This document shows positions 1 through 64,000 of a DNA stretch of 64,000 nt, in pieces. Made by a program: the position numbers and the translations under genes. The notes below the pieces were generated by a model that had not been told where the DNA came from, did no database searches, and saw nothing but the letters and a program-made list of their open reading frames with translations. The stretch's first letter is position 1; the number at the start of each line of letters is the position of its first letter. The stretch comes from Candidatus Methylomicrobium oryzae (lineage in GTDB: Bacteria > Pseudomonadota > Gammaproteobacteria > Methylococcales > Methylomonadaceae). Location: the NCBI RefSeq assembly GCF_016745425.1, contig NZ_JAERVK010000011.1, positions 124,001-188,000 of the forward strand. The letters run 5' to 3'.

Positions 1-1
1 G

Positions 2-76
2 GGGGAATCCGAAACGATAGAGATGGCGCATTTGAGCGAGGCCATCGGCTACCGCAAGCTGGATCGGCGGTCTTGA
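2..76 (+). CDS. comM: 3' end of a ComM/YifB-type Mg-chelatase-like AAA ATPase (partial)
   Basis: The window opens inside a plus-strand reading frame whose last 24 residues end in HLSEAIGYRKLDRRS before a TGA. The pattern H-L-x-E-A-x-x-Y-R-x-x-D-R is how the C-terminus of ComM/YifB proteins reads, a family of Mg-chelatase-like AAA ATPases that in competent bacteria act as helicases promoting branch migration during transformation. Only the extreme C-terminus is present, so no ATPase motif can be checked. The alternative is any other protein with the same tail; the match is short but characteristic. Confidence 0.6.
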   Translation, partial: GESETIEMAHLSEAIGYRKLDRRS

Positions 77-90
77 AAGCGCCGCCGATC
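62..90. terminator. Inverted repeat between convergent genes
   Basis: Nine-base perfect arms (62-70 and 82-90, gatcggcgg/ccgccgatc) with an 11-base loop overlap the stop codon of the comM-like gene and lie before the end of the convergent gene at 108-509. There is no T-run, so this is at best a weak or factor-assisted terminator. Confidence 0.35.
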
Positions 91-107
91 GAGCACAGGC
101 AGGGAGA

Positions 108-509
108 TTATTTAATCTTGACCAGTTCCTTGCCGTCGCTGGAGAAATGGCAGATGCCCGCCGCAAAGTGGCCGCAGTCGGTCGATTGTTCGATTTTCGC
201 ACCGTTCGGGCTTAATTTGATTTTGAGTTCGCAATAATCGGCCTGTCCCTCGATATGTTTTCTCATCAGCAATTCGTTTTCGCCGGTGACCTTGGCTTCG
301 CCCGAAACGTCCGCTGAGCATGCATGCGCATCCTTTTCATTGGCATTCGGTTCGAAATCGACATCGGTGCTGACCGTGATTTCATCATTCAGTTTGGTGA
401 TTTTCAAATGGTGGACGTGGTTGCCTTCGCGCAGCAGATAATGATCGGTGGTCGCGAACGCGGAGCCGGAAGCCAGCAAGGCTGCCGCCAGAAACACATG
501 TTTTTTCAT
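108..509 (-). CDS. Secreted hypothetical protein, 133 aa
   Basis: The protein starts with a textbook Sec signal peptide (MKKHVFLAAALLASGSAFA, predicted cut after residue 19 or 20), so the mature part of about 113 residues should be periplasmic. The mature domain is beta-rich in appearance, with four or five cysteines (CSAD, YCEL, DCGHFAAGICHF) that could form disulfides in the periplasm. I do not recognise the family. It is convergent with the comM-like gene and lies downstream of the SulP-carbonic anhydrase gene on the same strand with a gap of about 120 bases, so cotranscription is possible but not shown. Confidence 0.7.
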   Translation of the reverse strand: MKKHVFLAAALLASGSAFATTDHYLLREGNHVHHLKITKLNDEITVSTDVDFEPNANEKDAHACSADVSGEAKVTGENELLMRKHIEGQADYCELKIKLSPNGAKIEQSTDCGHFAAGICHFSSDGKELVKIK

Positions 510-628
510 CGGGTTATCTCGTGTTGAGTGGTTGAAATCGGGGGTTGAAGGCCGGCAGGAATGCGATCCCGCCGGTCTTGCCGCTGTTGTAGCTCATTCG
601 ACCGAAGCGGGCAGCCTTGCATTTTACC

Positions 629-2908
629 TCATACGGCGGATTTGCCCAAAGCCGGCGCGGCGGCAGCCGTTTTATCGGAAACCGTTCCTCCAGCGTCCGT
701 ATGGGAGCAGCAGGCCTGTTCGGGCGGCGTATCGGTGTAAAATTCGACATGGCCCGTTTCGACATCGTACATGCCGCCGACGATATCGATTTGTCCCGCC
801 TTTTCCATTGCTTCCAGCAACGGGCTTTGCTTCCGGATTTGCTCGACGGTCAACTGGACGTTGCGTTCGGCGACTCTTTGCACGAGCAGGGTTTTATCCT
901 CCGCCGTCTCTTCGCTCAACTCCTCGCGCGCGGCGTGCACTGCCGGTTTGATCTTTTGCAGCAGGCCGGTCAAATGCTCCAGCTCCACGTCGGCGCAGGC
1001 GCCCTTGATCGCGCCGCAAAGGCTGTGGCCGAGCACGACGATCAATTTCGATCCGGCCAGCTTGCAGGCGAACTCCATGCTGCCGAGAATGTCGTCATTG
1101 ACAATGTTGCCGGCGACCCTGGCGCTGAAGACGTCGCCAAGTCCCAGGTCGAAGATCAGTTCAACCGAGGTTCGCGAATCGATGCAGCTTAAAATGATCG
1201 CGATCGGGAACTGGCCTTTCCGGGTGTCGTTGACCTGTTCGAGCAGGTTGCGGTTCGATTTCAGGTTGTTTACGAAGCGCTCGTTGCCTTCTCTCAGGAT
1301 TGCCAGTACCTCGGCCGGGGTCAGCGACTGTTGGGAGTCGTAGGTTTGTGCGCGAATCATTTCGGGCGGCGGCAGCGTGCCGAATCCGCGCAGGTTTTCG
1401 ACCGTCAGCTTGATGTTCTTGATTTGGGCTTCCGAGCGGAAGTTCTGGATGATTTCGTAAATATCGTAGTCGATGAATTTCGAGCGCGTCGCATCGATCA
1501 CGATCTCGGAGCCCGGCGGCAATTGTTTCAGAGTCCGCTGCACATTGGCCTTGTTCAAAAACGAAACCTGTTCCGAGAGGCGCAGCACGGTCTTGTTACC
1601 GATCTGTGTTTCGCGCATATAGAAGGAGCCGCGGTAATTTTCGATCAGGATTGCCAACAACGCGATCGTCATGCCGATCGCGATGCCGGTCAACAGGTCG
1701 GTCAATACGAGGCCGAGCACTGTTGCGCAGAACGGGATGAAGTGATAAAGGCCGGCCAGGTACATGTTTTCGAATTTTTGAGGCCGTGCCAGCCGGTAGC
1801 CGGCCAGCAGCAGGACGCTGGCCAGGCTCGCCAGCGGTACGAGATTGAACACGGCCGGGATGAAAAGCACGGTAAACAGCAGCAACAGCCCGTGAATGAA
1901 GGAGGCAGCCCGGGTTTTTGCGCCGGACTCGATGTTGACCGAACTGCGGATGATCAGTTGCGTCATCGGCAAACCGCCGATAAAACCGGCGCAGATATTG
2001 CCGATGCCCTGCACGATCAGTTCGCGGCTGGTCGGGGTAATCCGTTTGTAAGGGTCGAGCTTGTCTACGGCTTCCACTGCCAGCAGGGTTTCCAGGCTCG
2101 CAACCAGCGCGATCGTCAGCGCAAACCAGTAGATTTTCGGGTCGAATAACCGGCTGTAGTCAGGAAAATAAATCTGGCTGAAGATGTCCGCCGGATGCTC
2201 GAAGACCGGAATCGTCACCAGGTGGGAACCACTCAACGCCCAGGCCGGGTAAAATTTTTCGAGTAGGACATTGGCCGCTACGCCGACCAGCAAGGCGACC
2301 AGGCCGCCCTGCATCAAGCGCAGCCCCGGATATTTTTTCTTGATCCAGAACTCCCAGGCCAGCAGGCTTGCCAGCGAAAGCGAAGAAATCAGCACCGCAC
2401 CCGGCGAAATGCTGCCGAGCATGTGGGACAGTTCCGAAAACGAGGAATATTGATCGCTCTGAAAAAAGGTCTCGTCGCCTTCGTAATCCCGGTCGTAGCC
2501 GACCGCATGCGGAATCTGTTTCAGGAACAGGATGGTGCCGATACCGAACAGCATGCCGTTGATCACCGAAGAGGGGAAATAATAGGCGATCACCCCGGCT
2601 CTCAAAATGCCCATTGCGACCTGGATCAAGCCTGCCAGCACCACGGTTAAAAGAAAGGCATTGAATCCCAGTTGTTGAATCGCCGAGAGAATGATCACGG
2701 TCAGTCCTGCTGCCGTGCCGCTGATCCCCAGGGTCGAACCGCTGATTTGCGATACGAGCAGGCCGCCGATGATGCCGGTGGTCAGCCCGGACAGGGGAGG
2801 AGCCCCGGAGGCCATCGCAATGCCCAATGAAAGCGGAACGGCGACCAGAAAAACGGCAATGCCGGCGGAAATATCGTCTTTAAAATTTTTGGGTAACGAG
2901 CTGAACAT
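629..2908 (-). CDS. SulP-family anion permease fused to STAS and beta-carbonic anhydrase
   Basis: A 759-residue three-part fusion. Residues 1-425 form the SulP transport core (start KNFKDDISAGIAVFLVAVPLSLGIAMASG, many hydrophobic helices). Residues 435-510 look like a STAS domain. Residues 530-735 are a beta-class carbonic anhydrase with its zinc and catalytic residues in place: C575-x-D577-S-R579 (SCIDSRTS) and H628-x-x-C631 (LGHSLCG). SulP-carbonic anhydrase fusions are known and are thought to couple bicarbonate uptake with CO2/bicarbonate interconversion at the inner membrane. The cargo cannot be read from sequence, and bicarbonate is an inference from the fused enzyme. The C-terminal 30 residues are low-complexity (TAAAAPALG). 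The start follows a weak purine-rich stretch. Single gene with its own upstream region. Confidence 0.93.
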   Translation of the reverse strand: MFSSLPKNFKDDISAGIAVFLVAVPLSLGIAMASGAPPLSGLTTGIIGGLLVSQISGSTLGISGTAAGLTVIILSAIQQLGFNAFLLTVVLAGLIQVAMGILRAGVIAYYFPSSVINGMLFGIGTILFLKQIPHAVGYDRDYEGDETFFQSDQYSSFSELSHMLGSISPGAVLISSLSLASLLAWEFWIKKKYPGLRLMQGGLVALLVGVAANVLLEKFYPAWALSGSHLVTIPVFEHPADIFSQIYFPDYSRLFDPKIYWFALTIALVASLETLLAVEAVDKLDPYKRITPTSRELIVQGIGNICAGFIGGLPMTQLIIRSSVNIESGAKTRAASFIHGLLLLFTVLFIPAVFNLVPLASLASVLLLAGYRLARPQKFENMYLAGLYHFIPFCATVLGLVLTDLLTGIAIGMTIALLAILIENYRGSFYMRETQIGNKTVLRLSEQVSFLNKANVQRTLKQLPPGSEIVIDATRSKFIDYDIYEIIQNFRSEAQIKNIKLTVENLRGFGTLPPPEMIRAQTYDSQQSLTPAEVLAILREGNERFVNNLKSNRNLLEQVNDTRKGQFPIAIILSCIDSRTSVELIFDLGLGDVFSARVAGNIVNDDILGSMEFACKLAGSKLIVVLGHSLCGAIKGACADVELEHLTGLLQKIKPAVHAAREELSEETAEDKTLLVQRVAERNVQLTVEQIRKQSPLLEAMEKAGQIDIVGGMYDVETGHVEFYTDTPPEQACCSHTDAGGTVSDKTAAAAPALGKSAV

Positions 2909-3344
2909 TGTTTTTCGTCCCGATAATCGGTTGGAAGCGGAGGGGTGTCGAGTAAAAGGCTTTAGATGGTTTTGAATCGAAACTATATTGCCCGATATCT
3001 TGATTTTGTCAACATGAGCTTAAGGTAAAATGATTTTCCGGTCTACGGTGAATCATCGCATGAGCAAGCGGAACTTCTGCTGTTGTGAACGCTTGGCCGG
3101 CCGTTCGGAAGACCTTCCGCCCGGCATTCGTACAAGTTAGATCAATGATGCGCCGGCTTGAGCCGATGCTATGGCCAGGCGCAAACCTGTTGGTTTTGAT
3201 AGGGGGCAAAGAGCCTGAGGCAAGTCTTATGCTCAAGGTTGAGGTTGTCCGGCGTTCGGCATGAGCGCCTGAATTAGGGAGTTTGCAGCCCGGAGGTTTG
3301 GCAATGGATCCTGTCCGGGGCGGCTTGAACGCGTTCCGAAACGG
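2909..3344. other. Intergenic region upstream of the SulP-CA gene
   Basis: About 436 bases between the start of the SulP-CA gene and the end of the AIM24-family gene, both on the minus strand. It must hold the SulP-CA promoter, but I see no convincing -35/-10 pair. A 75-residue open frame here (3009-3236, minus) has no recognisable features and no start signal, and I treat it as chance. Confidence 0.5.
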
Positions 3345-4049
3345 CTAGCGGTTGCCGGGCATGCCTTTTATCAGCCAGGACAGAAATGTTTCCCGGTTGC
3401 GCGAGCAGATGACGACCTTGCCTTTGCCGGAAAATTTGAGCACCATCCCTTCACCGCTGGTGACGCTGTTGACCAGTTGCCCCAGCAGTCCGCCGCTCCG
3501 CTGGGTGGCGACCGAAATTTCGTGACGCAGACGGCTGTCCCAGGCGACCACGTGCGCATTGTCGATCACGACATCCCTGCCGGGTTCGACGTCGAGTATG
3601 AAACTGGAACCGAAGCCGGAGACGGCCACTTTGCCGCGGCCTGACGCCTCGCAGATGAAAAAACCGCCGGTCTGTCCGAACAGCGCCGATCCGACGCCTT
3701 GAGTGCGCACGTTCAGGTTCACGTTGTATTCGGCAGCGACGAAGGCGCCGTCGCTGATCAGGTAATTGGTTTCGCCGACGTCCAGCACCTGGATTGCGCC
3801 CGGCAGAGTCGGCGAGAGCAGGCAATCGCCGGCGCCGCGAACCGCCTCGATATGCTGCTGGAAAAACGACTCGTCATTCGCCAGCCGCCGCATTAAAGCC
3901 CCGCCGAGCCCGCCGGTCATCTTGCCCTTCAGCTCCAGCGTATCTTCCATCATCACCATGGCATTCGATTCGCAATAGATTTTTTCGCCGCTGGCCAGGC
4001 TGACATGCAGGAAGGGATCGACATCCCCGGTGACGGTGAATTGAGCCAT
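3345..4049 (-). CDS. AIM24 / TIGR00266 family protein
   Basis: A 234-residue protein of the AIM24-like family, which folds as a beta-sandwich of repeated strands and has no established bacterial function. Family-typical stretches include CESNAMVMMED near residue 30, the Gly-rich turn KMTGGLGGALMRRL, and the late segment GLLGQLVNSVTSGEGMVLKFSG followed by GKGKVVICSRN. There is no signal peptide or membrane helix, so it should be cytoplasmic or membrane-peripheral. It starts 20 bases after the stop of the upstream TetR-type regulator on the same strand, so the two are probably one transcript and the regulator may control it. Confidence 0.88.
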   Translation of the reverse strand: MAQFTVTGDVDPFLHVSLASGEKIYCESNAMVMMEDTLELKGKMTGGLGGALMRRLANDESFFQQHIEAVRGAGDCLLSPTLPGAIQVLDVGETNYLISDGAFVAAEYNVNLNVRTQGVGSALFGQTGGFFICEASGRGKVAVSGFGSSFILDVEPGRDVVIDNAHVVAWDSRLRHEISVATQRSGGLLGQLVNSVTSGEGMVLKFSGKGKVVICSRNRETFLSWLIKGMPGNR

Positions 4050-4069
4050 ACGGTCTTACCTCTTTCAGA

Positions 4070-4669
4070 TCATTTTTTCGCGATCGTATTCCACGCGGCC
4101 AGCCAGGTTTGCGATTGGTAGGCGTCGGCTTTCCGGTCGAGCGCCCCGAGCAAGACCATCCGCAAGGTATGATTGACGATTCCGAAAAAATAGGCAAAGC
4201 ACAATGGCGGCGCCAGATTCCGGATTTCTCCGCTTTTTACGCCGGCTTGGAAAATTTTGAGGATTTTTGCGAACGGTGCGGTGTCGAGCAGCGGTTTCTC
4301 GTCCGGCAATATCTCGTTCATGTTCACTACCAACAGCAACTGCATCACGTCCGGCGCTTCGTCGGCCAGCCTGAACAAGAGATCGACAATGCTGCGCAGC
4401 TGTTCCGAAGGCTTTGGGTTCTTACGGCGAATATCGTCGATCGACACGTTCAAACTGTCGAAGATGCTCGCATAAAGCGCCGCGGCGATCATCTGCTTGT
4501 TTTTGAAATGGTGGTAAATGCCGCTGGTGCCCTTGACGCCGGCCGCCTCGGCGATGTCGGTCAGCGAGGTATTGAAATAGCCCTTTTCGGCGAACAGTTT
4601 CAGCGCTGCGAGCAGAATCTCGTCCTGCGTGTCGGCTTTGGTCTGTGTATCTTCTTTTTCCTGATCCAT
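4070..4669 (-). CDS. TetR/AcrR-family transcriptional regulator
   Basis: A 199-residue one-component regulator. Residues 10-60 form the TetR DNA-binding domain, with the helix-turn-helix visible in KADTQDEILLAALKLFAEKG followed by FNTSLTDIAEAAGVKGTSGIYHHFKNK, the family hallmark. The rest is the variable ligand and dimer domain, and its ligand cannot be guessed. It is the first gene of a likely two-gene unit with the AIM24-family gene and may autoregulate. The region 4670-4754 on its upstream side separates it from pgsA, which runs on the same strand. Confidence 0.9.
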   Translation of the reverse strand: MDQEKEDTQTKADTQDEILLAALKLFAEKGYFNTSLTDIAEAAGVKGTSGIYHHFKNKQMIAAALYASIFDSLNVSIDDIRRKNPKPSEQLRSIVDLLFRLADEAPDVMQLLLVVNMNEILPDEKPLLDTAPFAKILKIFQAGVKSGEIRNLAPPLCFAYFFGIVNHTLRMVLLGALDRKADAYQSQTWLAAWNTIAKK

Positions 4670-4754
4670 TATTATTCTTTCACAGCCGATTCAATGGGCT
4701 GTATCTTAGGTTGATTGGCGTCCCGGAACGAAAAGGCGTTCGGAACTTAAACAT

Positions 4755-5318
4755 TCAGCTTTCCTTGATCGCGGTAATCGCCGCGGCCAGATAGTTGATC
4801 ATCGACCACAACGTCAATGCGGCGGCGATATAGAGCAAAACATAGCCGATCGCATTGATCGGAATGCCGAACAGATCCTCGCGGTAAAGCAGCATCCCGA
4901 TCGCCACCATCTGCGCCGTCGTTTTCCATTTGCCGAGCAGGGAAACCTTGACTTTCGCGCGCTGGCCGATTTCGGCCATCCATTCCCGGAGCGAGGCAAT
5001 CGTGATTTCGCGGCCGATAATGATCGCGGCCGGCACCGCCAGATAGGGGTTGGCCTGTTGCTGTACGATCAACACCAGCACGAAGGCCACCATCAATTTG
5101 TCGGCGACCGGGTCCAGAAACGCGCCGAACGGCGTCTCCAACTGCATTTTTCTGGCCAGATAGCCGTCCAGCCAGTCGGTAATACCCGCCGCGATGAAGA
5201 TTGCGGTGCAGGCGATATTCGTATAGGCCCAAGGCAAGTAAAACACGACCATCAACAAGGGAATCAGCGCGATCCGCAGCAAGGTCAGGTTCGTCGGTAT
5301 GTTGAATTCAATGGTCAT
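4755..5318 (-). CDS. pgsA: CDP-diacylglycerol-glycerol-3-phosphate 3-phosphatidyltransferase
   Basis: A 187-residue integral membrane enzyme that makes phosphatidylglycerol phosphate, the committed step to phosphatidylglycerol and cardiolipin. The CDP-alcohol phosphotransferase signature D-G-x2-A-R-x8-G-x3-D-x3-D is complete (DGYLARKMQLETPFGAFLDP then VAD), giving all metal and substrate ligands. N-terminal MTIEFNIPTNLTLLRIALIP is typical for PgsA. Its first 11 bases overlap the 3' end of uvrC; the uvrC-pgsA order is common in gammaproteobacteria, and the overlap implies translational coupling. Confidence 0.95.
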   Translation of the reverse strand: MTIEFNIPTNLTLLRIALIPLLMVVFYLPWAYTNIACTAIFIAAGITDWLDGYLARKMQLETPFGAFLDPVADKLMVAFVLVLIVQQQANPYLAVPAAIIIGREITIASLREWMAEIGQRAKVKVSLLGKWKTTAQMVAIGMLLYREDLFGIPINAIGYVLLYIAAALTLWSMINYLAAAITAIKES

Positions 5319-7149
5319 CTGGTTGATGAAAGCTGTCGTATATACGTTGCGCCAATTGACGGCTGATGCCGTCTATGCTGGAAAGCGCATCCACACCCGC
5401 CTGGGTTACGCCTTGCAGCCCCCCGAACTGTTTTAGTAATGATTGCCGCCGCTTGGGCCCCAGTCCTTCAATCGATTCCAATACCGAGCGTTTTTTTGCC
5501 TTGCCCAGCCTTTGCCGATGCCCGGTGATCGCAAAACGGTGCGCCTCGTCGCGAACATGCTGGATCAGCAGCAGGCCTCCTGCGCCCGGATTGACCGCAA
5601 GCGGTTGATTTTGATCGACAAGGATCAGTTTTTCCATGCCGGGCTTCCGGTCCGGGCCTTTTGAAACGCCGACTATCATAACACTGTTTATGTCCAATTC
5701 CGCCAGTGCCTTTTGCGCTTCGTGCACCTGCCCTTTGCCGCCGTCGATGAAGAGAATGTCCGGCGCTTCGTGTTCGCCCTGTTTCAGGCGCTTGAAACGC
5801 CGCATGACGGCCTGATGAATCGCCGCATAATCGTCGCCCGGCGTGACGCCCTCGATATTGAAGCGCCGGTAGGCCGATTTGACCGGGCCTTCCCGGTCGA
5901 ACACCACGCAGGAGGCGACCGTCTGTTCGCCCTGGTGATGGCTGATGTCGAAGCATTCGAGCCGTTTCGGCAATTCCGCGAGGCCGAGTTCGTCCTGAAG
6001 GCTCAGGAAACGCGCGTACAGGCCCTGTTTGTCGGCCAGCTTGTTCTGCAGCGAGGTTTCCGCATTCTCCACGGCCATTTGCAGCCATTTCATCCGTTCG
6101 CCGCGGACGTTCGTGCTGATCGCGACCTGATGCTTGGCCTGATTGGCCAGCACCTCGGCGATCAGCTCGCTCTCTTCGAGCGCATGGCTGACGATCAATT
6201 CGTGCGGCGGCGGCCGCTCCAGATAATATTGCGCAACGAACGCCTGCAGGATCGCGGCCGGATCGTGTTCGTCCGACATCTTCGGAAAGAACGGCTTGTT
6301 GCCCAGATGCTGGCCGCCCCGGATGAAGAACACCTGGATGCAGGCCATGTTCGCTTTCGTCGCGCAGGCGATGATGTCGACGTCGCCGCGTTCGCCGTGC
6401 ACGAAATTCCTTTCGAGAATCGCGCGCAATTTGACGATCTGGTCGCGGTATTGCGCCGCCCGTTCGTATTCCAGCGCGGACGCCGCCTGTTCCATTTTCG
6501 CGATCAATCGCTCGATTAGCAGTTCCCCCTTGCCTTCGAGAAACAGGACCGTGCTTTCGACGTCCTGCGCATAGCCGGGTTTGTCGATCAAACCGACGCA
6601 GGGCGCGGTACAGCGTTCGATCTGATATTGCAGGCAAGGGCGGGTGCGGTTTTGAAAGACCGAGTCCTCGCATTGCCGCACCGGAAAGATTTTCTGCAGC
6701 AGTTTCAGGCACTCCCGGACCGCGCCGACGCTCGGATACGGCCCGAAATATTTGCCCGGCCGCTTTTTGGCGCCACGGTGAAAGGTCAGCTGCGGAAAAG
6801 CGTGTTCGCTGGATAGATAAATATAAGGATAGGACTTGTCGTCGCGCAGGCAAATGTTGTAACGCGGCTTATAGCGTTTGATCAGTTGCGATTCGAGCAA
6901 CAAAGCCTCGCCTTCGGTATGGGTTACGGTCACTTCGATCGCGGCGACTTTCGCCACCATCGTATGCTGCTTGATCGATGCCGTTTTATTGTTGAAATAA
7001 GTCGAGACGCGGTTTTTGAGGTTTTTGGCCTTGCCGATATAGAGGATTTCGCCGTCGGCGTCGAGCATGCGGTAAACGCCGGGACGCGTGGTCAGGTTTT
7101 TGATGAAACCTTTGGCGTCGAAGGAGTTTTTAGGTTGTGCGGAATTCAT
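5308..7149 (-). CDS. uvrC: Excinuclease ABC subunit C
   Basis: A 613-residue UvrC, the nuclease subunit of nucleotide excision repair that cuts on both sides of a lesion with UvrAB. The GIY-YIG nuclease domain lies at residues 15-100 (GVYRMLDADGEILYIGKAKN), a UvrB-interacting UVR helix near 205-240 (IAKMEQAASALEYERAAQYRDQI), the RNase H-like second nuclease domain with ECFDISHHQGE around residue 400, and C-terminal helix-hairpin-helix motifs (LESIEGLGPKRRQSLLKQFG). Length is normal for the family. First gene of a uvrC-pgsA pair. Confidence 0.97.
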   Translation of the reverse strand: MNSAQPKNSFDAKGFIKNLTTRPGVYRMLDADGEILYIGKAKNLKNRVSTYFNNKTASIKQHTMVAKVAAIEVTVTHTEGEALLLESQLIKRYKPRYNICLRDDKSYPYIYLSSEHAFPQLTFHRGAKKRPGKYFGPYPSVGAVRECLKLLQKIFPVRQCEDSVFQNRTRPCLQYQIERCTAPCVGLIDKPGYAQDVESTVLFLEGKGELLIERLIAKMEQAASALEYERAAQYRDQIVKLRAILERNFVHGERGDVDIIACATKANMACIQVFFIRGGQHLGNKPFFPKMSDEHDPAAILQAFVAQYYLERPPPHELIVSHALEESELIAEVLANQAKHQVAISTNVRGERMKWLQMAVENAETSLQNKLADKQGLYARFLSLQDELGLAELPKRLECFDISHHQGEQTVASCVVFDREGPVKSAYRRFNIEGVTPGDDYAAIHQAVMRRFKRLKQGEHEAPDILFIDGGKGQVHEAQKALAELDINSVMIVGVSKGPDRKPGMEKLILVDQNQPLAVNPGAGGLLLIQHVRDEAHRFAITGHRQRLGKAKKRSVLESIEGLGPKRRQSLLKQFGGLQGVTQAGVDALSSIDGISRQLAQRIYDSFHQPDDH

Positions 7150-7535
7150 ACCTTATTCGATTCAGTTGCCGGCCTCGAAAAAAGCCTGCCGGGCTTTGGC
7201 CATCCGGCGATTGTATACAGGCTTGGGAAACGGGGCAATTTGGCGAGGCGTATTTTAATTGCCGGCTTCTCGTCCATGAAAAAGTTTACGTGGAGATGCC
7301 GTTAAATGATGAAGCGGAGGTGGGGGAATAGGCGCCGGTTCTTCGTTAGTGTCGGGCGGAGGAAAGAAATTCAATCGCCGGATTATTTCGGCACGCTTCC
7401 AGGCGCGCATGCTGTGGGCATAATGCCGGGCGCTACCCTGCGTAGCCGATCCGCATGGACATGGCCCGCTCCGATTGGTTGCCCGGGATCAAATGGTGCT
7501 AAAATGCACCGTTTTGAATTCTTCGGCGAGGCCTC
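7150..7535. other. Intergenic region between divergent uvrC and purC
   Basis: A 386-base gap between divergently transcribed genes that should carry both promoters. Short frames run through it (for example 7137-7331 plus) but none has a recognisable product. A possible purC -10 (taaaat, about 7499-7504) lies close to the start; no good -35 accompanies it. Confidence 0.45.
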
Positions 7536-8426
7536 ATGAACGCTCCTGCGGCGCTGTATCAATCGGCACTGACTTCCTTAAAGCTTCGCGCCCGCGGCAA
7601 GGTGCGCGATATTTACGACATCGACGACCGGCACATGCTGATCGTGACGACCGACCGGCTGTCCGCCTTCGATGTGATTTTGCCCGATCCGATCCCCGGT
7701 AAAGGGCGCGTGCTGACGCATATCTCGAATTTCTGGTTTGCGAAAATGCGACACGTGATTCCGAATCATCTGGTCGATATCCCGCTCGAGCAGGTCGTTC
7801 CCGATCCGGACGAACGCGCGCAGGTCGAAGGTCGGGCGATCGTGGTGAAAAAATTAAAACCTTTGCCTGTCGAAGCGATCGTGCGCGGCTATCTGATCGG
7901 CTCGGGCTGGAAGGATTATCTGAGAACCGGCGCCGTCTGCGGCATCCGCCTACCCGAAGGGCTGCAGCAGGCTCAGCAATTGCCGGAGCCGATCTATACC
8001 CCCTCGACCAAGGCCGAAGTCGGCGATCACGACGAAAACGTGAGCTTCGCCAAGACGGTCGAACTGATCGGCGAAGCGCTGGCCAATCAGGTGCGCGAAA
8101 CCAGCCTCAAACTCTATAAGGAAGCAGCCGCCTATGCGCAGGAACGCGGCATCATCATCGCCGACACCAAGTTCGAATTCGGCGTTGACGAGCAGGACGT
8201 GCTGTATTTGATCGACGAAATTCTGACTCCGGATTCGTCCCGCTTCTGGCCGGCCGACCAATACCGGGTCGGTATCAGTCCGCCGAGCTTCGATAAACAG
8301 TATGTGCGCGACTACCTGGAAACGCTCGATTGGGACAAGACCGCGCCGGGGCCGTCCCTGCCTGCCGAGGTGGCGGAATACTGCGCGGCCAAATACCGGG
8401 AGGCGGAAGTCCGCCTAACGCAATGA
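7536..8426 (+). CDS. purC: SAICAR synthetase (phosphoribosylaminoimidazole-succinocarboxamide synthase)
   Basis: A 296-residue PurC of the longer type (about 300 residues, as in yeast Ade1 and many proteobacteria, against about 237 in E. coli). It joins aspartate to CAIR using ATP in purine synthesis. The N-terminal nucleotide site reads [16 protein letters not shown] then [11 protein letters not shown]; the conserved [16 protein letters not shown] and [10 protein letters not shown] follow, and the C-terminal [11 protein letters not shown] with [11 protein letters not shown] is also family-typical. The stop codon overlaps the next start as ATGA at 8423-8426, coupling it to xthA. Confidence 0.97.
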
Positions 8427-9187
8427 AAATTATTTCGTGGAATGTGAACGGCATCCGTGCGGTGCAGGGGAAGGGCTTCGCCGAGACGCTGGCGCGGCTC
8501 GACGCGGACTGCCTGCTGCTGCAGGAAACCAAGGCGCAGGTCGAGCAGATCGAAAAGGTGACGGCCGACATCGACGGCTATCACATTTATTCGAACTGCG
8601 CCGAGCGCAAGGGTTATTCGGGCGTATCGCTGATGTCCCGCGCCGAGCCGCTGGCGGTGGTCAAGGATATCGGCATCGCCGAGCACGACCGCGAAGGGCG
8701 GGTCATTGCGGCCGAGTTCGAGCATTTCCATCTGGTGAACGTCTATGTGCCCAATTCGGGCCAGGAGCTGGTCCGGCTCGATTACCGGAGAACGTGGGAT
8801 GCCGAATTTCTGGCATATCTGTTGACGCTGGAGAGCCGGAAGCCGGTCATTGTGTGCGGCGATTTCAATGTCGCGCACCGCGAAATCGATATCGCGCGGC
8901 CGAAGGCGAATTACAACAAGTCGGCGGGCTATACGCAGGCCGAAATCGACGGTTTCAGCCGTTTTCTCGACGCCGGATTCGTCGACACGTTCCGTCATTG
9001 CCATCCGGATACGGTCGCTTACAGTTGGTGGAGTTTCCGCGCGAATGCCCGCGCCAATAACATCGGATGGCGGATCGATTACGTGCTGGCCAGCCGGGCG
9101 CTGGCCGGCAAGGTCAAACAGGCGTTCATCCTCCCTGAAGTTACCGGCTCGGACCATTGCCCGGTCGGCATCGAGATTGATTTATAA
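8423..9187 (+). CDS. xthA: Exodeoxyribonuclease III
   Basis: A 254-residue AP endonuclease/exonuclease of the ExoIII family, which cuts at abasic sites during base-excision repair. I start it at ATG 8423 ([19 protein letters not shown]), not at the upstream in-frame codon, because family members begin exactly here and the start overlaps the purC stop. Metal and catalytic residues are visible: N7 in WNVNG, the E in [18 protein letters not shown], and the C-terminal [11 protein letters not shown] with the catalytic D-H pair. The next gene, a uracil-DNA glycosylase homologue, follows after 3 bases, so two base-excision repair steps are likely coexpressed. Confidence 0.96.
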
Positions 9188-9190
9188 CCG

Positions 9191-9847
9191 ATGCCGATGC
9201 AGGAAGAACAGATGCGGGCGCACCGGGTTGCGCTCGCGGCGTGTAAAAAATGCCCGCTGATGATCGGCCCGGTGGTCAGCGGCAGTCCGGTATTTTCGCC
9301 GATCCTGCTGATCGGTCAGGCGCCCGGCGACAAGGAAGGCGGCTTCGGGAAGCCGTTCGCCTGGACCGCCGGCAAGACGCTATTCAAATGGTTCGAGCGC
9401 ATCGGGCTGGATGAAGAAACCTTCAGAAGCCGCGTCTATATGGCGGCCGTGTGCCGCTGTTTTCCGGGCAAAAATCCGAAAGGCGGCGACCGCGTGCCGA
9501 GTACGGAGGAAATCGGCAATTGCGCGGGCTGGCTCCAGGCCGAAATCGAACTGCTCAAGCCGGCGTTGATATTGCCGGTCGGCAAGCTCGCGATCAGTCA
9601 GTTGATGGCGGTCGACAAACTGGATCAGGTAATCGGCAGACTGCACGAAGTCACTTTTCACGGCCATCCCGCCGAAGCGATCCCGTTGCCGCATCCGTCC
9701 GGCGCTTCGACCTGGCACAGAAAGGAGCCGGGCATCGGCTTGCTGGAGTCGGCGTTGTTGCTGCTGGAAGCACATCCGGCCTGGCGGCAGGTTCGTGACG
9801 CAGAGCGTCAAGGGCGGCATTCCCACGCCGGAGCGCGGGAACGATGA
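9191..9847 (+). CDS. Uracil-DNA glycosylase family protein with probable 4Fe-4S cluster
   Basis: A 218-residue protein of the UDG superfamily, which flips out and removes uracil or related bases. Motif 1 is GQAPGDKEGGFGKPFAWTAG (residues 42-61) and motif 2 is LPHPSGASTWH (166-176). Four cysteines fit an iron-sulfur cluster: C18, C21 (CKKC), C88 or C90 (VCRC) and C111, as in family 4 and related UDGs. The motif 1 details are not exactly those of family 4 or 5, so the substrate is uncertain. The last 15 or so residues (RQGRHSHAGARER) run into repeat-like DNA and are probably not part of the ancestral protein. Cotranscribed with xthA (3-base gap). Confidence 0.88.
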   Translation: MPMQEEQMRAHRVALAACKKCPLMIGPVVSGSPVFSPILLIGQAPGDKEGGFGKPFAWTAGKTLFKWFERIGLDEETFRSRVYMAAVCRCFPGKNPKGGDRVPSTEEIGNCAGWLQAEIELLKPALILPVGKLAISQLMAVDKLDQVIGRLHEVTFHGHPAEAIPLPHPSGASTWHRKEPGIGLLESALLLLEAHPAWRQVRDAERQGRHSHAGARER

Positions 9848-9881
9848 AACCCATGATTTCCACACGCCGGTGATGCGGGCC

Positions 9882-9912
9882 GTAGGGTACGCTGCGCGTA
9901 CCTTTTTTGTAG
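9882..9912. repeat. Short palindromic repeat, copy A
   Basis: The sequence gtagggtacgctgcgcgtac followed by a T-run lies between the convergent UDG and radC genes. It contains an imperfect palindrome, and a nearly identical inverted copy occurs at 17356-17378 in front of rlmB. The T-run (9902-9908) means it could also end the UDG transcript. Confidence 0.6.
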
Positions 9913-9917
9913 CCGCC

Positions 9918-10592
9918 TCAAATCAACCCGTGCTCCGCAAACGAATACGGCATCCCGTCGCCGATGATGAAATGATCCAGCACCCGGATATCGAATAGCG
10001 CCAAGGCCTGTTTCAATTTCTCGGTGATATGCCGGTCCGCCTGGCTGGGTTCGGCGATGCCCGAAGGATGGTTGTGCGCGAAGATCACGGCCGCCGCGTT
10101 GTGATGCAGCGCTTTTTTCGCGACTTCGCGCGGATACACGGCCGCACCGTCGATCGTGCCTTTGAACAGTTCTTCCAGTTGGATGACCCGGTGCTGGTTG
10201 TCCAGGAACAGGCAGGCGAAGACTTCGTAACTGTAGCCGCGCAATTGTGCGCTCAGATAAGCGCGGGTCGCTTCCGGACTGGTCAAGGCGCTGCCGCGCT
10301 GCAGCACTTCCCGGAAATGCCGCCGCGCCATTTCCATGACCGCCTGCATTTGCGTGTATTTGGCGTCGCCGAGCCCGTTCGCCCGGCAAAAGCGTTGCCG
10401 GTCCGCATCGAGCAGGGCTTTCAGCGAGCCGAAATCGGTCAGCAGTTCGCGCGCAAGATCCACTGCCGATTTGCCGGGCGTACCGGTGCGCAGGAAAATC
10501 GCCAGCAGTTCGGCATCGGTCAGCGCGCCGGCGCCGCGCTGCAGCAATTTTTCCCGCGGCCGGTCTTCCGCCGCCCAGTCTTTGATTCCCAT
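9918..10592 (-). CDS. radC: RadC/YeeS-type JAMM domain protein
   Basis: A 224-residue RadC family member. The N-terminal third has a helix-hairpin-helix-like fold ([20 protein letters not shown]). The C-terminal domain carries a full JAMM metalloprotease-like motif, H173-N-H175-P-S-G followed by D186, so the metal site is intact. Despite its name, a direct role in DNA repair is not established for this family; it is often near coaBC (dfp), as here, where it is divergent from coaBC with a 103-base gap that should hold both promoters. Confidence 0.95.
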
Positions 10593-10695
10593 GAAGTATT
10601 CCTCTTTTCGGTAAAAAGCGATACAGTTTAGATGTTAAGCATAGAAGAATTCGCCCATCCTTGCCATAATGCGGCTTTTATCAACGCTACCCGGT

Positions 10696-11901
10696 ATGAG
10701 CGAACCGAAACGAATTTTATTGGGCGTCAGCGGCGGCATTGCCGCCTATAAAGCGGCGGAGCTGGTGCGATTGCTGCGCAAAGATGGGGCGGAAGTGCGG
10801 GTTGCGATGACGCGGGCGGCTGCCCAATTCGTCACGCCGCTGACGTTTCAGGCCTTGTCCGGCAATCCGGTGCATACCGACCTGCTGGATGCCGAAAGCG
10901 AAAATGCGATGGACCATATCAGCCTGGCGCGCTGGGCCGATCGAATGGTCATCGCGCCGGCGACAGCCAACCTGATCGCGAAACTGAGCCACGGCCTGGC
11001 CGACGACCTGCTGACGACGCTGTACCTGGCCGCGACTTGCCCCGTGTATGTCGCTCCGGCGATGAATCAGGCGATGTGGGGCAAGCCGGTAACCCAGGAG
11101 AATGTTGCGGCATTGCAACGGCACGGCGTGCGCCTGATCGGTCCCGCCCAAGGCGAGCAGGCCTGCGGCGAAACCGGTTTCGGGCGGATGTCGGAACCGC
11201 AGGCTATCTGCAACGCGCTGCTGGGCGACCCGGCCGAACGGTCCCTGCAGGGCATGAAAGTCCTGATCAGTGCCGGACCGACGCGCGAGCCCCTGGATCC
11301 GGTGCGCTACATCACCAACCGCAGTTCAGGCAAGATGGGCTATGCGCTGGCCGAGGCGGCGAGAGAGATGGGCGCAAGCGTCATACTCGTTTCCGGGCCG
11401 ACGCAGTTGCCGCCACCGGCACAGGTCGATCTCGTGCGCGTCGAAACGGCCGCCGAGATGTACGCAGCGGTTATCGCCCGCGCCGAAGCCGTGGATATTT
11501 ATATCGGCGCTGCGGCGGTCGCCGATTACACCCCTGTCGAAGCGCAGCCCGAAAAGATCAAGAAACAGGGCGATACGACCACTCTGGTGCTGAGCAAAAC
11601 CCGGGACATCCTGGCCGAAGTGGCCGCCCTGGAGAAACGCCCCTTTACGGTCGGCTTTGCAGCCGAAACGGCCGATCTGGAAGCTTACGCGCTGGACAAA
11701 CTGGCGCGCAAAAACCTCGACATGATCGCGGCAAATTGGGTCGGGCAGGCAGAAGGCGGCTTCGACAGCGACCGGAACGCACTGGAAGTTTTCTGGAAAG
11801 GCGGCCGCAAAACGCTGGCGATGACCGATAAAAAGTGCCTGGCCGACCGGCTGACCGCCTTGATTGCAGAAAGGCTGCAAGCAGGCGTTGTGGCCCATTA
11901 A
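10696..11901 (+). CDS. coaBC: Phosphopantothenoylcysteine decarboxylase / phosphopantothenate-cysteine ligase
   Basis: A bifunctional coenzyme A enzyme of 401 residues. The N-terminal CoaC half binds FMN (KRILLGVSGGIAAYKAAELV; catalytic His in NAMDHISLARWAD; APAMNQAMW), and the C-terminal CoaB half carries ISAGPTREPLDPVRYITNRS, SSGKMGYALA and the AAVADY and KIKKQ motifs. I start at ATG 10696 (MSEPKR), not at the in-frame ATG 10669, because the family begins there and the extra nine residues have no counterpart. It makes 4'-phosphopantetheine from phosphopantothenate, cysteine and CTP. Confidence 0.96.
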   Translation: MSEPKRILLGVSGGIAAYKAAELVRLLRKDGAEVRVAMTRAAAQFVTPLTFQALSGNPVHTDLLDAESENAMDHISLARWADRMVIAPATANLIAKLSHGLADDLLTTLYLAATCPVYVAPAMNQAMWGKPVTQENVAALQRHGVRLIGPAQGEQACGETGFGRMSEPQAICNALLGDPAERSLQGMKVLISAGPTREPLDPVRYITNRSSGKMGYALAEAAREMGASVILVSGPTQLPPPAQVDLVRVETAAEMYAAVIARAEAVDIYIGAAAVADYTPVEAQPEKIKKQGDTTTLVLSKTRDILAEVAALEKRPFTVGFAAETADLEAYALDKLARKNLDMIAANWVGQAEGGFDSDRNALEVFWKGGRKTLAMTDKKCLADRLTALIAERLQAGVVAH

Positions 11902-12010
11902 GGGGAATTTCGGTTTTTTATTGAAATGGATAAGCTAATCTTCTATCCTGACTTGGCTTCGAGTTGAAGCCGTTCCATAAAACTCGGTTGTTCATGCCCG
12001 TTCCAGATAC

Positions 12011-12015
12011 AGGAG
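12011..12015 (+). promoter_or_regulatory. Ribosome-binding site deciding the pntA start
   Basis: AGGAG five bases before ATG 12021. It selects this ATG over the in-frame ATG at 11964, which has no such site and would add 19 residues absent from PntA proteins. Confidence 0.8.
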
Positions 12016-12020
12016 ACTCT

Positions 12021-13592
12021 ATGAAGATTGGTGTACCGAAAGAAATTCATCAAGGCGAGAAGCGCGTCGCGCTGACGCCCGAAACCGCCGAACAAATCAT
12101 GAAACTGGGTTTTTCGGTCTGTATCGAAAAAGGGGCGGGACAAGGAGCGGATATTTCGGACGAGGCTTACAAGGAAGCCGGGGTTGAAATCGTCGACGAC
12201 GCGAAATCGTTGTGGAAGCATTCCGACATCGTGATGAAAGTCAGGGCGCCGGAGCGCCACCCTGAATTGGCGATAGACGAAACCGATCTGCTACCGGAAG
12301 GCGGCCGCCTGCTCAGCTTTATCTGGCCGGCGCAAAACGAGGCGCTGATGCAGAAACTGGCCGGCAAAGGCTCGACCGTACTGGCGATGGACAGCGTACC
12401 CAGAATCTCCCGGGCGCAAAAACTCGACGCGCTGAGCTCGATGGCGAATATCGCGGGCTACCGGGCCGTGATCGAGGCCGCTCAGCACTTCGGCCGTTTC
12501 TTCACCGGCCAGATCACCGCGGCCGGCAAGATTCCTCCTGCGAGGGTGCTGGTGATCGGCGCCGGGGTGGCGGGGCTTGCCGCGATCGGGGCCGCGAAAG
12601 GGATGGGGGCGATCGTCCGCGCTTTCGATACGCGCCCCGAAGTGAAGGAACAGATCGAGAGTATGGACGCCGAATTTTTAATGCTCGATTTCAAGGAGGA
12701 AGGATCCGGCACCGGCGGCTATGCGAAAACGATGTCGAAGGAATTCATCGAGGCGGAGATGGCCCTGTTCGCCCGCCAGGCGATGGAGGTGGACATCATC
12801 ATTACGACCGCGCTGATTCCCGGCAAGCCGGCCCCCGAGCTGATTACAAAGGGCATGGTCGAATCGATGAAGCCGGGCAGCGTGATCGTCGATTTGGCCG
12901 CCGAGCAGGGCGGCAACTGCGCGCTGACCGAAAAAGACAAGGTAGTGGTCAAGCACGGCGTTACGATCATCGGCTACACCAATCTGCCGAGTCGGCTGGC
13001 GAACCAGTCCAGCCAGTTGTATGCGACGAACCTCAGGCATTTGCTGACCGAACTGAGCCCGGAAAAGAACGGCGAGATTAACGTAAACATGGACGATGAA
13101 GTGATACGCGGCGCGACCGTGATCAAGGAAGGCAAAATTACCTGGCCGCCGCCGGCACCGAAATTGTCGGCCGCGCCCGCGCCGCAGACCGAAGCACCGG
13201 CCAATCCGGGGGTGGCGGAAAAAACCAAGCCCAATCACCGCCTGATTCCGCCGGCGGTCAGGCCGTTCATTCCGCTGGTGCTGGGCGGTCTCGCGCTTTA
13301 CGGACTCGGCAGCGTTGCGCCGGTGTCGTTCATGTCGCATTTCACCGTGTTCGTATTGGCCTGCTTCGTCGGCTACCAGGTAATCTGGAACGTGACGCCG
13401 GCGCTGCATACGCCGTTGATGAGCGTGACCAATGCGATCAGCGGCATCATCGTGATCGGTGCATTGGTCCAGGTTTCCGCGCCGGCGATCACGATCAGCG
13501 TCTTGGCCGGCCTGGCGATCCTGATTGCTTCGATCAATATCGCGGGCGGCTTTTTGGTAACCCGGCGCATGCTCGAAATGTTCAGAAAATAA
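12021..13592 (+). CDS. pntA: NAD(P) transhydrogenase subunit alpha
   Basis: A 523-residue alpha subunit of the proton-translocating transhydrogenase, which uses the proton gradient to reduce NADP+ with NADH. It has the catalytic NAD-binding domain I at residues 1-380 ([38 protein letters not shown] Rossmann loop) and, after an Ala/Pro linker, four transmembrane helices from about residue 415 ([16 protein letters not shown] onward). This is the E. coli arrangement, in which domain I and the alpha membrane helices are one chain. pntB follows after 18 bases. In methylotroph-like metabolism it would supply NADPH for biosynthesis. Confidence 0.97.
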
Positions 13593-13610
13593 GAAGAATA
13601 AGGAAAAACC

Positions 13611-15002
13611 ATGTCTCAAAGTTTAGTCACAATGTCTTACATTGCCGCGACGGTACTGTTCATTTTGAGTTTGAGCGGACTCAGCAATCAGGAAACCGCG
13701 CGGCGCGGCAACTATTACGGCATGCTCGGCATGGCGATCGCGATCGTCGCGACCGTTATGAGCGGTTCGGTCACCGCGTATGCGATTTTGCTTTCTGCAT
13801 TGCTGTTCGGCGGCGCGATCGGCTTCAAGGCCGCGAAAGAAGTCGAGATGACGCAAATGCCCGAGCTGGTCGCGATCATGCACAGCCTGGTCGGGATGGC
13901 CGCGGTGTTGGTCGGTTATGCGAATTTCATGGACGAAAGCAGCTCCTTGACCGGCATCGAAAAGACGATCCATGAAGTCGAGATCTATGTCGGGATTCTG
14001 ATCGGTGCGGTGACTTTTTCGGGGTCGGTGATCGCGTTCGGCAAATTGAGCGGCCGGATCGACGGCAAGCCGATGCTGTTGCCGGCCCGCCACTGGCTGA
14101 ATCTGGGCCTGTTGGTCGCCGTCATTTATTTCGGTTACTTATTTTTACAGCAAGCCGAAACCGGCGGCGGTACCCTGCCTTTGGTGGTGATGACCGCAAT
14201 CTCGCTCGCGTTCGGCGTGCACATGGTGATGGCGATCGGCGGCGCTGATATGCCGGTCGTGGTGTCGATGCTGAACAGCTACTCAGGATGGGCTGCCGCC
14301 GCGACCGGTTTCATGCTGAGCAATGATCTGTTGATCGTGACCGGCGCATTGGTCGGCAGCAGCGGCGCGATCCTGAGCTACATCATGTGTCGGGCGATGA
14401 ACCGCAACTTCGTCAGCGTGATCGCCGGCGGCTTCGGCACCGGCACGGGTGGCCCGGCGGCGGTCGTCGAAGGCGACGTGCAGCCGATCGACGCGGAGGA
14501 AACCGCGCAGCAACTCCTGGCCGCGAAAAACATCATGATCATTCCGGGCTACGGGATGGCGGTTGCGCAGGCGCAGCATACGGTCAATGAAATCACCAAG
14601 ATTTTGCGCGAAAAGGGCAAGAAAGTCCGTTTTGGCATCCATCCGGTCGCAGGAAGAATGCCCGGCCACATGAACGTGCTGCTGGCCGAAGCGAAGGTGC
14701 CGTACGACATCGTCTACGAAATGGACGAAATCAACGAAGATTTTCCGAATGTCGACATTACGATGGTGATCGGTGCGAATGACATCGTGAATCCGTCCGC
14801 GCTCGACGATCCGAACAGCCCGATCGCCGGGATGCCGGTGCTGGAATGCTGGAAAGGCGGCACGACGATCGCGATGAAGCGCAGCATGGCGTCCGGCTAC
14901 GCGGGCGTCGGCAATCCGCTGTTCGTGATGGACAATACCCGAATGTTGTTCGGCGATGCGAACGACAGGCTGCAGGCGGTATTGAAGGCGCTCAGGAGTT
15001 GA
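13611..15002 (+). CDS. pntB: NAD(P) transhydrogenase subunit beta
   Basis: A 463-residue beta subunit that pairs with PntA. The first 270 residues hold about nine membrane helices ([38 protein letters not shown]), and the C-terminal 190 residues are the NADP-binding domain III ([47 protein letters not shown]). Both the H-L-V-G-M proton channel helix and the NADP loops are intact. It ends 5 bases before a long perfect inverted repeat that separates it from convergent mutL. Confidence 0.97.
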
Positions 15003-15006
15003 TGTT

Positions 15007-15091
15007 GTAGGCTGGGTTGGAGCGATAGCGCAAACCCAGCGCATTTTTACCTTGAATGCCGGGTTTGCGCTATCGCTCCAACCCAGCCTAC
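15007..15091. repeat. 31-bp perfect inverted repeat between convergent pntB and mutL
   Basis: Arms at 15007-15037 and 15061-15091 are exact reverse complements around a 23-base loop. Transcribed from either side it would form a very stable hairpin. It sits exactly between the two stop codons, so it may act as a bidirectional terminator. Its gtaggctgggtt...aacccagcctac form resembles the mobile REP-type palindromes found elsewhere in this window. Confidence 0.9.
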
Positions 15092-15095
15092 CTAG

Positions 15096-16925
15096 TTATT
15101 GACCGCGCATAAAAAACCTGTCCAGTTCCTGGGTCGATAACTCAACCCAGGTCGGACGGCCGTGATTGCACTGGCCGCTGCGTTCGGTTTCTTCCATATC
15201 CCTGAGCAATGCATTCATCTCGCCGACGGTCAGCCGCCGGTGCGCCCTGATCGATCCGTGGCAGGCCATTGTTGCCAGGAGCGCATGGGTGCGCTGCTGC
15301 ACGCGCTGGCTGGTGCCGTGTTCGGACAGGTCGGCTAGCACGTCGCGCAGCAGTGTTTCGGCATCGCATCCGGCCAACAGGGCCGGCAGCGAGCGCAAAA
15401 CCAGCGTTTCGGGGCCTGATCGGTTTACTTCGAGGCCCAACGAGGCGAAATAGTCGTGCGACTGTTCGGCGATGTCCGCTTCGCGCGAAGTGACCAGGAT
15501 CTTGATCGGCAGCAGCAGCGGCTGCTGCGCGACCGCCCCTTGTTCATATTGCTTCTTCAACCGCTCGTAACTGACCCGTTCGTGCGCGGCGTGCGCATCG
15601 ACCAGGATCACGCCGTGCGGCGTCTCCGACAGAATATAGATATTATGCAGATGCGCGACCGCGAAGCCCAGCGGTGGAATGTCTTTTTTTTCCGGTTCGG
15701 TTGCGGGCGGCACCGTTGGAGCCGGCAGCGTTTGCGCTGATGCAGGAGGGTGTAGCGCTCCGTAAGCTCGGATTTCTTCCTGCACAGACAGCGGTAGCGT
15801 CGCTTGCTCCGGCGGGCGCGGTTGAAAAGGCGGCGGCCGGCGTTCCGGCATCTGCCGAATCTGGTCGGGTGCTGCGGCCGGCGAGTCAATAACAGGAAGG
15901 GTAACGACGTTTTGCTGCTGGCCCGGGCGGACTTCGGCCAGCGAGCGGTGCAGCGCGCTGAACAGAAAGTCGTGCACCAGCCGGCCTTCCCGAAAGCGGA
16001 CTTCGAGCTTGGCCGGATGCGCGTTCACGTCGACCAGCGCCGGATCGAGCGCCAGATACAGCACGAATACCGGCTGGCGGCCGTGGTAGAGCACGTCCTG
16101 ATAGGCCTGCTTGACCGCATGCGCAATCAGCTTGTCCTTGATCAGGCGGCCGTTCACGTAGAAAAACTGCATGTCCGGCTGGCTGCGCGAAAAAGTCGGA
16201 AGTCCTACCCAGCCGGTCAGCTCCAGTCCGGACGAAGCAAAATCGATCTTCACGCATTGCTCGATGAAGGCCGAACCGCAGATGCCGGCGACTCGTTTTT
16301 CCTGTTCGGCCGGCGTTTCGGCCGGTTTCAGGTTCAGGATTTCTTTCTGGTTGTGCGTGAGCCGGAAGCCGATGTCGAAACGGCTCAGCGCCATCCGCTC
16401 GACCAGCGTCTGGATGTGCTCGAATTCGGTTTTTTCGGATTTCAGGAATTTGCGGCGCGCCGGGGTATTGTAAAACAGGTCGCGCACGTCGACCGTGGTG
16501 CCTTGGGGGTGCGGATCGGGCTGAGGGTCGAAGTCGCGCTCGGTGCCGTCGGCGGCGACCCGCCATGCGCAGCTGCTGCCCTCGGTCCGGGAAATCAGCG
16601 TCAGGCGCGCGACCGAGCTGATGCTCGGCAGCGCCTCGCCGCGAAAGCCCATGCTGGCGACGTGTTCGAGGTCTCCCAGCGTCGAAATCTTGCTGGTCGC
16701 ATGCCGCGACAGCGCCAGCGGCAGGTCGTCCTTGTCGATCCCCCAGCCGTCGTCGCGGATCCGGATCAGCCGCGCGCCGCCCTGTTCGATGTCGATCTGG
16801 ATTTGCCGCGCGCCCGCGTCGAAGCTGTTTTCGACCAGTTCCTTGACCACCGACGAGGGCCGCTCGACCACTTCGCCCGCCGCGATCTGGTTGACGAGCT
16901 GGGTTGGGAGTAAATGAATGCGCAT
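15096..16925 (-). CDS. mutL: DNA mismatch repair protein MutL
   Basis: A 609-residue MutL. The N-terminal GHKL ATPase domain has all its boxes (NSFDAGARQI; RIRDDGWGID; SMGFRGEALPSI). A Pro-rich linker of about 80 residues (330-415) leads to the C-terminal dimerisation domain. This contains DAHAAHERVSYE, a form of the DQHAxxExxxxE endonuclease motif with the Q replaced by A but the metal-ligand D, H and E residues present, and QCNHGRPTW, another metal-site motif. It may therefore be a nicking MutL, unlike the E. coli protein. Convergent with pntB. Confidence 0.96.
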   Translation of the reverse strand: MRIHLLPTQLVNQIAAGEVVERPSSVVKELVENSFDAGARQIQIDIEQGGARLIRIRDDGWGIDKDDLPLALSRHATSKISTLGDLEHVASMGFRGEALPSISSVARLTLISRTEGSSCAWRVAADGTERDFDPQPDPHPQGTTVDVRDLFYNTPARRKFLKSEKTEFEHIQTLVERMALSRFDIGFRLTHNQKEILNLKPAETPAEQEKRVAGICGSAFIEQCVKIDFASSGLELTGWVGLPTFSRSQPDMQFFYVNGRLIKDKLIAHAVKQAYQDVLYHGRQPVFVLYLALDPALVDVNAHPAKLEVRFREGRLVHDFLFSALHRSLAEVRPGQQQNVVTLPVIDSPAAAPDQIRQMPERRPPPFQPRPPEQATLPLSVQEEIRAYGALHPPASAQTLPAPTVPPATEPEKKDIPPLGFAVAHLHNIYILSETPHGVILVDAHAAHERVSYERLKKQYEQGAVAQQPLLLPIKILVTSREADIAEQSHDYFASLGLEVNRSGPETLVLRSLPALLAGCDAETLLRDVLADLSEHGTSQRVQQRTHALLATMACHGSIRAHRRLTVGEMNALLRDMEETERSGQCNHGRPTWVELSTQELDRFFMRGQ

Positions 16926-17220
16926 CCGCGTATTTTCAAAAAGCCTTATTTTACCGTCGATCGGGCCGAAAGCGTAGAACAGTCGCCCGAATCAAGGCCG
17001 TGCTGATATAATTACCGGATTTTCGGGTAGGATACCCTCGACTGCATGGGCAGAGATTTGCTCCTCGGCAATAGGGCTCCTGGATTGTCTACTTCCTGCC
17101 TCCCTGCAGCCGTCGACAACCGCTCCCTGCGTTGTCCTACCTCCTGGAGTCGTGCAATCGCTGCATTCACGTCCTCCCTGGCGTTCCTGCAGGCGGTACC
17201 AGCCCAAGGAAGGGCGAGGG

Positions 17221-17294
17221 AGATCGCGTCGGGAACAAGCGATCGACGCCCCCAGGGAGGGGGAAGGTAGATCGCGTCGGGAACACGCGATCGA
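17221..17294. repeat. Tandem direct repeat with 48-bp period
   Basis: A 26-base unit beginning agatcgcgtcgggaacaa occurs at 17221-17246 and again at 17269-17294 with one difference, giving a 48-base spacing. Each unit is itself partly palindromic (gatcgcg...cgcgatc in the second copy). The purine-rich bases in front of each unit are also similar, so the true repeat is longer than the marked core. Confidence 0.75.
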
Positions 17295-17355
17295 GGGCAA
17301 CGCATGGAGCAGTTGCCGAGTGCGTACCTTTTTCTTTGACAAGCCATAAATATTT

Positions 17356-17378
17356 AAGGTACGCGTAGCGTACCCTAC
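17356..17378. repeat. Short palindromic repeat, copy B
   Basis: aaggtacgcgtagcgtacc plus ctac, the reverse complement (with two or three changes) of the repeat at 9882-9912. It ends six bases before the rlmB start codon region, so it may shape the 5' end of the rlmB-ccm transcript. Confidence 0.6.
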
Positions 17379-17384
17379 GACTTG

Positions 17385-18128
17385 ATGAAATTAAGCAAAA
17401 TCTTCGGCCTGCATGCCGTGCAATCGGCTTTACAGTATTCGCCGAACAAAATCACCCAGGCCTGGATCGACGGGCAACGGCAGGACCAGCGACTGGTGCG
17501 GGCGCTCGACGAGCTGGAAGCGCTCGGCATCCGGCCCGAGAAAACCGACCGCAAGCGGCTTGACCGCTTCGCGGAAGGGGGACAGCATCAGGGCATCGTG
17601 ATCGAAGTCGAATTGCCCGGCGAACTCTCGGAATCCGCGTTGAAGGATGCGGTGCAGAATCTGGATTCGCCGGCGCTGTTCCTGGTCCTCGACCAGGTAC
17701 AGGACCCGCACAACCTCGGCGCCTGCCTGCGGACCGCCGACGCCACCGGCGTGCACGGCGTGATCGTCACCAAGGACAATGCGGCCGGAATTACCCCGAC
17801 CGTTTGCAAGGTGGCGAGCGGCGCCGCCGAAACGGTGCCGGTCTATCAGGTGACCAATCTGGCCCGCACGCTGCGCTGGTTGAAGGACCAGGGCATCTGG
17901 GTGTTCGGTGCGGCCGGCGACACCGCGCAGAGCGCCTATCGATCCGATTTCACCGTGCCGATGGCGTTGGTCGTCGGTGCGGAAGGCAAAGGGCTCCGGC
18001 GCCTGACCCAGGAAGCCTGCGACATGCTGGTTGCACTACCGATGCGGGGCAGCGTCGAAAGCCTGAATTTGTCGGTCGCGACCGGGGTGCTGTTGTACGA
18101 AGTACTGCGCCAGCGGATGAAAGGATGA
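17385..18128 (+). CDS. rlmB: 23S rRNA (guanosine-2251-2'-O)-methyltransferase
   Basis: A 247-residue SpoU-family methyltransferase that methylates G2251 in the peptidyl-transferase P loop. The N-terminal substrate-binding domain (IFGLHAVQSALQY) is followed by the knotted catalytic domain with motif 1 (DQVQDPHNLGACLRTADATG), motif 2 (LVVGAEGKGLRRLT) and motif 3 (LPMRGSVESLNLSVATGVLLYE). A TTG directly precedes ATG 17385 in frame; I choose the ATG. Its stop overlaps the ccmA start as ATGA, so it heads the same transcript as the ccm genes, an unusual partner for cytochrome assembly. Confidence 0.95.
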   Translation: MKLSKIFGLHAVQSALQYSPNKITQAWIDGQRQDQRLVRALDELEALGIRPEKTDRKRLDRFAEGGQHQGIVIEVELPGELSESALKDAVQNLDSPALFLVLDQVQDPHNLGACLRTADATGVHGVIVTKDNAAGITPTVCKVASGAAETVPVYQVTNLARTLRWLKDQGIWVFGAAGDTAQSAYRSDFTVPMALVVGAEGKGLRRLTQEACDMLVALPMRGSVESLNLSVATGVLLYEVLRQRMKG

Positions 18129-18745
18129 CGATAAAACCGGTCACGCTGACCGGCGAACGGCTGAGCTGCATCCGCGACGACCGCGTCCTGTTCAAAGAGC
18201 TCAATTTCACCCTGCCTGAAGGACAAGTTTTATTGCTCGAAGGCAAGAACGGCAGCGGTAAAACGTCGCTGCTGCGGATTTTGTGCGGTTTTCGCGAGGC
18301 CGATGCGGGACGGGTGCTGTGGTGCGGCGAAGAAATCGACGACAGCCGCTATTATGCGGACATGGCCTATGTCGGTCATCTGGATGGAATCAAGAAGGAA
18401 CTGACCGTGCTCGAAAATCTGAATGTATCGCTCGCGCTGGGCCGTCCCGGCCGCTATTCGATCTTTGATGCGCTGGAGAAGGTGCATCTGGCGGGCTACG
18501 ACGACGTGCCTGCGCAGAGCCTGTCCGCCGGTCAGAAACGGCGGCTGTCGCTGGCACGGCTGTTGATCACTCACAATCAACTATGGATTCTGGACGAGCC
18601 GTTCACCTCGCTCGATAAGGCCGGTATCGCGCTGATCGAATCGTTGATGCGCGAACACTGCGCCGCCGGCGGCATGATTGTTTTGACTTCGCACCACGAC
18701 ATTGACCTGCACGATGCGCTCGTGCAGCGGATTTATTTATCCTGA
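18125..18745 (+). CDS. ccmA: Heme exporter ATP-binding protein CcmA
   Basis: A 206-residue ABC ATPase of System I cytochrome c maturation. Walker A is GKNGSGKTS, the ABC signature is LSAGQKRRLSLARLL and Walker B is LWILDEPF. With CcmB, CcmC and CcmD it releases holo-CcmE from CcmC using ATP. Start at 18125 overlaps the rlmB stop; its own stop shares one base with the ccmB start (TGATG). Confidence 0.96.
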   Translation: MTIKPVTLTGERLSCIRDDRVLFKELNFTLPEGQVLLLEGKNGSGKTSLLRILCGFREADAGRVLWCGEEIDDSRYYADMAYVGHLDGIKKELTVLENLNVSLALGRPGRYSIFDALEKVHLAGYDDVPAQSLSAGQKRRLSLARLLITHNQLWILDEPFTSLDKAGIALIESLMREHCAAGGMIVLTSHHDIDLHDALVQRIYLS

Positions 18746-19419
18746 TGACATTGACCCGAGCTTTTCTGGCGATCATTCGCCGCGATCTGGTGTTGGCGTT
18801 CCGGCGGCGGGCGGAGATGATCAACCCGCTGCTGTTTTTCATCTTGGTGATTACCCTGTTTCCGCTCGGAATCGGTGCGCAGCCGAACCTGTTGCAGGCG
18901 ATCGCCCCGGGCGTGATCTGGGTAGCGGCATTGTTGGCGGCGATGCTGTCGCTGGACGGCATGTTCCGCTCCGATTTCGACGACGGCTCCCTCGAACAGA
19001 TGCTGCTGAGTCCGCATCCGGCCTCCTTATTGGTGCTGGCCAAGGTGATCGCGCACTGGCTGGTGACCGGGCTGCCGCTGCTCCTGGTCGCGCCGCTGCT
19101 GGCGGTATTTTTGGGACTGCCGAGCCATGCGCTGGGCGTGCTGCTGCTGACTTTGCTGCTCGGCACGCCGGTCTTGAGCCTGATCGGCGCGATCGGCGTC
19201 GCGCTGACTGTCGGACTCCGGCGCGGCGGGATGATCCTGTCGCTGCTGGTGCTGCCGCTCTACGTGCCGGTGTTGATTTTCGCGGGCAATGCGGTGCAGA
19301 TGGCGGCGAGCGGCTTGCCGGTCGATGCGCAGATCAGCATCTTGACTTCGATGTTGCTGTTGGCGCTGGTGCTGGCGCCTTGGCCGACCGCGGCGGCATT
19401 AAAAATGAGTATTCATTAG
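18745..19419 (+). CDS. ccmB: Heme exporter membrane protein CcmB
   Basis: A 224-residue inner-membrane protein with about six hydrophobic helices. It starts with the family-typical FLAIIRRDLVLAFRRRAEM and continues NPLLFFILVITLFPLGIG; a later conserved piece is FDDGSLEQMLLSP. It is the membrane partner of CcmA. The next gene is not ccmC but an inserted ferritin-like gene 49 bases downstream. Confidence 0.96.
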   Translation: MTLTRAFLAIIRRDLVLAFRRRAEMINPLLFFILVITLFPLGIGAQPNLLQAIAPGVIWVAALLAAMLSLDGMFRSDFDDGSLEQMLLSPHPASLLVLAKVIAHWLVTGLPLLLVAPLLAVFLGLPSHALGVLLLTLLLGTPVLSLIGAIGVALTVGLRRGGMILSLLVLPLYVPVLIFAGNAVQMAASGLPVDAQISILTSMLLLALVLAPWPTAAALKMSIH

Positions 19420-19468
19420 CACTATCCCGTAAAATGAAAGTCTTATTATCAATTTAGAGCATGAGCGT

Positions 19469-20362
19469 ATGGGGTCAATAAAGTACCGTTCCGTTTTTTC
19501 ACCTGCGACTCGGCAGCAAAGAAAGGAAAACTTCGACAGTTACTGGGAGTTTTCCCAACAGCATGGCGGCGAACTGTTCGAACAGGATAGGGACTTGGCC
19601 AAGAAACGGGCAAAGCTCAAGCAGTTCCGGGACAATCCAGTCAAATTGCGCAAACCGCTTGCCGATCCCGATGCATTTTATCGCAACTATGTCGCTTTAC
19701 AGGACGATCCTGAATCCCTGGACCGCATGACGTTGATGCTGACCGCCATCTATAAATTCGCCCGCCATGAATGGGTCGGCATCAAAGGCGCTTGGGATGC
19801 GGTGCCCGATATGGCGAATTCCCATACGGTCGAAGATAAAATCAGCCGTGTGCATCTGGCCGAAGAATTCTGCCACGTGCGGATTTTTGATGAAATGCTG
19901 CGTACGTGCGGCCTGGATCGAGTGGAATGGGTGCCTTTAAGCCCTTTTAAAGAAAAAATTTACGAACAGTTTCCCAAGTTGCCGGGGTTTTTAATGGATG
20001 CCCCCGCGTTCGTTACCGAATTGATGGGCGTCACCTTCTATTGCCATTTACACCGCTTATTTGATGATGTGCTGGCTGACGAGCCCGAAGTCCGCGACCG
20101 CTTGAAAGACTTATTGGATGAGATCACCCTGGACGAGGTCGCGCATGTCGGTCAGCGCAGAAATTTTGTCGGTCCCTTAGGCATCAAAATATCGAAGCTG
20201 CTGGTTGGGCCGTTCTATACGATGTTTTTTAACGATATTCCCGAAGTAGGTAGATTGTTTAATGTCCCGCAGATGATTAAAGACGGCGAAGCTTTCGATT
20301 ATAATGATCTGCCCAATCACCTGATTGAGCGCAGTTGGATTCCTTCATATTGTAAAGTATAA
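19469..20362 (+). CDS. Ferritin-like putative diiron protein inside the ccm operon
   Basis: A 297-residue soluble protein that I cannot assign to a named family. Four helical segments carry a complete carboxylate-bridged diiron pattern: E101 (FARHEWVG), E133-x-x-H136 (LAEEFCHVR), E184 (FVTELMGV) and E223-x-x-H226 (LDEVAHVG). The E, ExxH, E, ExxH order and spacing are those of ferritin-like oxidases and oxygenases. There is no signal peptide. It sits between ccmB and ccmC, on the same strand, with gaps of 49 and 86 bases, where System I operons normally have none. Base composition is somewhat AT-richer than its neighbours. A role in iron or heme handling, or oxygen-dependent chemistry, is inference only. 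Confidence 0.82.
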   Translation: MGSIKYRSVFSPATRQQRKENFDSYWEFSQQHGGELFEQDRDLAKKRAKLKQFRDNPVKLRKPLADPDAFYRNYVALQDDPESLDRMTLMLTAIYKFARHEWVGIKGAWDAVPDMANSHTVEDKISRVHLAEEFCHVRIFDEMLRTCGLDRVEWVPLSPFKEKIYEQFPKLPGFLMDAPAFVTELMGVTFYCHLHRLFDDVLADEPEVRDRLKDLLDEITLDEVAHVGQRRNFVGPLGIKISKLLVGPFYTMFFNDIPEVGRLFNVPQMIKDGEAFDYNDLPNHLIERSWIPSYCKV

Positions 20363-20448
20363 AATCAGGCGCATGTTTCCAGGCGTCAGTCGGGAAAGTC
20401 CGGCTTGGGCGTTGATTTTGACCTGTTTGCCTTGAACTTCTTCCTTTT

Positions 20449-21213
20449 ATGTTTTTGATTCCCGATTCATTCGTCCGATTTTTTCACCGGATGGCCTCGC
20501 CGCCGCATTTCTATGCGCTGACCGAACGCCTGATGCCGTGGCTGACGGCCATTTTCATCCTGCTGGTCGGGAGTGGCCTGTACGGTGGCCTGTATCTTGC
20601 GCCGCCGGATTACCAACAGGGCGACAGCTACCGGATCATCTATATCCATGTCCCGAGCGCCTGGATGTCTTTGTTCATCTATACCGTAATGGCCGCAGCG
20701 GGGGCGGTCGGCCTGGTCTGGCGGATTAAGCTGGCCGAGGTGGTCGCGATCAGCAGCGCGCCGGTCGGCGCCGGGTTTACCTTCATCGCGCTGGTAACCG
20801 GCTCGTTGTGGGGCAAGCCGATGTGGGGGACCTGGTGGGTCTGGGACGCGCGGCTGACTTCCGAGTTGATTTTATTGTTTCTATATCTCGGCGTGATCGG
20901 GCTATACGGCGCGATCGACGACAAGCGCGTCGCCTCCAAAGCCGTTGCGATTCTGGCCCTGGTCGGCGTGGTGAATATCCCGATCATCCATTATTCGGTG
21001 GAATGGTGGAATACGCTGCATCAGGGGCCGACGGTCAGCAAGATGGACAAGCCGTCGATTCATGTCAGCATGTTGGTTCCGCTGCTGCTGATGGCGCTCG
21101 CGTTCAAGGTGTATTACCTGATCGCGATGCTGCAGCGGGCGCGCGTCGAAGTCCTGCAGCGCGAGCGTTCGGCGCAATGGGTACGGAACAAATTTTTCGG
21201 AACGGCGTCATGA
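20449..21213 (+). CDS. ccmC: Heme handling protein CcmC
   Basis: A 254-residue six-helix inner-membrane protein that loads heme onto CcmE. The tryptophan-rich WWD motif is complete (WGTWWVWDARLTSELILLFL), and the flanking histidines that ligate heme are in YIHVPSAWMS and HQGPTVSKMDKPSIH. Its stop overlaps the ccmD start by four bases (ATGA). Confidence 0.96.
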   Translation: MFLIPDSFVRFFHRMASPPHFYALTERLMPWLTAIFILLVGSGLYGGLYLAPPDYQQGDSYRIIYIHVPSAWMSLFIYTVMAAAGAVGLVWRIKLAEVVAISSAPVGAGFTFIALVTGSLWGKPMWGTWWVWDARLTSELILLFLYLGVIGLYGAIDDKRVASKAVAILALVGVVNIPIIHYSVEWWNTLHQGPTVSKMDKPSIHVSMLVPLLLMALAFKVYYLIAMLQRARVEVLQRERSAQWVRNKFFGTAS

Positions 21214-21374
21214 GTGTGCAAGAATTTTTCGCAATGGGCGGTTATGCCTTTTATGTCTGGACCGCTTATGGGATTACCCTGGCGGTGCTCGCCGCCAATA
21301 TCCTGATCCCGGTCATGCAGCGTAAACAATGGCTGCGCCGGCAACTGTTAAAGAACAAACGGAAGGAAGGATGA
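21210..21374 (+). CDS. ccmD: Small heme exporter protein CcmD
   Basis: A 54-residue protein with one membrane helix (WTAYGITLAVLAANILIPV) between a short N-terminus MSVQEFFAMGGYAFYV and a basic C-terminus (RKQWLRRQLLKNKRKEG), the standard CcmD layout. It is needed for release of holo-CcmE from the CcmABC complex. Start and stop overlap ccmC and ccmE by four bases each. Confidence 0.93.
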   Translation: MSVQEFFAMGGYAFYVWTAYGITLAVLAANILIPVMQRKQWLRRQLLKNKRKEG

Positions 21375-21814
21375 AACCCGCTAGAAAACAGCGATTGCTG
21401 CTGATCGGCCTGATGGTCGTCGGCATCGGCGCGGCGACTTTTTTCGCGCTGAAATCATTTAACGACAACCTGATGTATTTTTTCTCGACGACCGATGTAG
21501 TGGCCGGCAAGGCGCCGAAGGACGCGTTGTTCCGACTGGGCGGGATGGTAGTCAAGGGCTCGGTGTCGCGGCCCGGCGACGGGATGACGGTCCGCTTCAC
21601 GCTGACCGATTTCAGCAAGGAAGTGCCGGTCGAGTACACCGGCATTCTGCCCGACCTGTTCCGGGAAGGGCAGGGCATCGTCGCGCACGGCAAATTGAAC
21701 GGCCAGGGCGTCTTCATTGCCGAAGAGGTGCTGGCCAAGCATGACGAGAATTACATGCCGCCGGAAGTGAAGGCGAGCTTGAAGAACAACGATGCCTCTA
21801 TGGAAGGTAAATGA
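21371..21814 (+). CDS. ccmE: Heme chaperone CcmE
   Basis: A 147-residue membrane-anchored OB-fold protein that carries heme covalently in the periplasm. An N-terminal anchor (LLLIGLMVVGIGAATFFAL) precedes the beta domain; the covalent heme histidine is H124 with the conserved Y128 in LAKHDENYMPPEV. The start overlaps ccmD by four bases. After its stop the operon is broken by the hicAB pair before ccmF. Confidence 0.96.
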   Translation: MKPARKQRLLLIGLMVVGIGAATFFALKSFNDNLMYFFSTTDVVAGKAPKDALFRLGGMVVKGSVSRPGDGMTVRFTLTDFSKEVPVEYTGILPDLFREGQGIVAHGKLNGQGVFIAEEVLAKHDENYMPPEVKASLKNNDASMEGK

Positions 21815-21877
21815 TTTGATCCGACATCGGTCAAAAAAACACTGAACAAACAGACCTATTATCAAGCAGGCAAGGAA

Positions 21878-22054
21878 ATGAAAGTTTCGGAAGTTTTGAA
21901 TTTGCTTGCTGTCGATGGTTGGTATCTTGTCAATACGCGAGGTAGCCATCGTCAATTTAAACACCCTACAAAGGCAGGACGCGTGACTGTTCCCGGGAAG
22001 CCTGGTGACGACTTGGCGCCCGGAACTTTGAACAGTATTCTCAAACAAGCCTAA
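21878..22054 (+). CDS. hicA: HicA-type toxin (mRNA interferase)
   Basis: A 58-residue HicA protein with the whole family fold: N-terminal MKVSEVLNLLAVDGWYLV, the catalytic histidine in TRGSHRQFKHP (H24) and the C-terminal GTLNSILKQA helix. HicA toxins are double-stranded-RNA-binding-domain ribonucleases that cut mRNA. A purine-rich site (aagg, 21873-21876) precedes ATG 21878. It is 17 bases upstream of hicB and lies inside the ccm operon, 63 bases after ccmE, on the coding strand. Confidence 0.92.
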   Translation: MKVSEVLNLLAVDGWYLVNTRGSHRQFKHPTKAGRVTVPGKPGDDLAPGTLNSILKQA

Positions 22055-22070
22055 TTAAAGAGGTAAAGCG

Positions 22071-22283
22071 ATGCGTTATGCAGTCATTATTGAACAAGCC
22101 GAAGGTAACTATTCCGCTTATGTGCCTGACTTGCCGGGATGTATCACTACCGGGGATTCCATTGCCGAGATCGAGCAAAATATCCGTGAAGCGATCGAAT
22201 TTCATCTTGAAGGTTTGCGCGAAGAAGGGTTGCCGATTCCCGTACCCTCAACCATTGTCGAATATTGCGATCTGGTCGCCTGA
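22071..22283 (+). CDS. hicB: HicB-type antitoxin
   Basis: A 70-residue short HicB with the partial RNase H-like fold typical of the family (YAVIIEQAEGNYSAYVPDLP, then GCITTGDSIAEIEQNIREAI). It would bind and block HicA. There is no obvious C-terminal DNA-binding domain, so autoregulation may need another mechanism. ccmF begins 38 bases after its stop, so hicAB and the downstream ccm genes are likely read as one transcript. Confidence 0.92.
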   Translation: MRYAVIIEQAEGNYSAYVPDLPGCITTGDSIAEIEQNIREAIEFHLEGLREEGLPIPVPSTIVEYCDLVA

Positions 22284-22321
22284 TTAATCAACATGGACAG
22301 CAATAGGAAAGGTCGATCCCA

Positions 22322-24277
22322 ATGATACCCGAAATAGGACACTTCGCCCTGATCATGGCCCTGTGCATGGCGATCGTTTTGGCCACTCTGCCGATCCTCG
22401 GCTCCGCGCGCGCGATTGCCGGCTGGATCGGCGTTGCCAAGCCGGCCGCTTATGCCCAGCTCCTGTTCATGGCGATCGCGTTCGGCTGCCTGACCGCGAG
22501 TTTTATCGCGCACGATTTCTCGGTCGCCTATGTCGCGACCAATTCGAATACCGCGCTGCCGATCTTGTACCTGGTCTCGGGCGTCTGGGGCGCACATGAA
22601 GGGTCGCTCTTGCTCTGGGCGCTGGTGTTGGCGGGCTGGACCGGTTTGGTCGCGCGTTTCAGCGGCAGTATTCCCGAGGCGACCGTCGCCCGCGTGCTCG
22701 GCGTGATGGGTCTCGTATCGATAGGTTTTTTGCTGTTCCTGCTCCTGACCTCGAATCCGTTCGAGCGGCTTTTTCCCGCGCCAGCCGAAGGCCGCGATTT
22801 GAATCCGCTCCTGCAGGATCCCGGTCTGGCGATCCATCCACCGATGCTGTACATGGGCTATGTCGGCTTTTCGGTCGCGTTCGCGTTCGCGATCGCGGCC
22901 CTGCTCGAAGGCCGGCTCGATGCGGCCTGGGCGCGCTGGTCCCGGCCCTGGACCAGCATCGCTTGGATGTTTCTGACGATCGGGATCGCGCTCGGCAGCT
23001 GGTGGGCCTATTACGAACTGGGCTGGGGCGGCTGGTGGTTCTGGGATCCGGTCGAGAACGCCTCGTTCATGCCCTGGCTGGTCGGCACCGCGTTGATCCA
23101 TTCGCTTGCCGCGACCGAAAAACGCGGCGTATTCAAGACATGGACCGTGCTCTTGGCCATCTTCGCTTTTTCGCTGAGCCTGCTCGGCACCTTCCTGGTC
23201 CGCTCGGGCGTACTGACCTCGGTGCATGCGTTCGCAAGCGACCCGGCGCGCGGGTTGTTCATCTTGGTTTTTCTCGGCATCGTAGTCGGCGGTTCCTTGT
23301 TGCTGTATGCGGTCCGGGCGCCGGCCGTCAGAAGCAGCGCGACCTTCGAATGGGTTTCGCGCGAGTCGGTGATTCTGTTGAACAACATCCTCTTGGTCGT
23401 GACCGCGGCCAGCATTTTGCTCGGCACGCTCTATCCCTTGGTGATCGATGCGTTGGGCCTCGGCAAGATTTCGGTCGGGCCGCCGTATTTCAACGCGGTG
23501 TTCATCCCCCTGACCGCGCCGCTGACGATCGCGGTCGGCCTCGGCGTGCTGTTGCGCTGGAAGCGCGACCTGTTCGGCGAACTGGCCGTACGGGTGCGCT
23601 GGATCGCGCTGGCCTGTTTCGCACTGGGCTTGCTGTTGCCGTTGGCGATGCCTTTTTATTCGTGGGCGGCCGCGCTGGGGCTTAGCCTCGCGTTCTGGAC
23701 GCTGGCGAGCACCGGTCTGTCCTTCTACGACCGGATGGGCGCAAAAGGCTTGTCCTGGGAGCGGCTCAAAGGCATTCCTTCAGGGTTTTACGGGATGACG
23801 CTCGCGCATGCCGGGATTGCGGTTTTCGTGGTCGGGATTACGCTGACCTCGGCTTACAGCGTCGAAAAGGACGTCAGGATGGCGCCGGGCGAAGCGCTCG
23901 ACCTGTCCGGCTACAGTTTCCGCTTTCATGGAATCAAAGAGACGCAGGGCCCCAACTATGTCGCCGATCAGGCATTCGTGACGGTCGATTATAAAGGCGA
24001 ACGGGTTGCCGAAATGGAGCCGCAAAAACGGGTTTATCAAGTGCAGAAAATGCCGATGACCGAAGCCGCGATCGACGCGGGCCTGTTCCGCGACCTGTTC
24101 GTTGCGATCGGGGAGCCGCTCGGCAACCAGGGTGCCTGGAGTCTCCGGATTTATTACAAATCGTTCATCCGCTGGATCTGGCTCGGCGCAATCTTTATGG
24201 CAGCTGGAGGATTTCTGGCTGCGCTCGACCGGCGCTACCGGATCAATGCGAAAACCAAGGCAGGCGCACATGCTTAA
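22322..24277 (+). CDS. ccmF: Cytochrome c heme lyase subunit CcmF
   Basis: A 651-residue polytopic membrane protein, the core of the heme ligation complex with CcmH and CcmI. It begins MIPEIGHFALIMALCMAI as usual, and contains the tryptophan-rich WWD segment GWGGWWFWDPVENASFMPWL around residue 240 and the family string FLGIVVGGSLLLYAVR later. Length is as expected. Its end overlaps the ccmG start by eight bases. Confidence 0.96.
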   Translation: MIPEIGHFALIMALCMAIVLATLPILGSARAIAGWIGVAKPAAYAQLLFMAIAFGCLTASFIAHDFSVAYVATNSNTALPILYLVSGVWGAHEGSLLLWALVLAGWTGLVARFSGSIPEATVARVLGVMGLVSIGFLLFLLLTSNPFERLFPAPAEGRDLNPLLQDPGLAIHPPMLYMGYVGFSVAFAFAIAALLEGRLDAAWARWSRPWTSIAWMFLTIGIALGSWWAYYELGWGGWWFWDPVENASFMPWLVGTALIHSLAATEKRGVFKTWTVLLAIFAFSLSLLGTFLVRSGVLTSVHAFASDPARGLFILVFLGIVVGGSLLLYAVRAPAVRSSATFEWVSRESVILLNNILLVVTAASILLGTLYPLVIDALGLGKISVGPPYFNAVFIPLTAPLTIAVGLGVLLRWKRDLFGELAVRVRWIALACFALGLLLPLAMPFYSWAAALGLSLAFWTLASTGLSFYDRMGAKGLSWERLKGIPSGFYGMTLAHAGIAVFVVGITLTSAYSVEKDVRMAPGEALDLSGYSFRFHGIKETQGPNYVADQAFVTVDYKGERVAEMEPQKRVYQVQKMPMTEAAIDAGLFRDLFVAIGEPLGNQGAWSLRIYYKSFIRWIWLGAIFMAAGGFLAALDRRYRINAKTKAGAHA

Positions 24278-24797
24278 ATACCTGATTCCCCTCGTCATCT
24301 TCATCGTATTGGGTGTGTTTCTGGCGATCGGGCTCAAATTGAATCCGACCGAAATTCCGTCGCCGTTCATCGGCAAACCGGCGCCGGCCTTCAGCGCGGC
24401 GAAGCTCGACAATCCGGAGCAAAAACTGACGCCCGCCGATTTGCAGGGCAAGGTCTGGCTGTTCAACGTCTGGGCGTCCTGGTGCACCTCCTGCCGCGCC
24501 GAGCATCCGGTGCTGAATGAGCTGGCAAAGCAGCAGACGGCGCCGATCATCGGGCTGAACTACAAGGACGTGCGGGAAGACGCGCTGAGCTGGCTGAATC
24601 AGCTCGGCAACCCTTATGAGATGAGCATCGTCGATCCGGAAGGCCGGATCGGCATCGATTACGGCGTCTACGGTGTCCCGGAGACTTTCGTGATCGACAA
24701 GAAGGGCATGATCCGCCATAAACTCACGGGGCCGGTGACGCCCGAAATCGTTCAACAAACCCTGCTTCCCCTGATCGCCAAACTGCAAGCCGAATGA
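24270..24797 (+). CDS. ccmG: Thiol:disulfide interchange protein CcmG/DsbE
   Basis: A 175-residue membrane-tethered thioredoxin-fold protein. Anchor helix at residues 3-22, then the redox motif W71-C72-T-S-C75 and the cis-proline region GVPETFVIDKKG. It keeps apocytochrome heme-binding cysteines reduced in the periplasm. Start at ATG 24270 inside the ccmF end; its stop overlaps ccmH by four bases. Confidence 0.95.
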   Translation: MLKYLIPLVIFIVLGVFLAIGLKLNPTEIPSPFIGKPAPAFSAAKLDNPEQKLTPADLQGKVWLFNVWASWCTSCRAEHPVLNELAKQQTAPIIGLNYKDVREDALSWLNQLGNPYEMSIVDPEGRIGIDYGVYGVPETFVIDKKGMIRHKLTGPVTPEIVQQTLLPLIAKLQAE

Positions 24798-25252
24798 AAC
24801 CGATTACGCTGATTTTTCTTTTGCTGTTGGCCGGCGCAGGCCTTGCCGGCGTCGAATACCGGGAATTTGCGAACCCCGAGCAGCAGGACGCCTACGAATC
24901 GCTGACTTCGGAGCTGCGCTGCCTGGTGTGCCAGAATCAGACGATTGCCGATTCGAACGCGGATCTGGCCGCGGACCTGCGCCGGCAGGTCTACGAGATG
25001 CTGCAGAAAGGCCAGTCGAAGGAAGACATCATTAAATTCATGACCGAGCGTTACGGCGATTTCGTGTTGTATAACCCGCCGTTCAAGAGCAAGACCGTGC
25101 TGCTCTGGTTCGGGCCGGTGTTGTTTTTCTTGATCGGCGTGACCTTCGTGATTCTGTTGATCCGCCGCAAACAAACCCGCCCGCCCAAGGCGCTCAGCGA
25201 CACTGAGCGGCAAAAGATTCGCCGTCTGCTGGATGAAGGGGACCGCTCTTGA
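24794..25252 (+). CDS. ccmH: Cytochrome c maturation protein CcmH (thiol-reductase half)
   Basis: A 152-residue protein with signal anchor, the three-helix domain carrying the redox motif L41-R-C43-L-V-C46-Q-N, and a C-terminal membrane helix (VLLWFGPVLFFLIGVTFVILLI). It corresponds to the N-terminal half of E. coli CcmH; the TPR half is the separate next gene, ccmI. Stop overlaps the ccmI start. Confidence 0.95.
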   Translation: MKPITLIFLLLLAGAGLAGVEYREFANPEQQDAYESLTSELRCLVCQNQTIADSNADLAADLRRQVYEMLQKGQSKEDIIKFMTERYGDFVLYNPPFKSKTVLLWFGPVLFFLIGVTFVILLIRRKQTRPPKALSDTERQKIRRLLDEGDRS

Positions 25253-26481
25253 ACGTCGTATTTTTTCTGATTGTGGCCGCTTTTATCCTGGTCGCTTTGG
25301 CGTTCGTCCTGCCGCCGATCTGGCGCGCGCGGGAGTTGCAGAGCTCCGATCTCGATCACCGCAACATCGAAATCGCCCGCAGTCGCCTGGCCGAGCTGAA
25401 AAGCAATCTGCGCGCCGGGGGGATTACTCAGGCGCAATTCGACGAGCAGTTCGCCGAACTGGAGCTCGCGCTGAGCGACGATCTGTCGATCGAAAGCCGG
25501 GTCAAAGCGGCGCATAGCCGCGGCCGCTGGATGGCGTACGTGGTTGCCCTGGCTATTCCGGTACTGGCCGGGTCGCTGTATTTTTCGCTCGGGCGCTTCG
25601 ATGCGGTCGAACACGGCGAGGAACTGGCCAAGGCCGCGCCGGACGGGATGCCGACACCCGCCGACATCGAGAAAATGGTCGCCGGCCTTGCCGAAAAGAT
25701 GAAGGCGAATCCCGACGACGCCGAAGGTTGGCTGATGCTCGGTAAGTCTTACAAATACCTGGAGCAATATCCGAAAGCCGCCGACGCGTTCGCGAATGCC
25801 TACCGGCTGCTCGGCGACAAGCCCGAGGTGATGCTGCTGTACGCCGAAGCGCTTGCGTTCGCGGCAGACAAAAACCTGGCCGGCAAGCCGTCCGAGCTGA
25901 TCTTCAAGGCCCTGGAACTCGAACCCGAAAACCCGAACGGCCTCTGGCTGGCGGGTCTTGCCAAGGTTCAGCAGGGCGACCCTCAGGCCGCGGCCGCGCT
26001 GTGGCGCAAGCTCGAATCCTTGCTGCCGGAGGGCTCCGAACCGCGGAAGGAAATGCAGAAAATCATCGCCGGCCTGCCCGGCCAGGGGCTAGCCGCGGCT
26101 GGCGAGCCGGAGGCGCCGCCGGCCACCGTCCCGGCCAAATCGATTACCGTCGAGGTCGATCTGGCTCCGGAGCTCCAGTCGTCCGCGAGCCCCAACGATA
26201 CGGTCTTCATTTATGCCCAGGCTCCGTCCGGACCTAAAATGCCGCTGGCGATCGTACGCAAGCAGGTCTCCGACCTGCCCGTGAAGATTACGCTCGACGA
26301 TTCGACGGCGATGATGCCGGCGATGAAATTATCGAATTTCGGCGAAGTGAAACTGCTGGCGCGCATCTCCAAATCCGGCCAGGCCGTCGCGCAGCCGGGG
26401 GATTTGATCGGAACGGCCGAAAACGCAGCCGTGGCCGGTTCAAAGGCGTATACCATCGTTATTAATCGCAGGGTTGAATGA
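25249..26481 (+). CDS. ccmI: Cytochrome c maturation protein CcmI
   Basis: A 410-residue protein with two N-terminal membrane helices flanking a coiled-coil cytoplasmic loop (residues 3-22 and about 88-108), then periplasmic TPR repeats from about residue 160 (AEGWLMLGKSYKYLEQYPKA) that hold the apocytochrome C-terminus, and an Ig-like C-terminal domain. The start is an unusual TTG (25249), supported because the next in-frame ATG would remove both anchors and because TTG overlaps the ccmH stop in the same way as the other ccm junctions. Last gene of the operon. Confidence 0.92.
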   Translation: MNVVFFLIVAAFILVALAFVLPPIWRARELQSSDLDHRNIEIARSRLAELKSNLRAGGITQAQFDEQFAELELALSDDLSIESRVKAAHSRGRWMAYVVALAIPVLAGSLYFSLGRFDAVEHGEELAKAAPDGMPTPADIEKMVAGLAEKMKANPDDAEGWLMLGKSYKYLEQYPKAADAFANAYRLLGDKPEVMLLYAEALAFAADKNLAGKPSELIFKALELEPENPNGLWLAGLAKVQQGDPQAAAALWRKLESLLPEGSEPRKEMQKIIAGLPGQGLAAAGEPEAPPATVPAKSITVEVDLAPELQSSASPNDTVFIYAQAPSGPKMPLAIVRKQVSDLPVKITLDDSTAMMPAMKLSNFGEVKLLARISKSGQAVAQPGDLIGTAENAAVAGSKAYTIVINRRVE

Positions 26482-26610
26482 AGTCCTGATGCATAGAGGC
26501 AAGCGCTGCGTGTTTTATCGGATTACCGGCGGGTTTGCATAATTACCGTTTTTGATATACTTCAGGGGATCGTCCCCAATATTTATGAAGTCTTTGCCAA
26601 CCGGTAGCCT

Positions 26611-27903
26611 ATGATCTGGAAATTGTTGAAAAAGCGGGCGGGTATAACCGCTGCGAATAAAAATCACGCTGTCACGGCCTTGCCCCTCGACTTTTTGAAA
26701 AAACTCATTCCGATCGGCGAATTGTCTGCGGATGAATTGCTGGCCTTGAAATCTACTTTGCGAAGCTTTGAGGAGGGCGAGGTTGTTTTCGGTCGGGGAG
26801 ATGTTTCCTCGGAGCTGATCTATCTCTACGAAGGCGAAATATATCTCGAATCGGTCAATGGCAACGGATATCTCGTCGATGCGTCAACCTTTAAAGCCTG
26901 CTACCCTCTTTCGACCAGTACCGAGCAACGCTTAACGGCGATTGCCAGATCTTCGGCGAAAGTCGTTTATTTACCCCTGTCCGTCTTGAAGCGCAGTTCG
27001 GCAGCTGCCTTCGTCAATAAACCATTGATTACGCCGACGGATGTTCCGCCGTCCTTGCAGAACAGCGGTTTTTTCAAAGGCTTTTGCGAAGCGATAAAAT
27101 ATGACCAATTGGTTGTGCCTACCTTGCCCGACGTAGCGTTACAGTTGCGCAAAGCACTGCAAAACGAAATCGGGGTTGCCGACGTCGTGAAAATCATCAA
27201 CCTGGACCCGGTAATCTCTTCCAAACTGATACAGGTCGTAAATAACCCGGTTTATCGGGCACACAAGGCGATTACTAATACCCAGGATGCCGTCTTGCGC
27301 TTGGGAATGCACACAACGCAAAACATCGTTACCGGCATCAGCCTTAATAATCTGTTTCACAGCCGTGATAAGCGCCTCAACGACCGTATCAAGCGAATAT
27401 GGCAGCAAAGCATCCAAGTTGCCAGCATCAGCTGTACGCTGGCTTCGCTGAATCGCAAAATCAATCCCGATGAAGCCCTGTTGGCAGGATTGGTTCACAA
27501 GATCGGCATATTGCCCATCCTCGCTTATGCCGAAAATCGGGGAAACGAACGTTATACGGAAGAGGAGCTGGATCAAACGATTTCGTTGCTGCAAGGGAGA
27601 GTGGGGGAGTTCATTTTGCAAAAATGGAGCTTTCCTAATGCAATGCGCTCAATTCCTTCCCAGGCTGCCAATTGGTACCATGACAACGCCTCTGGCATAC
27701 AGTTAAGCGATATTGTGATATTGGCGCGCTTTCACAGCGAGCTCGGCGATTTGCGTAGCCAGAATTTGCCTCCGATCAACACGCTGCCGGCATTTCAAAA
27801 ACTTGGCGATAACGCGCTGACTCCCGAAATGTCATTGCAGGCATTGGCGGATGCCAAGCAGCAAATTGCCGAGACATTGAGTCTTTTCAAGAATCAGACC
27901 TGA
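26611..27903 (+). CDS. Cyclic-nucleotide-binding-like / HDOD domain signalling protein
   Basis: A 430-residue cytoplasmic protein. Residues 40-140 resemble a cNMP-binding beta-barrel (LRSFEEGEVVFGRGDVSSELIYLYEGEIYLE), though the phosphate-binding cassette is not clear, so nucleotide binding is doubtful. Residues 165-365 form an HDOD domain (VPTLPDVALQLRKAL; DPVISSKLIQVVNNPVYRA; LRLGMHTTQNIV). The metal pair of HD enzymes is absent (AGLVHKIGILP has H-K), as usual for HDOD. Such proteins act as scaffolds in two-component or c-di-GMP circuits. Its context is a probable single gene after a 129-base gap from ccmI. Confidence 0.88.
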   Translation: MIWKLLKKRAGITAANKNHAVTALPLDFLKKLIPIGELSADELLALKSTLRSFEEGEVVFGRGDVSSELIYLYEGEIYLESVNGNGYLVDASTFKACYPLSTSTEQRLTAIARSSAKVVYLPLSVLKRSSAAAFVNKPLITPTDVPPSLQNSGFFKGFCEAIKYDQLVVPTLPDVALQLRKALQNEIGVADVVKIINLDPVISSKLIQVVNNPVYRAHKAITNTQDAVLRLGMHTTQNIVTGISLNNLFHSRDKRLNDRIKRIWQQSIQVASISCTLASLNRKINPDEALLAGLVHKIGILPILAYAENRGNERYTEEELDQTISLLQGRVGEFILQKWSFPNAMRSIPSQAANWYHDNASGIQLSDIVILARFHSELGDLRSQNLPPINTLPAFQKLGDNALTPEMSLQALADAKQQIAETLSLFKNQT

Positions 27904-27956
27904 AAGTAGGCGGAAAACGGGAGGTCTTCGTTGAGGGATCATTTACCCAAGCGCGC

Positions 27957-29078
27957 CTACTCGCTGGCTCCGGTGCTTTCCGGGTACGGGCGGTAATTTC
28001 CCGGCGGTAAGGCGATGCAGAGACGCTGCTGAGGGCGATTGTTTTCGAAGAGCATCACCCGATTGACGATGTCCTCTGCGCTGCTTTTTCCTATCGGGCC
28101 GGCGGCGATTCGTCCGGTTGCCGCACTGACCAGATGCACGTAAGTTTGGTGCGGTCCTCCCGCAAGATCGGAGTTGATCAACAGTTCGGTAGTATCCGGC
28201 TCGTCTTCTTTTTTCGGCGCTGCGCTGCCCGGGTTGCAGGTGCCGAAAAAGATCAGGCCGTCTTCGGCGAGCAGCGAGCGCAACGATTTCGTAAAAGTGA
28301 AGAATCTTTCCGAAGCGATTTCGGCGGTATTTTTTTGCTCGAACAACGGTTCCCGGCAGGTTCGCGCGCAAATATCGAGCCGGTAAGGTTTGAGTCTTGC
28401 CGGGCTGTTGGCCAGCTTGTCCGGTCCGCAGTATCGCTCGAAGCAGCTTTGGTCCAGAGGCTGCAGCCGCATTTCCAGATTTTTCAATTGCTGAAAGATG
28501 TCGCTCGACTTCATCGACTTGAAGTTATCCAAATTCGAAGCGATGTAGTCGCTGAATGCGGGGTTTTTTGTAAGTCCGTAAGTGATCTCCATCCTGTTCA
28601 AAAGCCCCGGCTGCGCTTCGGAAAGCTGAACCAGTTCGCCCTTGCCTTCATTGATCCGATATTTTTGTCGGAATACCGCATTTTTCATCACCGGCCCGTC
28701 GAAACCGCCGTGGCTGATGAAGATGATCCGGTCGAAAGGAGGCGATTCCAGCGCCAATCGTTCGACCTGCGGGTAATAATCGGACCAGTTCCAGATGTCG
28801 TGCAGTATTTGCACTTCCGAATTGAAGCGGCTCTTGTAAAAAGTTTTCAAAACGCGCGCGGGTTGTTCGGGCCAGCGAGGCGTTTCATTGGTGCTCGGAT
28901 CCCTGCTCAGCAAGGGGATCAGCAATACCCGCTTAGGCGATTCGTGCAGTTTCAAGTTGGTCAGTTTGCCTTGAAAGGCGCTGCACGACTTGGAATGGTA
29001 TTGGTCGGCGTAAACATCGGCTGAGCCGGCAGCAAACAGCAAGACCGTTAGCAATGACATGTTCAGGATGTTTTTCAT
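27957..29078 (-). CDS. Secreted protein with His-Gly and Cys motifs, family not recognised
   Basis: A 373-residue exported protein starting at ATG 29078 with a clear signal peptide (MKNILNMSLLTVLLFAAGS, cut near VYA). An in-frame TTG five codons upstream is less likely. Two hydrophobic strands end in possible catalytic residues: FDRIIFISHGGFDG and EDGLIFFGTCNPGS (H123 and C281 counted from this start). Strand-HG followed later by strand-xC is the pattern of clan CD cysteine peptidases and CHAT-like domains, but the spacing here (about 158 residues) is long, so this is only a lead. Six or more other cysteines lie between them. It is convergent with the HDOD gene. Confidence 0.75.
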   Translation of the reverse strand: MKNILNMSLLTVLLFAAGSADVYADQYHSKSCSAFQGKLTNLKLHESPKRVLLIPLLSRDPSTNETPRWPEQPARVLKTFYKSRFNSEVQILHDIWNWSDYYPQVERLALESPPFDRIIFISHGGFDGPVMKNAVFRQKYRINEGKGELVQLSEAQPGLLNRMEITYGLTKNPAFSDYIASNLDNFKSMKSSDIFQQLKNLEMRLQPLDQSCFERYCGPDKLANSPARLKPYRLDICARTCREPLFEQKNTAEIASERFFTFTKSLRSLLAEDGLIFFGTCNPGSAAPKKEDEPDTTELLINSDLAGGPHQTYVHLVSAATGRIAAGPIGKSSAEDIVNRVMLFENNRPQQRLCIALPPGNYRPYPESTGASE

Positions 29079-29344
29079 AATGAGGTCCGGCAAGCAAATG
29101 GGAAATCGAGTGTTTTAGCGAGAGATCTGTTAGGAAACGCCAATGCTAAGCTGCAAATATCGTCCGTAATCGACTTCATCCCTCTGTTGGCGCCATAAAC
29201 CGGCAGAAAACAGGCTCCGGCACCAGTCCGTATTGCTTGTGATGATGCTGCAAACTAAAGACAATTTTAATCTCAAAAAGCTCCTGCTGAGTTTGTCCCA
29301 TTTTGTTTGTTTTTTAAAGTAGCAGTGCGGAGGAAATTCTCCGT

Positions 29345-31300
29345 CTATGCCTCAAAAGAATAGCCGAGCCTTTTTTGTTTGGCATGGTACATGCTGGCAT
29401 CGGCGTAGCGCAGCAACGCATCGCAGTTGTCTGCGTGGCGGGGATAAAGGGCGATACCGATGCTGACGCCGAGGCGGATCGATTCTCCATTGTAGGTGAT
29501 CGGTTCATGAATGATTTCGACGATCTTTTTCGCGACGGACGCGCACGCTTGCTCGTCGCAGTCCGGCAGCAGCAGCGCAAATTCGTCGCCGCCGAAGCGC
29601 GCAGCAGTATCGGTATCGCGCAGAGTAGCCATCAGCTTTCTCGCGACTTCCTTTAGCGCATGGTCGCCCGCGGCATGCCCTAATCTGTCGTTCAACGATT
29701 TAAAGCCGTCCAGATCCAGGTAATGCACTGCAAAAGGCATCCGGTTGCGATTTGCCATCGCGAGGGAATGTTGCAGGCGTTCGATGAACAGCCGCCGGTT
29801 GGCAAGGCCGGTCAATTCGTCGTGAAAAGATAGCCAGATCAGGCGTTCGTCTTCCTGCTTGCGTTTGGTGATTTCGAAAACCAGGCAGTCGATGCCGATA
29901 CAGTTGCCGAATTCGTCATAAACCGGCTCGCTGGTGATTTCCAGCCAATGCCGCTCGTTGCCGCTATCGTAGACTTCAAGCGCGAAGGGAGCGCAGGGGA
30001 TGCCTTGGCGGTTCAGTTCGAACAGGTTGTTGATGCTTAGATTTTCGGGGTTGTCGGTAATGTAATGTTGAAATCCGGCAATGAAATCGTCGGGCCGATA
30101 GCCGAGCATCTGGGTCACGGAAGGGCTGACATAGGTGATTTTGCTCTTTTTATCGCATTGAAAGAAAAAATAGTTTTTACTCTGATTTTCGATCAAATTG
30201 CGAAAGCGGATATCGTAGTTTTGCAGATCGGTCGCGCGTTTCAGCAGCATCCGTTCAAAATCGCCCGGCAACTGCGGATCCGGGGGCGCGGCGTGCGCCG
30301 GTTTGTCTTGACGAGACGGCGAGGCACGGCGGATATGGCGCCGGACGCGCACGCCCCATATCCAGACATAGCTGATAACGAATAAAAATAAGAACGGCGA
30401 TATCGTTTCCTGCAAGCCATTTTCGGCGAGTGTAAACTCTTCCGGCTGGACGGGGGCGGGGTTTTTCTCGGCGGCAACGGGGAGCTCGGGAGGCGGAGGC
30501 ACCCACTTGAAATAGATCGCATTCATTTCCGCTTCGCTCAACACGTCCAGCCCTTTTTGTAAAATGCCGGCCAATATCGGCCAGTCTCCGCGCACGGCAA
30601 TGCTTTCATCGGCCGTATGGCGCTCGTAAAAGCCGGCGAATTTGATGCCGGTCAACCGGTGACTGGTTTGAAGATAATTGGCGGTGCCTACGAAAGTAAT
30701 GCAGGCATCCGCTTTTTGCGCGCTGACCGATTGCAGGCATTCCAGCATCGATTCCACAGGATGGGGCTTGATCGAGGGATGCTTTTTTCTGATGCCTTCC
30801 GAAAATTGATAGCCTTTAGGATAGGCGACGGTTTTGCGGGCAAGGTCATCGGGCGCTTTGATTTCGGTATCCGACTCCCTCGTAATGAGCGCCAATGATT
30901 TGGTCAGATAGGGATGGGTGAAATTAAACCAGAGTCTGCGTTCGGGGCGGTCGACCATCGTCGCGACTACATCCACGCGACGTTCGGCGGCGGCTTTGTA
31001 AAGCTGGTTCCATGATTTCCGGGGAAATGGTTCGAAACGGATGTCCAGTTTCCGGCTCAGCGTATCGAAAATGTCGACCGCGATGCCGCTGAAACGGCCG
31101 TCCGAATCGGCAAAACTGTAAGGCGGAAGGGAGTCGTCGAAAGCGACCCGAATTTTTTTATGGTGCGCGAGCCATGCTTTTTCTTTTACGGTCAGTTTTA
31201 TCGAAGGCGGGGCTGAGGTTTGGCTGCGCCACATCATTTCGGTGGTGCTGTCTGCCAACGCGCAATTCACCAGCAGGCACAAAGCAATCATGGGGGGCAT
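29345..31300 (-). CDS. Periplasmic solute-binding domain, PAS and GGDEF diguanylate cyclase
   Basis: A membrane receptor of about 651 residues. After a signal peptide (MPPMIALCLLVNCALA), a type-3 family solute-binding domain (KEKAWLAHHKKIRVAFDDSL; GRFSGIAVDIFDTLSRKL; VDVVATMVDRPERR) faces the periplasm. One membrane helix (FLFLFVISYVWIWGV) leads to a PAS domain and a C-terminal GGDEF domain with intact active site RFGGDEFALL and inhibitory-site R-D-T-D five residues upstream. It should make c-di-GMP in response to an amino-acid-like ligand. The open frame extends upstream to 31507; I place the start at 31300 because that yields the signal peptide, but no good ribosome site marks it. Confidence 0.9.
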   Translation of the reverse strand: MPPMIALCLLVNCALADSTTEMMWRSQTSAPPSIKLTVKEKAWLAHHKKIRVAFDDSLPPYSFADSDGRFSGIAVDIFDTLSRKLDIRFEPFPRKSWNQLYKAAAERRVDVVATMVDRPERRLWFNFTHPYLTKSLALITRESDTEIKAPDDLARKTVAYPKGYQFSEGIRKKHPSIKPHPVESMLECLQSVSAQKADACITFVGTANYLQTSHRLTGIKFAGFYERHTADESIAVRGDWPILAGILQKGLDVLSEAEMNAIYFKWVPPPPELPVAAEKNPAPVQPEEFTLAENGLQETISPFLFLFVISYVWIWGVRVRRHIRRASPSRQDKPAHAAPPDPQLPGDFERMLLKRATDLQNYDIRFRNLIENQSKNYFFFQCDKKSKITYVSPSVTQMLGYRPDDFIAGFQHYITDNPENLSINNLFELNRQGIPCAPFALEVYDSGNERHWLEITSEPVYDEFGNCIGIDCLVFEITKRKQEDERLIWLSFHDELTGLANRRLFIERLQHSLAMANRNRMPFAVHYLDLDGFKSLNDRLGHAAGDHALKEVARKLMATLRDTDTAARFGGDEFALLLPDCDEQACASVAKKIVEIIHEPITYNGESIRLGVSIGIALYPRHADNCDALLRYADASMYHAKQKRLGYSFEA

Positions 31301-31890
31301 TTTCAGGATATGCGGGTTAAGTCGGGGAGATACGCGATTAAATGCGTTGTTTCGAATGTATGCATGGTTCGAAATGTTTGAGCTTCCGGTTGAGTTCCAT
31401 CCGTTATTAGACGGTGCGCTGGTCCTGACGTTCAATGCGCAGGACGGCGGCGCCTTTTTGACGCGGAGTTTCGTTCCGGCAATGCTGTAGAGAATAGAAA
31501 CAAACATGCGGCAAAAAATTGATCCCGATCAAAAAATCGTCAATGTTCCAAAATTTGAAACGAGGGCAGTCAAGCTTTTTTACGGGGGCCTCGGCGATCT
31601 GCATGATGCCGCGTTCCTGGGTTGATCTTGACCGCACACCGTCGATCCTTTGCTTTGGCAGGTATTTCAGCACATAGACGGCCTAATTGCCAGCTTTTAA
31701 ACCGTGTTCGGGTTTCATCAAACCGTCACGGAACAGTTAACGTTTTGTCATAAACGCTTGCTATTTTATCCGCTGTATCTGTCGGGAACGAGCCAGAAGA
31801 AAGGCATGATTTTTCGGACAAGTCGAGCAAGCCCGATGTCTGTATCGGAACGGCCGGCCTGTTCGGTTACAAAAGGAAAAATAACTCCGG
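31301..31890. other. Gap between divergent cyclase and glycosyltransferase genes
   Basis: About 590 bases if the cyclase starts at 31300. Open frames here (31407-31673 minus; 31704-31982 plus) show no domain, signal or start site. The region should hold two divergent promoters, but I see no strong one. Confidence 0.4.
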
Positions 31891-32928
31891 ATGAAAATAT
31901 TTTACGGTGTGCAAGGCACAGGCAACGGCCATATTACGCGGGCGCGCGAAATGGCCAAAGCCTTCGCGGAAGCGGGTGTTGAGGTGACTTACTTATTCAG
32001 CGGCCGGGAGGCGTCCCGCTATTTCGACATGGAGGTTTTCAACGCTTACCAGGTCAGGAAAGGGCTGACTTTTCACACCCGGAACGGCGATGTCAGTTAT
32101 CTGAAGACCGCGATCGAAACGCATCCGATCCATTTCGTCAGAGACATCAAGACGCTCGATTTCAGCGATTACGATCTGGTGCTTTCCGATTTCGAGCCGG
32201 TTACTGCCTGGGCCGCTCAGTTCAGAAACAAAAAAGTCCTCGGCATCGGGCATCAGTATGCGTTCAATTATCCTATACCGCGGGAAGGCGGAGATTTCAT
32301 CGCCGAAAAGGTAATGAAATATTTCGCGCCGGCGCGACAGCATATCGGTCTGCACTGGCATCATTTCGGCCAGCCGATCCTACCCCCGATCATCGCAGTG
32401 CATGAGCCGCCCGAACAATCCATAACGAACAAAATCGTCGTATACCTGCCGTTTGAGGACCCGCAGGATGTGATCAGAATGCTGAGGCCGTTCAGGGAGC
32501 ATGATTTCTTCGTCTACACGCCCGTACGCTTGGTTTCGCCTTCCGAGCATATCAAGATCCGGCCCTTATCGCGCGAAGGCTTTCAAAAAGATCTGACAGA
32601 CTGTGTCGGTATCCTCAGTAATGCCGGTTTCGAACTGGTCAGCGAGGCGCTGCAGCTCGGCAAGAAAATCATGGTCAAGCCGCTGCATTCGCAGATGGAG
32701 CAGATTTCAAATGCCGCAGCGCTGAAACAGCTCGGCTACGGACGGATTATGAACGAACTTGATTCGAAGGCACTCGCGCGCTGGCTGGAAAATCCGCACC
32801 GGACCCGGGTCACTTACCCAAATGTCGCCAAAATCCTGGTGCGTTGGATATTGGAGGGAATGCCGTCCATCGGCGATGATTTTATCGAGGCATCCTGGAG
32901 TAAAGTGAATGTTTTCCATTTTAATTGA
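31891..32928 (+). CDS. MJ1255/VC2487-type glycosyltransferase
   Basis: A 345-residue GT-B-like glycosyltransferase of the TIGR00661 group. It starts with the family loop MKIFYGVQGTGNGHITRAREMAKAF, which binds the sugar acceptor side, and later has the donor-binding LSNAGFELVSEALQLGKKIMVKPLH, like UDP-sugar transferases such as MurG. The exact substrate is unknown. The gene stands alone with divergent and distant neighbours, so there is no pathway context. Confidence 0.88.
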   Translation: MKIFYGVQGTGNGHITRAREMAKAFAEAGVEVTYLFSGREASRYFDMEVFNAYQVRKGLTFHTRNGDVSYLKTAIETHPIHFVRDIKTLDFSDYDLVLSDFEPVTAWAAQFRNKKVLGIGHQYAFNYPIPREGGDFIAEKVMKYFAPARQHIGLHWHHFGQPILPPIIAVHEPPEQSITNKIVVYLPFEDPQDVIRMLRPFREHDFFVYTPVRLVSPSEHIKIRPLSREGFQKDLTDCVGILSNAGFELVSEALQLGKKIMVKPLHSQMEQISNAAALKQLGYGRIMNELDSKALARWLENPHRTRVTYPNVAKILVRWILEGMPSIGDDFIEASWSKVNVFHFN

Positions 32929-33676
32929 TATTAGGAAATAAGTGCCTATGCGACGTTAACCCGTTATTTACCGCCCAAATTTTTCAAAGATTCTACACAA
33001 GGCAGATCGCATCGTTTCAAAACCTTGGTAGCCGCCCAGGGCGACCCTTCGTAGCGGATTTCTTCCATCGATTCTCGGTCGGCTTCAGTTCGGGCGAGGA
33101 GGGAGTGGGGAGGATCTCGGCCCAGACACGATTCCCAGCTAGTTTCTTCCGCCGCTTTACGATACCTGAAGCGTTGCACCCACCACGAGGGACAACTTTT
33201 CAGGGGGCGCAAGCGGATAAAATCCTCAATCGCCGAGATGATTTCGAGGGGTGGCCGCACCGTCTACCGTATGGAAATAGGCTTTCATTCCCCGGTCCGG
33301 ACTTTAACACTTACTGCGCTCAATAGAAACGCATGCGCCTCTTGCCGGACGCAGCCACGGGGTATAGGGGAAAGCATCCGGCAATGGCGCTGCTCGGCTT
33401 CACTCAATTTCTTCACAAACTTTGTTTTATCACGCCAGTTCAGAAATTAAACGGTTTAATTTTTGCCAAGCCTTCTATGCCAAATCGCTTAACGATTTAG
33501 CGGTAAAGCTAAAGTAATCGGTAGCCGGAGTATCTATTTATTATCCTTTTTATCGTTATTTTTTTCTATTGTTATTAGTGGGCATACATATAGAATGCAA
33601 CCAACATCAGTTGCTCTCCATGTGTATGAGGTGAAGTCTATGTTTTGAATCCAGGAATGGATACTCTCGAATTGAA

Positions 33677-33821
33677 AGCGTCCCATAAATAAAAATCTGC
33701 GTAGATAGAGAGCTAAATGATTTTGGCTTAGCTAGATACTATCCAGATTTAGTCATAGATAATTCGCAACTCGCTTCCGAGGCGCCCTAATTCAAATACT
33801 GGATGATTCTTATGGGACGCT
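33677..33821. repeat. 12-bp inverted repeat pair in AT-rich gap
   Basis: agcgtcccataa at 33677-33688 and its exact reverse complement at 33810-33821 enclose 121 bases without coding features. It may be a small element end pair or a coincidence. Confidence 0.4.
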
Positions 33822-34086
33822 GAAATACGATAGGCCTGTTAACCTGCTTGAAAGGCCAATATCATCCTGTCAGTTATGAGTTTATCGGCTTTGCCATTCA
33901 TGTGGAAAAAGCTCCGTATGAAGTAAAAAGCAGCCTCAGTTTATAAATATTTGCTTTTCGGTTTAGTTGTTGGCGGACTATTAACTGCGAGATTATTTGG
34001 CTCTTCTTGAGTTAATGACCGCATGGTAGAAGGATAACCAAAGATAGATAGCCGGTAAATACATTTTTCTTTAGGATGATATAAAA

Positions 34087-34092
34087 AAGGAG
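34087..34092 (+). promoter_or_regulatory. Ribosome-binding site of the pseudo-receiver regulator
   Basis: AAGGAG five bases before ATG 34098, a strong site that fixes the start. Confidence 0.8.
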
Positions 34093-34097
34093 ATATT

Positions 34098-35021
34098 ATG
34101 AGAGCGGTAAAAAATATTATGGTTTTTGACAATGATAAATATTTTTTATTTATGCTTAAAGGTTATTGTTATGCGAATGATGTGCGGATGGTTGAGGCGG
34201 AGTTCAATATTGATGGAATTAAAGAAGTGCAAAGATGCAGTCCCGGGCTAATTTTAATTTCACTCGACTTGATCAGTTCCTTGGAAAATAAAAGCATCGA
34301 AACCGATTTATTACGGTTGGCATGCAAAGACAAAGAAATAAAAATCTATGGTCTAAATAAAAGATCCGGTAATATTGTCTCGGCTGATATTCCTGAATGG
34401 ATTGACAGCTTCGTAAATAATCCCATGAATATTTCCGAAATTGACAAGCTTGTTAAATTCGTTTTTAGATATAATGGGTTACAGGATCGAAGAATACATA
34501 AAGAAAGGCGCATAATAAAAGACAGAAGGCAGGACAACATTAATAATAGCGGCTATGCTGGAAATCAAGAAATAAAAACCGGAAATCCTGATTATCCTTT
34601 TCATGAAAACGGAAAATCGCAAGACTTCTATGTCGATACCCGGAACAAATGTTTAATTCTAAAAGGCCATAAGATTGATCTGACTCCGAAGGAATTCGAA
34701 CTGATTGAGTATCTATCAACTGATCCTGACCGTATTTTTACACCGGATGAAATCGTAAAACACCTTTGGCCTGAAAATCATCGAGCAACAAAATCGGATC
34801 TTTATCAATATATTCACTTGTTACGGAAAAAAATAGAAAAAGACCATAATCATCCGCAATTCATATTAAATGCCAAAGGTTTTGGATACAAGCTGAACAT
34901 TTTAAGTCGGCAGAATTCAGGTGAAATTTCTGATTCACAAGGAAAAAGTACAGGAAGAGTCAAGCAAGCGGAACATTTGCCGATGGCGGCTGATTTACGC
35001 CGTAGATTTAGCGTGTTTTGA
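34098..35021 (+). CDS. Winged-helix regulator with degenerate receiver domain
   Basis: A 307-residue OmpR/PhoB-type protein. Residues 5-115 align with a receiver domain and keep the acidic pair (MVFDNDKYF), but the phospho-accepting Asp position is S55 (PGLILISLDL) and the conserved Lys before Pro is N108 (SFVNNPMN), so it is unlikely to be phosphorylated in the normal way. A charged linker (residues 120-175, with ERRIIKDRRQ) leads to a complete winged-helix domain at 178-270 (LTPKEFELIEYLSTDPDRIF; SDLYQYIHLLRKKIEK; FGYKLN). Codon use is AT-rich. It lies 845 bases upstream of the Fap-like cluster on the same strand and is the obvious candidate regulator. Confidence 0.88.
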   Translation: MRAVKNIMVFDNDKYFLFMLKGYCYANDVRMVEAEFNIDGIKEVQRCSPGLILISLDLISSLENKSIETDLLRLACKDKEIKIYGLNKRSGNIVSADIPEWIDSFVNNPMNISEIDKLVKFVFRYNGLQDRRIHKERRIIKDRRQDNINNSGYAGNQEIKTGNPDYPFHENGKSQDFYVDTRNKCLILKGHKIDLTPKEFELIEYLSTDPDRIFTPDEIVKHLWPENHRATKSDLYQYIHLLRKKIEKDHNHPQFILNAKGFGYKLNILSRQNSGEISDSQGKSTGRVKQAEHLPMAADLRRRFSVF

Positions 35022-35866
35022 CAAAGTCGGGCAATTGCAAAGAAGGCGTTTTGAATTTGGATGAATGAGGTTAATTGACGGTTAGACACGTGGTGGGCTG
35101 GCTGAATATTTAACCGATTTAAAGCAGTTTTTCCATCATACAAAGAAATGAAATGGTTCTTTTTTAAAGATGCTCATCAGTGCTGCTTTGACAGTCATAC
35201 TGCGTTTCGATGGGCAATTATCCGAAATCGCTTTTGAGAATTGAGGCTTTTGCCATGCCGATTATTGCCGTCAAGATTGAGGGCGTGTCGGGTATGCCCA
35301 CATGCCCTTAAATTAAACTCTCGTCGTTATACAAAAGTTCTGCAAACTCATACATTGGAGTTCAAAGCTTGCTTTGAGTGCCGTACTTAAGAGTGATCCA
35401 AAGCAAGCTTTGGACGCTTGCCAGTCTAATTATCGGGTCAGGCTATCCGAGGTGCATAACGACGAGAATTAAACCACTTCATTCTATTTCGGCAATCCAT
35501 GCCAAAATAAAGAATTTATCTTACCTTAACGGCATTGCCGCCTACAAAAAGGCATCTTCAAATTTGATTGTTCATTCAGTATTGTTCGATGCTGTAATCC
35601 TCTTCTCTTGCTTCAGTCTTTGAAAAAGGCATTTCTTCTCTGCCCCTAGGAAGACTTCATTTTACTTTTCATGAAGTATTTTTAGATGTTCTTATAAATA
35701 AAATTTAATGCTGATTTTATGGAATTTTAAACTGAAGCTGAAAGATACTTTGCCTCAGGTAATAGCCAATCTGATTCATTCTTTAAGGTTGAAGAGAAAG
35801 CTAGTTCCTATCTCTGTCGGATCGATATCCGATGGAATTCGAAACTTTAATTATGGAGTAATAGCT
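35022..35866. other. 845-base gap upstream of the Fap-like cluster
   Basis: AT-rich and without a credible gene. It contains a 12-base inverted repeat (tctcgtcgttat at 35319-35330, reverse complement at 35456-35467) and between its arms a tight palindrome tccaaagcaagctttgga (35397-35414) plus a near copy of that palindrome at about 35355. Such nesting suggests a small non-coding element. An AT-rich stretch just before the cluster (around 35690-35705, ttataaataaaat) could be promoter material. Confidence 0.45.
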
Positions 35867-36730
35867 ATGAATCATTTCAATGAGAAAATATGGGTTGCAA
35901 GTGTTCTTATGGCTTTGGGCTCTACTTCCAACGCTTGGGCGGATCCTGCTAGCACAACAGATGATGTGCAAGTTGCAATTGTGGATACGGCTAGCAAAGG
36001 TCAGGGCAATGCTGCTGCGAGCGACCACAGTTCGTCCACTTCCACTACGACCAACACGGATAGCAGTCAGGACAACGATACCATTACCAAGACCGATACC
36101 CAAACCCAAACCCAAACCTACAGCGACAACGATACGGCTACAAAGACCGATACCAAAACGATTTCCAAAACAGAAACCGGCGGTATTGGCGAAGATGGCA
36201 AGGCAAAAGCTGACAATAACGGTGCCGCAGTGAACGGCAGCGGATCGGCAACTTCCAACAAAACCTATACCGGCGGCCAGGGCGAGGATGCCTATGTAAA
36301 AGCTAAAGACAATTCGGCTGCTGCGAATAACGGCAACGTAACTTCGACTGTTGCGACTTACGAGTCGGCTGTCAAGGGAGACGGCTCCGCATCGGCTAAT
36401 GTTGGAAATGCCACTGCGACCTATACGGCGACCTACATAGAACAGAAGCTTTTCGGCTTCGGAAATGCCGCTTCAGGTTCCGGTGATGTTACCGTTAACA
36501 ATCAAAAATTGGACGGTGTGGTAACCGGAATTGCGGCTGTCGTGCCGATTGAGGATAAATTTTCGGTTGTGGCTGCACTCGATGCTAATAAAATCAATGG
36601 TTCGGTTATAGGGAATGCGGGCATTACCCAAACTTTCCAAAATTCAGGCACCGCTTTAAACCAACAGAACATACAGGTTAGCGGTACTATCAATATTGGT
36701 GATGCAACTGCAACAGTGCCGGTACCTTAA
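35867..36730 (+). CDS. Secreted Cys-free Thr/Asn/Gly-rich repeat protein, candidate fibre subunit
   Basis: A 287-residue protein starting at ATG 35867 (GGAG at 35854-35857 upstream; the longer frame from 35708 would hide the signal peptide). Signal peptide cut after AWA (residue 25). Residues 55-102 are Thr/Asp/Gln/Ser-rich (TQTQTQTYSDNDTATKTDTK). Two imperfect 31-residue repeats follow at 105-135 and 136-166, both beginning GG-x-GED. The C-terminus has GITQTFQNSGTALNQQN, a motif shared with the next gene. There is no cysteine. The composition and repeats resemble amyloid fibre subunits such as FapB/FapC, but I do not recognise a direct homologue, and known FapC proteins carry a CxxC that is missing here. 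Confidence 0.8.
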   Translation: MNHFNEKIWVASVLMALGSTSNAWADPASTTDDVQVAIVDTASKGQGNAAASDHSSSTSTTTNTDSSQDNDTITKTDTQTQTQTYSDNDTATKTDTKTISKTETGGIGEDGKAKADNNGAAVNGSGSATSNKTYTGGQGEDAYVKAKDNSAAANNGNVTSTVATYESAVKGDGSASANVGNATATYTATYIEQKLFGFGNAASGSGDVTVNNQKLDGVVTGIAAVVPIEDKFSVVAALDANKINGSVIGNAGITQTFQNSGTALNQQNIQVSGTINIGDATATVPVP

Positions 36731-36821
36731 TGTTTATTGATTGTTTTAGTTAATAGATAGCCGATAGCCGGTGAATGGTGGATTGTTCACCGGCTATCGG
36801 TCGACAAGGCGCAACTGTACG

Positions 36822-36826
36822 AGGAG
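36822..36826 (+). promoter_or_regulatory. Ribosome-binding site of the small secreted protein
   Basis: AGGAG six bases before ATG 36833, which selects this start over the longer overlapping frame in another phase. Confidence 0.75.
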
Positions 36827-36832
36827 AACAAC

Positions 36833-37198
36833 ATGGAAGCGATATTCAAGAACTTCTTTTTAATGGCATTACTCATGATGGCGGGAAGTTCCACGGTAAA
36901 TGCCGACTCTTTTCAAACATCGAAAAAGTTGATGCTGTTGGCTTCCGCCGAAAAAGCGTTGTCGGAAGAGTTGGATAAGGCGCGGGGCCGGGAAGGCGTG
37001 GATGTGGCAACGTTGAATCTCCAGAACGTCCAGGCTACGCTCAACAACAATCAGGCCTCCAATAATGTGAGCGGTTACAACGTGATAGCGGATGGGTCAT
37101 TTGCCGGTGCCAGCGGCATTACCAGTGTGGTTCAAAATAGCGGTAATAACGTCATCATCCAAGATACCACTATTGTGAATGTAACAGTCGCACCTTAA
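36833..37198 (+). CDS. Small secreted protein with QNSG motif
   Basis: A 121-residue exported protein (signal peptide MEAIFKNFFLMALLMMAGSS, cut after VNA, residue 24). A helical, charged middle (KLMLLASAEKALSEELDKAR) is followed by an Asn/Gln-rich beta segment: LNNNQASNNVSGYNVIADGS then ASGITSVVQNSGNNVIIQD. The GIT-x3-QNSG string is the same as in the preceding protein. It could be a minor fibre component, nucleator or chaperone; the function is inferred from context only. It is 102 bases after the repeat protein and 23 bases before the C39 peptidase gene. Confidence 0.8.
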   Translation: MEAIFKNFFLMALLMMAGSSTVNADSFQTSKKLMLLASAEKALSEELDKARGREGVDVATLNLQNVQATLNNNQASNNVSGYNVIADGSFAGASGITSVVQNSGNNVIIQDTTIVNVTVAP

Positions 37199-37221
37199 CA
37201 AAGCTATCGAATATCAATAAT

Positions 37222-37914
37222 ATGCGACGTTTTTTGGGCACATACATCCTGTTCGCTTTACCTGTATTCTGTAGCAATGCGGGTTCCCTCAATCTAAATG
37301 GCATTGCCGGCGGCGGGAATTATGAGCTGCCGGTGACGACTTTTTTAGAGCGGCGCTTCAAAACGGTTTACAAACAACAATACGATTTCAGTTGCGGTTC
37401 GGCGGCATTGGCCAGTCTGCTGACTTTTCATTATGAAGATATCGTCAGCGAACGCGATGTGTTTATCGATATGTATCTGAATGGCAATCAGGAAAAGATT
37501 CAAAAGCAGGGATTTTCGTTACTCGATATCAAACGGTTTCTGGAAAGGCGGGGGTATCGCTCCGATGGGTTCAAAATTAATCTGGCTCAATTGGTTACTG
37601 CCGATGTTCCGGCGCTTACCATCATTAATAACAACGGATACATGCATTTCGTGATTATAAAAGGCGTCACCGATCAGGAAATTCTGGTGGGAGATCCCGC
37701 GGTAGGCGTAAAAGCGATTCCTCGCGATGAGTTCGAAGCCATGTGGCAGAATCGTATTTTGTTTTTAATTTATGACAAATCGGATCTGGCTGGGAAGCAT
37801 TTTCAAGATGAAGATGAGTGGGCTTTTCGGGTCAAGGCGCCTTTAGGGGCCGGTGTCGATCGAAAAAGCCTGAGCGAATTTAATTTGCTGCAACCTTACT
37901 TCAAGGATTTTTAA
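37222..37914 (+). CDS. Periplasmic C39-family cysteine peptidase (FapD-like)
   Basis: A 230-residue protein with an N-terminal signal sequence (MRRFLGTYILFALPVFCSNA) and a C39 peptidase fold. The catalytic set is complete: oxyanion Q53 and C58 in QQYDFSCGSAALASLL, H142 in YMHFVIIKG and D158 in LVGDPAVG. C39 peptidases classically cut after double-glycine leaders. In Fap operons a stand-alone C39-like protein, FapD, sits next to the fibre and porin genes, as here. Its stop overlaps the next start as TAATG, so it is translationally coupled to the gene whose product has a GG site. Confidence 0.9.
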   Translation: MRRFLGTYILFALPVFCSNAGSLNLNGIAGGGNYELPVTTFLERRFKTVYKQQYDFSCGSAALASLLTFHYEDIVSERDVFIDMYLNGNQEKIQKQGFSLLDIKRFLERRGYRSDGFKINLAQLVTADVPALTIINNNGYMHFVIIKGVTDQEILVGDPAVGVKAIPRDEFEAMWQNRILFLIYDKSDLAGKHFQDEDEWAFRVKAPLGAGVDRKSLSEFNLLQPYFKDF

Positions 37915-38426
37915 TGCAGAGGATGCAGGGAGTGCAGAACGTGAATATCAATAAAACTTTCGTCTACCCTAAACTCATGCAGACAGTGTTGCGGATAGCG
38001 TTTTGCGGCGTCTTTGGCGCGGCAAGGCAGGTGTTAGCCAATGAAATGCCGGACATTGAAAGCCAACGATTTGTCCATTGGGAACGTGCTTCCGACAGCG
38101 AACTGGATCTGCTCAGGGGTGGGTTTATGCTTCCGAACGGGATGAGCATCGACTTTAGTATCCAGAGAATCATCTCTTTGAATAATGAAGTCATCTTATC
38201 TTCATTCTCTCAATTACCGAGCAATATCACATTAATTCAGAATGGCGACTTCTCGCAAGCACCTGCTCTCGGCATGGCCGGTTTGGGGACGGTAATTCAA
38301 AATAACTTGGATAACCAAACGATTAAGTCACTCACCAATATCGATTTAACCGTAAGTAATATTAAAAGTATGCAATTAAATTCCGGAGCCATGGTTTTTA
38401 ACAGCCTTATTATGTCCAATCGGTAA
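37914..38426 (+). CDS. Secreted protein with ELxxLxGG double-glycine site
   Basis: A 170-residue protein. The hydrophobic signal core (TVLRIAFCGVFGA) starts after about 22 residues, so either the N-region is long or translation begins at ATG 37977; coupling to the C39 gene favours 37914. Soon after the signal comes SDSELDLLRGG (residues 60-70), which fits the double-glycine consensus LSxxELxxIxGG. The remainder is beta-like (MSIDFSIQRIISLNNEVI) and ends with GLGTVIQNNLDNQTIKSL, a relative of the QNSG motif in the two upstream proteins. I infer it is the substrate of the adjacent C39 peptidase. Confidence 0.8.
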   Translation: MQRMQGVQNVNINKTFVYPKLMQTVLRIAFCGVFGAARQVLANEMPDIESQRFVHWERASDSELDLLRGGFMLPNGMSIDFSIQRIISLNNEVILSSFSQLPSNITLIQNGDFSQAPALGMAGLGTVIQNNLDNQTIKSLTNIDLTVSNIKSMQLNSGAMVFNSLIMSNR

Positions 38427-38558
38427 TGCGGGCTAAGTGAATTTTCCTCATAGGCCGCACTTGATAATTTAATTATTATTTTTTTGAGTTAAGAGCAATT
38501 AATCAATAAATCAAAAAATTCAGTGGCCGCCATTCTAATCCTATAATAAAAAGAATAT

Positions 38559-39890
38559 ATGAAGAGCAATTTTGGATATGGAAAATTTCTTCAATGCCGG
38601 ATTGTTAAAGGGGTTATATTTATCTGGTGTTGTTTTTTTGCGAGCAGGAGTTATGGGGTAACAGGCAGGCAAACCGATGAATTAGCGGAATATAAAAAAC
38701 TTATTGCCGAGCAGCAAAAGCAATTTGAAAGACAGCAACAAATAATTGCCGAGCAAGGCAGACAGCTGGAACTGTTAAAAAAGCGCATCGATTCTTTGGC
38801 AAGTCAATCGGGACAGAACAATCAGGGCCTCCCCGCGCAAGCATCGGGTCAGTCTCAAATGGCTTCGGCAAAAAACGATAGAGGTCCTTCATCAAAGTCG
38901 GCCCTACTTCCCTCCAAACCCGTCGGCCAGGCGCCTCCGGAAGTAAAAAAACAAAGGCCCCCCGAGATTCCCAGATTAAGCCAGACCGTTGGCGGCGTGT
39001 TGACCCGCAAAAACAACCTGGTTTTTGAGCCTTCGATTTTGTACAGCTACTACGATAATAATCGGATTTTCCTGGATGCCTATACCCTGCTTCCGGCTAT
39101 TGCAATCGGCCTCATCGATGTTCGCCAAATCAAACAGCACACGCTGATGGGTAACGTCGGGCTGCGGTATGGTTTGACTGACCGGTTGGAACTTGAGCTG
39201 AGGGTTCCGTACGTATACCGTACCCAAGAGCAGCGCGCCCGGCCATTGGATCTTTCCCCGTCGGGCGTCGATAAAGTTTTCGAGACCGATGGAAGCGATA
39301 TCGGCGATATTCAGTTCGCCGGCCGCTATCAGCTCAACTCGGGCTCTGACGGCTGGCCCATTTTTGTCGCCAATATGCTGGCGACGGTGCCTACCGGAAA
39401 AAGTCCTTTCGATATTCCACAAATTTATGCGACAGGGATTCCGGGCTTTAATTTTCCTGCGGAGTTGCCGACGGGGGTCGGATTTTTTAGCGCCCAGCCC
39501 AGCATTACAGCGCTTTACCCTACGGATCCCGCGGTATTCTTCGGTAATATCGGGTATATTTATAATGCGGAAACAAGCACCAATGCCGGCGATTTTGATC
39601 CGGGCGATACCCTAGGGATAAGTTTTGGCCTGGGTTTCGGTATCAATGAACGCTCCTCATTCAGTCTGGGATACTCTCACCGGCATATTTTCAATTCTTC
39701 TCTTGATGGGGTGGACATAGAAGGAAGTGCAGTCGATATCGGGCAACTTTTGGTAGGTTACTCCTATAAATATTCCAAAAGAACCACATTCAACTTATCT
39801 TTATCTTTAGGCGCCACAACCGATGCGCCGGATGTTACGCTTGAATACCGGATGCCTATGACTTTCGATGTGGCTAATCTATTTAAATAG
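38559..39890 (+). CDS. Coiled-coil plus beta-barrel outer-membrane protein (FapF-like)
   Basis: A 443-residue exported protein. After a signal region (VKGVIFIWCCFFASRSYG), residues 38-84 form a strong coiled coil (EYKKLIAEQQKQFERQQQII and onward), then a Gln/Ser/Pro linker to about 145, then a barrel of about 290 residues with alternating aromatic strands (NNLVFEPSILYSYYDNN; GNVGLRYGLTDRLELELRVP; SFSLGYSHRHIF). Short periplasmic coiled coil plus a barrel is the layout of FapF, the outer-membrane pore for Fap amyloid subunits. Last gene of the cluster; an inverted repeat follows 35 bases later. Confidence 0.86.
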   Translation: MKSNFGYGKFLQCRIVKGVIFIWCCFFASRSYGVTGRQTDELAEYKKLIAEQQKQFERQQQIIAEQGRQLELLKKRIDSLASQSGQNNQGLPAQASGQSQMASAKNDRGPSSKSALLPSKPVGQAPPEVKKQRPPEIPRLSQTVGGVLTRKNNLVFEPSILYSYYDNNRIFLDAYTLLPAIAIGLIDVRQIKQHTLMGNVGLRYGLTDRLELELRVPYVYRTQEQRARPLDLSPSGVDKVFETDGSDIGDIQFAGRYQLNSGSDGWPIFVANMLATVPTGKSPFDIPQIYATGIPGFNFPAELPTGVGFFSAQPSITALYPTDPAVFFGNIGYIYNAETSTNAGDFDPGDTLGISFGLGFGINERSSFSLGYSHRHIFNSSLDGVDIEGSAVDIGQLLVGYSYKYSKRTTFNLSLSLGATTDAPDVTLEYRMPMTFDVANLFK

Positions 39891-39924
39891 TCTGTTTTGC
39901 CCTTTCTGCGGCAGAATCCGGAGG

Positions 39925-39993
39925 CAATGTCATTAAGTTAAGCCATCATCCCGGCATTCTTTGCCGGGATGACGAACTTTTTGTCTTAACTTA
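39925..39993. repeat. Palindromic element with caatgtcattaagttaag end, copy 1
   Basis: An outer pair (39933-39942 ttaagttaag; 39985-39993 cttaactta) encloses a stable inner hairpin catcccggc/gccgggatg (39947-39955, 39963-39971). It lies 35 bases after the FapF-like stop and could end that transcript. Its left end matches the left end of the element at 41021. Confidence 0.75.
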
Positions 39994-40212
39994 GAATTTG
40001 GGCGGAAATAACTTCGCGGTTTTAATGTGTTCGCATCGCGTACATTTTCAGCGCGTACGCGTTCACTTCCCCCTTTTTCAAAGGGGGAGGTGGGCGTTTA
40101 TTTCAGCCCATCTTCAGCCTATTAATTTCGGGAAATTATTTGGAGTCAAACCCTTAACGGCAGCGGCGCCAAAGATGGCAGTTTGGGGAAAAATAAATTT
40201 TTTGACGAAATT

Positions 40213-40887
40213 CTAACTTTCGAATGAGAGTTTCCGTTCAAAGACCGCTTGCCAGTCTTGGGTAAAACGATTCACCGCCGGTTGCACGGCCGGATGCGCA
40301 AACAGTTCGGCCGCGATGGCGGGCGGCAGCGTGATCGCGCCGACGCCGGCCTTCAACACTTCCAGTACCTGCTGCGTATTCTTGAAGCTGGCCGGCAGCA
40401 GCTTGCTGCCGAGCCGGTGCCGGTCGAGCAGCGACTGCAAATCGGCGACGACGCCCGTGCCGTTTGCACCCAGCGCATCGATCCGATTCACATAAGGCGC
40501 CAGATAATCGGCGCCGCACAAGGCGGCCAGAAATCCTTGCTGGACGCTGTAGATCGCGGTCGCCAAAACCGGGATGTTGTGTGTCTTCATCCGTTTGATC
40601 GCGATGAGCCCGACTTCGGTCGCCGGCACCTTCACGACGATCCGATAAGGCAGTTCCTGGAGGTGTAAAGCTTCCCGGACCATCGAGTCGGCGTTTTCGC
40701 CGACGACCTGCACATGAATCACCGCCTTGTCTCCCAGGATTTCGGCGACTTTCGGCAGCAATTCGGCCAGCCCGATGTCCGATCCGGCCAGAATGGAAGG
40801 ATTGGTGGTAATGCCGTGCACCGGCAGGCTGGCACCGAAGCGCGCGATCTGGCCGAAGTCGGCGGTATCGAGATACAACTCAAACAT
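40213..40887 (-). CDS. fsaA: Fructose-6-phosphate aldolase / small transaldolase-like protein
   Basis: A 224-residue FSA-type aldolase, a (beta/alpha)8 class I enzyme. The Schiff-base lysine is in RIVVKVPATEVGL, and other active-site pieces are MFELYLDTADF, ITTNPSILA, APYVNRIDALG and ASFKNTQQVLE. It has Gln in the position (IHVQVVG) where true transaldolases have Glu, which favours aldolase activity on fructose 6-phosphate or dihydroxyacetone-type donors. Length matches E. coli FsaA (220). Single gene flanked by two related palindromic elements. Confidence 0.92.
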   Translation of the reverse strand: MFELYLDTADFGQIARFGASLPVHGITTNPSILAGSDIGLAELLPKVAEILGDKAVIHVQVVGENADSMVREALHLQELPYRIVVKVPATEVGLIAIKRMKTHNIPVLATAIYSVQQGFLAALCGADYLAPYVNRIDALGANGTGVVADLQSLLDRHRLGSKLLPASFKNTQQVLEVLKAGVGAITLPPAIAAELFAHPAVQPAVNRFTQDWQAVFERKLSFES

Positions 40888-41020
40888 TAAAATGTCCTGA
40901 TCAAAATAAACGGAATTTTAACGGAGCTGCAAGCTTCGGCAAAGCCTGTTCGATGATGCGCGCTCTCCGGGCGGGAGTTGGCGTCTCGAGCCTTGCTGGT
41001 ATATTGTCCCGGTATAGGGT

Positions 41021-41153
41021 CAATGTCGTTAAGTTAAGATATTGCGTAGGCCGGATAAGCGAAGCGCACTTTTGTGCCCTCTGGGTATCCGGCAATTGCG
41101 TGGTGGATGTGCTTCGCTTATCCACCCTACGAGCCATTAACTTAACAGCATTG
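41021..41153. repeat. MITE-like element with 17-18-bp terminal inverted repeats, copy 2
   Basis: The ends caatgtcgttaagttaag (41021-41038) and, reversed, caatgctgttaagttaa (41137-41153) are near-perfect inverted repeats. Inside is a second inverted repeat (gtaggccggataagcgaagc near 41045 against gcttcgcttatccaccctac near 41111-41130). The left end is the same as the element at 39925. Confidence 0.8.
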
Positions 41154-41195
41154 GATATATGGTTCGGGCTTGGATTCGGTGCAGTCAATTACCTC

Positions 41196-41201
41196 AGGAG
41201 G
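41196..41201 (+). promoter_or_regulatory. Ribosome-binding site deciding the SDR start
   Basis: AGGAGG seven bases before ATG 41209; excludes the in-frame ATG at 41170. Confidence 0.85.
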
Positions 41202-41208
41202 GCTTCAA

Positions 41209-42129
41209 ATGAAAATTCTCGTTACCGGCGGTACCGGTTTTATCGGCAAGGCCCTGGTCAAAGCCCTGATCGGAGAAGGCCATTGGGTGACCGTATTGAG
41301 CCGCAGCCCCGAGAACGTCGAACGGATTTTTGGTCCGGAAGTGATAGGGCTCGGCCATTTGAGCTTTTTGCAGCCCGACGCGTCGTTCGATGTGATCGTG
41401 AATCTGGCCGGCGCGCCGATTTTCGACGCGCGCTGGAGCGAAGCGCGCAAACGGCTGATCCGGGAAAGCCGGATCGGCTTGACCGAACAACTGGTCGCCT
41501 GCATCGAGCGGATGACCGTCAGGCCGAAGCTGCTGATCAACGGCTCGGCGGTCGGTTATTACGGCGATCAGGGCGATCAGATACTCACCGAAGCGTCCTC
41601 CGTCCGGCCCGATTTTTCGCACCGGCTATGCGCGGACTGGGAACAGGCGGCGAGCCGGGCGGCCGAGTTCGGCGTCCGGGTCTGCCTGATGCGGAGCGGG
41701 CTGGTGATTGCCGGTGACGGCGGCTTATTGCAACGGATGCTGTTGCCGTTCCGCCTCGGCATTGGCGGGCGGCTCGGCAGCGGTCGGCAGTGGATGTCCT
41801 GGATCCATCGGGAAGACTGGATCCGGATCGCGCAGACGATGATCGCCGATGAAACGATGCAGGGTCCCTACAATGCGACTGCGCCGAATCCGGTCACGAA
41901 CCGGCAGTTTACCTCTACACTGGCGCGCTGCCTGCACCGTCCGGCGCTGTTTCCGGTGCCTGCCTTCGTGTTGAAAACGCTGTTCGGCGAAATGTCCGAG
42001 CTGGTATTGGGCAGCCAGCGGGTGTTGCCCGAACGGTTGATGATGCACGGCTTTATGTTTCGCCATCCGGATCTGGAAGGCGCCTTGCAGGCGGCGCTGG
42101 CGACGAAATCGGGAAGTTTTGAAACATAA
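41209..42129 (+). CDS. TIGR01777/YfcH-family NAD(P)-dependent epimerase-like SDR
   Basis: A 306-residue extended short-chain dehydrogenase. The Rossmann loop is VTGGTGFIGKAL at the N-terminus. The family-specific segments NLAGAPIFDARWSEARKRLI, GSAVGYYGDQGDQILTE (with the YYG catalytic region) and LPFRLGIGGRLGSGRQWMSW are all present, and the C-terminal DUF1731-like tail ends at VLPERLMMHGFMFRHPDLE. The physiological substrate of this family is unknown. Single gene. Confidence 0.94.
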   Translation: MKILVTGGTGFIGKALVKALIGEGHWVTVLSRSPENVERIFGPEVIGLGHLSFLQPDASFDVIVNLAGAPIFDARWSEARKRLIRESRIGLTEQLVACIERMTVRPKLLINGSAVGYYGDQGDQILTEASSVRPDFSHRLCADWEQAASRAAEFGVRVCLMRSGLVIAGDGGLLQRMLLPFRLGIGGRLGSGRQWMSWIHREDWIRIAQTMIADETMQGPYNATAPNPVTNRQFTSTLARCLHRPALFPVPAFVLKTLFGEMSELVLGSQRVLPERLMMHGFMFRHPDLEGALQAALATKSGSFET

Positions 42130-42176
42130 AAATATAGGTATCTAAATTTGATTTAACGTTTTTAGGATTAAGGGCC

Positions 42177-42263
42177 GTAGGATGTGCTGAACGAAGTGAA
42201 GCGCATCGTTCGCGTGAGAAGAGTTCCCTCGATCGGTGCGCCTCGTGCCTCGGCACATCCTAC
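42177..42263. repeat. Palindromic repeat downstream of the SDR gene
   Basis: gtaggatgtgc (42177-42187) and its reverse complement (42253-42263) bracket 65 bases rich in further partial complementarity (gcgcatcg...cggtgcgc). It is of the same general class as the other intergenic palindromes here, and sits between convergent genes. Confidence 0.65.
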
Positions 42264-42444
42264 ACTTGGCGCATCTTACGGGTTAATAAAAATTGATCGA
42301 AGCTGATCGGCCACTTCCTGCCCGTCAATGTTTATTTGCGAGTGTCTGCTATAGGTCTGAAATTGCTCGCTCAGCGCTCCTGTTCAGCGGCGGGCCACAT
42401 AGTGGATCGTCCGCTGCAACCGATTATTAGACCGCCCGCATCTC

Positions 42445-42930
42445 TCATCCACGGCGCGCCGCCTCGATAGTGGATATGTCAATCTTCCGCATCGTCATCA
42501 TCGCATCGAACGCGCGCTTGGCGGCAGCGGGATCGGGATCGGTGATCGCTTCCGTGAGGGCCAACGGCGTGATCTGCCACGACAATCCCCATTTGTCCTT
42601 GCACCAGCCGCAGGCGCTCTCTTCTCCGCCATTGCGGACGATCGCATTCCAGTAGCGATCCGTTTCGGCCTGGTCGGCGGTTGCGACCTGAAACGAGAAC
42701 GCTTCGTTGTGCCTGAACGCGGGCCCTCCGTTGAGCCCGAGGCACGGAATGCCCATCACGGTGAAGAAAACCGTCAACACATCCCCTTGCTTGCCGGACG
42801 GAAAGTCCCCCGGTGCGCGGTGCACAGCGTCGACGGAAGAGTCTGGAAAGGTAGCGGCGTAAAACCGAGCCGCATCCTCGGCGCATCCGTCATACCAGAG
42901 GCAAACCGTGTTCTTTGCTATCTTTGTCAT
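42445..42930 (-). CDS. VOC-superfamily PhnB-like protein
   Basis: A 161-residue protein of the PhnB/3-dmu-9_3-mt type in the vicinal oxygen chelate superfamily. It shows the two beta-alpha-beta-beta-beta modules: KNTVCLWYDGCAEDAARFYA and LGLNGGPAFRHNEAFSFQV, followed by CGWCKDKWGLSWQITP, which is characteristic of the group. Members are metal-binding or resistance-like proteins of unknown reaction. It lies between palindromic repeats and convergent to the SDR gene. Confidence 0.92.
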   Translation of the reverse strand: MTKIAKNTVCLWYDGCAEDAARFYAATFPDSSVDAVHRAPGDFPSGKQGDVLTVFFTVMGIPCLGLNGGPAFRHNEAFSFQVATADQAETDRYWNAIVRNGGEESACGWCKDKWGLSWQITPLALTEAITDPDPAAAKRAFDAMMTMRKIDISTIEAARRG

Positions 42931-42949
42931 GTCGTTTCTCCATCGAGTC

Positions 42950-43230
42950 CGCGTAGGTCCGATTAGCGCAGCGTAATCGGACGCATGTCATTCATCGCCG
43001 TCCACCACGCAATTGACATCGCCGCACTATTTCGCGCAGCAAATTGATCTCGCGAATAAGCAGATCATTTTGATGCCCCCGCAGCAGGTTTACCGTAAAG
43101 AACCATGTTCCTCCTGGGATAAATGCGCGTCTATAGTTTGGCATACCCCTTGCGTGTTTTAGAAAACCTCAATGAAAACGCTTGCTCAACCGCATGCGTC
43201 CGATTACGCTGCGCTAATCGGACCTACGCG
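42950..43230. repeat. Element bounded by perfect 38-bp inverted repeats
   Basis: Arms 42950-42987 and 43193-43230 are exact reverse complements. Each arm is itself nearly palindromic (gtccgattagcgcagcg, then taatcggac), so it may be two REP-type units in opposite orientation. The 205 bases between show no gene. It separates the VOC gene from the ppdK 3' end. Confidence 0.88.
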
Positions 43231-43308
43231 GGCTTTTCGATGACTTGTAAGGTCAAGCTCGGATTTTTACACATTAAAGTCCTTGCTTCCCGCTCTGCTG
43301 CATCGAGT

Positions 43309-46062
43309 CTATGAGTTATTGGAAAACTCATGCTCCAAGAGTTTCGCATGCGCCGCGGCCAGGCGTGCGATCGGGATGCGCGGCGCCGAGCACGACACAT
43401 AATCCAGCTTGATATGGTGGCAGAAGCGGATCGACTGCGGATGGCCGCCCTGTTCGCCGCAGATGCCGATCTTCAGGCCGGGGCGGGTGCGGCGGCCGAA
43501 TTCTGCGGTCATCTTCATCAACTGCCCAACGCCCTTGACGTCGAGCACTTCGAACGGATTGTCTTCGAGCAGGCCGGCCTCGTTATACAGCGGCAGAAAC
43601 TTGTTCTCCGCATCCTCCCGCGAGAACGAGAAGGTCGCCTGCGTCAGGTCGTTGGTGCCGAACGAAAAAAACTCGGCCAGTTCGGCCAGCTGGCCGGCGC
43701 GGGTACAGGCGCGGACCGTCTCGATCATCGTGCCGAACTTGAAGTCCAGCGTCAGGCCGTAGCGGGTTTCGGTTTCCTGCCGGACTTCGGCGACATATTC
43801 CTTGACCCGCTTGAGCTCCTCGGCGGTGATCACCTGCGGGACCATGATTTCCGGCGCGATCTTCAGGCCCTGCTGTGCGCAGAGCGCGGCGGCTTCCAGC
43901 ACGGAGCGGATCTGCATCTTGTAGATTTCCGGGTACGACATGCCCAGGCGGACGCCGCGGTGTCCCAGCATCGGATTCACTTCGTACAGATCGCGGACTT
44001 TCATCAGCATCAGTTCTTTTTTCGCGATTGCCTTGCTGATCACCTCTTCGTTCAACAGATCGAACGGGGCGGGCAGCGTCGTCAGGTGTCCGGACAGTGT
44101 TTCCAGCGTGACGCGCTGGCCCTTGATCATCGTTTCGTACTTTTTCAGGGCCTGGATTTCGTCTTCCAGCTGATGTTCGCTGGGCAGAAATTCATGCATC
44201 GGCGGATCGAGCAGCCGTACGGTGACAGGGTACGGGGCCATCGCGGTAAACAATTTTACGAAGTCTTCGCGCTGGATCGGGAACAGTTTTTCGAGCGCCG
44301 CGGAACGGCTTTCCGGGTCCTCGGCGAGAATCATGTCGACTACCAGCGGCAGACGCTCCTTCGCGTTGAACATCCGCTCGGTGCGGCACAGGCCGATACC
44401 GACCGCCCCGTAGGCGAGCGCCTTCTTTGCACCTTCGGGCGTATCCGCATTCGCATGCACCTTGAGCTCCGCGTAGCCGTCGGCCCACGCGAGCAGCGTT
44501 TGCAACTCATCCGAAACGGTCGGCGCCACGGTCGGAATTTCACCCAGATAGATCAGCCCGGTGCCGCCGTCGATCGTGATGATGTCACCTTCATGGATCA
44601 GCACGTCGCCGACCTGCGCGCGGCGCGCCCTGACGTCGACCCGGATGTCCTCGGCGCCCGCAACACAGGCCTTGCCCATCCCGCGCGCCACGACCGCCGC
44701 GTGCGAGGTTTTGCCGCCGCGGCTGGTCAGAATGCCCTCTGCGGCGAAGAAGCCGTGGATGTCTTCCGGCTTGGTTTCCTCGCGAAGCAGGATCACCGCT
44801 TCGCCGGCCTTGCCCATCATCGCTGCGGTATCCGCGTCGAAAACGCATTTGCCGCAGGCGGCGCCGGGGGAGGCCGGAAGGCCCTGTGCGAGCGGCGGAA
44901 CCTTGTTGTGCGGGTCGAGCTGGGGATGCAATAGTTGTTCGAGCATTTCCGGATTGATCCTGAGCAGCGCCCGTTCCTTGCTGATCAGGCTTTCCTTGAC
45001 CATCTCGACCGACGTTCGGACCATCGCGGCCGCGTTCATTTTCGCGTTGCGCGTCTGCAGGCAGTACAGTACCCCGCGTTCGATCGTGTATTCGAAATCC
45101 TGCGCTTCGCGGTAATGCTGTTCGAGCTTGTCGCGCAGCTCGGACAGCTGGCGGTACAGGTCGGGCATTTCCCTGGCCAGTTCCTGCACCGGCTTCGGCG
45201 TCCGGATGCCCGCGACCACGTCCTCGCCCTGCGCATTGACCAGATATTCGCCGTACATTTCGTTCGCGCCGGTGCCGGGGTTCCGGGTAAAGCCGACCCC
45301 GGTCGCGCAGTCGTTCCCCATATTGCCGAATACCATCGTGACGATATTGGCCGCGGTGCCGTTGGCCATCTTTTCGGTCACGTGAAACTCGCGCCGGTAG
45401 TCGACCGCGCGCCGGCCCATCCAGGAATCGAACACCGCCTTGATCGCCAGCTCCAGCTGTTCGTAGACGTCTTCGGGAAAAGGACGGCCGGTTTCTTCCC
45501 TGACCACCTGCAGGAACAACTCACTGATCTCCTTCAGATGATCCGCATCGAGCGCGACATCGGCCTTGATGCCCGCCTGTCTTTTGACCTCTTCGAAATG
45601 TGCGTCGAATTTTTCGTCCGGAATGCCGAGCGCGACCTTGCCGAACAGTTGAATGAAGCGGCGGTAGGCGTCGTAGCCGAAGCGGGGATCGCCGGTCGCT
45701 TCGATCAGGCCCTGCAGGGTTTCCCGGTTCAGTCCGAGGTTCAGGATCGTGTCCATCATGCCCGGCATCGAAATCGCCGAGCCCGAACGCACCGAAACCA
45801 GCAAGGGCCGGCTTTTACCGCCGAAGGTTTTGCCGGTCGTCCGTTCTATCTCCTGCATGTGGCGCCTGACGTCGTCCATCAGCCCGTCCGGCAGACGGTG
45901 ATGCCCAAGGTAATCGAGGCAGGCCTCGGTCGAGATCACGAAGCCGGGCGGTACGTTTAGGCCGATCTGGGTCATTTCGCACAGGTTCGCGCCCTTGCCG
46001 CCGAGCAGCGCCTTGTTTTTGCCGTCGCCTTGTTGGAAAGAAAAGATGTATTGTGTCGTCAT
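43309..46062 (-). CDS. ppdK: Pyruvate, phosphate dikinase
   Basis: A 917-residue PPDK that interconverts pyruvate, ATP and phosphate with PEP, AMP and PPi. N-terminal ATP-grasp domain (LLGGKGANLCEMTQIGLNVP; SGSAISMPGMMDTILNLGLN), the swivelling phosphohistidine domain (SRGGKTSHAAVVARGMGKAC, catalytic His) and the C-terminal PEP/pyruvate barrel with GICGEQGG and the catalytic Cys in DYVSCSAPRIPIARLAAA. The start is ATG 46062, preceded by a strong ribosome site, not the in-frame start at 46083. PPDK gives pyruvate-to-PEP conversion and PPi-linked glycolysis, as often found in methanotrophs. Confidence 0.97.
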   Translation of the reverse strand: MTTQYIFSFQQGDGKNKALLGGKGANLCEMTQIGLNVPPGFVISTEACLDYLGHHRLPDGLMDDVRRHMQEIERTTGKTFGGKSRPLLVSVRSGSAISMPGMMDTILNLGLNRETLQGLIEATGDPRFGYDAYRRFIQLFGKVALGIPDEKFDAHFEEVKRQAGIKADVALDADHLKEISELFLQVVREETGRPFPEDVYEQLELAIKAVFDSWMGRRAVDYRREFHVTEKMANGTAANIVTMVFGNMGNDCATGVGFTRNPGTGANEMYGEYLVNAQGEDVVAGIRTPKPVQELAREMPDLYRQLSELRDKLEQHYREAQDFEYTIERGVLYCLQTRNAKMNAAAMVRTSVEMVKESLISKERALLRINPEMLEQLLHPQLDPHNKVPPLAQGLPASPGAACGKCVFDADTAAMMGKAGEAVILLREETKPEDIHGFFAAEGILTSRGGKTSHAAVVARGMGKACVAGAEDIRVDVRARRAQVGDVLIHEGDIITIDGGTGLIYLGEIPTVAPTVSDELQTLLAWADGYAELKVHANADTPEGAKKALAYGAVGIGLCRTERMFNAKERLPLVVDMILAEDPESRSAALEKLFPIQREDFVKLFTAMAPYPVTVRLLDPPMHEFLPSEHQLEDEIQALKKYETMIKGQRVTLETLSGHLTTLPAPFDLLNEEVISKAIAKKELMLMKVRDLYEVNPMLGHRGVRLGMSYPEIYKMQIRSVLEAAALCAQQGLKIAPEIMVPQVITAEELKRVKEYVAEVRQETETRYGLTLDFKFGTMIETVRACTRAGQLAELAEFFSFGTNDLTQATFSFSREDAENKFLPLYNEAGLLEDNPFEVLDVKGVGQLMKMTAEFGRRTRPGLKIGICGEQGGHPQSIRFCHHIKLDYVSCSAPRIPIARLAAAHAKLLEHEFSNNS

Positions 46063-46067
46063 GCTGG

Positions 46068-46075
46068 TTCCCCCT
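46068..46075 (-). promoter_or_regulatory. Ribosome-binding site deciding the ppdK start
   Basis: AGGGGGAA on the minus strand, about six bases before ATG 46062. It favours MTTQYIF over the longer MATGGTS start. Confidence 0.7.
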
Positions 46076-46179
46076 GTAGCCATAAGCGGACAAATGGCCG
46101 AATTCCATCGTCTGCGGCGTTCTTGCGCCCATTGATTATATAGGTTAGGTGTTAAACGGATGCTCCTACCCGTATCTAG

Positions 46180-46617
46180 CTAAAAACGTAATGGTGTGAC
46201 TTGGCCCGTCGCCAAAAAATTCCGGTAGTCGGCCAGCACCCGGGCGTGATCAAACGCCAGCAGTTCGGGCAGTGTCGCAAACGTGAAAATGCCGCAGTTC
46301 TTCGCATCATCGGCCGCAACCGGCATTCCATGCGCCTCGGCCACATAGCAGGCGGTCACCGTATGGCCGCGGGCATCGCGCTTCGGGTCCGAATAAATGC
46401 CGAGCAGCGCGGTCAGACGCACGTCGAGCCCGACTTCTTCTTTCGCTTCGCGGATCGCCGCCTGTTCGACCTTTTCGCCGACATCCACGAAGCCGCCCGG
46501 TATCGCCCAGCCGTAGGGCGGAAAAGCGCGCTCGATCAGGATGAAGGGCCGTTCGGGCAGGTCGATCAGTTCGATGATCGTGTCGGCGGCAAGCAGGGGA
46601 GTGATAGGTTTGGCCAT
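46180..46617 (-). CDS. Nudix hydrolase
   Basis: A 145-residue Nudix protein starting at ATG 46617 (MAKPITPLLAADTIIELIDL); the open frame runs further up but the extra 43 residues do not belong to the domain. The Nudix box G-x5-E-x7-R-E-x2-E-E-x-G is complete (GFVDVGEKVEQAAIREAKEE then VGLDV), and the upstream GWAIPGG is typical of ADP-ribose/NAD-type Nudix enzymes. Substrate not determinable. It is upstream of ppdK on the same strand with a 117-base gap. Confidence 0.92.
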   Translation of the reverse strand: MAKPITPLLAADTIIELIDLPERPFILIERAFPPYGWAIPGGFVDVGEKVEQAAIREAKEEVGLDVRLTALLGIYSDPKRDARGHTVTACYVAEAHGMPVAADDAKNCGIFTFATLPELLAFDHARVLADYRNFLATGQVTPLRF

Positions 46618-46948
46618 GGCTGATCGGATAGTTTTTCTGTGATGGCAATGATTGTAAACCGGCTTGTCCGGTTTCGGAAAGATAGACAAAGCATTCTCTC
46701 TGTCAGAGAAATTACTCTCTAAATTTATCTCAAACGCAAACCGCAAAATTTATTGCTCGAAAAATAAAAATAGTATCCAGCAATTAAAATCGGATCAAAA
46801 ACCATTCTCGAGGGTGTGAAAAATAAGTAATTTACTTAGACAAAGCGAGCATGAAACGCTAATAATTTACAAAATCTACAAGCGCTGGTGTTCGGGTTTT
46901 ACGAGAGAGTTGCTTGGTGATTTTCCGTTCGTATTGGGGCATCGTCAA
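46618..46948. other. Gap between the Nudix gene and the signalling set
   Basis: About 331 bases; both flanking genes are on the minus strand. The distal part (46740-46900) is AT-rich. A sequence cagagaaattactctct with flanks (ctctctgtcagagaaattactctctaaat, around 46695-46725) is partly repetitive. No gene seen. Confidence 0.4.
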
Positions 46949-48286
46949 TCAATTTTTACATCGAGTTACAGGAGTGCCAATGCGTACTTTTATCAGCGGA
47001 GAGATTTTTTGGTTCCTATGTAGATTGATAATGCTATTGAGCATGCGCTCGGTCAAAATACAATTTTTCAGGTAAAGTTGTCCTTCGTAAGAGACTTCTT
47101 CGATATCCATGCCAACCTCTAACTGCGTCCAAGATAACTCAATGATGGGACGGTCGTTAGTGAATTGAGAGTTTTTATCCAAATGCTGTAAAAACTCTTC
47201 AACAACCTCAGGATCATAATATTTTATTTTTTGCTGAAGCAGATATTTGCGTACCTCCATGACCGACATCGGCTGGCCTGTGACGTTTCCCTCCAAATAA
47301 GTGATGTAATCTCTGATGACTGCCAATATTCTTGAGCCCAGCGGAATCTGATTGCCTTTTAGCCCTTCGGGTACTCCCGAGCCATCGTAATGTTCATACT
47401 GGTAGTGAATCAGATTAATGGCGGGTTCAAGTTGCGTTAAGCCTTTTAATAACACTCCAGTTTCTTGGGCATGTCTTAAATAGCGGGGGAGTTGTTCCCG
47501 ATTCAGGCTGTTAAGCGGTTTTTCCAATATCTCATCGGATAGAGTCATTTTACCCAACTGCAAAAGTAAACCCGCAAATACCAGTTGTTTGTTTTCAGCC
47601 TCATTCATGCCCATTCGTTTACCGATGGCATAGGCATTATCCGCTATATATTTCGAATGTCCGCTTTTAATGCCGGGGCGCATTTCAATGATTCGTGAAA
47701 ATGCGCGGATGGAATCAGTAAACTGCTTTTTTAAATTTGCATTGGCTTCGTCAAGATGCAGCATGGCATTATTGAGCAAAGCAGTTCGTTGCTCAACCTT
47801 TTCCTCCAACTGTTCGTTGAGTTCCTTTAAGGCCATATTCTGCTGGTAAACAATCTCGGATAATCGATCCCGCTCTTCTCTTATATATTTTTGTTCCAGA
47901 GTATTCCGGACCAGTAATTTAAGTTCTTCATCATTCCAGGGCTTATTGCAATAATTCGAAATCCGGCCGTTATTGATCGCGTCGATGGTCGACTGCAAAT
48001 CGGCATAGCCCGTCAATAAAATGCGGATTGTCTTTGGCCATTGCTCTACGACTCGGGTAAAAAATTCGGCACCGTTCATTGCGGGCATCCGCATATCGGA
48101 GATGATCAAATCCACTGGATTTTGGCGCAAGATCTCCAGTCCGGCCGGGCCGCTTTCTGCAAAGTAAGTCACATACTGTTCATTGTGGAATAGGCGGCGT
48201 AGGGCTTTCAGCACATTCGCTTCGTCATCGACGAATAAGATTGAGGCAGGGCTATCCTGTGCGGTGCTTGGTAAATCAGCTAGCAT
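46949..48286 (-). CDS. Receiver plus degenerate HD-GYP domain protein
   Basis: A 445-residue protein. The receiver (residues 15-130) is intact, with acidic pair VDDE and phospho-Asp D64 (IISDMRMP) and the Lys in NKPW. A coiled coil (135-190) leads to an HD-GYP-like domain at 190-360, but the metal-binding H-D of AxLHDIGK reads L242-Q243 (AGLLLQLGK) and the GYP motif is GVP (DGSGVPEGL). A c-di-GMP phosphodiesterase active site is therefore lost, and I expect a binding or scaffolding role. It ends the four-gene minus-strand set, 18 bases after the sensor kinase gene. Confidence 0.9.
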   Translation of the reverse strand: MLADLPSTAQDSPASILFVDDEANVLKALRRLFHNEQYVTYFAESGPAGLEILRQNPVDLIISDMRMPAMNGAEFFTRVVEQWPKTIRILLTGYADLQSTIDAINNGRISNYCNKPWNDEELKLLVRNTLEQKYIREERDRLSEIVYQQNMALKELNEQLEEKVEQRTALLNNAMLHLDEANANLKKQFTDSIRAFSRIIEMRPGIKSGHSKYIADNAYAIGKRMGMNEAENKQLVFAGLLLQLGKMTLSDEILEKPLNSLNREQLPRYLRHAQETGVLLKGLTQLEPAINLIHYQYEHYDGSGVPEGLKGNQIPLGSRILAVIRDYITYLEGNVTGQPMSVMEVRKYLLQQKIKYYDPEVVEEFLQHLDKNSQFTNDRPIIELSWTQLEVGMDIEEVSYEGQLYLKNCILTERMLNSIINLHRNQKISPLIKVRIGTPVTRCKN

Positions 48287-48304
48287 ATTTTTTCCACTGC
48301 CGTA

Positions 48305-50182
48305 TTAATCGAAATCACTGGCATCTTGCACATTTTCGACAAGTGCTCCTGCGACAGGCAAGGCAATCCGGAATGTAGTTCCTTGGCCTAACTGGCTGCA
48401 AACGTGAATTTCCCCTTGATGTTTTTTGACGATGGAATAAGAAACGGAAAGCCCGAGCCCGGTGCCTTTGCCGACCGGTTTGGTGGTAAAAAACGGATCG
48501 AATATTTTATTTTGATGCTCGGGGGCTATGCCTTGGCCCGTATCGCTGATTTCTATCCAAACCTGATCATTCTCCGTTCCGGTACGCAGGGTAATGGTGC
48601 CTTCATGTTCGATAGCGTGCGCCGCATTGACCAGTAAATTCATAAATACCTGATTAAGCTGATGCGGCAAGCATCTAACCTCGGGCAGATCGCCAAATTC
48701 CTTGACAACCTTGGCTTTGTACTTAATTTCATTATTAACGATATTGAGAGTGCTGTTCAACCCGGCATGCAAATTCGTCCATTGCCAGTCATCCTCGCCG
48801 CCGAAGCGAGAAAAATCTTTGAGATCTTGAACGATTTTTTTCACCCGGGTAGCGCCTTCCTGGGATTCTTCCAATAAATCGAGGACATCGTTTTTTAAAA
48901 AATCGAAATCGATTTGTTGTTTGAAAGCACTAATTTGCGCGAACTGTTCGGAATTGTCGGGAAAGGCTTCCGCCTTTTCATAAAAGGCCACCAGTGTTAG
49001 CAAGTCATTGACATAAGTTTGTAAGGACGTCAGGTTGGAATTGATATAGCCAATGGGGTTGTTAATTTCATGCGCGACGCCCGCAGCCAATTGGCCGACC
49101 GAAGCCAGCTTTTCCGACTGTACCAGTTTTTCTTGGACTTCCTGGAGTTGCTTCAGCGCGGCTTGTGTTTCCCTGTTTTGCTTTTTCAATAATTCCGTGG
49201 CTTGTTGGTATTGGGTGATATCCACGGTAATGCCGTCGATGCGCGCCGACATATCCTGACTTTTCGGAATATAACGCATATGGGTGGACAGCCAGCGTAA
49301 TTGATTAGTGGAGTGAACGATTCGATAGGTTATCTTTTGTACTTTTGTGTTTTTTAACTGTTCCAGGCAGTTTTTGACATTTTTGCGATCATCGGAATAA
49401 ATGATATCCCACCATAAAGTGGGGCGTGCGAAGAAATCGGCGGCCGGGTAGCCAAAAATTTCGTTTGCTACCTGATTGAGATAAAGAGGCGTAAAAGTGT
49501 CGGGCATAATTGACCAGACGACGCTATCCAGCGAATTAAGCGTATCATGCAAACGTTTTTCCGAATGTTCCAGACACTGGCGGGTGGTTTCTAATTGCTG
49601 ATTTAATTGCAAGTAATGGTTGTTAAGTACTGTGGACTGTTCAAGGCGCTCCTGTTTTTCACGATGTAGCCTGGCATTGTCGATAACCAAAGAAATTAAA
49701 TTAACCAAGACAAGTCCGAGTTCCAGGTCACTCTCGGTATAGCGTGTCTGGCCATGGAGTTTATTGACGCTCAGTGCGCCGATAATCGTGTCATCCAACC
49801 GTAAGGGCCAGCAAAGTGCCGATAAGGGGAGGAAGGCCCGTTTTGCACGAGAGGCTTGATTGAAACGCGGATCATCCGAGATATCTCCTTGAAGAACGAC
49901 GGGTTTGCCGCTTTCTGCTACCCACCCGATAATTCCGCTACCGGGAGCTATGACACTGCCTAAACATTCTGCCGGCAAACCGATACTGGCTACAATGCAA
50001 AGCTTGCTGTCCGGCTCCCCTTGATATAGAGCTAATGAGCCGGTGTCGGCTTTGAAGCCCTGTACGATATGCCGTAGTATTCGCTCGAATATTTCATGAG
50101 TGGTATTTTGCAGAAGGTCGGCTTGCCCCAGTCGGTATAAGTCGTGTATCCAGTTTAATTGCGGGGCTTCAATTAATGTCAT
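48305..50182 (-). CDS. Soluble GAF-PAS sensor histidine kinase
   Basis: A 625-residue kinase without membrane helices. Residues 20-170 form a GAF domain (GFKADTGSLALYQGEPDSKL; GIIGWVAESGKPVVLQGD), then a coiled coil, a PAS domain at 205-325, and the kinase core: H-box AAGVAHEINNPIGYINSNL, N-box QVFMNLLVNAAHAI, G boxes IEISDTGQGIAPEHQNKIFD and GKGTGLGLSVSYSI. All catalytic parts are intact. It should sense a cytoplasmic cue and phosphorylate the receiver genes on either side in the same operon. Confidence 0.95.
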   Translation of the reverse strand: MTLIEAPQLNWIHDLYRLGQADLLQNTTHEIFERILRHIVQGFKADTGSLALYQGEPDSKLCIVASIGLPAECLGSVIAPGSGIIGWVAESGKPVVLQGDISDDPRFNQASRAKRAFLPLSALCWPLRLDDTIIGALSVNKLHGQTRYTESDLELGLVLVNLISLVIDNARLHREKQERLEQSTVLNNHYLQLNQQLETTRQCLEHSEKRLHDTLNSLDSVVWSIMPDTFTPLYLNQVANEIFGYPAADFFARPTLWWDIIYSDDRKNVKNCLEQLKNTKVQKITYRIVHSTNQLRWLSTHMRYIPKSQDMSARIDGITVDITQYQQATELLKKQNRETQAALKQLQEVQEKLVQSEKLASVGQLAAGVAHEINNPIGYINSNLTSLQTYVNDLLTLVAFYEKAEAFPDNSEQFAQISAFKQQIDFDFLKNDVLDLLEESQEGATRVKKIVQDLKDFSRFGGEDDWQWTNLHAGLNSTLNIVNNEIKYKAKVVKEFGDLPEVRCLPHQLNQVFMNLLVNAAHAIEHEGTITLRTGTENDQVWIEISDTGQGIAPEHQNKIFDPFFTTKPVGKGTGLGLSVSYSIVKKHQGEIHVCSQLGQGTTFRIALPVAGALVENVQDASDFD

Positions 50183-50196
50183 TAGTTCTCCTTTAC

Positions 50197-51024
50197 CTAA
50201 AATAAAGTAATAATCTGATTGGCAAACTGTAATCCGCTCTCAGTGCAACGTGCCGATTGTTCGGCCGAAATATTAAGAGTGTCGCGCGCAATGTGCATGG
50301 TGTCGTCTACCTCCGAGGTTGACTCATCGGCTTGTTTGGCTTTAGAGATTAACGTATCAGCAGTATAGACCAGTAGTCCTAGAGATTTGCCGGTATCGGG
50401 TCGAGGAGGATTTTTATGCTGTTCGATGGCTTCTTGAATCGAGAGAGGAAAATTCCAGTGATGCGCGGCTTTACCGCCAATTTCTAAGTTGTCAAAGCCT
50501 AAGATACGCCGTTCCGTTTCCAATAGAGAGAGCGAGTTTTCCTGTTGAATCCTGGTAAATTCATCAGGAAAAAGCGCTACGATTACCAGGCGTCCGATGT
50601 CGTGCAATAGCCCTGACGTGAAGGCAAGATCCGGATTAAGCCCGGAACAGATGGCAAGTTGCCGGCTGCATTCGGCAACGGCCATACTGTGGTGATAAAA
50701 CTGGCGATAATCAAAATCCTTATGCCATGCCGGCAATAATTTTGAAAAGCAGATGCTAACCAGCATATCTCTTATTCGATTCAGGCCCAGTAATACAATG
50801 GCTTCCCGTAATGATCCTATCTCTCTGGACATGCCGTAAAAAGGCGAATTGGCGATACGTAAAATCCGTACCGTCATGGAAGGATCCTGGCCTATTTTAT
50901 CGACCAATTTAGCCAGGTTGTGTTTGTCATTCAAATAGTGCAAGGCTTCCGTCAGCAATGCAGGCATTGAGGGCAAATCCGCTAAACAAGCGAATTTATT
51001 TGTTAAGTGAGGCATGTAGGGCAT
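50197..51024 (-). CDS. HDOD domain signalling protein
   Basis: A 275-residue protein that is almost all HDOD domain (LPSMPALLTEALHYLNDKHN; DPSMTVRILRIANSPFYGMS; GLNRIRDMLVSI). Unlike most HDOD members it keeps an H-D pair in SGLLHDIGRLVIV, so metal binding is possible. No output domain. It overlaps the start end of the preceding receiver-PAS gene by 22 bases and lies 14 bases before the kinase gene. Confidence 0.92.
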   Translation of the reverse strand: MPYMPHLTNKFACLADLPSMPALLTEALHYLNDKHNLAKLVDKIGQDPSMTVRILRIANSPFYGMSREIGSLREAIVLLGLNRIRDMLVSICFSKLLPAWHKDFDYRQFYHHSMAVAECSRQLAICSGLNPDLAFTSGLLHDIGRLVIVALFPDEFTRIQQENSLSLLETERRILGFDNLEIGGKAAHHWNFPLSIQEAIEQHKNPPRPDTGKSLGLLVYTADTLISKAKQADESTSEVDDTMHIARDTLNISAEQSARCTESGLQFANQIITLF

Positions 51025-51869
51025 TCCTTTTTCGGTGACAAGACAATAATAATTCCCTGCGATTGGCTAACTCTTCCCATGCTGCTTACCAATACATGCG
51101 CAGCATTTTCCCCACCGAAGGTAATCATACCCCCCTCTAGCTGAGTAAAGTCGTTAAAATCGGCTTGTTGTAAAAGTTGTAAAAGAGAATCGGGTAAAAC
51201 ATCGGTTGCCAAAGAGCCCAGTAAACAGGCGCATGTAGGCTGGCAAAGTATCGCCTCAGCCTGGCGGTTTGATGATACTATCATGCCGTCTGTATCAATA
51301 CCAATGATACCCACCGGCAAATGCTCAAGAATTTCCTGAGAAATTTGCAACAAACTGAGGCTATGGGTAATTTCGCGGGTTTTTTCAATCACTTTTTGCT
51401 CAAGATTCTGGTTGAGTAAGGACAGTTCGTGATTGGCAAGTTGGAGCTCTCGGCTTAATCGCAAATTTTCGTGCTCCATTTCATGGAGCTGAAATGCTTC
51501 GCGGATATTTTCACGAAGCAAATCATCATCCCAAGGTTTAGTTAAAAATTTATAGATGGCTCCTTCATTGATGGCGTTAGTAACTGATTCGAGCTCGGTA
51601 TAACCGGACAAGACAATCCGCAAGGTCTTGGGATAAAGGATTTTAACCTTACGTAGAAATTCTACTCCGGTCATATGCGGCATACGTTGATCCGAGATGA
51701 TAACGCCCACTTCTTGCTTTTCCAGTAAACCCAATCCCGCTTCGCCGCTATTGGCGACCAGAATGGTGTAGCCGTCACGGCGCAATGTTCGTTTAAGCGC
51801 ATTGGTGATATTCACTTCATCATCGACCAACAGGAGGGTACGAGAATTTTGTGGTGCTTCTTCAATCAT
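51003..51869 (-). CDS. Receiver-coiled-coil-PAS protein
   Basis: A 288-residue protein, first of the four-gene set. An intact receiver (VDDE; VIISDQRMP; TKPW) of the same subgroup as those at 46949 and 59263 (shared AIN-x-G/A pattern) leads through a coiled coil (residues 130-170, HENLRLSRELQLANHELSLL) to a PAS domain (LPVGIIGIDTDGMIVSSNRQ). There is no catalytic or DNA-binding output, so it probably works by protein contacts. Confidence 0.92.
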   Translation of the reverse strand: MIEEAPQNSRTLLLVDDEVNITNALKRTLRRDGYTILVANSGEAGLGLLEKQEVGVIISDQRMPHMTGVEFLRKVKILYPKTLRIVLSGYTELESVTNAINEGAIYKFLTKPWDDDLLRENIREAFQLHEMEHENLRLSRELQLANHELSLLNQNLEQKVIEKTREITHSLSLLQISQEILEHLPVGIIGIDTDGMIVSSNRQAEAILCQPTCACLLGSLATDVLPDSLLQLLQQADFNDFTQLEGGMITFGGENAAHVLVSSMGRVSQSQGIIIVLSPKKECPTCLT

Positions 51870-51904
51870 GGGTTGATACTAGAAAGTGGCGGCGGTATCT
51901 AAGA

Positions 51905-52153
51905 TATGGCACTTGGGCATCCTTTGGTAGCATGTAGGCGGCCGACGGATCGGGCGCCGCTGTGGTACGGCGGGTTTTCAAGGCGGCGGAGGCTGGGCCG
52001 GGAAAAAATGGACGCCGGCAAATGCGGGGCCGGGCGAAGACGGCAAAAGGATTGCCCCGTGCTGCTCGACCGGGTTTGGGGGCCGGCAGCCGGTTTTAGG
52101 CGCTTAGTTTAGGAGTAAGACAGTTAAGATACAATAGCGGTGCGAAATTTGCC
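51905..52153. repeat. 249-bp perfect direct repeat, left copy
   Basis: Identical base for base to 58679-58927 in the same orientation. It includes a 68-residue open frame (51906-52112) also present in the other copy, but that frame is Arg-rich with no known domain, so I do not call it a gene. High GC in its middle. Ends with ...gcggtgcgaaatttgcc. Confidence 0.97.
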
Positions 52154-52441
52154 GTATTGTGGCCGCCATCCGTGCAGGGATGGCGAAGGTTCTCTGTTTC
52201 CCGAGCGGAAGTTGAAGAAAATCATCAAATTGAAGAAATTCCTAGAGGCTATGCCGGGGACTAATTCGAATTGGCCTTGTCGTGCCCGAACAGGTTCCAT
52301 TGCCCCCGGCAAAGGGGGTTGGTTGCAGTATCAAAGCGATAGGCTATACTTCCTTCGCGCAAAATCCAAGCTTGCCATCGGCCATCTTTTTGCCCAGAAT
52401 GGGCGGCTGGGTCTTTTCCATTTTCCAGATCGAGGTAATAA

Positions 52442-53026
52442 ATGCCATCCTCCCGTATTCTGCTCGTTGACGACGACAGATTGATTATCGCTACCTTGGC
52501 AAAAGACCTGCGCAATGCGGGCTATCAAGTCGAGACGGCGGATTGCGGGGAAGCGGCACTGGAACTGGCCGGGCGAGGAAGTTTCGACTTGGCCGTGCTG
52601 GACATCCGCATGCCGGGTATGTCGGGGATCGAGATGGCGAGGGTGCTGCGCGAGCACCACGGAATCGCGGCATTGTTTCTCTCTGCCTTTTCGGATAGGG
52701 ATCTTGTACGACAGGCCGTAGCGGAAGGTGCGCTGGGCTATGTGACCAAACCGGCCGACAGTCCCCAACTCATTCCCGCCATCGAAACCGCTATTGCCCG
52801 CTCGCGCGATTTGACTGCATTGAGAGAAACCCAAAGGAACTTGGAGCGCGCCCTGGCCGCCGGACGCAAAACCAGCATGGCCGTGGGCATTTTGATGGAA
52901 CGGCGCGGTTTGAGCGAACAGGCGGCATTCGAGGCGCTGCGCGGCGGCGCCCGAAAACACCAATCCAAGCTGGAGGATTATTCGCATGATCTGGTGGCGG
53001 CCGCCCAACGGCTTAACCGGGATTAG
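52442..53026 (+). CDS. ANTAR-domain response regulator
   Basis: A 194-residue RNA-binding response regulator. Receiver at residues 4-120 (LVDDDRLIIATLAKDLRNAG; phospho-Asp in LAVLDIRMPGMSG; Lys in VTKPA). The C-terminal ANTAR domain (RKTSMAVGILMERRGLSEQA then AFEALRGGARKHQ) binds paired hexaloop hairpins in nascent RNA and prevents termination. It is 21 bases upstream of a HisKA_2 kinase, the usual partner type. GC content is higher than in the flanking minus-strand cluster. Confidence 0.95.
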   Translation: MPSSRILLVDDDRLIIATLAKDLRNAGYQVETADCGEAALELAGRGSFDLAVLDIRMPGMSGIEMARVLREHHGIAALFLSAFSDRDLVRQAVAEGALGYVTKPADSPQLIPAIETAIARSRDLTALRETQRNLERALAAGRKTSMAVGILMERRGLSEQAAFEALRGGARKHQSKLEDYSHDLVAAAQRLNRD

Positions 53027-53047
53027 CGGCAGTGACTTTACAACGGC

Positions 53048-56000
53048 ATGCAAACCCTCAACGGCGAACCGGTTTCTTTTCCGGCTATATCTCCATCCGG
53101 CTCCCGAGAACGTAAAAAAGTCCAACTGAGCCTGCTCGCCTCGTTAGCCTTTTTTCTCTGTTTAGCGAACTTTGCCAAGGTGCAACTGGCAAAGGTCGAA
53201 GCCTTCCTGCCCGTTTGCCAGACCGCCCTTATCGTCATCGAACTGATCACAGCGGTCCTGCTGTTCGGTCAGTTCCGCATCCAACGTGCCAGGTCGCTGC
53301 TCATACTGACCGGCGGTTACCTGTTCAGCGCGGCGATGGCCGTTGTTCATCTGCTAAGCTTCCCGAACTTGTTCGGACTGGCCGGACTCGCGGGCGTAGG
53401 GCAGCAAACCGCGGCCTGGCTCTATTTCTTATGGCATGGCGGATTTTCGGCCTTTATCATCGGCTACGCGCGGCTACGAAGCAGCAAGCACGATGCCCTG
53501 TCCGAAGGTTCCGCGATAGTCTATAACCTGTGTACAGTTACGGTTACGGTGGCCGTCCTGGTAATTGGCTTCGCATTATTGACGACAAAAGGTCACGACT
53601 TATTGCCCGTCATCATGCGGGGAAATTTGGATGCACCGGCGAAATTTTTCGTCGCTCTGGCCACTTGGCTGTTAAATTTCGCCGCGTTGCTCACGCTGTG
53701 CTCAGGACGTCCGCAAACCGTATTGGATTTATGGCTCATGTGGGTAGTCTGCGCCTGGCTGTTCGATACGGCCCTGGCTTCCGTTCTGAACCACGGCCGT
53801 TACGATGTCGGCTGGTATGCGGGGCGGATTTACGGACTGGCCGCGGCCGGCTATGTTCTCGTGCAATTATTGCTCGAACAAAGCAGGTGGTATACGCAAC
53901 TGGCAAGGCTGCATGACCGACGAATTGCCGAAAACGCGCATCGGCTCGATTTGGCGGACCGAAGGCTGGCTTTGGCCCAACGCACTGTGGCCACCGGATT
54001 TTGGGACTGGGACCTGGCCAGCGGCAAAGTGACATGGTCTTCAGAGCTATTCCGGCTGTTCGGCCTCGATGCCGCCGCCGCTGTAGCGAGCTTCGAGACT
54101 TGGCGCAGCATCATCCACCCCGAGGATTTGTCGGGAGCGAAGGCGCGAATCGACGAGGCTGTCCGGACGCGGCAGCCCTTGTTCAGCCGCTACCGCGTCA
54201 TCCATCCCGGCGGGGAAGTGCGCTGGATCGAGGCCTTGGGAGAGTCCTTTCATGACGGACACGGCCAGGGCCTGCGCATGTCGGGTATCTGTATCGATGT
54301 GACCGGACGCATGCGGACGGAAGAAGCCTTGCGCGAGAGCGAAGCCCGCTACCGAACCTTGTTGCGGCAGGCGCCCGACGGCATCTTTGTCGCCGATGCC
54401 GACGGCCGGTATCAGATTGTCAATGAGATGGGGGGGCAGATGCTGGGCTATTCGCACGAGGAATTCCTGGGCATGAGCTTTCCCGACATCCTTGCACCGG
54501 AAGAACTCTCCCGCTTTCAGGACCATCTGCAACTCTACCGGGATACCTCGATCGGACACACGATTTCCAGCGAATGGTGTTTTCGCCGCAAGGATGGTTC
54601 GGTATTCGTCGGCGAAGTCATGGGCCGCAGATTGTCCGATGGCCGCTTGCAGGCCATTCTGCGCGACGTCACACAACGCCGGCAGAGCGAACGGCAACTG
54701 CGGCTTCAGGCGGAAATTCTGTCCAGAATCGGTGACGGTGTGAATCTTGTTTCCTGCGCCGATGGCTGCATCGTTTATGTCAATGCCGCTTTCGAGGCGT
54801 TATTCGGCTATGAGGCGGGCGAACTGCTGGGACGGCCTGCCGCTATCCTCGACGCTGCCGACGCGAGCTTGTCCGAAGCCCGCGCACGGACGATTATCGA
54901 CAGCCTGCGCGCGGAAGGCTGCTGGCAAGGCGATGTATTGAACCGCCGCAAAGACGGAAGCTGTTTTTGGAGCAACGCCAGCATCACGACCCGCGATTTT
55001 CCGGGCTGGGGCGCCGTTTGGCTATCCGTGCAGCGGGACATTACCCCGCGTAAACAATTCGAGGCGGCCTTGGCAGAGCGGGACAATCTTCTGCGCATCA
55101 TTAGCGACAATGTCGAAGAGCATATTTGGATCATGGATCGCCAGCATCGCATCCAGTTTGCGAATCCCCCGATGATGGACATTGAGCGAGCGGACGGGCA
55201 ATTCTTTGGGCCGGATGTCTGCAATCTGCTGGGACGGACCGAATTGGAAATCTTCGGCGACAATAGCGAGTCTCGGGACCTGTACCAGTCCAATGAGAAA
55301 GTGATGAGTACGGGCTTGGCGGCCATTACGGAAGAATGCATTCCTACGCGCAGAGGATTGCGTAATATGCTGGCCTCGCGTTACCCGTTTCGTAACGGTG
55401 CCGGAGAAGTCAATGGCCTGGTCGGTGTGGCCCGCGATATCACCGAACGCAAGGAGGCGGAAACCGCGCGCCTGATCGCCGTGGAACGCCAACGCGATAC
55501 CTTGGTGCGCGAGGTCCACCACCGCATTAAAAACCATTTGCAGGGCGTAATCGGTTTGCTGCGTAATGCGATTACGGTTAACCCGGGCGTTGCGGATCCC
55601 TTGGAGGCGACGATTGCCCGCATTCGTACCATTGCCGAGGTTTATGGTTTACAAAGCCATCCGGGAGAAAGCCAAATCCGGCTTAACGCTTTGACTCGGA
55701 AAGCGATTGCCGGCTCCGACAGTACGGCCGTATTCGAGGCGGTCGCCAATACCGGGGAATTTCCGTTGCTCCAGGAAGACACCGTCCTCTTGGCATTGAT
55801 GATCAACGAATTGGTTACCAATGCCGGCAAGCATCGGGTTGCTCCAAGTTCGGACCGGCCGGTAACTGTGCGCCTGGAAGAGGATGCGCAAGGCGCGCGC
55901 ATCGAGATTGCCGGCGGCCCGGCCCGCTTGCCGCAAGGTTTCGATTACGCAAAACGCCAGGGGTTCGGCACGGGGCTGGAACTGGTAGCGGCTTTGCTGC

Positions 56001-56110
56001 CGGAGAAAAGGATGCGCTTAACCTATCGGCAAACCGGCGACAAGGTCGTTGCGTCGCTGGAGTTACGCCCCGCCAGCCCCCTTCCGCCCGACGCTCCGAT
56101 TGAGAGATGA
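53048..56110 (+). CDS. MASE4-PAS-HisKA_2 (HWE-like) membrane sensor kinase
   Basis: A 1020-residue kinase. Residues 20-280 hold about seven membrane helices of the MASE4 type (ITAVLLFGQFRIQRARSLLI; LTGGYLFSAAMAVVHLLSFP). Four PAS domains follow (about 305-430, 430-550, 550-675, 680-810). The H-box REVHHRIKNHLQGVIGLLRN (about residue 820) is HisKA_2. In the ATPase domain the N-box is present (MINELVTNAGKH) but the usual D-x-G of the G1 box is AGG (IEIAGGPARLP), so ATP binding may be weakened. Pairs with the ANTAR regulator upstream. Confidence 0.93.
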   Translation: MQTLNGEPVSFPAISPSGSRERKKVQLSLLASLAFFLCLANFAKVQLAKVEAFLPVCQTALIVIELITAVLLFGQFRIQRARSLLILTGGYLFSAAMAVVHLLSFPNLFGLAGLAGVGQQTAAWLYFLWHGGFSAFIIGYARLRSSKHDALSEGSAIVYNLCTVTVTVAVLVIGFALLTTKGHDLLPVIMRGNLDAPAKFFVALATWLLNFAALLTLCSGRPQTVLDLWLMWVVCAWLFDTALASVLNHGRYDVGWYAGRIYGLAAAGYVLVQLLLEQSRWYTQLARLHDRRIAENAHRLDLADRRLALAQRTVATGFWDWDLASGKVTWSSELFRLFGLDAAAAVASFETWRSIIHPEDLSGAKARIDEAVRTRQPLFSRYRVIHPGGEVRWIEALGESFHDGHGQGLRMSGICIDVTGRMRTEEALRESEARYRTLLRQAPDGIFVADADGRYQIVNEMGGQMLGYSHEEFLGMSFPDILAPEELSRFQDHLQLYRDTSIGHTISSEWCFRRKDGSVFVGEVMGRRLSDGRLQAILRDVTQRRQSERQLRLQAEILSRIGDGVNLVSCADGCIVYVNAAFEALFGYEAGELLGRPAAILDAADASLSEARARTIIDSLRAEGCWQGDVLNRRKDGSCFWSNASITTRDFPGWGAVWLSVQRDITPRKQFEAALAERDNLLRIISDNVEEHIWIMDRQHRIQFANPPMMDIERADGQFFGPDVCNLLGRTELEIFGDNSESRDLYQSNEKVMSTGLAAITEECIPTRRGLRNMLASRYPFRNGAGEVNGLVGVARDITERKEAETARLIAVERQRDTLVREVHHRIKNHLQGVIGLLRNAITVNPGVADPLEATIARIRTIAEVYGLQSHPGESQIRLNALTRKAIAGSDSTAVFEAVANTGEFPLLQEDTVLLALMINELVTNAGKHRVAPSSDRPVTVRLEEDAQGARIEIAGGPARLPQGFDYAKRQGFGTGLELVAALLPEKRMRLTYRQTGDKVVASLELRPASPLPPDAPIER

Positions 56111-56311
56111 TGCCGGAACAAATGTACAGCCGGTTAAGCGAAAGCCCTGCTGCTCGAATATCCCTTCATTCTGTCAATGTTAGCGTATAGCTTGCGGAAT
56201 TTGGCCGTTGTATCCCTTAAAAAGCCGAACTGCGATATAAAAATCACACCCGCCGCGGTCGAGTGCCGCATGAGCTCATCATCCTCAGAGGATGTCCGCG
56301 TGAGCCGCCGG

Positions 56312-58426
56312 TCAATTTTCCGTCCCCTTATTTCTATCGGCGCTGCCGACCTTTTGGGCGCGCAGCAGGGACTCGAATTCTGACGCCGGCATGGGTTTGG
56401 CGAAGTAGTATCCCTGTACCGCGTCACAGCCGTGTTGCAGCAGGAAAGCGAGCTGGGCCTCGGTTTCCACGCCCTCTGCGATAACGTTGAGTCCCAGGCT
56501 ATGACCCATGGCGATGGTGGCTGCAGCGATGGCGCCATCCTTCGGCTCCGAGACATTGCGTATGTCGCGTACGAAAGTGCGGTCGATTTTTAACCGGTCC
56601 ATCGGCATGTGCTTAAGCTGGCCTAAGGACGAATAACCCGTACCGAAATCGTCCAATGCCAGCGCGATTCCTAACGTGCGAAGCTCGTGGAGACGGCGGG
56701 CGGCGCTTTCCGGGGAAGCGGCCAGCGCGGTTTCCGTTATCTCCAGTTCCAATTTTTCCGGCGGATAGAGAGTGATGGCAAGCGTCTTTTTGACAGTGTC
56801 GGTAAATTCCTCGCGCTGTAGCTGGCGCGCCGATACATTTACCGCAAGGCGCGGCAACGGTACGCCTTCGCGTAGCCACCGGTTTCCCTGCAGGCAGGTT
56901 TGTTCGAGCACCCATTTACCGATAGCGCAAATTTGGCCGGTGGTTTCGGCCAAGGGAATAAACGTGGACGGTGAAATCAAGCCTTTTTTGGGGTGCTTCC
57001 AGCGCAGCAGCACTTCGGCGCCCAGAAGCCGTCGGTCGGGCAAGGAAAACTGCGGCTGGTAATAAAGCTCGAACTGGGTTTGTTCCAGGGCGTCATGGAT
57101 CATGGTTTCCATTTCCAGATTTTCCTGGATGCGGGTATTCATGACCGCGGTGAAGAAGCGAAAATCGTCGCCGCCATCGTTCTTTACCGAGTACATCGCG
57201 GTATCGGCGCACTTCATCAGCATTTCCGGCTCTTGGCCGTTTTCGGGGTGCAAGGCTATGCCGATACTGACCGAAAAGCGCAGGCGCTGAGTGCCGAGGC
57301 AGAAGGGCTCGAACAGTTGTCGACGGATCCTAGCGGCGAGCCCCGATACGGCTTGCACCGCCTCTTTGCCGCGCAATACCACGGCAAATTCGTCGCCGCC
57401 CAGTCGCGCCACCAGGTCGCGTTCGCGTACACAATGCTTCAAGCGTATTGCGGCCTGCTCCAGCAATTTGTCGCCCAGACTATGGCTGTGGGTTTCGTTG
57501 ACAGCCTTGAAGCGGTCCAAATCCAGCAGCATCAGCGCCACTTGCTCGCTTTCCGCTTGCGCAATCAATAAGCTCTGCCTGAGATACTCCTGTAAGTAAA
57601 GCCGGTTCGGCAGACCGGTGAGAGCATCATGGTAGGCTATAAAGTTTATCCGTTCCTGCGTTTTTTTGAAATGCGTCGCATCGGCGAAGCTGGCCACATA
57701 GTACTCGATATCTCCCAAACGGTCGCGTAACACGGATACTGTCATTTGCTTGGGGAAAACGCCGCCGTCCTTGCGGCGGTCCCACAGTTCGCCTTGCCAC
57801 AGGCCTTCGGCGCGAATGCTTTTCCACATGTTTTTGTAGACTTCACGACTCGTGTGCCCGGAAGAAAGAAGCTTCGGATCCAGGCCGATGACTTCTTCCC
57901 GTCCATATCCGGTCATTTCGGTGAAAGCTTCGTTGGCTGCGACAATGCGGTTATTGCGGTCGGTAATCAGGATGGCCTGGTCGCAATGATTGAAAATATG
58001 GGCGGCGAAGAGCGCTTGGCGACGGTCGTGGTTGCGTTCGATGAGATTGCGTAACACCCCGGTTAATGTTTTTGATGCTACCGATCTGTTCAGATAATCG
58101 TCCACGTCCAGGTTCAATTCGGCAAGCCGGCGCTGCTCCGAGTCGTCGCCGGTCAGCAGAATGACCGGTACGCCGGCGGCGGCGCCGCATTCCCTCAAAG
58201 TCCGTACCAATTCGATCAAGTCCGTGTCGGACAGTTTGATATCGAGCAATATCAAACTGGGCTGTTCCGGTTCGCATGCCGACCGGGCTGAAGCGGCGCA
58301 GGTGGCGGTTTTCAGGCGAAATTCGGCATTTAAACTGCCAGCCATTTCAGATTGACCGGCGGAAGGCGTATGCACTAGCAGTAACAACGGCTTTTTTGTT
58401 TGCGGCAGGAAGAAGACATTGCTCAT
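56312..58426 (-). CDS. Receiver-PAS-GGDEF-EAL c-di-GMP enzyme
   Basis: A 704-residue protein starting at ATG 58426 (GGAG ribosome site; the GTG five codons upstream is less likely). A receiver at residues 10-130 with phospho-Asp in SLILLDIKLSD, a PAS domain at 145-265, a GGDEF domain with intact RLGGDEFAVV and inhibitory R-E-R-D, and an EAL domain whose signature is EVL (LGAEVLLRWKHP) with the other metal ligands present (LDDFGTGYSSL; KIDRTF; IAEGVET; QGYYFAKP). Both cyclase and phosphodiesterase activity are possible. Convergent with the MASE4 kinase. Confidence 0.95.
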   Translation of the reverse strand: MSNVFFLPQTKKPLLLLVHTPSAGQSEMAGSLNAEFRLKTATCAASARSACEPEQPSLILLDIKLSDTDLIELVRTLRECGAAAGVPVILLTGDDSEQRRLAELNLDVDDYLNRSVASKTLTGVLRNLIERNHDRRQALFAAHIFNHCDQAILITDRNNRIVAANEAFTEMTGYGREEVIGLDPKLLSSGHTSREVYKNMWKSIRAEGLWQGELWDRRKDGGVFPKQMTVSVLRDRLGDIEYYVASFADATHFKKTQERINFIAYHDALTGLPNRLYLQEYLRQSLLIAQAESEQVALMLLDLDRFKAVNETHSHSLGDKLLEQAAIRLKHCVRERDLVARLGGDEFAVVLRGKEAVQAVSGLAARIRRQLFEPFCLGTQRLRFSVSIGIALHPENGQEPEMLMKCADTAMYSVKNDGGDDFRFFTAVMNTRIQENLEMETMIHDALEQTQFELYYQPQFSLPDRRLLGAEVLLRWKHPKKGLISPSTFIPLAETTGQICAIGKWVLEQTCLQGNRWLREGVPLPRLAVNVSARQLQREEFTDTVKKTLAITLYPPEKLELEITETALAASPESAARRLHELRTLGIALALDDFGTGYSSLGQLKHMPMDRLKIDRTFVRDIRNVSEPKDGAIAAATIAMGHSLGLNVIAEGVETEAQLAFLLQHGCDAVQGYYFAKPMPASEFESLLRAQKVGSADRNKGTEN

Positions 58427-58433
58427 GCCAAAT

Positions 58434-58437
58434 CTCC
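58434..58437 (-). promoter_or_regulatory. Ribosome-binding site of the GGDEF-EAL gene
   Basis: GGAG on the minus strand seven bases before ATG 58426, which decides between that ATG and the overlapping GTG at 58441. Confidence 0.65.
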
Positions 58438-58678
58438 GCACTTCCCAGGTTCAGTCATCACCGGGTTCCGGCAAACCGGAGCCGCCGGGCCGCACCGCAG
58501 TAGGGTGCCGGTGCCGGGTTGGGCGTAAGGCGGAGTTTCGTACCGCAGCGGCGTTGTGGTGCCGCGGATGTTTCGGGGATGGCGGCGAAGCCTGCGTGTT
58601 CCGCCCGGGACGGCAACCGGCGCCAGGCGACACGCATGCCTTGGGTAAAGGGCTAACGGGGTTTCACTGAATCTAGGG

Positions 58679-58927
58679 TATGGCACTTGGGCATCCTTTG
58701 GTAGCATGTAGGCGGCCGACGGATCGGGCGCCGCTGTGGTACGGCGGGTTTTCAAGGCGGCGGAGGCTGGGCCGGGAAAAAATGGACGCCGGCAAATGCG
58801 GGGCCGGGCGAAGACGGCAAAAGGATTGCCCCGTGCTGCTCGACCGGGTTTGGGGGCCGGCAGCCGGTTTTAGGCGCTTAGTTTAGGAGTAAGACAGTTA
58901 AGATACAATAGCGGTGCGAAATTTGCC
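58679..58927. repeat. 249-bp perfect direct repeat, right copy
   Basis: Identical to 51905-52153. The bases before both copies share atcta (51897-51901 and 58671-58675) and then diverge; after both copies the sequences diverge at once. The two copies enclose 6.5 kb containing the ANTAR regulator, MASE4 kinase and GGDEF-EAL genes. Confidence 0.97.
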
Positions 58928-59262
58928 ACATTGGAGCGGATTTGTTACATAAATAAAGATTCACCTTTGATTTTTTCAAGTAACTGAAAATATTGACGCT
59001 GCAGAGGTATTCAAATAAATCGATATTTAATTGATTTATGCAGCAAGACCCGGAGAGTCGAATTTCAATACCGTCCTATTCAGTCAAACAGGCCGGCGAG
59101 AAGAAAACGGCTGGGATTTAGTAAATCGAGCTCCGGCAAAATAAATCATTGCATTGGAACGAGGAAAAGGGAACACGATCGGTTTGGATAATTGTCGGTC
59201 TTTTTTTTGTAAAACAGAATATTTCGAAGCGAAAAAATTTTATTTCGGCAAGCAGTGGGGCA
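58928..59262. other. AT-rich gap after the right repeat
   Basis: 335 bases with no open frame of interest, AT-rich, followed by the 3' end of a receiver gene. A run of eight T (59201-59208) on the plus strand has no clear hairpin in front. Confidence 0.45.
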
Positions 59263-59814
59263 TCAGTCATAGTTGCTTGAATTAATAATGATTGAACCGT
59301 CTTCTGTCCATTTTACTTTGGTGATTCCGGGTTCCTCGGCTTCCAAAGCATTGAGTATGGCTTCCTTTTGCTCTAGTAAGAGGCGCTGCCTTCTGACTTC
59401 GTCGGCCAATGTCTTATTTTCCATAAGAATATGCTTATGCTCCAGGCCCCGCGTTACCGCGTTTATGAGTTCGACAGGATTCCAGGGTTTGTTAATAAAA
59501 CGGAAAATTTCCGCCTCATTGATAGCGTGTTGGATACTATTTAAATCCGCATAGGCGGTAAGAATCATTCGGACTGTGTCAGGCTGGATTGCTTTGAAAA
59601 ACGTCAGGAACTCCACACCGTTCATACCCGGCATCTGATAATCCGAGATAACAAGATCAAAGGGCATCTTTAGAGCGGCAGCCAACGCCTCTTCACCATT
59701 GAGAAAGGAGGTTACCTGATAATCTTTCAGGAGCCGAGAAATCGATCGTAAAACATTGGGTTCATCATCAACCACCAAGATTCTGGAGTTGTTCGCTTGA
59801 ATTTTTATAGACAT
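59263..59814 (-). CDS. Stand-alone receiver with coiled-coil tail
   Basis: A 183-residue receiver protein (VVDDEPNVLRSISRLLKDY; phospho-Asp in LVISDYQMPGMNG; Lys in FINKPW) followed by a coiled coil (TLADEVRRQRLLLEQKEAIL) and a short beta tail (TKVKWTEDGSIIINSS). Its receiver resembles those at 46949 and 51003 (AYADLNSIQHAINEAEIFRF). It is on the same strand and may once have been directly upstream of the 51869 gene, before the repeat-bounded block came between them. Confidence 0.93.
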   Translation of the reverse strand: MSIKIQANNSRILVVDDEPNVLRSISRLLKDYQVTSFLNGEEALAAALKMPFDLVISDYQMPGMNGVEFLTFFKAIQPDTVRMILTAYADLNSIQHAINEAEIFRFINKPWNPVELINAVTRGLEHKHILMENKTLADEVRRQRLLLEQKEAILNALEAEEPGITKVKWTEDGSIIINSSNYD

Positions 59815-60423
59815 ACGACGGACCTGGAAAACAGACGTATAAAGTGGGTTGATTATAGGGAAGAACAGGTTATCTGTGCAATTTTGTATTTTAATGCCGG
59901 GTACGAAAAATTCCTGACAAGTGAGGGCGTTGAAGGATATGCACCGGCATAAAATTACAACTTTTTGATTTTATTGCAGATACGCGGGCTGGCTTAGGCG
60001 GCCGTTGACGGCGATGCTCCTTTACCGTTCGTTTCCTGTCATGCGGCTATACGGCCGGTTTCGATTTGCACAGAAAGCTCAAACTCGGCAGCGAGGACGG
60101 CAAGCAGATTAACCCTGTCGGTCTCTCGAACCGGATGCAGCCCGGTCGTTTCGGCATTCCGAATACAATGCGCCCGAGCCGTCATGTGGCGCTGATCGAG
60201 GAAAAGGCCGCATCCGGAAAGGCAGTGCGGGACTTCTTGCTGGCGTACCTTCCGCTGCTGGCGCAGTTGAATCAGTTGATCGGTTTCCTGTTCCGCCATT
60301 ACGGTAATGTGCCAGATATGAGGAACTACACTAACCGGTTTGGGCGCGGATTTCCGGACAGACGGCGTCTGGCCGAGGACGCGGCTTTTTTAAGAGGACG
60401 GCTTCGGGGCTCTGGCCGTGCGG
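59815..60423. other. Gap between the receiver gene and selD; possible decayed gene
   Basis: About 609 bases. Open frames on both strands at 60039-60350 read protein-like but overlap each other and neither has a recognisable domain; the plus-strand one runs on into the selD 3' end out of phase, which suggests chance or a remnant. The part nearest the receiver gene must hold its promoter. Confidence 0.4.
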
Positions 60424-62688
60424 TCATACTGAGAGCATTTGAGGGCGCCCGATTACTTCGCCGATCACGGCAGCTCCTATTACACCGGAGCGATGAAGCG
60501 CGGATAGACAAGCTTCGGTTTGCTCGGGCCGGATCGAAAACAGCAGTCCGCCGCTGGTTTGAGGATCGAACAGGGCCGGGTGAGTGGCTGGCGAGATTTT
60601 ACTGCCCAGGATTGGCTGCACGGACCGGAAGTTCCGTTCGGCGAGCGAGGCGGCGTAACCTTTTCCGAATAATTCGGCAACGCCGTCCAATAACGGAATC
60701 GCCCGATAAACGAGCTGGACGCCCAAGGTACTATTATCGCGCATCATTTCGAAGGCATGGCCCGCCAGCCCGAAACCGGTGACGTCGGTGCAGCCTCCGA
60801 TCGCGAAAGGGCGGATCGCCTCCAGTGCCGCCCGGTTCGATTGCCGCATGTTCAGCAGCGCCGCGTCGACCCATTTCCCGTTTGCCTGTGCCAGCATGTT
60901 TGCGGCCAGGAGCACGCCGGTGCCGATCGGTTTGGTCAGGATCAAGCGATCGCCCGGGCGGGTCAGCCGTTTCCTCAGCACTTTCTCCGCTTCGACTTCG
61001 CCCTGGACGGACACTGCAATCGCCAGTTCCGCACCCTCGCCGGTATGGCCGCCGACCAGCGAGACGCCGCTTAGGGTCAAACTATTCAGCACGCCGGACA
61101 TGATCTGAAAAATGTCTTCCCGATGAATCCGTTCGCTGGCGGGAGGCAGCGTCAGGCCGACTTGCGCGGTCTTTGCGGCGCCGCCCATCGCATAGATGTC
61201 GCTGAGCGCGTGCTGGGCGGCAATCTGGCCGAAGACGAACGGATCGGAGATGAACGACCGGAACTGGTCCAGGCTTTGCAGGCACAGCCTGTTTTCGCCG
61301 AAGCGGGTCAGCGCGCAGTCTTCGCCGTCTTTCGCGCCCAGCAAGACGGCATCGTCGGGGGGAATATCGAGTTTTTCGAGGCTCTGCGCCAGCGCCGAAG
61401 CGGCCACTTTACTGCCGCAGCCGCCGCAGGTATTGTCCCGCCAATCGTCGGGAACCAGCGAGAATTTGGGCTTGGGCATCGCGCGGATGAAGTGTTGCGG
61501 TTTCGCTGGGAAGGAACGCGCCTGAAAACGCCGCATGAAGTGTCGGTCTATCCTGTCCTTCACGCGCCATAACAGCGAAGGGCTCAGCCAGCGCAGGATC
61601 GAGGCGTCGTCCTGATGCACGATCGCTTGGCGGTCGCCGGTCGTAATCAGCGACAGTACGTGTTTTTTCGGGCGAAAGATTTTCGGCGCGGACTGGCGGG
61701 TGAAAAAGGCGCGGAGGTTGTGTTCGAGCACCGCGCCTTGCCGGACCGCGTACACGCCGGCTTTTTTCAGCGGAGAAGGGGTGAAATGGATACAGTCCCC
61801 GGCCGCGAAGAGCGCGTCCCCGTTTTCGACGCGCAGTTTTTCGTCGACTTTCACGAAGCCGTTCCGGTCGACCGCCAGGCCGGAAGCCGCAAACCACGGC
61901 GGCGCCGCCGCCTCGGTCGCAACCAATATCCGGTAAAACGCCTCGCTCCGAAGCCGGCCCTGATTGTCTTTCAGCAGCAAGCCGCTTTCCTGCAATTGCA
62001 GCACTTCGGTATTCGGCAGTACTTTGATTCCCGCCGCATCGAGCGTTTTAGCCAACTGTTTCCCCGCGCGGACGTCTTTGGCCGAGACCAGAAAATCGTG
62101 GCGATGGATCAGACTGACCTTAGCGTGCCATCCGTTCCGGTCGATCAGCATTTTCAGGATGATTGCGATTTCGACGCCCCCGGCGCCCGCGCCGACCACC
62201 GCCAGCGCTAAAGGCTCCCGGCCTCGGTAAACCTTCAGGCCTTCGATCAGCCGGTCCCAATGGGCGATGAATTGCGAAATCGGCTTCATCGGGATCAGTT
62301 TTTCGGTCGATCCCGTCGCCGGGTTTCCGATCGACCGGGGCGCAATCCCGACGTTGATCGATGCGCAGTCATAGCCGATTTCGGGACGGCCTTCCAAGCG
62401 AACCTTTTTGAGTTGCGGATCGATTCCGATGATTTTGGCTTTGACGAAGCGCTGGCCGAGTTCCTCGCAAAGCCGCCTCAGATCGAAATGGCATTCCTCG
62501 TAGTCATAATAGCCTGCCAGATAGCCGGGCAGCATGCCCGAATAGGGCGAATGGGTCTGGTCCGAGATCAGGGTAACTCGGAGTCCGCCGATCGGGTTCA
62601 TCGCGAACCTTTTCAGCACCTGGATATTGGCGTGTCCGCCGCCGAGCAGCACCAGGTCGGAAACGATCGGCGGCGGATTATGATTCAT
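60424..62688 (-). CDS. selD: FAD-dependent oxidoreductase fused to selenophosphate synthetase
   Basis: A 754-residue fusion. Residues 1-390 form a type II NADH dehydrogenase-like flavoprotein (DLVLLGGGHANIQVLKRF; VVGAGAGGVEIAIILKML; ALFAAGDCIHF). Residues 410-754 are SelD, which makes selenophosphate from selenide and ATP. The catalytic motif is C-G-G-C-G-S-K (about residues 421-427), using Cys and not selenocysteine, with the ATP-binding DGEDCALTRF, SDIYAMGG and GGHTGEGAELAIA. Such fusions are known and may supply reduced selenium to SelD. Its first 11 bases overlap the mnmH end, so both are cotranscribed. Confidence 0.95.
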   Translation of the reverse strand: MNHNPPPIVSDLVLLGGGHANIQVLKRFAMNPIGGLRVTLISDQTHSPYSGMLPGYLAGYYDYEECHFDLRRLCEELGQRFVKAKIIGIDPQLKKVRLEGRPEIGYDCASINVGIAPRSIGNPATGSTEKLIPMKPISQFIAHWDRLIEGLKVYRGREPLALAVVGAGAGGVEIAIILKMLIDRNGWHAKVSLIHRHDFLVSAKDVRAGKQLAKTLDAAGIKVLPNTEVLQLQESGLLLKDNQGRLRSEAFYRILVATEAAAPPWFAASGLAVDRNGFVKVDEKLRVENGDALFAAGDCIHFTPSPLKKAGVYAVRQGAVLEHNLRAFFTRQSAPKIFRPKKHVLSLITTGDRQAIVHQDDASILRWLSPSLLWRVKDRIDRHFMRRFQARSFPAKPQHFIRAMPKPKFSLVPDDWRDNTCGGCGSKVAASALAQSLEKLDIPPDDAVLLGAKDGEDCALTRFGENRLCLQSLDQFRSFISDPFVFGQIAAQHALSDIYAMGGAAKTAQVGLTLPPASERIHREDIFQIMSGVLNSLTLSGVSLVGGHTGEGAELAIAVSVQGEVEAEKVLRKRLTRPGDRLILTKPIGTGVLLAANMLAQANGKWVDAALLNMRQSNRAALEAIRPFAIGGCTDVTGFGLAGHAFEMMRDNSTLGVQLVYRAIPLLDGVAELFGKGYAASLAERNFRSVQPILGSKISPATHPALFDPQTSGGLLFSIRPEQTEACLSALHRSGVIGAAVIGEVIGRPQMLSV

Positions 62689-63766
62689 GCTGCAGCCTTT
62701 GCAAAAAATCGAGACAGCCTTCCCAGTCGCCCCGAAACAGCGTCTTGCGGGACTTCAGCGCCAGCGAATACAGATATTGCTTGTCGTAATAGATGCTCAG
62801 CAGGCGTTCGATCCAGTCGAGGTGAAGTTCCTGGCTGTCTTCGTGTATCGCATCAGCCGCGAATGCCCGGGCCAGCCGCTTCTTGATTGTGTCGCATTCC
62901 AGCCCCCCGAGCTTGTTTCGGATCCTTTCGATGTTCATGGAAAAACGCTGTTCCAGCGCTTCTGTCTGCGTGCCGCCAGCCAGAGGCATTTGAATGTATT
63001 CCCGGTAAATGGCCAATGCCCGCTCCCTGACCGGCATTTCGATCCTAGCCATCGGCGCAGCCGCCATCCGCGCATAGAAATCGTCGGGCACGTGGCAGCG
63101 GCCGATGTTCGGGCTTTCGTCTTCCAGCACGGCGTTCGGCGTCATTCGGTAAAGCGCCTGCGCCAGACTGTTCTCGAAAGTCGCCTGCTGCGGCTGAACG
63201 GTGCCGAAATGGGCTCCGAACGCGCTGCCTCGATGATGGGCGAGTGCTTCTAGATCGACAATGTTCAGGAGCCGGTGCAGCAGGCGGGTTTTGCCGGAGC
63301 CGGTCATTCCAGAGAGCACCACGAACGGCGCCGGATTGTCCAGCATCTTCAGCGCTTCGTGCCGTAGCGCTTTATAGCCGCCCTCGACCCGCAGCACTCG
63401 ACGGCCGTTTTGATAAATCCAGTCTTGCGCAATCCGCGACCGAAGCCCTCCTCGCCAGCAGAACAGCAATGCCGGCGCCTCGGGATGGCGGTCGATCGCC
63501 TCGCACCAGCGGCGAATCATCGCTTCTTTATAGTTGCCGCTGACCAGTTCGTGCCCCAATGCTTTGGCCGTTTCGGAGCCTTGGGTTTTATAGGCCAGGC
63601 CGACGTCGTGGCGATGCGCGTCAGAAAGGATCGGCATATTGACCGTATGAATCAGATGCGCCTTTTCATACTCGCCTTCGGACCTGACATCGATCGCAGC
63701 CAGGCTTCCGCCGGTGCTCAGCAGTCCGAAGGCTTCGGAGGCGGAGACAAGGGGATAGGAATTCAT
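62678..63766 (-). CDS. mnmH: tRNA 2-selenouridine synthase
   Basis: A 362-residue MnmH (YbbB/SelU), which replaces the sulfur of 2-thiouridine at the tRNA wobble position with selenium, using selenophosphate. Rhodanese domain at residues 15-125 with catalytic C103 (LLFCWRGGLRSR), then a P-loop domain (GMTGSGKTRLLHRLL, about 150-165) for the geranyl intermediate. I start at ATG 63766 (MNSYPLVSASEAF); ATGs at 63781 and 63808 are possible, and none has a strong ribosome site. With the downstream SelD fusion it makes a complete selenophosphate-to-tRNA route. Confidence 0.94.
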   Translation of the reverse strand: MNSYPLVSASEAFGLLSTGGSLAAIDVRSEGEYEKAHLIHTVNMPILSDAHRHDVGLAYKTQGSETAKALGHELVSGNYKEAMIRRWCEAIDRHPEAPALLFCWRGGLRSRIAQDWIYQNGRRVLRVEGGYKALRHEALKMLDNPAPFVVLSGMTGSGKTRLLHRLLNIVDLEALAHHRGSAFGAHFGTVQPQQATFENSLAQALYRMTPNAVLEDESPNIGRCHVPDDFYARMAAAPMARIEMPVRERALAIYREYIQMPLAGGTQTEALEQRFSMNIERIRNKLGGLECDTIKKRLARAFAADAIHEDSQELHLDWIERLLSIYYDKQYLYSLALKSRKTLFRGDWEGCLDFLQRLQHES

Positions 63767-63865
63767 TATGATGCGAAGCATGTTCAGGAAGGAAAATACC
63801 CTAATCAATGTGGACCGAACGAGATACGCTCCAGTCCTTCCGGAGAAGCCTAGGCTCGGAGGCCG

Positions 63866-63871
63866 ATTATA
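63866..63871 (-). promoter_or_regulatory. Possible -10 box for mnmH-selD
   Basis: TATAAT on the minus strand about 95 bases before the mnmH start. No matching -35 box is visible at 16-18 bases, so this is only a suggestion. Confidence 0.3.
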
Positions 63872-63935
63872 ACAGCAGCGATTGGAGGGAACGGCGCATT
63901 TTAAGCTATGTTGCCGATTGGCGGTTCGCGTCGGG

Positions 63936-64000
63936 CTAACGGACCTGGCGGAATATGCCGTGAGAGAATGATAGGATCAGCGAATAGCCGCCGGCTGGAT
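63936..64000 (-). CDS. Possible 3' end of a gene running in from the right edge
   Basis: The minus strand has an open frame from the window edge to a stop at 63936-63938, ending SLILSFSHGIFRQVR. It is too short to identify and could be chance. Confidence 0.2.
   Translation of the reverse strand, partial: PAGGYSLILSFSHGIFRQVR

Follow-up and report, generated by a model that had tools for sequence, protein, structure and literature searches.

The 64,000-nucleotide window analysed here, from Candidatus Methylomicrobium oryzae, contains at positions 34098-39890 a regulator gene (P1) followed by five consecutive genes for proteins with Sec-like N-termini (P2 to P6), all on the plus strand. As the first-pass annotation had described, the locus lies in AT-richer DNA, with a GC content of 0.35-0.49 compared to about 0.50-0.62 across most of the window. 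The same six-gene set was found again in relatives, so that the locus is not a chance assembly, and its reality is confirmed. The genes for P4 and P5 share one base (TAATG), and a terminator-like hairpin, recognized by consensus match only, follows the operon on the plus strand (39946..39972). A scan for sigma-54 promoters yielded 11 pattern matches in the window against 11.3 expected, none of them at the locus, and a sigma-70 scan gave fewer matches than shuffled sequence; both were discarded.

P1 (34098..35021, plus strand) consists of a receiver-like N-terminal domain, an Arg-rich linker and a C-terminal winged helix of the OmpR/PhoB type (Pfam Trans_reg_C, E 1.8e-19). The Pfam search gave no Response_reg match for the N-terminal domain, the profile of the P1 family matched receiver structures weakly, and the position expected for the phospho-accepting Asp is occupied by Ser55, so that the acidic pocket and phospho-Asp of a two-component receiver were not found in P1; some orthologues keep the Asp at this site. 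These domain matches identify P1 as a regulator of the OmpR type whose receiver is degenerate. Its orthologues adjoin the corresponding locus in Methylobacter, Colwellia, Kineobactrum and Paraglaciecola.

The link to functional amyloid (Fap) export systems comes from P6 and P4. P6 (38559..39890, plus strand), a predicted outer-membrane transporter, comprises a periplasmic coiled-coil helix (residues 41-87), a disordered linker and a barrel (residues 153-437) with two PTG motifs, PTGKSPF and PTGVGFF, that align to those of FapF. Among known export channels its best match was FapF, in the NCBIfam search (E 7.5e-45, under the family cut-off), in sequence comparison with the FapF crystal structures (E about 1e-29) and in superposition of its model on FapF 5O67 (TM-score 0.83, normalized to the target). 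The runner-up fold, that of the COG4313 outer-membrane channels (4RL8), is a weaker match and belongs to uptake channels that are not reported with C39 peptidases (PMC6173800). P4 (37222..37914, plus strand) is a predicted periplasmic C39 cysteine peptidase (Pfam Peptidase_C39, 6.7e-20) with a Sec signal and the active-site residues Cys58, His142, Asp158 and Gln52 invariant in the alignment. FapD is its best NCBIfam family (1.7e-36), with a score of 125.6 of 330 bits that falls under the equivalog cut-off, and by this evidence P4 is a relative of FapD, as had been proposed. The FilB and FilC families of the putative Fil pilus of Acinetobacter, compared for the C39 and barrel components only, are distant matches (1.8e-33 and 7.1e-12, respectively) and both score under FapD and FapF.

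The order of the genes, which had been said to differ from that of Fap, is in fact fapB-C-D-E-F minus fapA. Together with the FapD- and FapF-family genes and the profile similarity of P5 and P3 to FapE described below, this order is what would be expected if the locus were a fast-evolving canonical Fap operon making FapC-type fibres. However, in the trees of the C39 peptidases and of the barrels, the proteins of this locus form their own fully supported sister clades beside FapD and FapF, with no nesting inside the FapD or FapF clades, in line with the earlier suggestion of a distinct subtype. The Fap repeat G-x4-N-x3-G-x6-N, of which FapB and FapC controls contain three each, occurs in none of P2, P3 and P5. 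There is no plausible fapA ORF between the regulator and P2, a loss that occurs also in true Fap operons. Furthermore, Pseudoxanthomonas daejeonensis carries both types on one contig, about 88 kb apart. A canonical Fap operon is thus already largely refuted, and we consider it very unlikely. Of the earlier designation as a diverged functional-amyloid export system, the Fap link stands through P6 and P4, whereas the amyloid part is unproven and the defining repeat is absent; judged by sequence, the locus is linked to Fap but is not a canonical Fap operon. It shares with Fap (fapABCDEF; FapF PDB 5O65/5O67/5O68) the B-C-D-E-F order, the coiled-coil barrel with its PTG motifs, and the periplasmic C39 peptidase with an adjoining protein that may be related to FapE, and differs in the lack of FapA and of the three 39-residue FapBC repeats, in its separate clade in both trees, and in having a true double-glycine site and a local regulator.

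P2 (35867..36730, plus strand) is a predicted secreted low-complexity protein of 287 aa; the start at 35867 is preferred because the orthologues begin at the matching Met. The label of repeat protein proved too strong: P2 has a low-complexity middle, a single Q/N unit at the C-terminus, which it has in common with P3, and no Fap repeats. It contains no Cys, and its length varies among relatives in the orthologue alignment. Between P2 and P3 lies a perfect 15-bp stem-loop (36761..36800, not assigned to a strand) with a folding z-score of -6.7 in the window; across 63 loci, the median z-score after P2 is -3.2, compared to -0.27 in a same-length coding control. This stem-loop is a candidate attenuator or mRNA stabiliser, and its strength and conservation suggest excess production of P2. 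As a candidate for the major surface subunit, P2 probably makes up the bulk of the surface or fibre protein.

The two small, predicted secreted proteins, P3 (36833..37198, plus strand) and P5 (37914..38426, plus strand), which were assigned across loci by position beside the C39 gene and by clean alignments, had previously been left without a match among the Fap proteins. By profile, both match FapE. In hhalign comparisons, P3 matches P5 (E 2.5e-14), FapE (1e-7, 45 columns) and, weakly, the FapB repeat (3e-5); residues 44-53 of P3, SEELDKARGR, form a leader motif like that of FapE, and its Q/N unit reads VVQNSGNNVIIQDTTIVNV. P5 matches the FapE profile with E 6e-8, over 32 columns only, and appears to consist of a Sec signal to about residue 42, a leader (residues 43-70) and a cargo of some 100 aa with a QNNLDNQ unit. 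The confidence of its AlphaFold model is middling (pLDDT 66), and a fold search with this model returned no matches at E 0.001 or better.

The most informative feature of the locus is the double-glycine site of P5, already flagged in the first-pass annotation. The leader NEMPDIESQRFVHWERASDSELDLLRGG (38040..38123, plus strand), with a predicted cut before Phe71, agrees with the consensus in the literature, L(-12)xxxE(-8)L(-7)xxxxG(-2)G(-1): the P5 family has hydrophobic residues at -12 and -4, L at -7 and G at -2 and -1, with Ala at -12 in the P5 of the window. Across loci, L occupies -7 in 98% and RGG is present in 95 of 99, whereas only 2.6% of other, neighbouring ORFs contain such a leader. 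The site lies a median of 25 residues past a signal-peptidase-like site, and in the AlphaFold model exactly the residues from -10 to -4 are helical, matching the PCAT1-CtA complex (PMC6959990). The leader consensus, this helix and the C39 peptidase are shared with the PCAT peptidase-ABC systems (PCAT1/CtA, LahT), from which the locus differs in that P4 is separate, predicted to be periplasmic and without an ABC transporter, and in that the leader follows a Sec signal. The P3 family bears a version of the same leader, which reads RGR, not RGG, in the P3 of the window, and in about a quarter of the barrels, from some lineages, an LxxxRG(G/A/T)-like motif is found in the linker between coiled coil and barrel. 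This motif is absent from the P6 linker of the window, leaving P5 as the sole clear substrate here.

Canonical FapE aligns by profile to the same site through a conserved motif, LxDxELxxMRG(R/K)|(Y/F), present in 20 of 20 FapE sequences with R or K at -1, which suggests both the target of FapD, FapE, and the bond, after RG(R/K). The notion that the presence of Ser60 or Ala next to the catalytic Cys goes with the type of site, GG or GR/K, was dropped because other GG-cutting C39 peptidases have Ala there. Since the R or K that canonical FapE has at -1 in place of Gly is unusual for a C39 site, the LxxxRGG motif could be left uncut and serve as a docking or targeting signal held by P4 or P6, with P4 as a chaperone in the manner of the inactive C39-like domains of some type 1 systems. 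Such a role is distinctly unlikely, given that P4 retains the Cys, His, Asp and Gln, that P5 presents at its site the strict Gly-Gly required by the narrow C39 active site (PMC6959990), and that in Pseudomonas FapD Cys38 is essential, the Cys38Ala mutation abolishing secretion (Rouse 2017, PMC5557850). In that study, FapE alone lacked N-terminal peptides in mass spectrometry, the target of FapD was called unclear and cleavage in the FapF linker was proposed too; a December 2025 review states only that FapD is 'thought' to process FapE and FapF (PMC12822426). The cut predicted for Pseudomonas-type FapE lies at about residue 40, and 30 residues behind it likewise went unseen (Rouse 2017, PMC5557850), so that cleavage at the predicted site could account for only part of the missing N-terminus.

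We therefore favour, with good though not full confidence, a sister-family Fap-like export system with a local regulator. All five products would reach the periplasm via Sec, where P4 would recognise the bacteriocin-type double-glycine leader that, in P5 and P3, directly follows the Sec signal, and would cut after RGG (RGR in the P3 of the window); the trimmed P3 and P5, along with P2, would then exit through the FapF-like channel P6. The stem-loop behind the P2 gene would let P2 exceed the machinery, and P3 and P5 would serve as minor subunits, like FapE or FapB, in initiation or anchoring. The homology of P4 and P6, the clades, and the conservation of the gene order, the leader and the stem-loop are seen in the sequences themselves; we infer the cutting of the leader by P4, the passage of P2, P3 and P5 through P6 and the formation of fibres. 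Alternatively, the locus might export soluble or surface-bound small proteins, such as an adhesin, a signal or a bacteriocin-like product, with no fibre. The small size and bacteriocin-like leaders of P3 and P5, the low complexity and single Q/N unit of P2, and the several small exported LxxxxMDxxTAG proteins of class C relatives are compatible with this possibility, which is unlikely but deserves serious consideration; the presence of Q/N units in all of P2, P3 and P5, the weak similarity of the P3 unit to the FapB repeat and the lack of a visible toxin- or immunity-like gene in the locus argue against it.

A database scan confirmed at least 594 relatives, and the family, as delineated by sequence, is common and widespread. 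In searches of the literature, covering main texts, neither a description of the RGG type nor any experimental work on this family came up; it is apparently a so far undescribed sister of the Pseudomonas Fap amyloid-export system, and genome surveys demanding the FapBC repeat (PMC12392863) would have missed it. FapD is essential for Fap secretion, and the leader motif suggests which protein and which bond it cuts. Because the predicted cut in FapE falls after Arg or Lys, trypsin gives the same end, and the tryptic mass spectrometry to date cannot distinguish the two. The double-glycine site is plain in the RGG family, whereas its counterpart at the corresponding place in FapE is conserved but disguised, which makes an exact bond testable. 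Whether there is a general pathway, in which periplasmic C39 peptidases and FapF-like barrels handle proteins with a double-glycine leader behind a Sec signal in at least three branches, and FapD cleaves not only FapE, at the bond following RG(R/K), but also, in several lineages, the linker of the transporter, we regard as evenly balanced. The three branches named are canonical Fap, with RG-R/K in FapE, the RGG type, and class C, with LsxxqMDxvTAG in small exported proteins.

The locus at positions 34098-39890 of the window consists of a gene for an OmpR/PhoB-type regulator (P1) and, downstream on the same (plus) strand, five genes whose products are exported (P2 to P6, with signal peptides assessed by eye, without a predictor), and composition along the window shows that it is more AT-rich than the surrounding DNA. 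Comparison of orthologue starts identifies 35867 as the best choice for the P2 start, the P4 and P5 genes share a single base, and a terminator-like hairpin lies downstream of P6. Between P1 and P2 (35313-35473), we found a MITE-like element whose terminal inverted repeats span 21 bp (TTAAACTCTCGTCGTTATACA) and that has a dozen partial matches elsewhere in the same genome, the longer ones being 73-80% identical.

P4 is a C39 peptidase in which Cys58, His142, Asp158 and Gln52 do not vary in an alignment of 22 homologues; its best family match is FapD (1.7e-36), ahead of FilB (1.8e-33). P6 is a relative of FapF, the barrel of the Pseudomonas amyloid-export system Fap: it matches the NCBIfam FapF model at 7.5e-45, albeit under the equivalog cut-off, and residues 152-435 match the sequences of the FapF crystal structures at about 1e-29. 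A fold search with an AlphaFold model of P6, built from 21 members of the window-type barrel family, ranked FapF (5O67) top, with E 4.7e-23 and a target TM-score of 0.83, and COG4313 second. P6 also has the periplasmic helix (residues 41-87) and the two PTG motifs, together with a disordered linker. Thus, the FapD-like and FapF-like assignments of the first-pass annotation are borne out. Earlier studies had already assigned FapD and FapF to larger families (PMC3792158; PMC6173800), and relatives as such are thus not a new finding; what appears to be new is the definition of the family, the leader described below and its match to FapE.

The same annotation read the locus as a diverged functional-amyloid export system, perhaps a distinct subtype, with a different gene order; in fact, the fapB-C-D-E-F order is common to both, and what the window locus lacks is FapA and the Fap repeats. 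The published minimal repeat (PMC3792158) occurs in 3 copies in every FapB and FapC control, and a pattern search found none in P2, P3 or P5. In a tree of 70 C39 proteins, canonical FapD (18), the window type (41) and a third group of peptidase-barrel loci, class C (11), are each separated by a well-supported branch, and a tree of 64 barrels recovers the identical three groups. Moreover, Pseudoxanthomonas daejeonensis carries a canonical fap operon and a window-type locus on a single contig, separated by about 88 kb. The separate clades, this co-occurrence and the lack of Fap repeats and FapA make a diverged canonical operon unlikely, and we place the locus with little residual doubt in a sister family of Fap.

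The window-type gene set is present in relatives from the same family and order (L032-L038), other gammaproteobacteria (L096-L104), Cupriavidus (L081) and the alphaproteobacterium Croceicoccus (L083), where the annotation reads only hypothetical, C39 family peptidase, hypothetical, transporter. At least 594 relatives were confirmed when a single genome was scanned for each species; Methylobacter, Nitrosomonas, Colwellia, Duganella, Lysobacter and Geotalea are represented among the 80 retained. C39 matches at 1e-30 or better were obtained in 38 of 398 sampled genomes of the phylum, and their scores form two groups, the upper comprising 16 genomes above 210 bits, a line placed post hoc once the gap was visible. 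The locus was not found in the single same-genus genome searched, and its distribution among close relatives is patchy.

P5, which adjoins the peptidase, carries a double-glycine leader: among 99 window-type loci, Leu occupies position -7 in 98% and RGG ends the leader in 95, compared to 2.6% of the 654 other ORFs of these loci that contain L...RGG, although the loci share kinship and the counts are not independent events. The window leader, SDSELDLLRGG|F, lies 28 residues past the likely signal-peptidase site (median across loci, 25). Peptidase-containing ABC transporters recognize the consensus L(-12)xxxE(-8)L(-7)xxxxG(-2)G(-1), in which positions -10 to -4 form a helix (PMC6959990); in a template-free AlphaFold model of P5, of middling confidence, helical residues 61-67 correspond exactly to -10 to -4. 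P3 has the same element (Leu at -7 in 97% of 100 loci), ending in RGG in many betaproteobacteria and in RGR-like sequences in others, including the window. P4 probably cuts P5.

The leader site is also the centre of a 32-column hhalign match between P5 and canonical FapE (E 6e-8). All 20 canonical FapE sequences examined, six of them from genomes with a FapF above the NCBIfam cut-off, match [LVI]x[DES]x[EQRV][LM]xx[LMIQ]RG[RK][YFA], so FapE fits the leader consensus save for Arg or Lys at -1. The FapD cysteine is essential, N-terminal peptides are missing from FapE alone among Fap proteins, Fap proteins lack a canonical C39 site, and the FapD target was called unclear (Rouse 2017, PMC5557850). 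We infer that FapD may cut FapE C-terminal to RG(R/K); because trypsin makes the same end, such a cut would be invisible to tryptic mass spectrometry, and by itself it would be insufficient for the loss of the entire first 70 residues of FapE. In about a quarter of the 89 barrels analysed, most of these from betaproteobacteria or Xanthomonadales (e.g., at L081 6533-7984, L133 2424-3746 and L144 7238-8578), LxxxRG(G/A/T) occurs in the linker that joins the coiled coil to the barrel, the place of a suspected cut in the Fap literature (PMC5557850); the linker of the window P6 lacks this motif. Several small Sec-type proteins of class C loci contain a leader-like LsxxqMDxvTAG shortly past the signal peptide (L040 4028-4879 and 7257-7583, L041 4712-5395, L045 3999-5367, L051 5199-6986), whereas a search with this pattern gave no match in seven further class C loci.

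P3 is homologous to P5 over most of its length (E 2.5e-14); it also aligns with the central part of FapE (1e-7) and shows a weak match to a FapB repeat (3e-5). The C-terminus of P2 contains a related unit, AGI..xxQNxGxxxLxQQxVxxQGNxxV, which a profile search detected in an ORF distinct from P3 and P5 in 58 of 100 loci, and the low-complexity middle of P2 varies greatly in length, from 133 to over 600 residues. P2 is the leading candidate for the bulk subunit, and fibre formation is plausible, with the balance slightly in its favour. In some loci (e.g., L113 3097-5438 and L125 3657-5461), P2-like proteins occur as a tandem pair, and both members carry the Q/N unit at the C-terminus. The P2-P3 gap is predicted to fold strongly (median z -3.2 in 63 loci and -6.7 in the window; length-matched coding sequence, -0.27). 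The stems differ in sequence among loci, a pattern that points to a conserved function, for example maintaining an excess of P2.

P1 combines a clear winged helix with a receiver-like domain that is not hit by any Pfam receiver model and in which Ser55 stands in the phospho-Asp position; Asp is retained in the orthologues adjoining same-type loci in Colwellia, Kineobactrum and Paraglaciecola. A pattern scan found no sigma-54 promoter at the window locus. In 11 of 100 window-type loci, the OmpR-type protein is replaced by a nearby sigma-54-type, Fis-family regulator, as in the related L035 (9969-11393) and the gammaproteobacterial L096 (3795-5120), L098 (3396-4784) and L100 (3594-4940). The inter-domain linker of P1 (34490-34540) contains a conserved Arg-rich motif, RRxxxERRxxxDRR, that is also present in the orthologues.

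Follow-up and report, generated by a model that had tools for sequence, protein, structure and literature searches.

A Sec-exported double-glycine leader protein as the proposed substrate of a periplasmic C39 peptidase in a Fap-like gene block

Described systems that pair C39 peptidases with leader-bearing substrates

C39 exporters recognise Leu-12, Glu-8 and Leu-7 of a leader together with a Gly-Gly, Gly-Ala or Gly-Ser end, and in the LahT-leader crystal structure positions -4 to -11 form a short helix, with -4, -7 and -12 lying in a hydrophobic groove (PMC6363468). The PCAT/AMS systems (ComA, PCAT1 and LahT) act on bacteriocins, whereas the locus described here lacks an ABC transporter, carries Sec signals on both the peptidase and its proposed substrate, and has as that substrate a fibre-type protein of about 100 amino acids. 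Both share Glu at -8, Leu at -7, a hydrophobic residue at -4 and GG in the leader, as well as the C39 fold and catalytic triad.

In Pseudomonas, the activity of the C39 peptidase FapD is essential for amyloid secretion and its substrate has been described as undetermined (PMC5557850, PMC6173800). According to a 2017 study, FapD acts in the periplasm, the active-site mutant C38A abolishes secretion, and the Fap proteins are said to lack canonical C39 sites; FapE was the only one for which peptides from about the first 70 residues were missing, and it was from mass spectrometry that FapE was proposed as a FapD target (PMC5557850).

Two further systems are related. The Neisseria Nap island (NapP, NapF and NapABC) also has a C39 peptidase and a FapF-like channel, its substrates carry a GG motif, and their cleavage in the periplasm is only proposed; it differs from our locus in that the substrates are small cationic peptides and a holin-like protein, not Sec, is the possible inner-membrane step (PMC11798529). 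The Acinetobacter Fil system (FilA, FilB and FilC) has a FilB-type C39 peptidase, a FilC-type barrel and, in FilA, a Sec signal and the leader MDDAALSAATGQ followed by D, but with GQ instead of GG and a different core protein. In the open-access literature, to which our search for a Sec-borne double-glycine leader was confined, only Fap, Nap and Ax21 were relevant, so priority is uncertain.

A Fap-like gene block with a stand-alone C39 peptidase

The window, that is the whole analysed stretch of 64,000 nucleotides from a methane-oxidising bacterium, contains five co-directional genes on the + strand that form an operon-like block at 35.7-39.9 kb. Its features are as follows:

35708..36730, + strand: large subunit (340 aa as listed), exported by Sec and rich in Ser, Thr, Asn and Asp, candidate major fibre subunit
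36761..36800, between the large- and small-subunit genes: perfect 15-bp inverted repeat without a T tail (repeat search)
36833..37198, + strand: small Sec protein, here called UP, 121 aa, a homologue of the GG protein by alignments and hhalign
37222..37914, + strand: FapD-like periplasmic C39 peptidase with signal peptide, 230 aa (Pfam, NCBIfam and model)
37393-37395, 37645-37647 and 37693-37695, + strand: codons of the catalytic triad C58, H142 and D158
37914..38426, + strand: GG protein, 170 aa, with Sec signal, double-glycine leader and beta-rich FapE-like core, the proposed substrate
38088..38123, + strand: leader positions -12 to -1, ASDSELDLLRGG (conservation in 81 loci)
38118-38123, + strand: codons of the two glycines, with the proposed cut, which is inferred, after 38123
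38559..39890, + strand: outer-membrane barrel protein of 443 aa, FapF-like, whose N-terminal part is a coiled coil (NCBIfam FapF)
39946..39972, + strand: terminator-like hairpin 3' of the barrel gene (consensus scan only)

The peptidase passes Pfam Peptidase_C39 (PF03412; 71.7 bits against a cut-off of 22), and its best NCBIfam matches, FapD (125.6 against 330 bits; the Fap models are NF058616, NF058559 and NF058560) and FilB (NF050078; 116.1 against 475 bits), both remain below the cut-off. The catalytic cysteine is residue 58, where the original prediction had placed it, and C58, H142 and D158 are invariant in 51 homologues. The predicted model has a core pLDDT above 90; Foldseek searches with it retrieved ComA, PCAT1 and LahT (3k8u, E 1.5e-7; 6mpz, E 6e-6), and these double-glycine peptidases are its nearest neighbours by structure and sequence. 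The defining fusion of C39 to an ABC transporter in PCAT/AMS enzymes is not found in this stand-alone protein of 230 aa, which begins with the hydrophobic signal MRRFLGTYILFALPVFCSNAG. The open reading frames at 37222-37914, a C39 peptidase with a Sec signal and no transporter, and at 37914-38426 are as they had been described, and the genome encodes no C39 ABC exporter. Because no other C39 domain, and hence no PCAT exporter, was found in the window genome (99.8% complete), processing by an ABC exporter is excluded, and a cytoplasmic PCAT was ruled out in that role.

The rest of the block resembles Fap at a distance. The best NCBIfam match of the barrel is FapF (E 7.5e-45; 153.5 bits, not reaching the cut-off of 700), the NCBIfam FapE model does not match the GG protein of the window, and the large subunit has no match in Pfam or NCBIfam, including the FapB and FapC families with their imperfect repeats. 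As all Fap family scores lie well below the curated cut-offs, we regard the block as Fap-like and not as a canonical fap operon. The gene order around FapD-type peptidases is fapB-fapC-fapD-fapE-fapF, of which the window has the part fapD-fapE-fapF with homologous proteins. The block thus shares with Pseudomonas Fap the order peptidase, FapE-like protein and FapF, a Sec-exported C39 peptidase, a coiled coil joined to a barrel, and a GG protein homologous to FapE; it differs in having GG instead of GR or GK, a short core of about 100 aa, and no FapB or FapC family match.

Homologues of the large subunit, which are of low complexity and rich in N, D, S and T, lie 5' of the small subunit at most of the loci of the genome scan presented below (76 profile matches in total), and the true start of the large subunit is probably internal, at MNHFNEKIW... 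By limiting or processing the transcript, the inverted repeat at 36761-36800 might cause the major subunit to be made in excess. Terminator-like sites found by the consensus scan were not clearly more numerous than in shuffled sequences. By eye, an OmpR-type DNA-binding regulator and a diguanylate-cyclase-like protein lie near the operon (window positions 34098-35021 and 29345-31507), and signalling control of the operon by these neighbours is possible but untested.

A conserved leader linked to the peptidase

In the GG protein, residues A59 to G70 read ASDSELDLLRGG and are followed by F71. Glu at -8, Leu at -7, Leu at the hydrophobic position -4 and Gly at -2 and -1 agree with the C39 recognition signal, and the only departure is at -12, where Ala replaces Leu; with the same exception, the helix and groove positions match those of the LahT-leader complex. 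The predicted model, which has a low pTM of 0.39, places a helix at residues 61-67 and the strands of a beta domain from residue 70 onwards. In our reading the signal peptide probably ends near A42 (VLA/NE, the slash here and below marking a cut), so that the stretch SDSELDLLRGG, placed by the original prediction about 20 residues after the signal, starts about 17 residues past it, at residues 60-70. The overlap of the peptidase stop with the next start (TAATG) is real as letters, but it may not mark the true start, as GTG codons at 37932 and 37941 fit the N-termini of homologues. At most loci the gap between the peptidase gene and that of the GG-protein homologue is about +2 to +30 nt.

A search of 84,980 species genomes, in which the peptidase alignment was the only query, yielded 80 loci, whose neighbouring genes we inspected afterwards. 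A GG-protein homologue lies downstream of the peptidase in 81 of the 81 loci with sequence available there (including the window and one relative, L006), and a UP homologue lies upstream in nearly all of them. These loci span Gamma-, Beta- and Alphaproteobacteria, Geobacteraceae and other deltaproteobacteria, those closest to the window genome being from Methylobacter species. Since many are closely related (ten Methylobacter, several Nitrosomonas), the counts do not represent independent events. The leader reads LxxxRGG in 77 of the 81 loci (76 of 80 counted automatically, plus L059 found by hand) and ends in RAG or RGA in the other four. An initial reading that L034, L046, L051, L052 and L086 lack the motif was rejected, as they read RAG, RAG, RAG, RGA and RGG, respectively.

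Among 77 distinct leaders, a few of which had been mis-anchored by simple scoring and were corrected on re-check, Leu at -7 and Arg at -3 each occur in 71, Gly at -2 in 75 and Glu at -8 in 51, and the residue after the leader is Phe or Tyr in 66. In a 45-member alignment of the GG family with a mean column identity of only 19%, every member has R68 and G70 and nearly every member has L64 and G69; the motif is the most conserved stretch of the family. The expected invariance of the GG and E-L positions was therefore borne out for L-7, G-2 and G-1, which like R-3 are almost invariant, with E-8 found in a majority only (51 of 77).

The position of the motif is informative as well. A hydrophobic segment precedes it in 75 of 80 cases, at a median distance of 35 residues from the GG. 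Most Sec forms have the GG between about residues 45 and 90. In L050, L052, L057 and L059 it lies at about residue 285-350, behind long N-terminal parts, and in Paraburkholderia at about residue 378-471. Whatever the length of the N-terminus, it always stands immediately before the conserved core; such a fixed boundary behind a variable N-terminus is what a processing site needs and would not be explained by a random structural GG. The proteins of L051 (RAG; 7676-8929) and L057 (7659-8912) have an N-terminal inner-membrane segment and a long coiled coil ahead of the GG-type domain, and a cut there, which is inferred, would free the C-terminal domain from its membrane anchor. In L014, a second C39 gene (3521-4321) with its own FapF-like barrel lies 3 kb upstream of the first system, with no GG protein directly adjoining it.

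Related leaders occur in UP and in FapE. UP aligns with the GG family by hhalign (probability 97.4, E 1.3e-11) and carries a degenerate leader, EELDKARGR/EG, and the tail VVQNSGNNVIIQ; across loci, its leader ends mostly in RGR, TGR, RGL or RAK. Between the GG family and FapE, hhalign finds a match that covers the leader and the first strands (probability 94.9, E 4.5e-8). NCBIfam names as FapE all four tested proteins that lie downstream of FapD-type peptidases, and in a genome with FapD above the cut-off, by score typical of Pseudomonas, the FapE leader is QTFKPIELKDQELATLRGR, followed by YVMPGR. Every leader in an 11-member FapE alignment ends in RG[RK], its R and G being two of 13 invariant columns among 365. 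The original prediction, in which the GG protein would provide a substrate for FapD-type peptidases, needs one correction: the strict GG is not universal across FapD-type systems, and the finding that was to refute the prediction, homologues without GG, is met literally in canonical FapE, though with the leader kept. In another genome with Fap genes (L129), the FapD frame is truncated (167 aa; 6514-7017 of the reverse complement) and is followed by a transposase-like open reading frame.

The linkage between leader protein and peptidase is strict. A survey of 61 relatives placed the GG protein and peptidases of the close type (above 360 bits) in exactly the same five genomes and at the same six loci. 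The GG profile matched 11 times in 274 sampled genomes of the class, always within 0.7 kb of a FapD-family peptidase, and none of these 11 lacked a C39 peptidase nearby. In the genomes tested, co-occurrence with the C39 gene, proposed earlier as a check, therefore holds in both directions without exception. Of 353 Sec-like open reading frames no more than 1.5 kb from these peptidases, 57 have a strict double-glycine leader after a Sec-like segment, against 1 of 843 frames that lie farther off or on the opposite strand. A second, independent set, which also includes some GG-type loci, gave 11 of 137 near frames and 1 of 260 distant frames of the same loci.

The inferred cut, its rivals and a wider route

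We consider it likely that, within a Fap-like system for amyloid secretion, the adjoining C39 peptidase takes the 170-aa protein as its substrate and cuts it at RGG/F. The peptidase and the GG protein would both cross the inner membrane by Sec and shed their signal peptides. In the periplasm, the peptidase would bind the remaining N-terminus of roughly 28 residues through its short helix (E-8, L-7 and L-4) and cut at RGG/F, and the beta-rich FapE-like domain thus freed would use the FapF-like barrel for export or anchoring and would probably start or tether the fibre there. The original order of events, Sec export and then periplasmic C39 cleavage, is supported by these data, with the cut itself unproven: cleavage, the exact bond and the role in the fibre are inferred, as is the periplasmic site, which rests on the signal peptides and the precedent of FapD. 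Against this reading stand the Ala at -12, the mere majority of E-8, and the leaders of FapE (GR/GK) and UP, which break the Gly-Gly/Ala/Ser rule and mean either that other P1 residues are tolerated or that the motif is in part for binding only. Known C39 enzymes are not expected to accept the ends RGR, RGK, RGL and TGR at P1; the ways out would be a P1 pocket that is wider in this branch, or cleavage one residue earlier.

The second way out leads to a variant that does not exclude our preferred reading and that we judge unlikely, namely a cut between the glycines (RG/GF). A single rule of small P1 and free P1' would then also fit FapE (RG/RF and RG/KY) and UP (RG/R and RG/L), the first Gly being common to the three homologous leaders; L-7, E-8 and the hydrophobic -4, however, stand in the canonical register only with a cut after the second Gly, which the GG family keeps in 77 of 81 loci. 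Residues 60, 70 and 136 of the peptidase separate the GG type (S60, H70 and N136) cleanly from the FapD type (Ala, Ala and Asp) and may relate to the difference between GG and GR/GK leaders. This is only a lead, and LahT, which has Ala in place of S60 yet cuts GG, counts against the part of S60 in it.

The absence of the second Gly from the UP and FapE leaders would also suit a leader that docks to the peptidase or to FapF and stays uncut, with the C39 protein acting like a chaperone in the manner of the C39-like domain of HlyB, and C39-like domains that do not cut do exist (PMC6363468). We hold this to be rather improbable, given a triad invariant in 51 homologues, a GG kept in 77 of 81 partners and the abolition of secretion by FapD C38A (PMC5557850).

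Doubt is greater still about the FapF-like barrel as the main substrate, with a cut at LSxTVGG/VLT changing the state of the pore and the leader of the GG protein being secondary. In the 443-aa protein of the window, the linker LSQTVGG/VLT precedes the barrel and may be a second cut site; GG is present in 15 of 20 pattern-matched linkers of homologues, and cutting of FapF has been suggested before (PMC5557850). The remaining five linkers have PG, SG or MG, and many loci have no same-strand FapF match within 4 kb while the GG protein is always present. That the GG is merely a structural feature of the first strand, kept by chance or lineage and unrelated to C39, has a precedent in Ax21, which was initially taken for a substrate of type I (RaxABC) secretion and later shown to be Sec-processed (PMC3897388), but we reject it as very improbable in view of the position-specific match to the C39 leader, the enrichment beside C39 genes in two independent sets, the linkage in 11 of 11 cases, and the same kind of motif on other Sec proteins beside other periplasmic C39 genes.

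The last point comes from forty further loci at stand-alone C39 genes and three from plasmid records, where a Sec-type gene with a similar leader is often nearby. Examples are FilA of Acinetobacter, a Photobacterium leader, LTDDEMSSLRGG followed by F, and the short proteins with LTDNQMDNVSAGG, VENSELASTEGG and LQDDALASTEGG; several of the most distant C39 genes in this set had no such leader-bearing neighbour. Short Sec-signal proteins with LTDxQMDxVSAGG or VxNxELAxTEGG leaders lie beside the stand-alone C39 genes of L191, L192, L178, L174 and L190, several with FapF-like genes and some in tandem copies, and are possible secreted peptides.

For the Fap family, our preferred reading, cleavage of the GG protein at RGG/F, turns the open question of the FapD substrate into an exact predicted cut position. 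The textbook C39 site is retained in the GG-type homologues, and the aligned FapE leader differs from it only in the last residue. Judged from sequence alone, the conserved pairing in about 80 genomes points to FapE as the putative target of Pseudomonas FapD; the tryptic peptides expected from the FapE leader fall in the part missing from mass spectrometry, which agrees with removal of the leader and does not prove it. The extension beyond Fap is a separate and less certain claim. On balance we lean, by a narrow measure, towards Sec export, periplasmic C39 removal of a double-glycine leader and exit through a FapF-type barrel being a general Gram-negative route. If true, Fap-like fibres, FapE, FilA and short Sec peptides (such as ALTDNQMDNVSAGG and PVENSELASTEGG), all with variants of one leader, would take this route, which would be a Sec-coupled counterpart of PCAT export and would add a fully extracytoplasmic branch to double-glycine processing.
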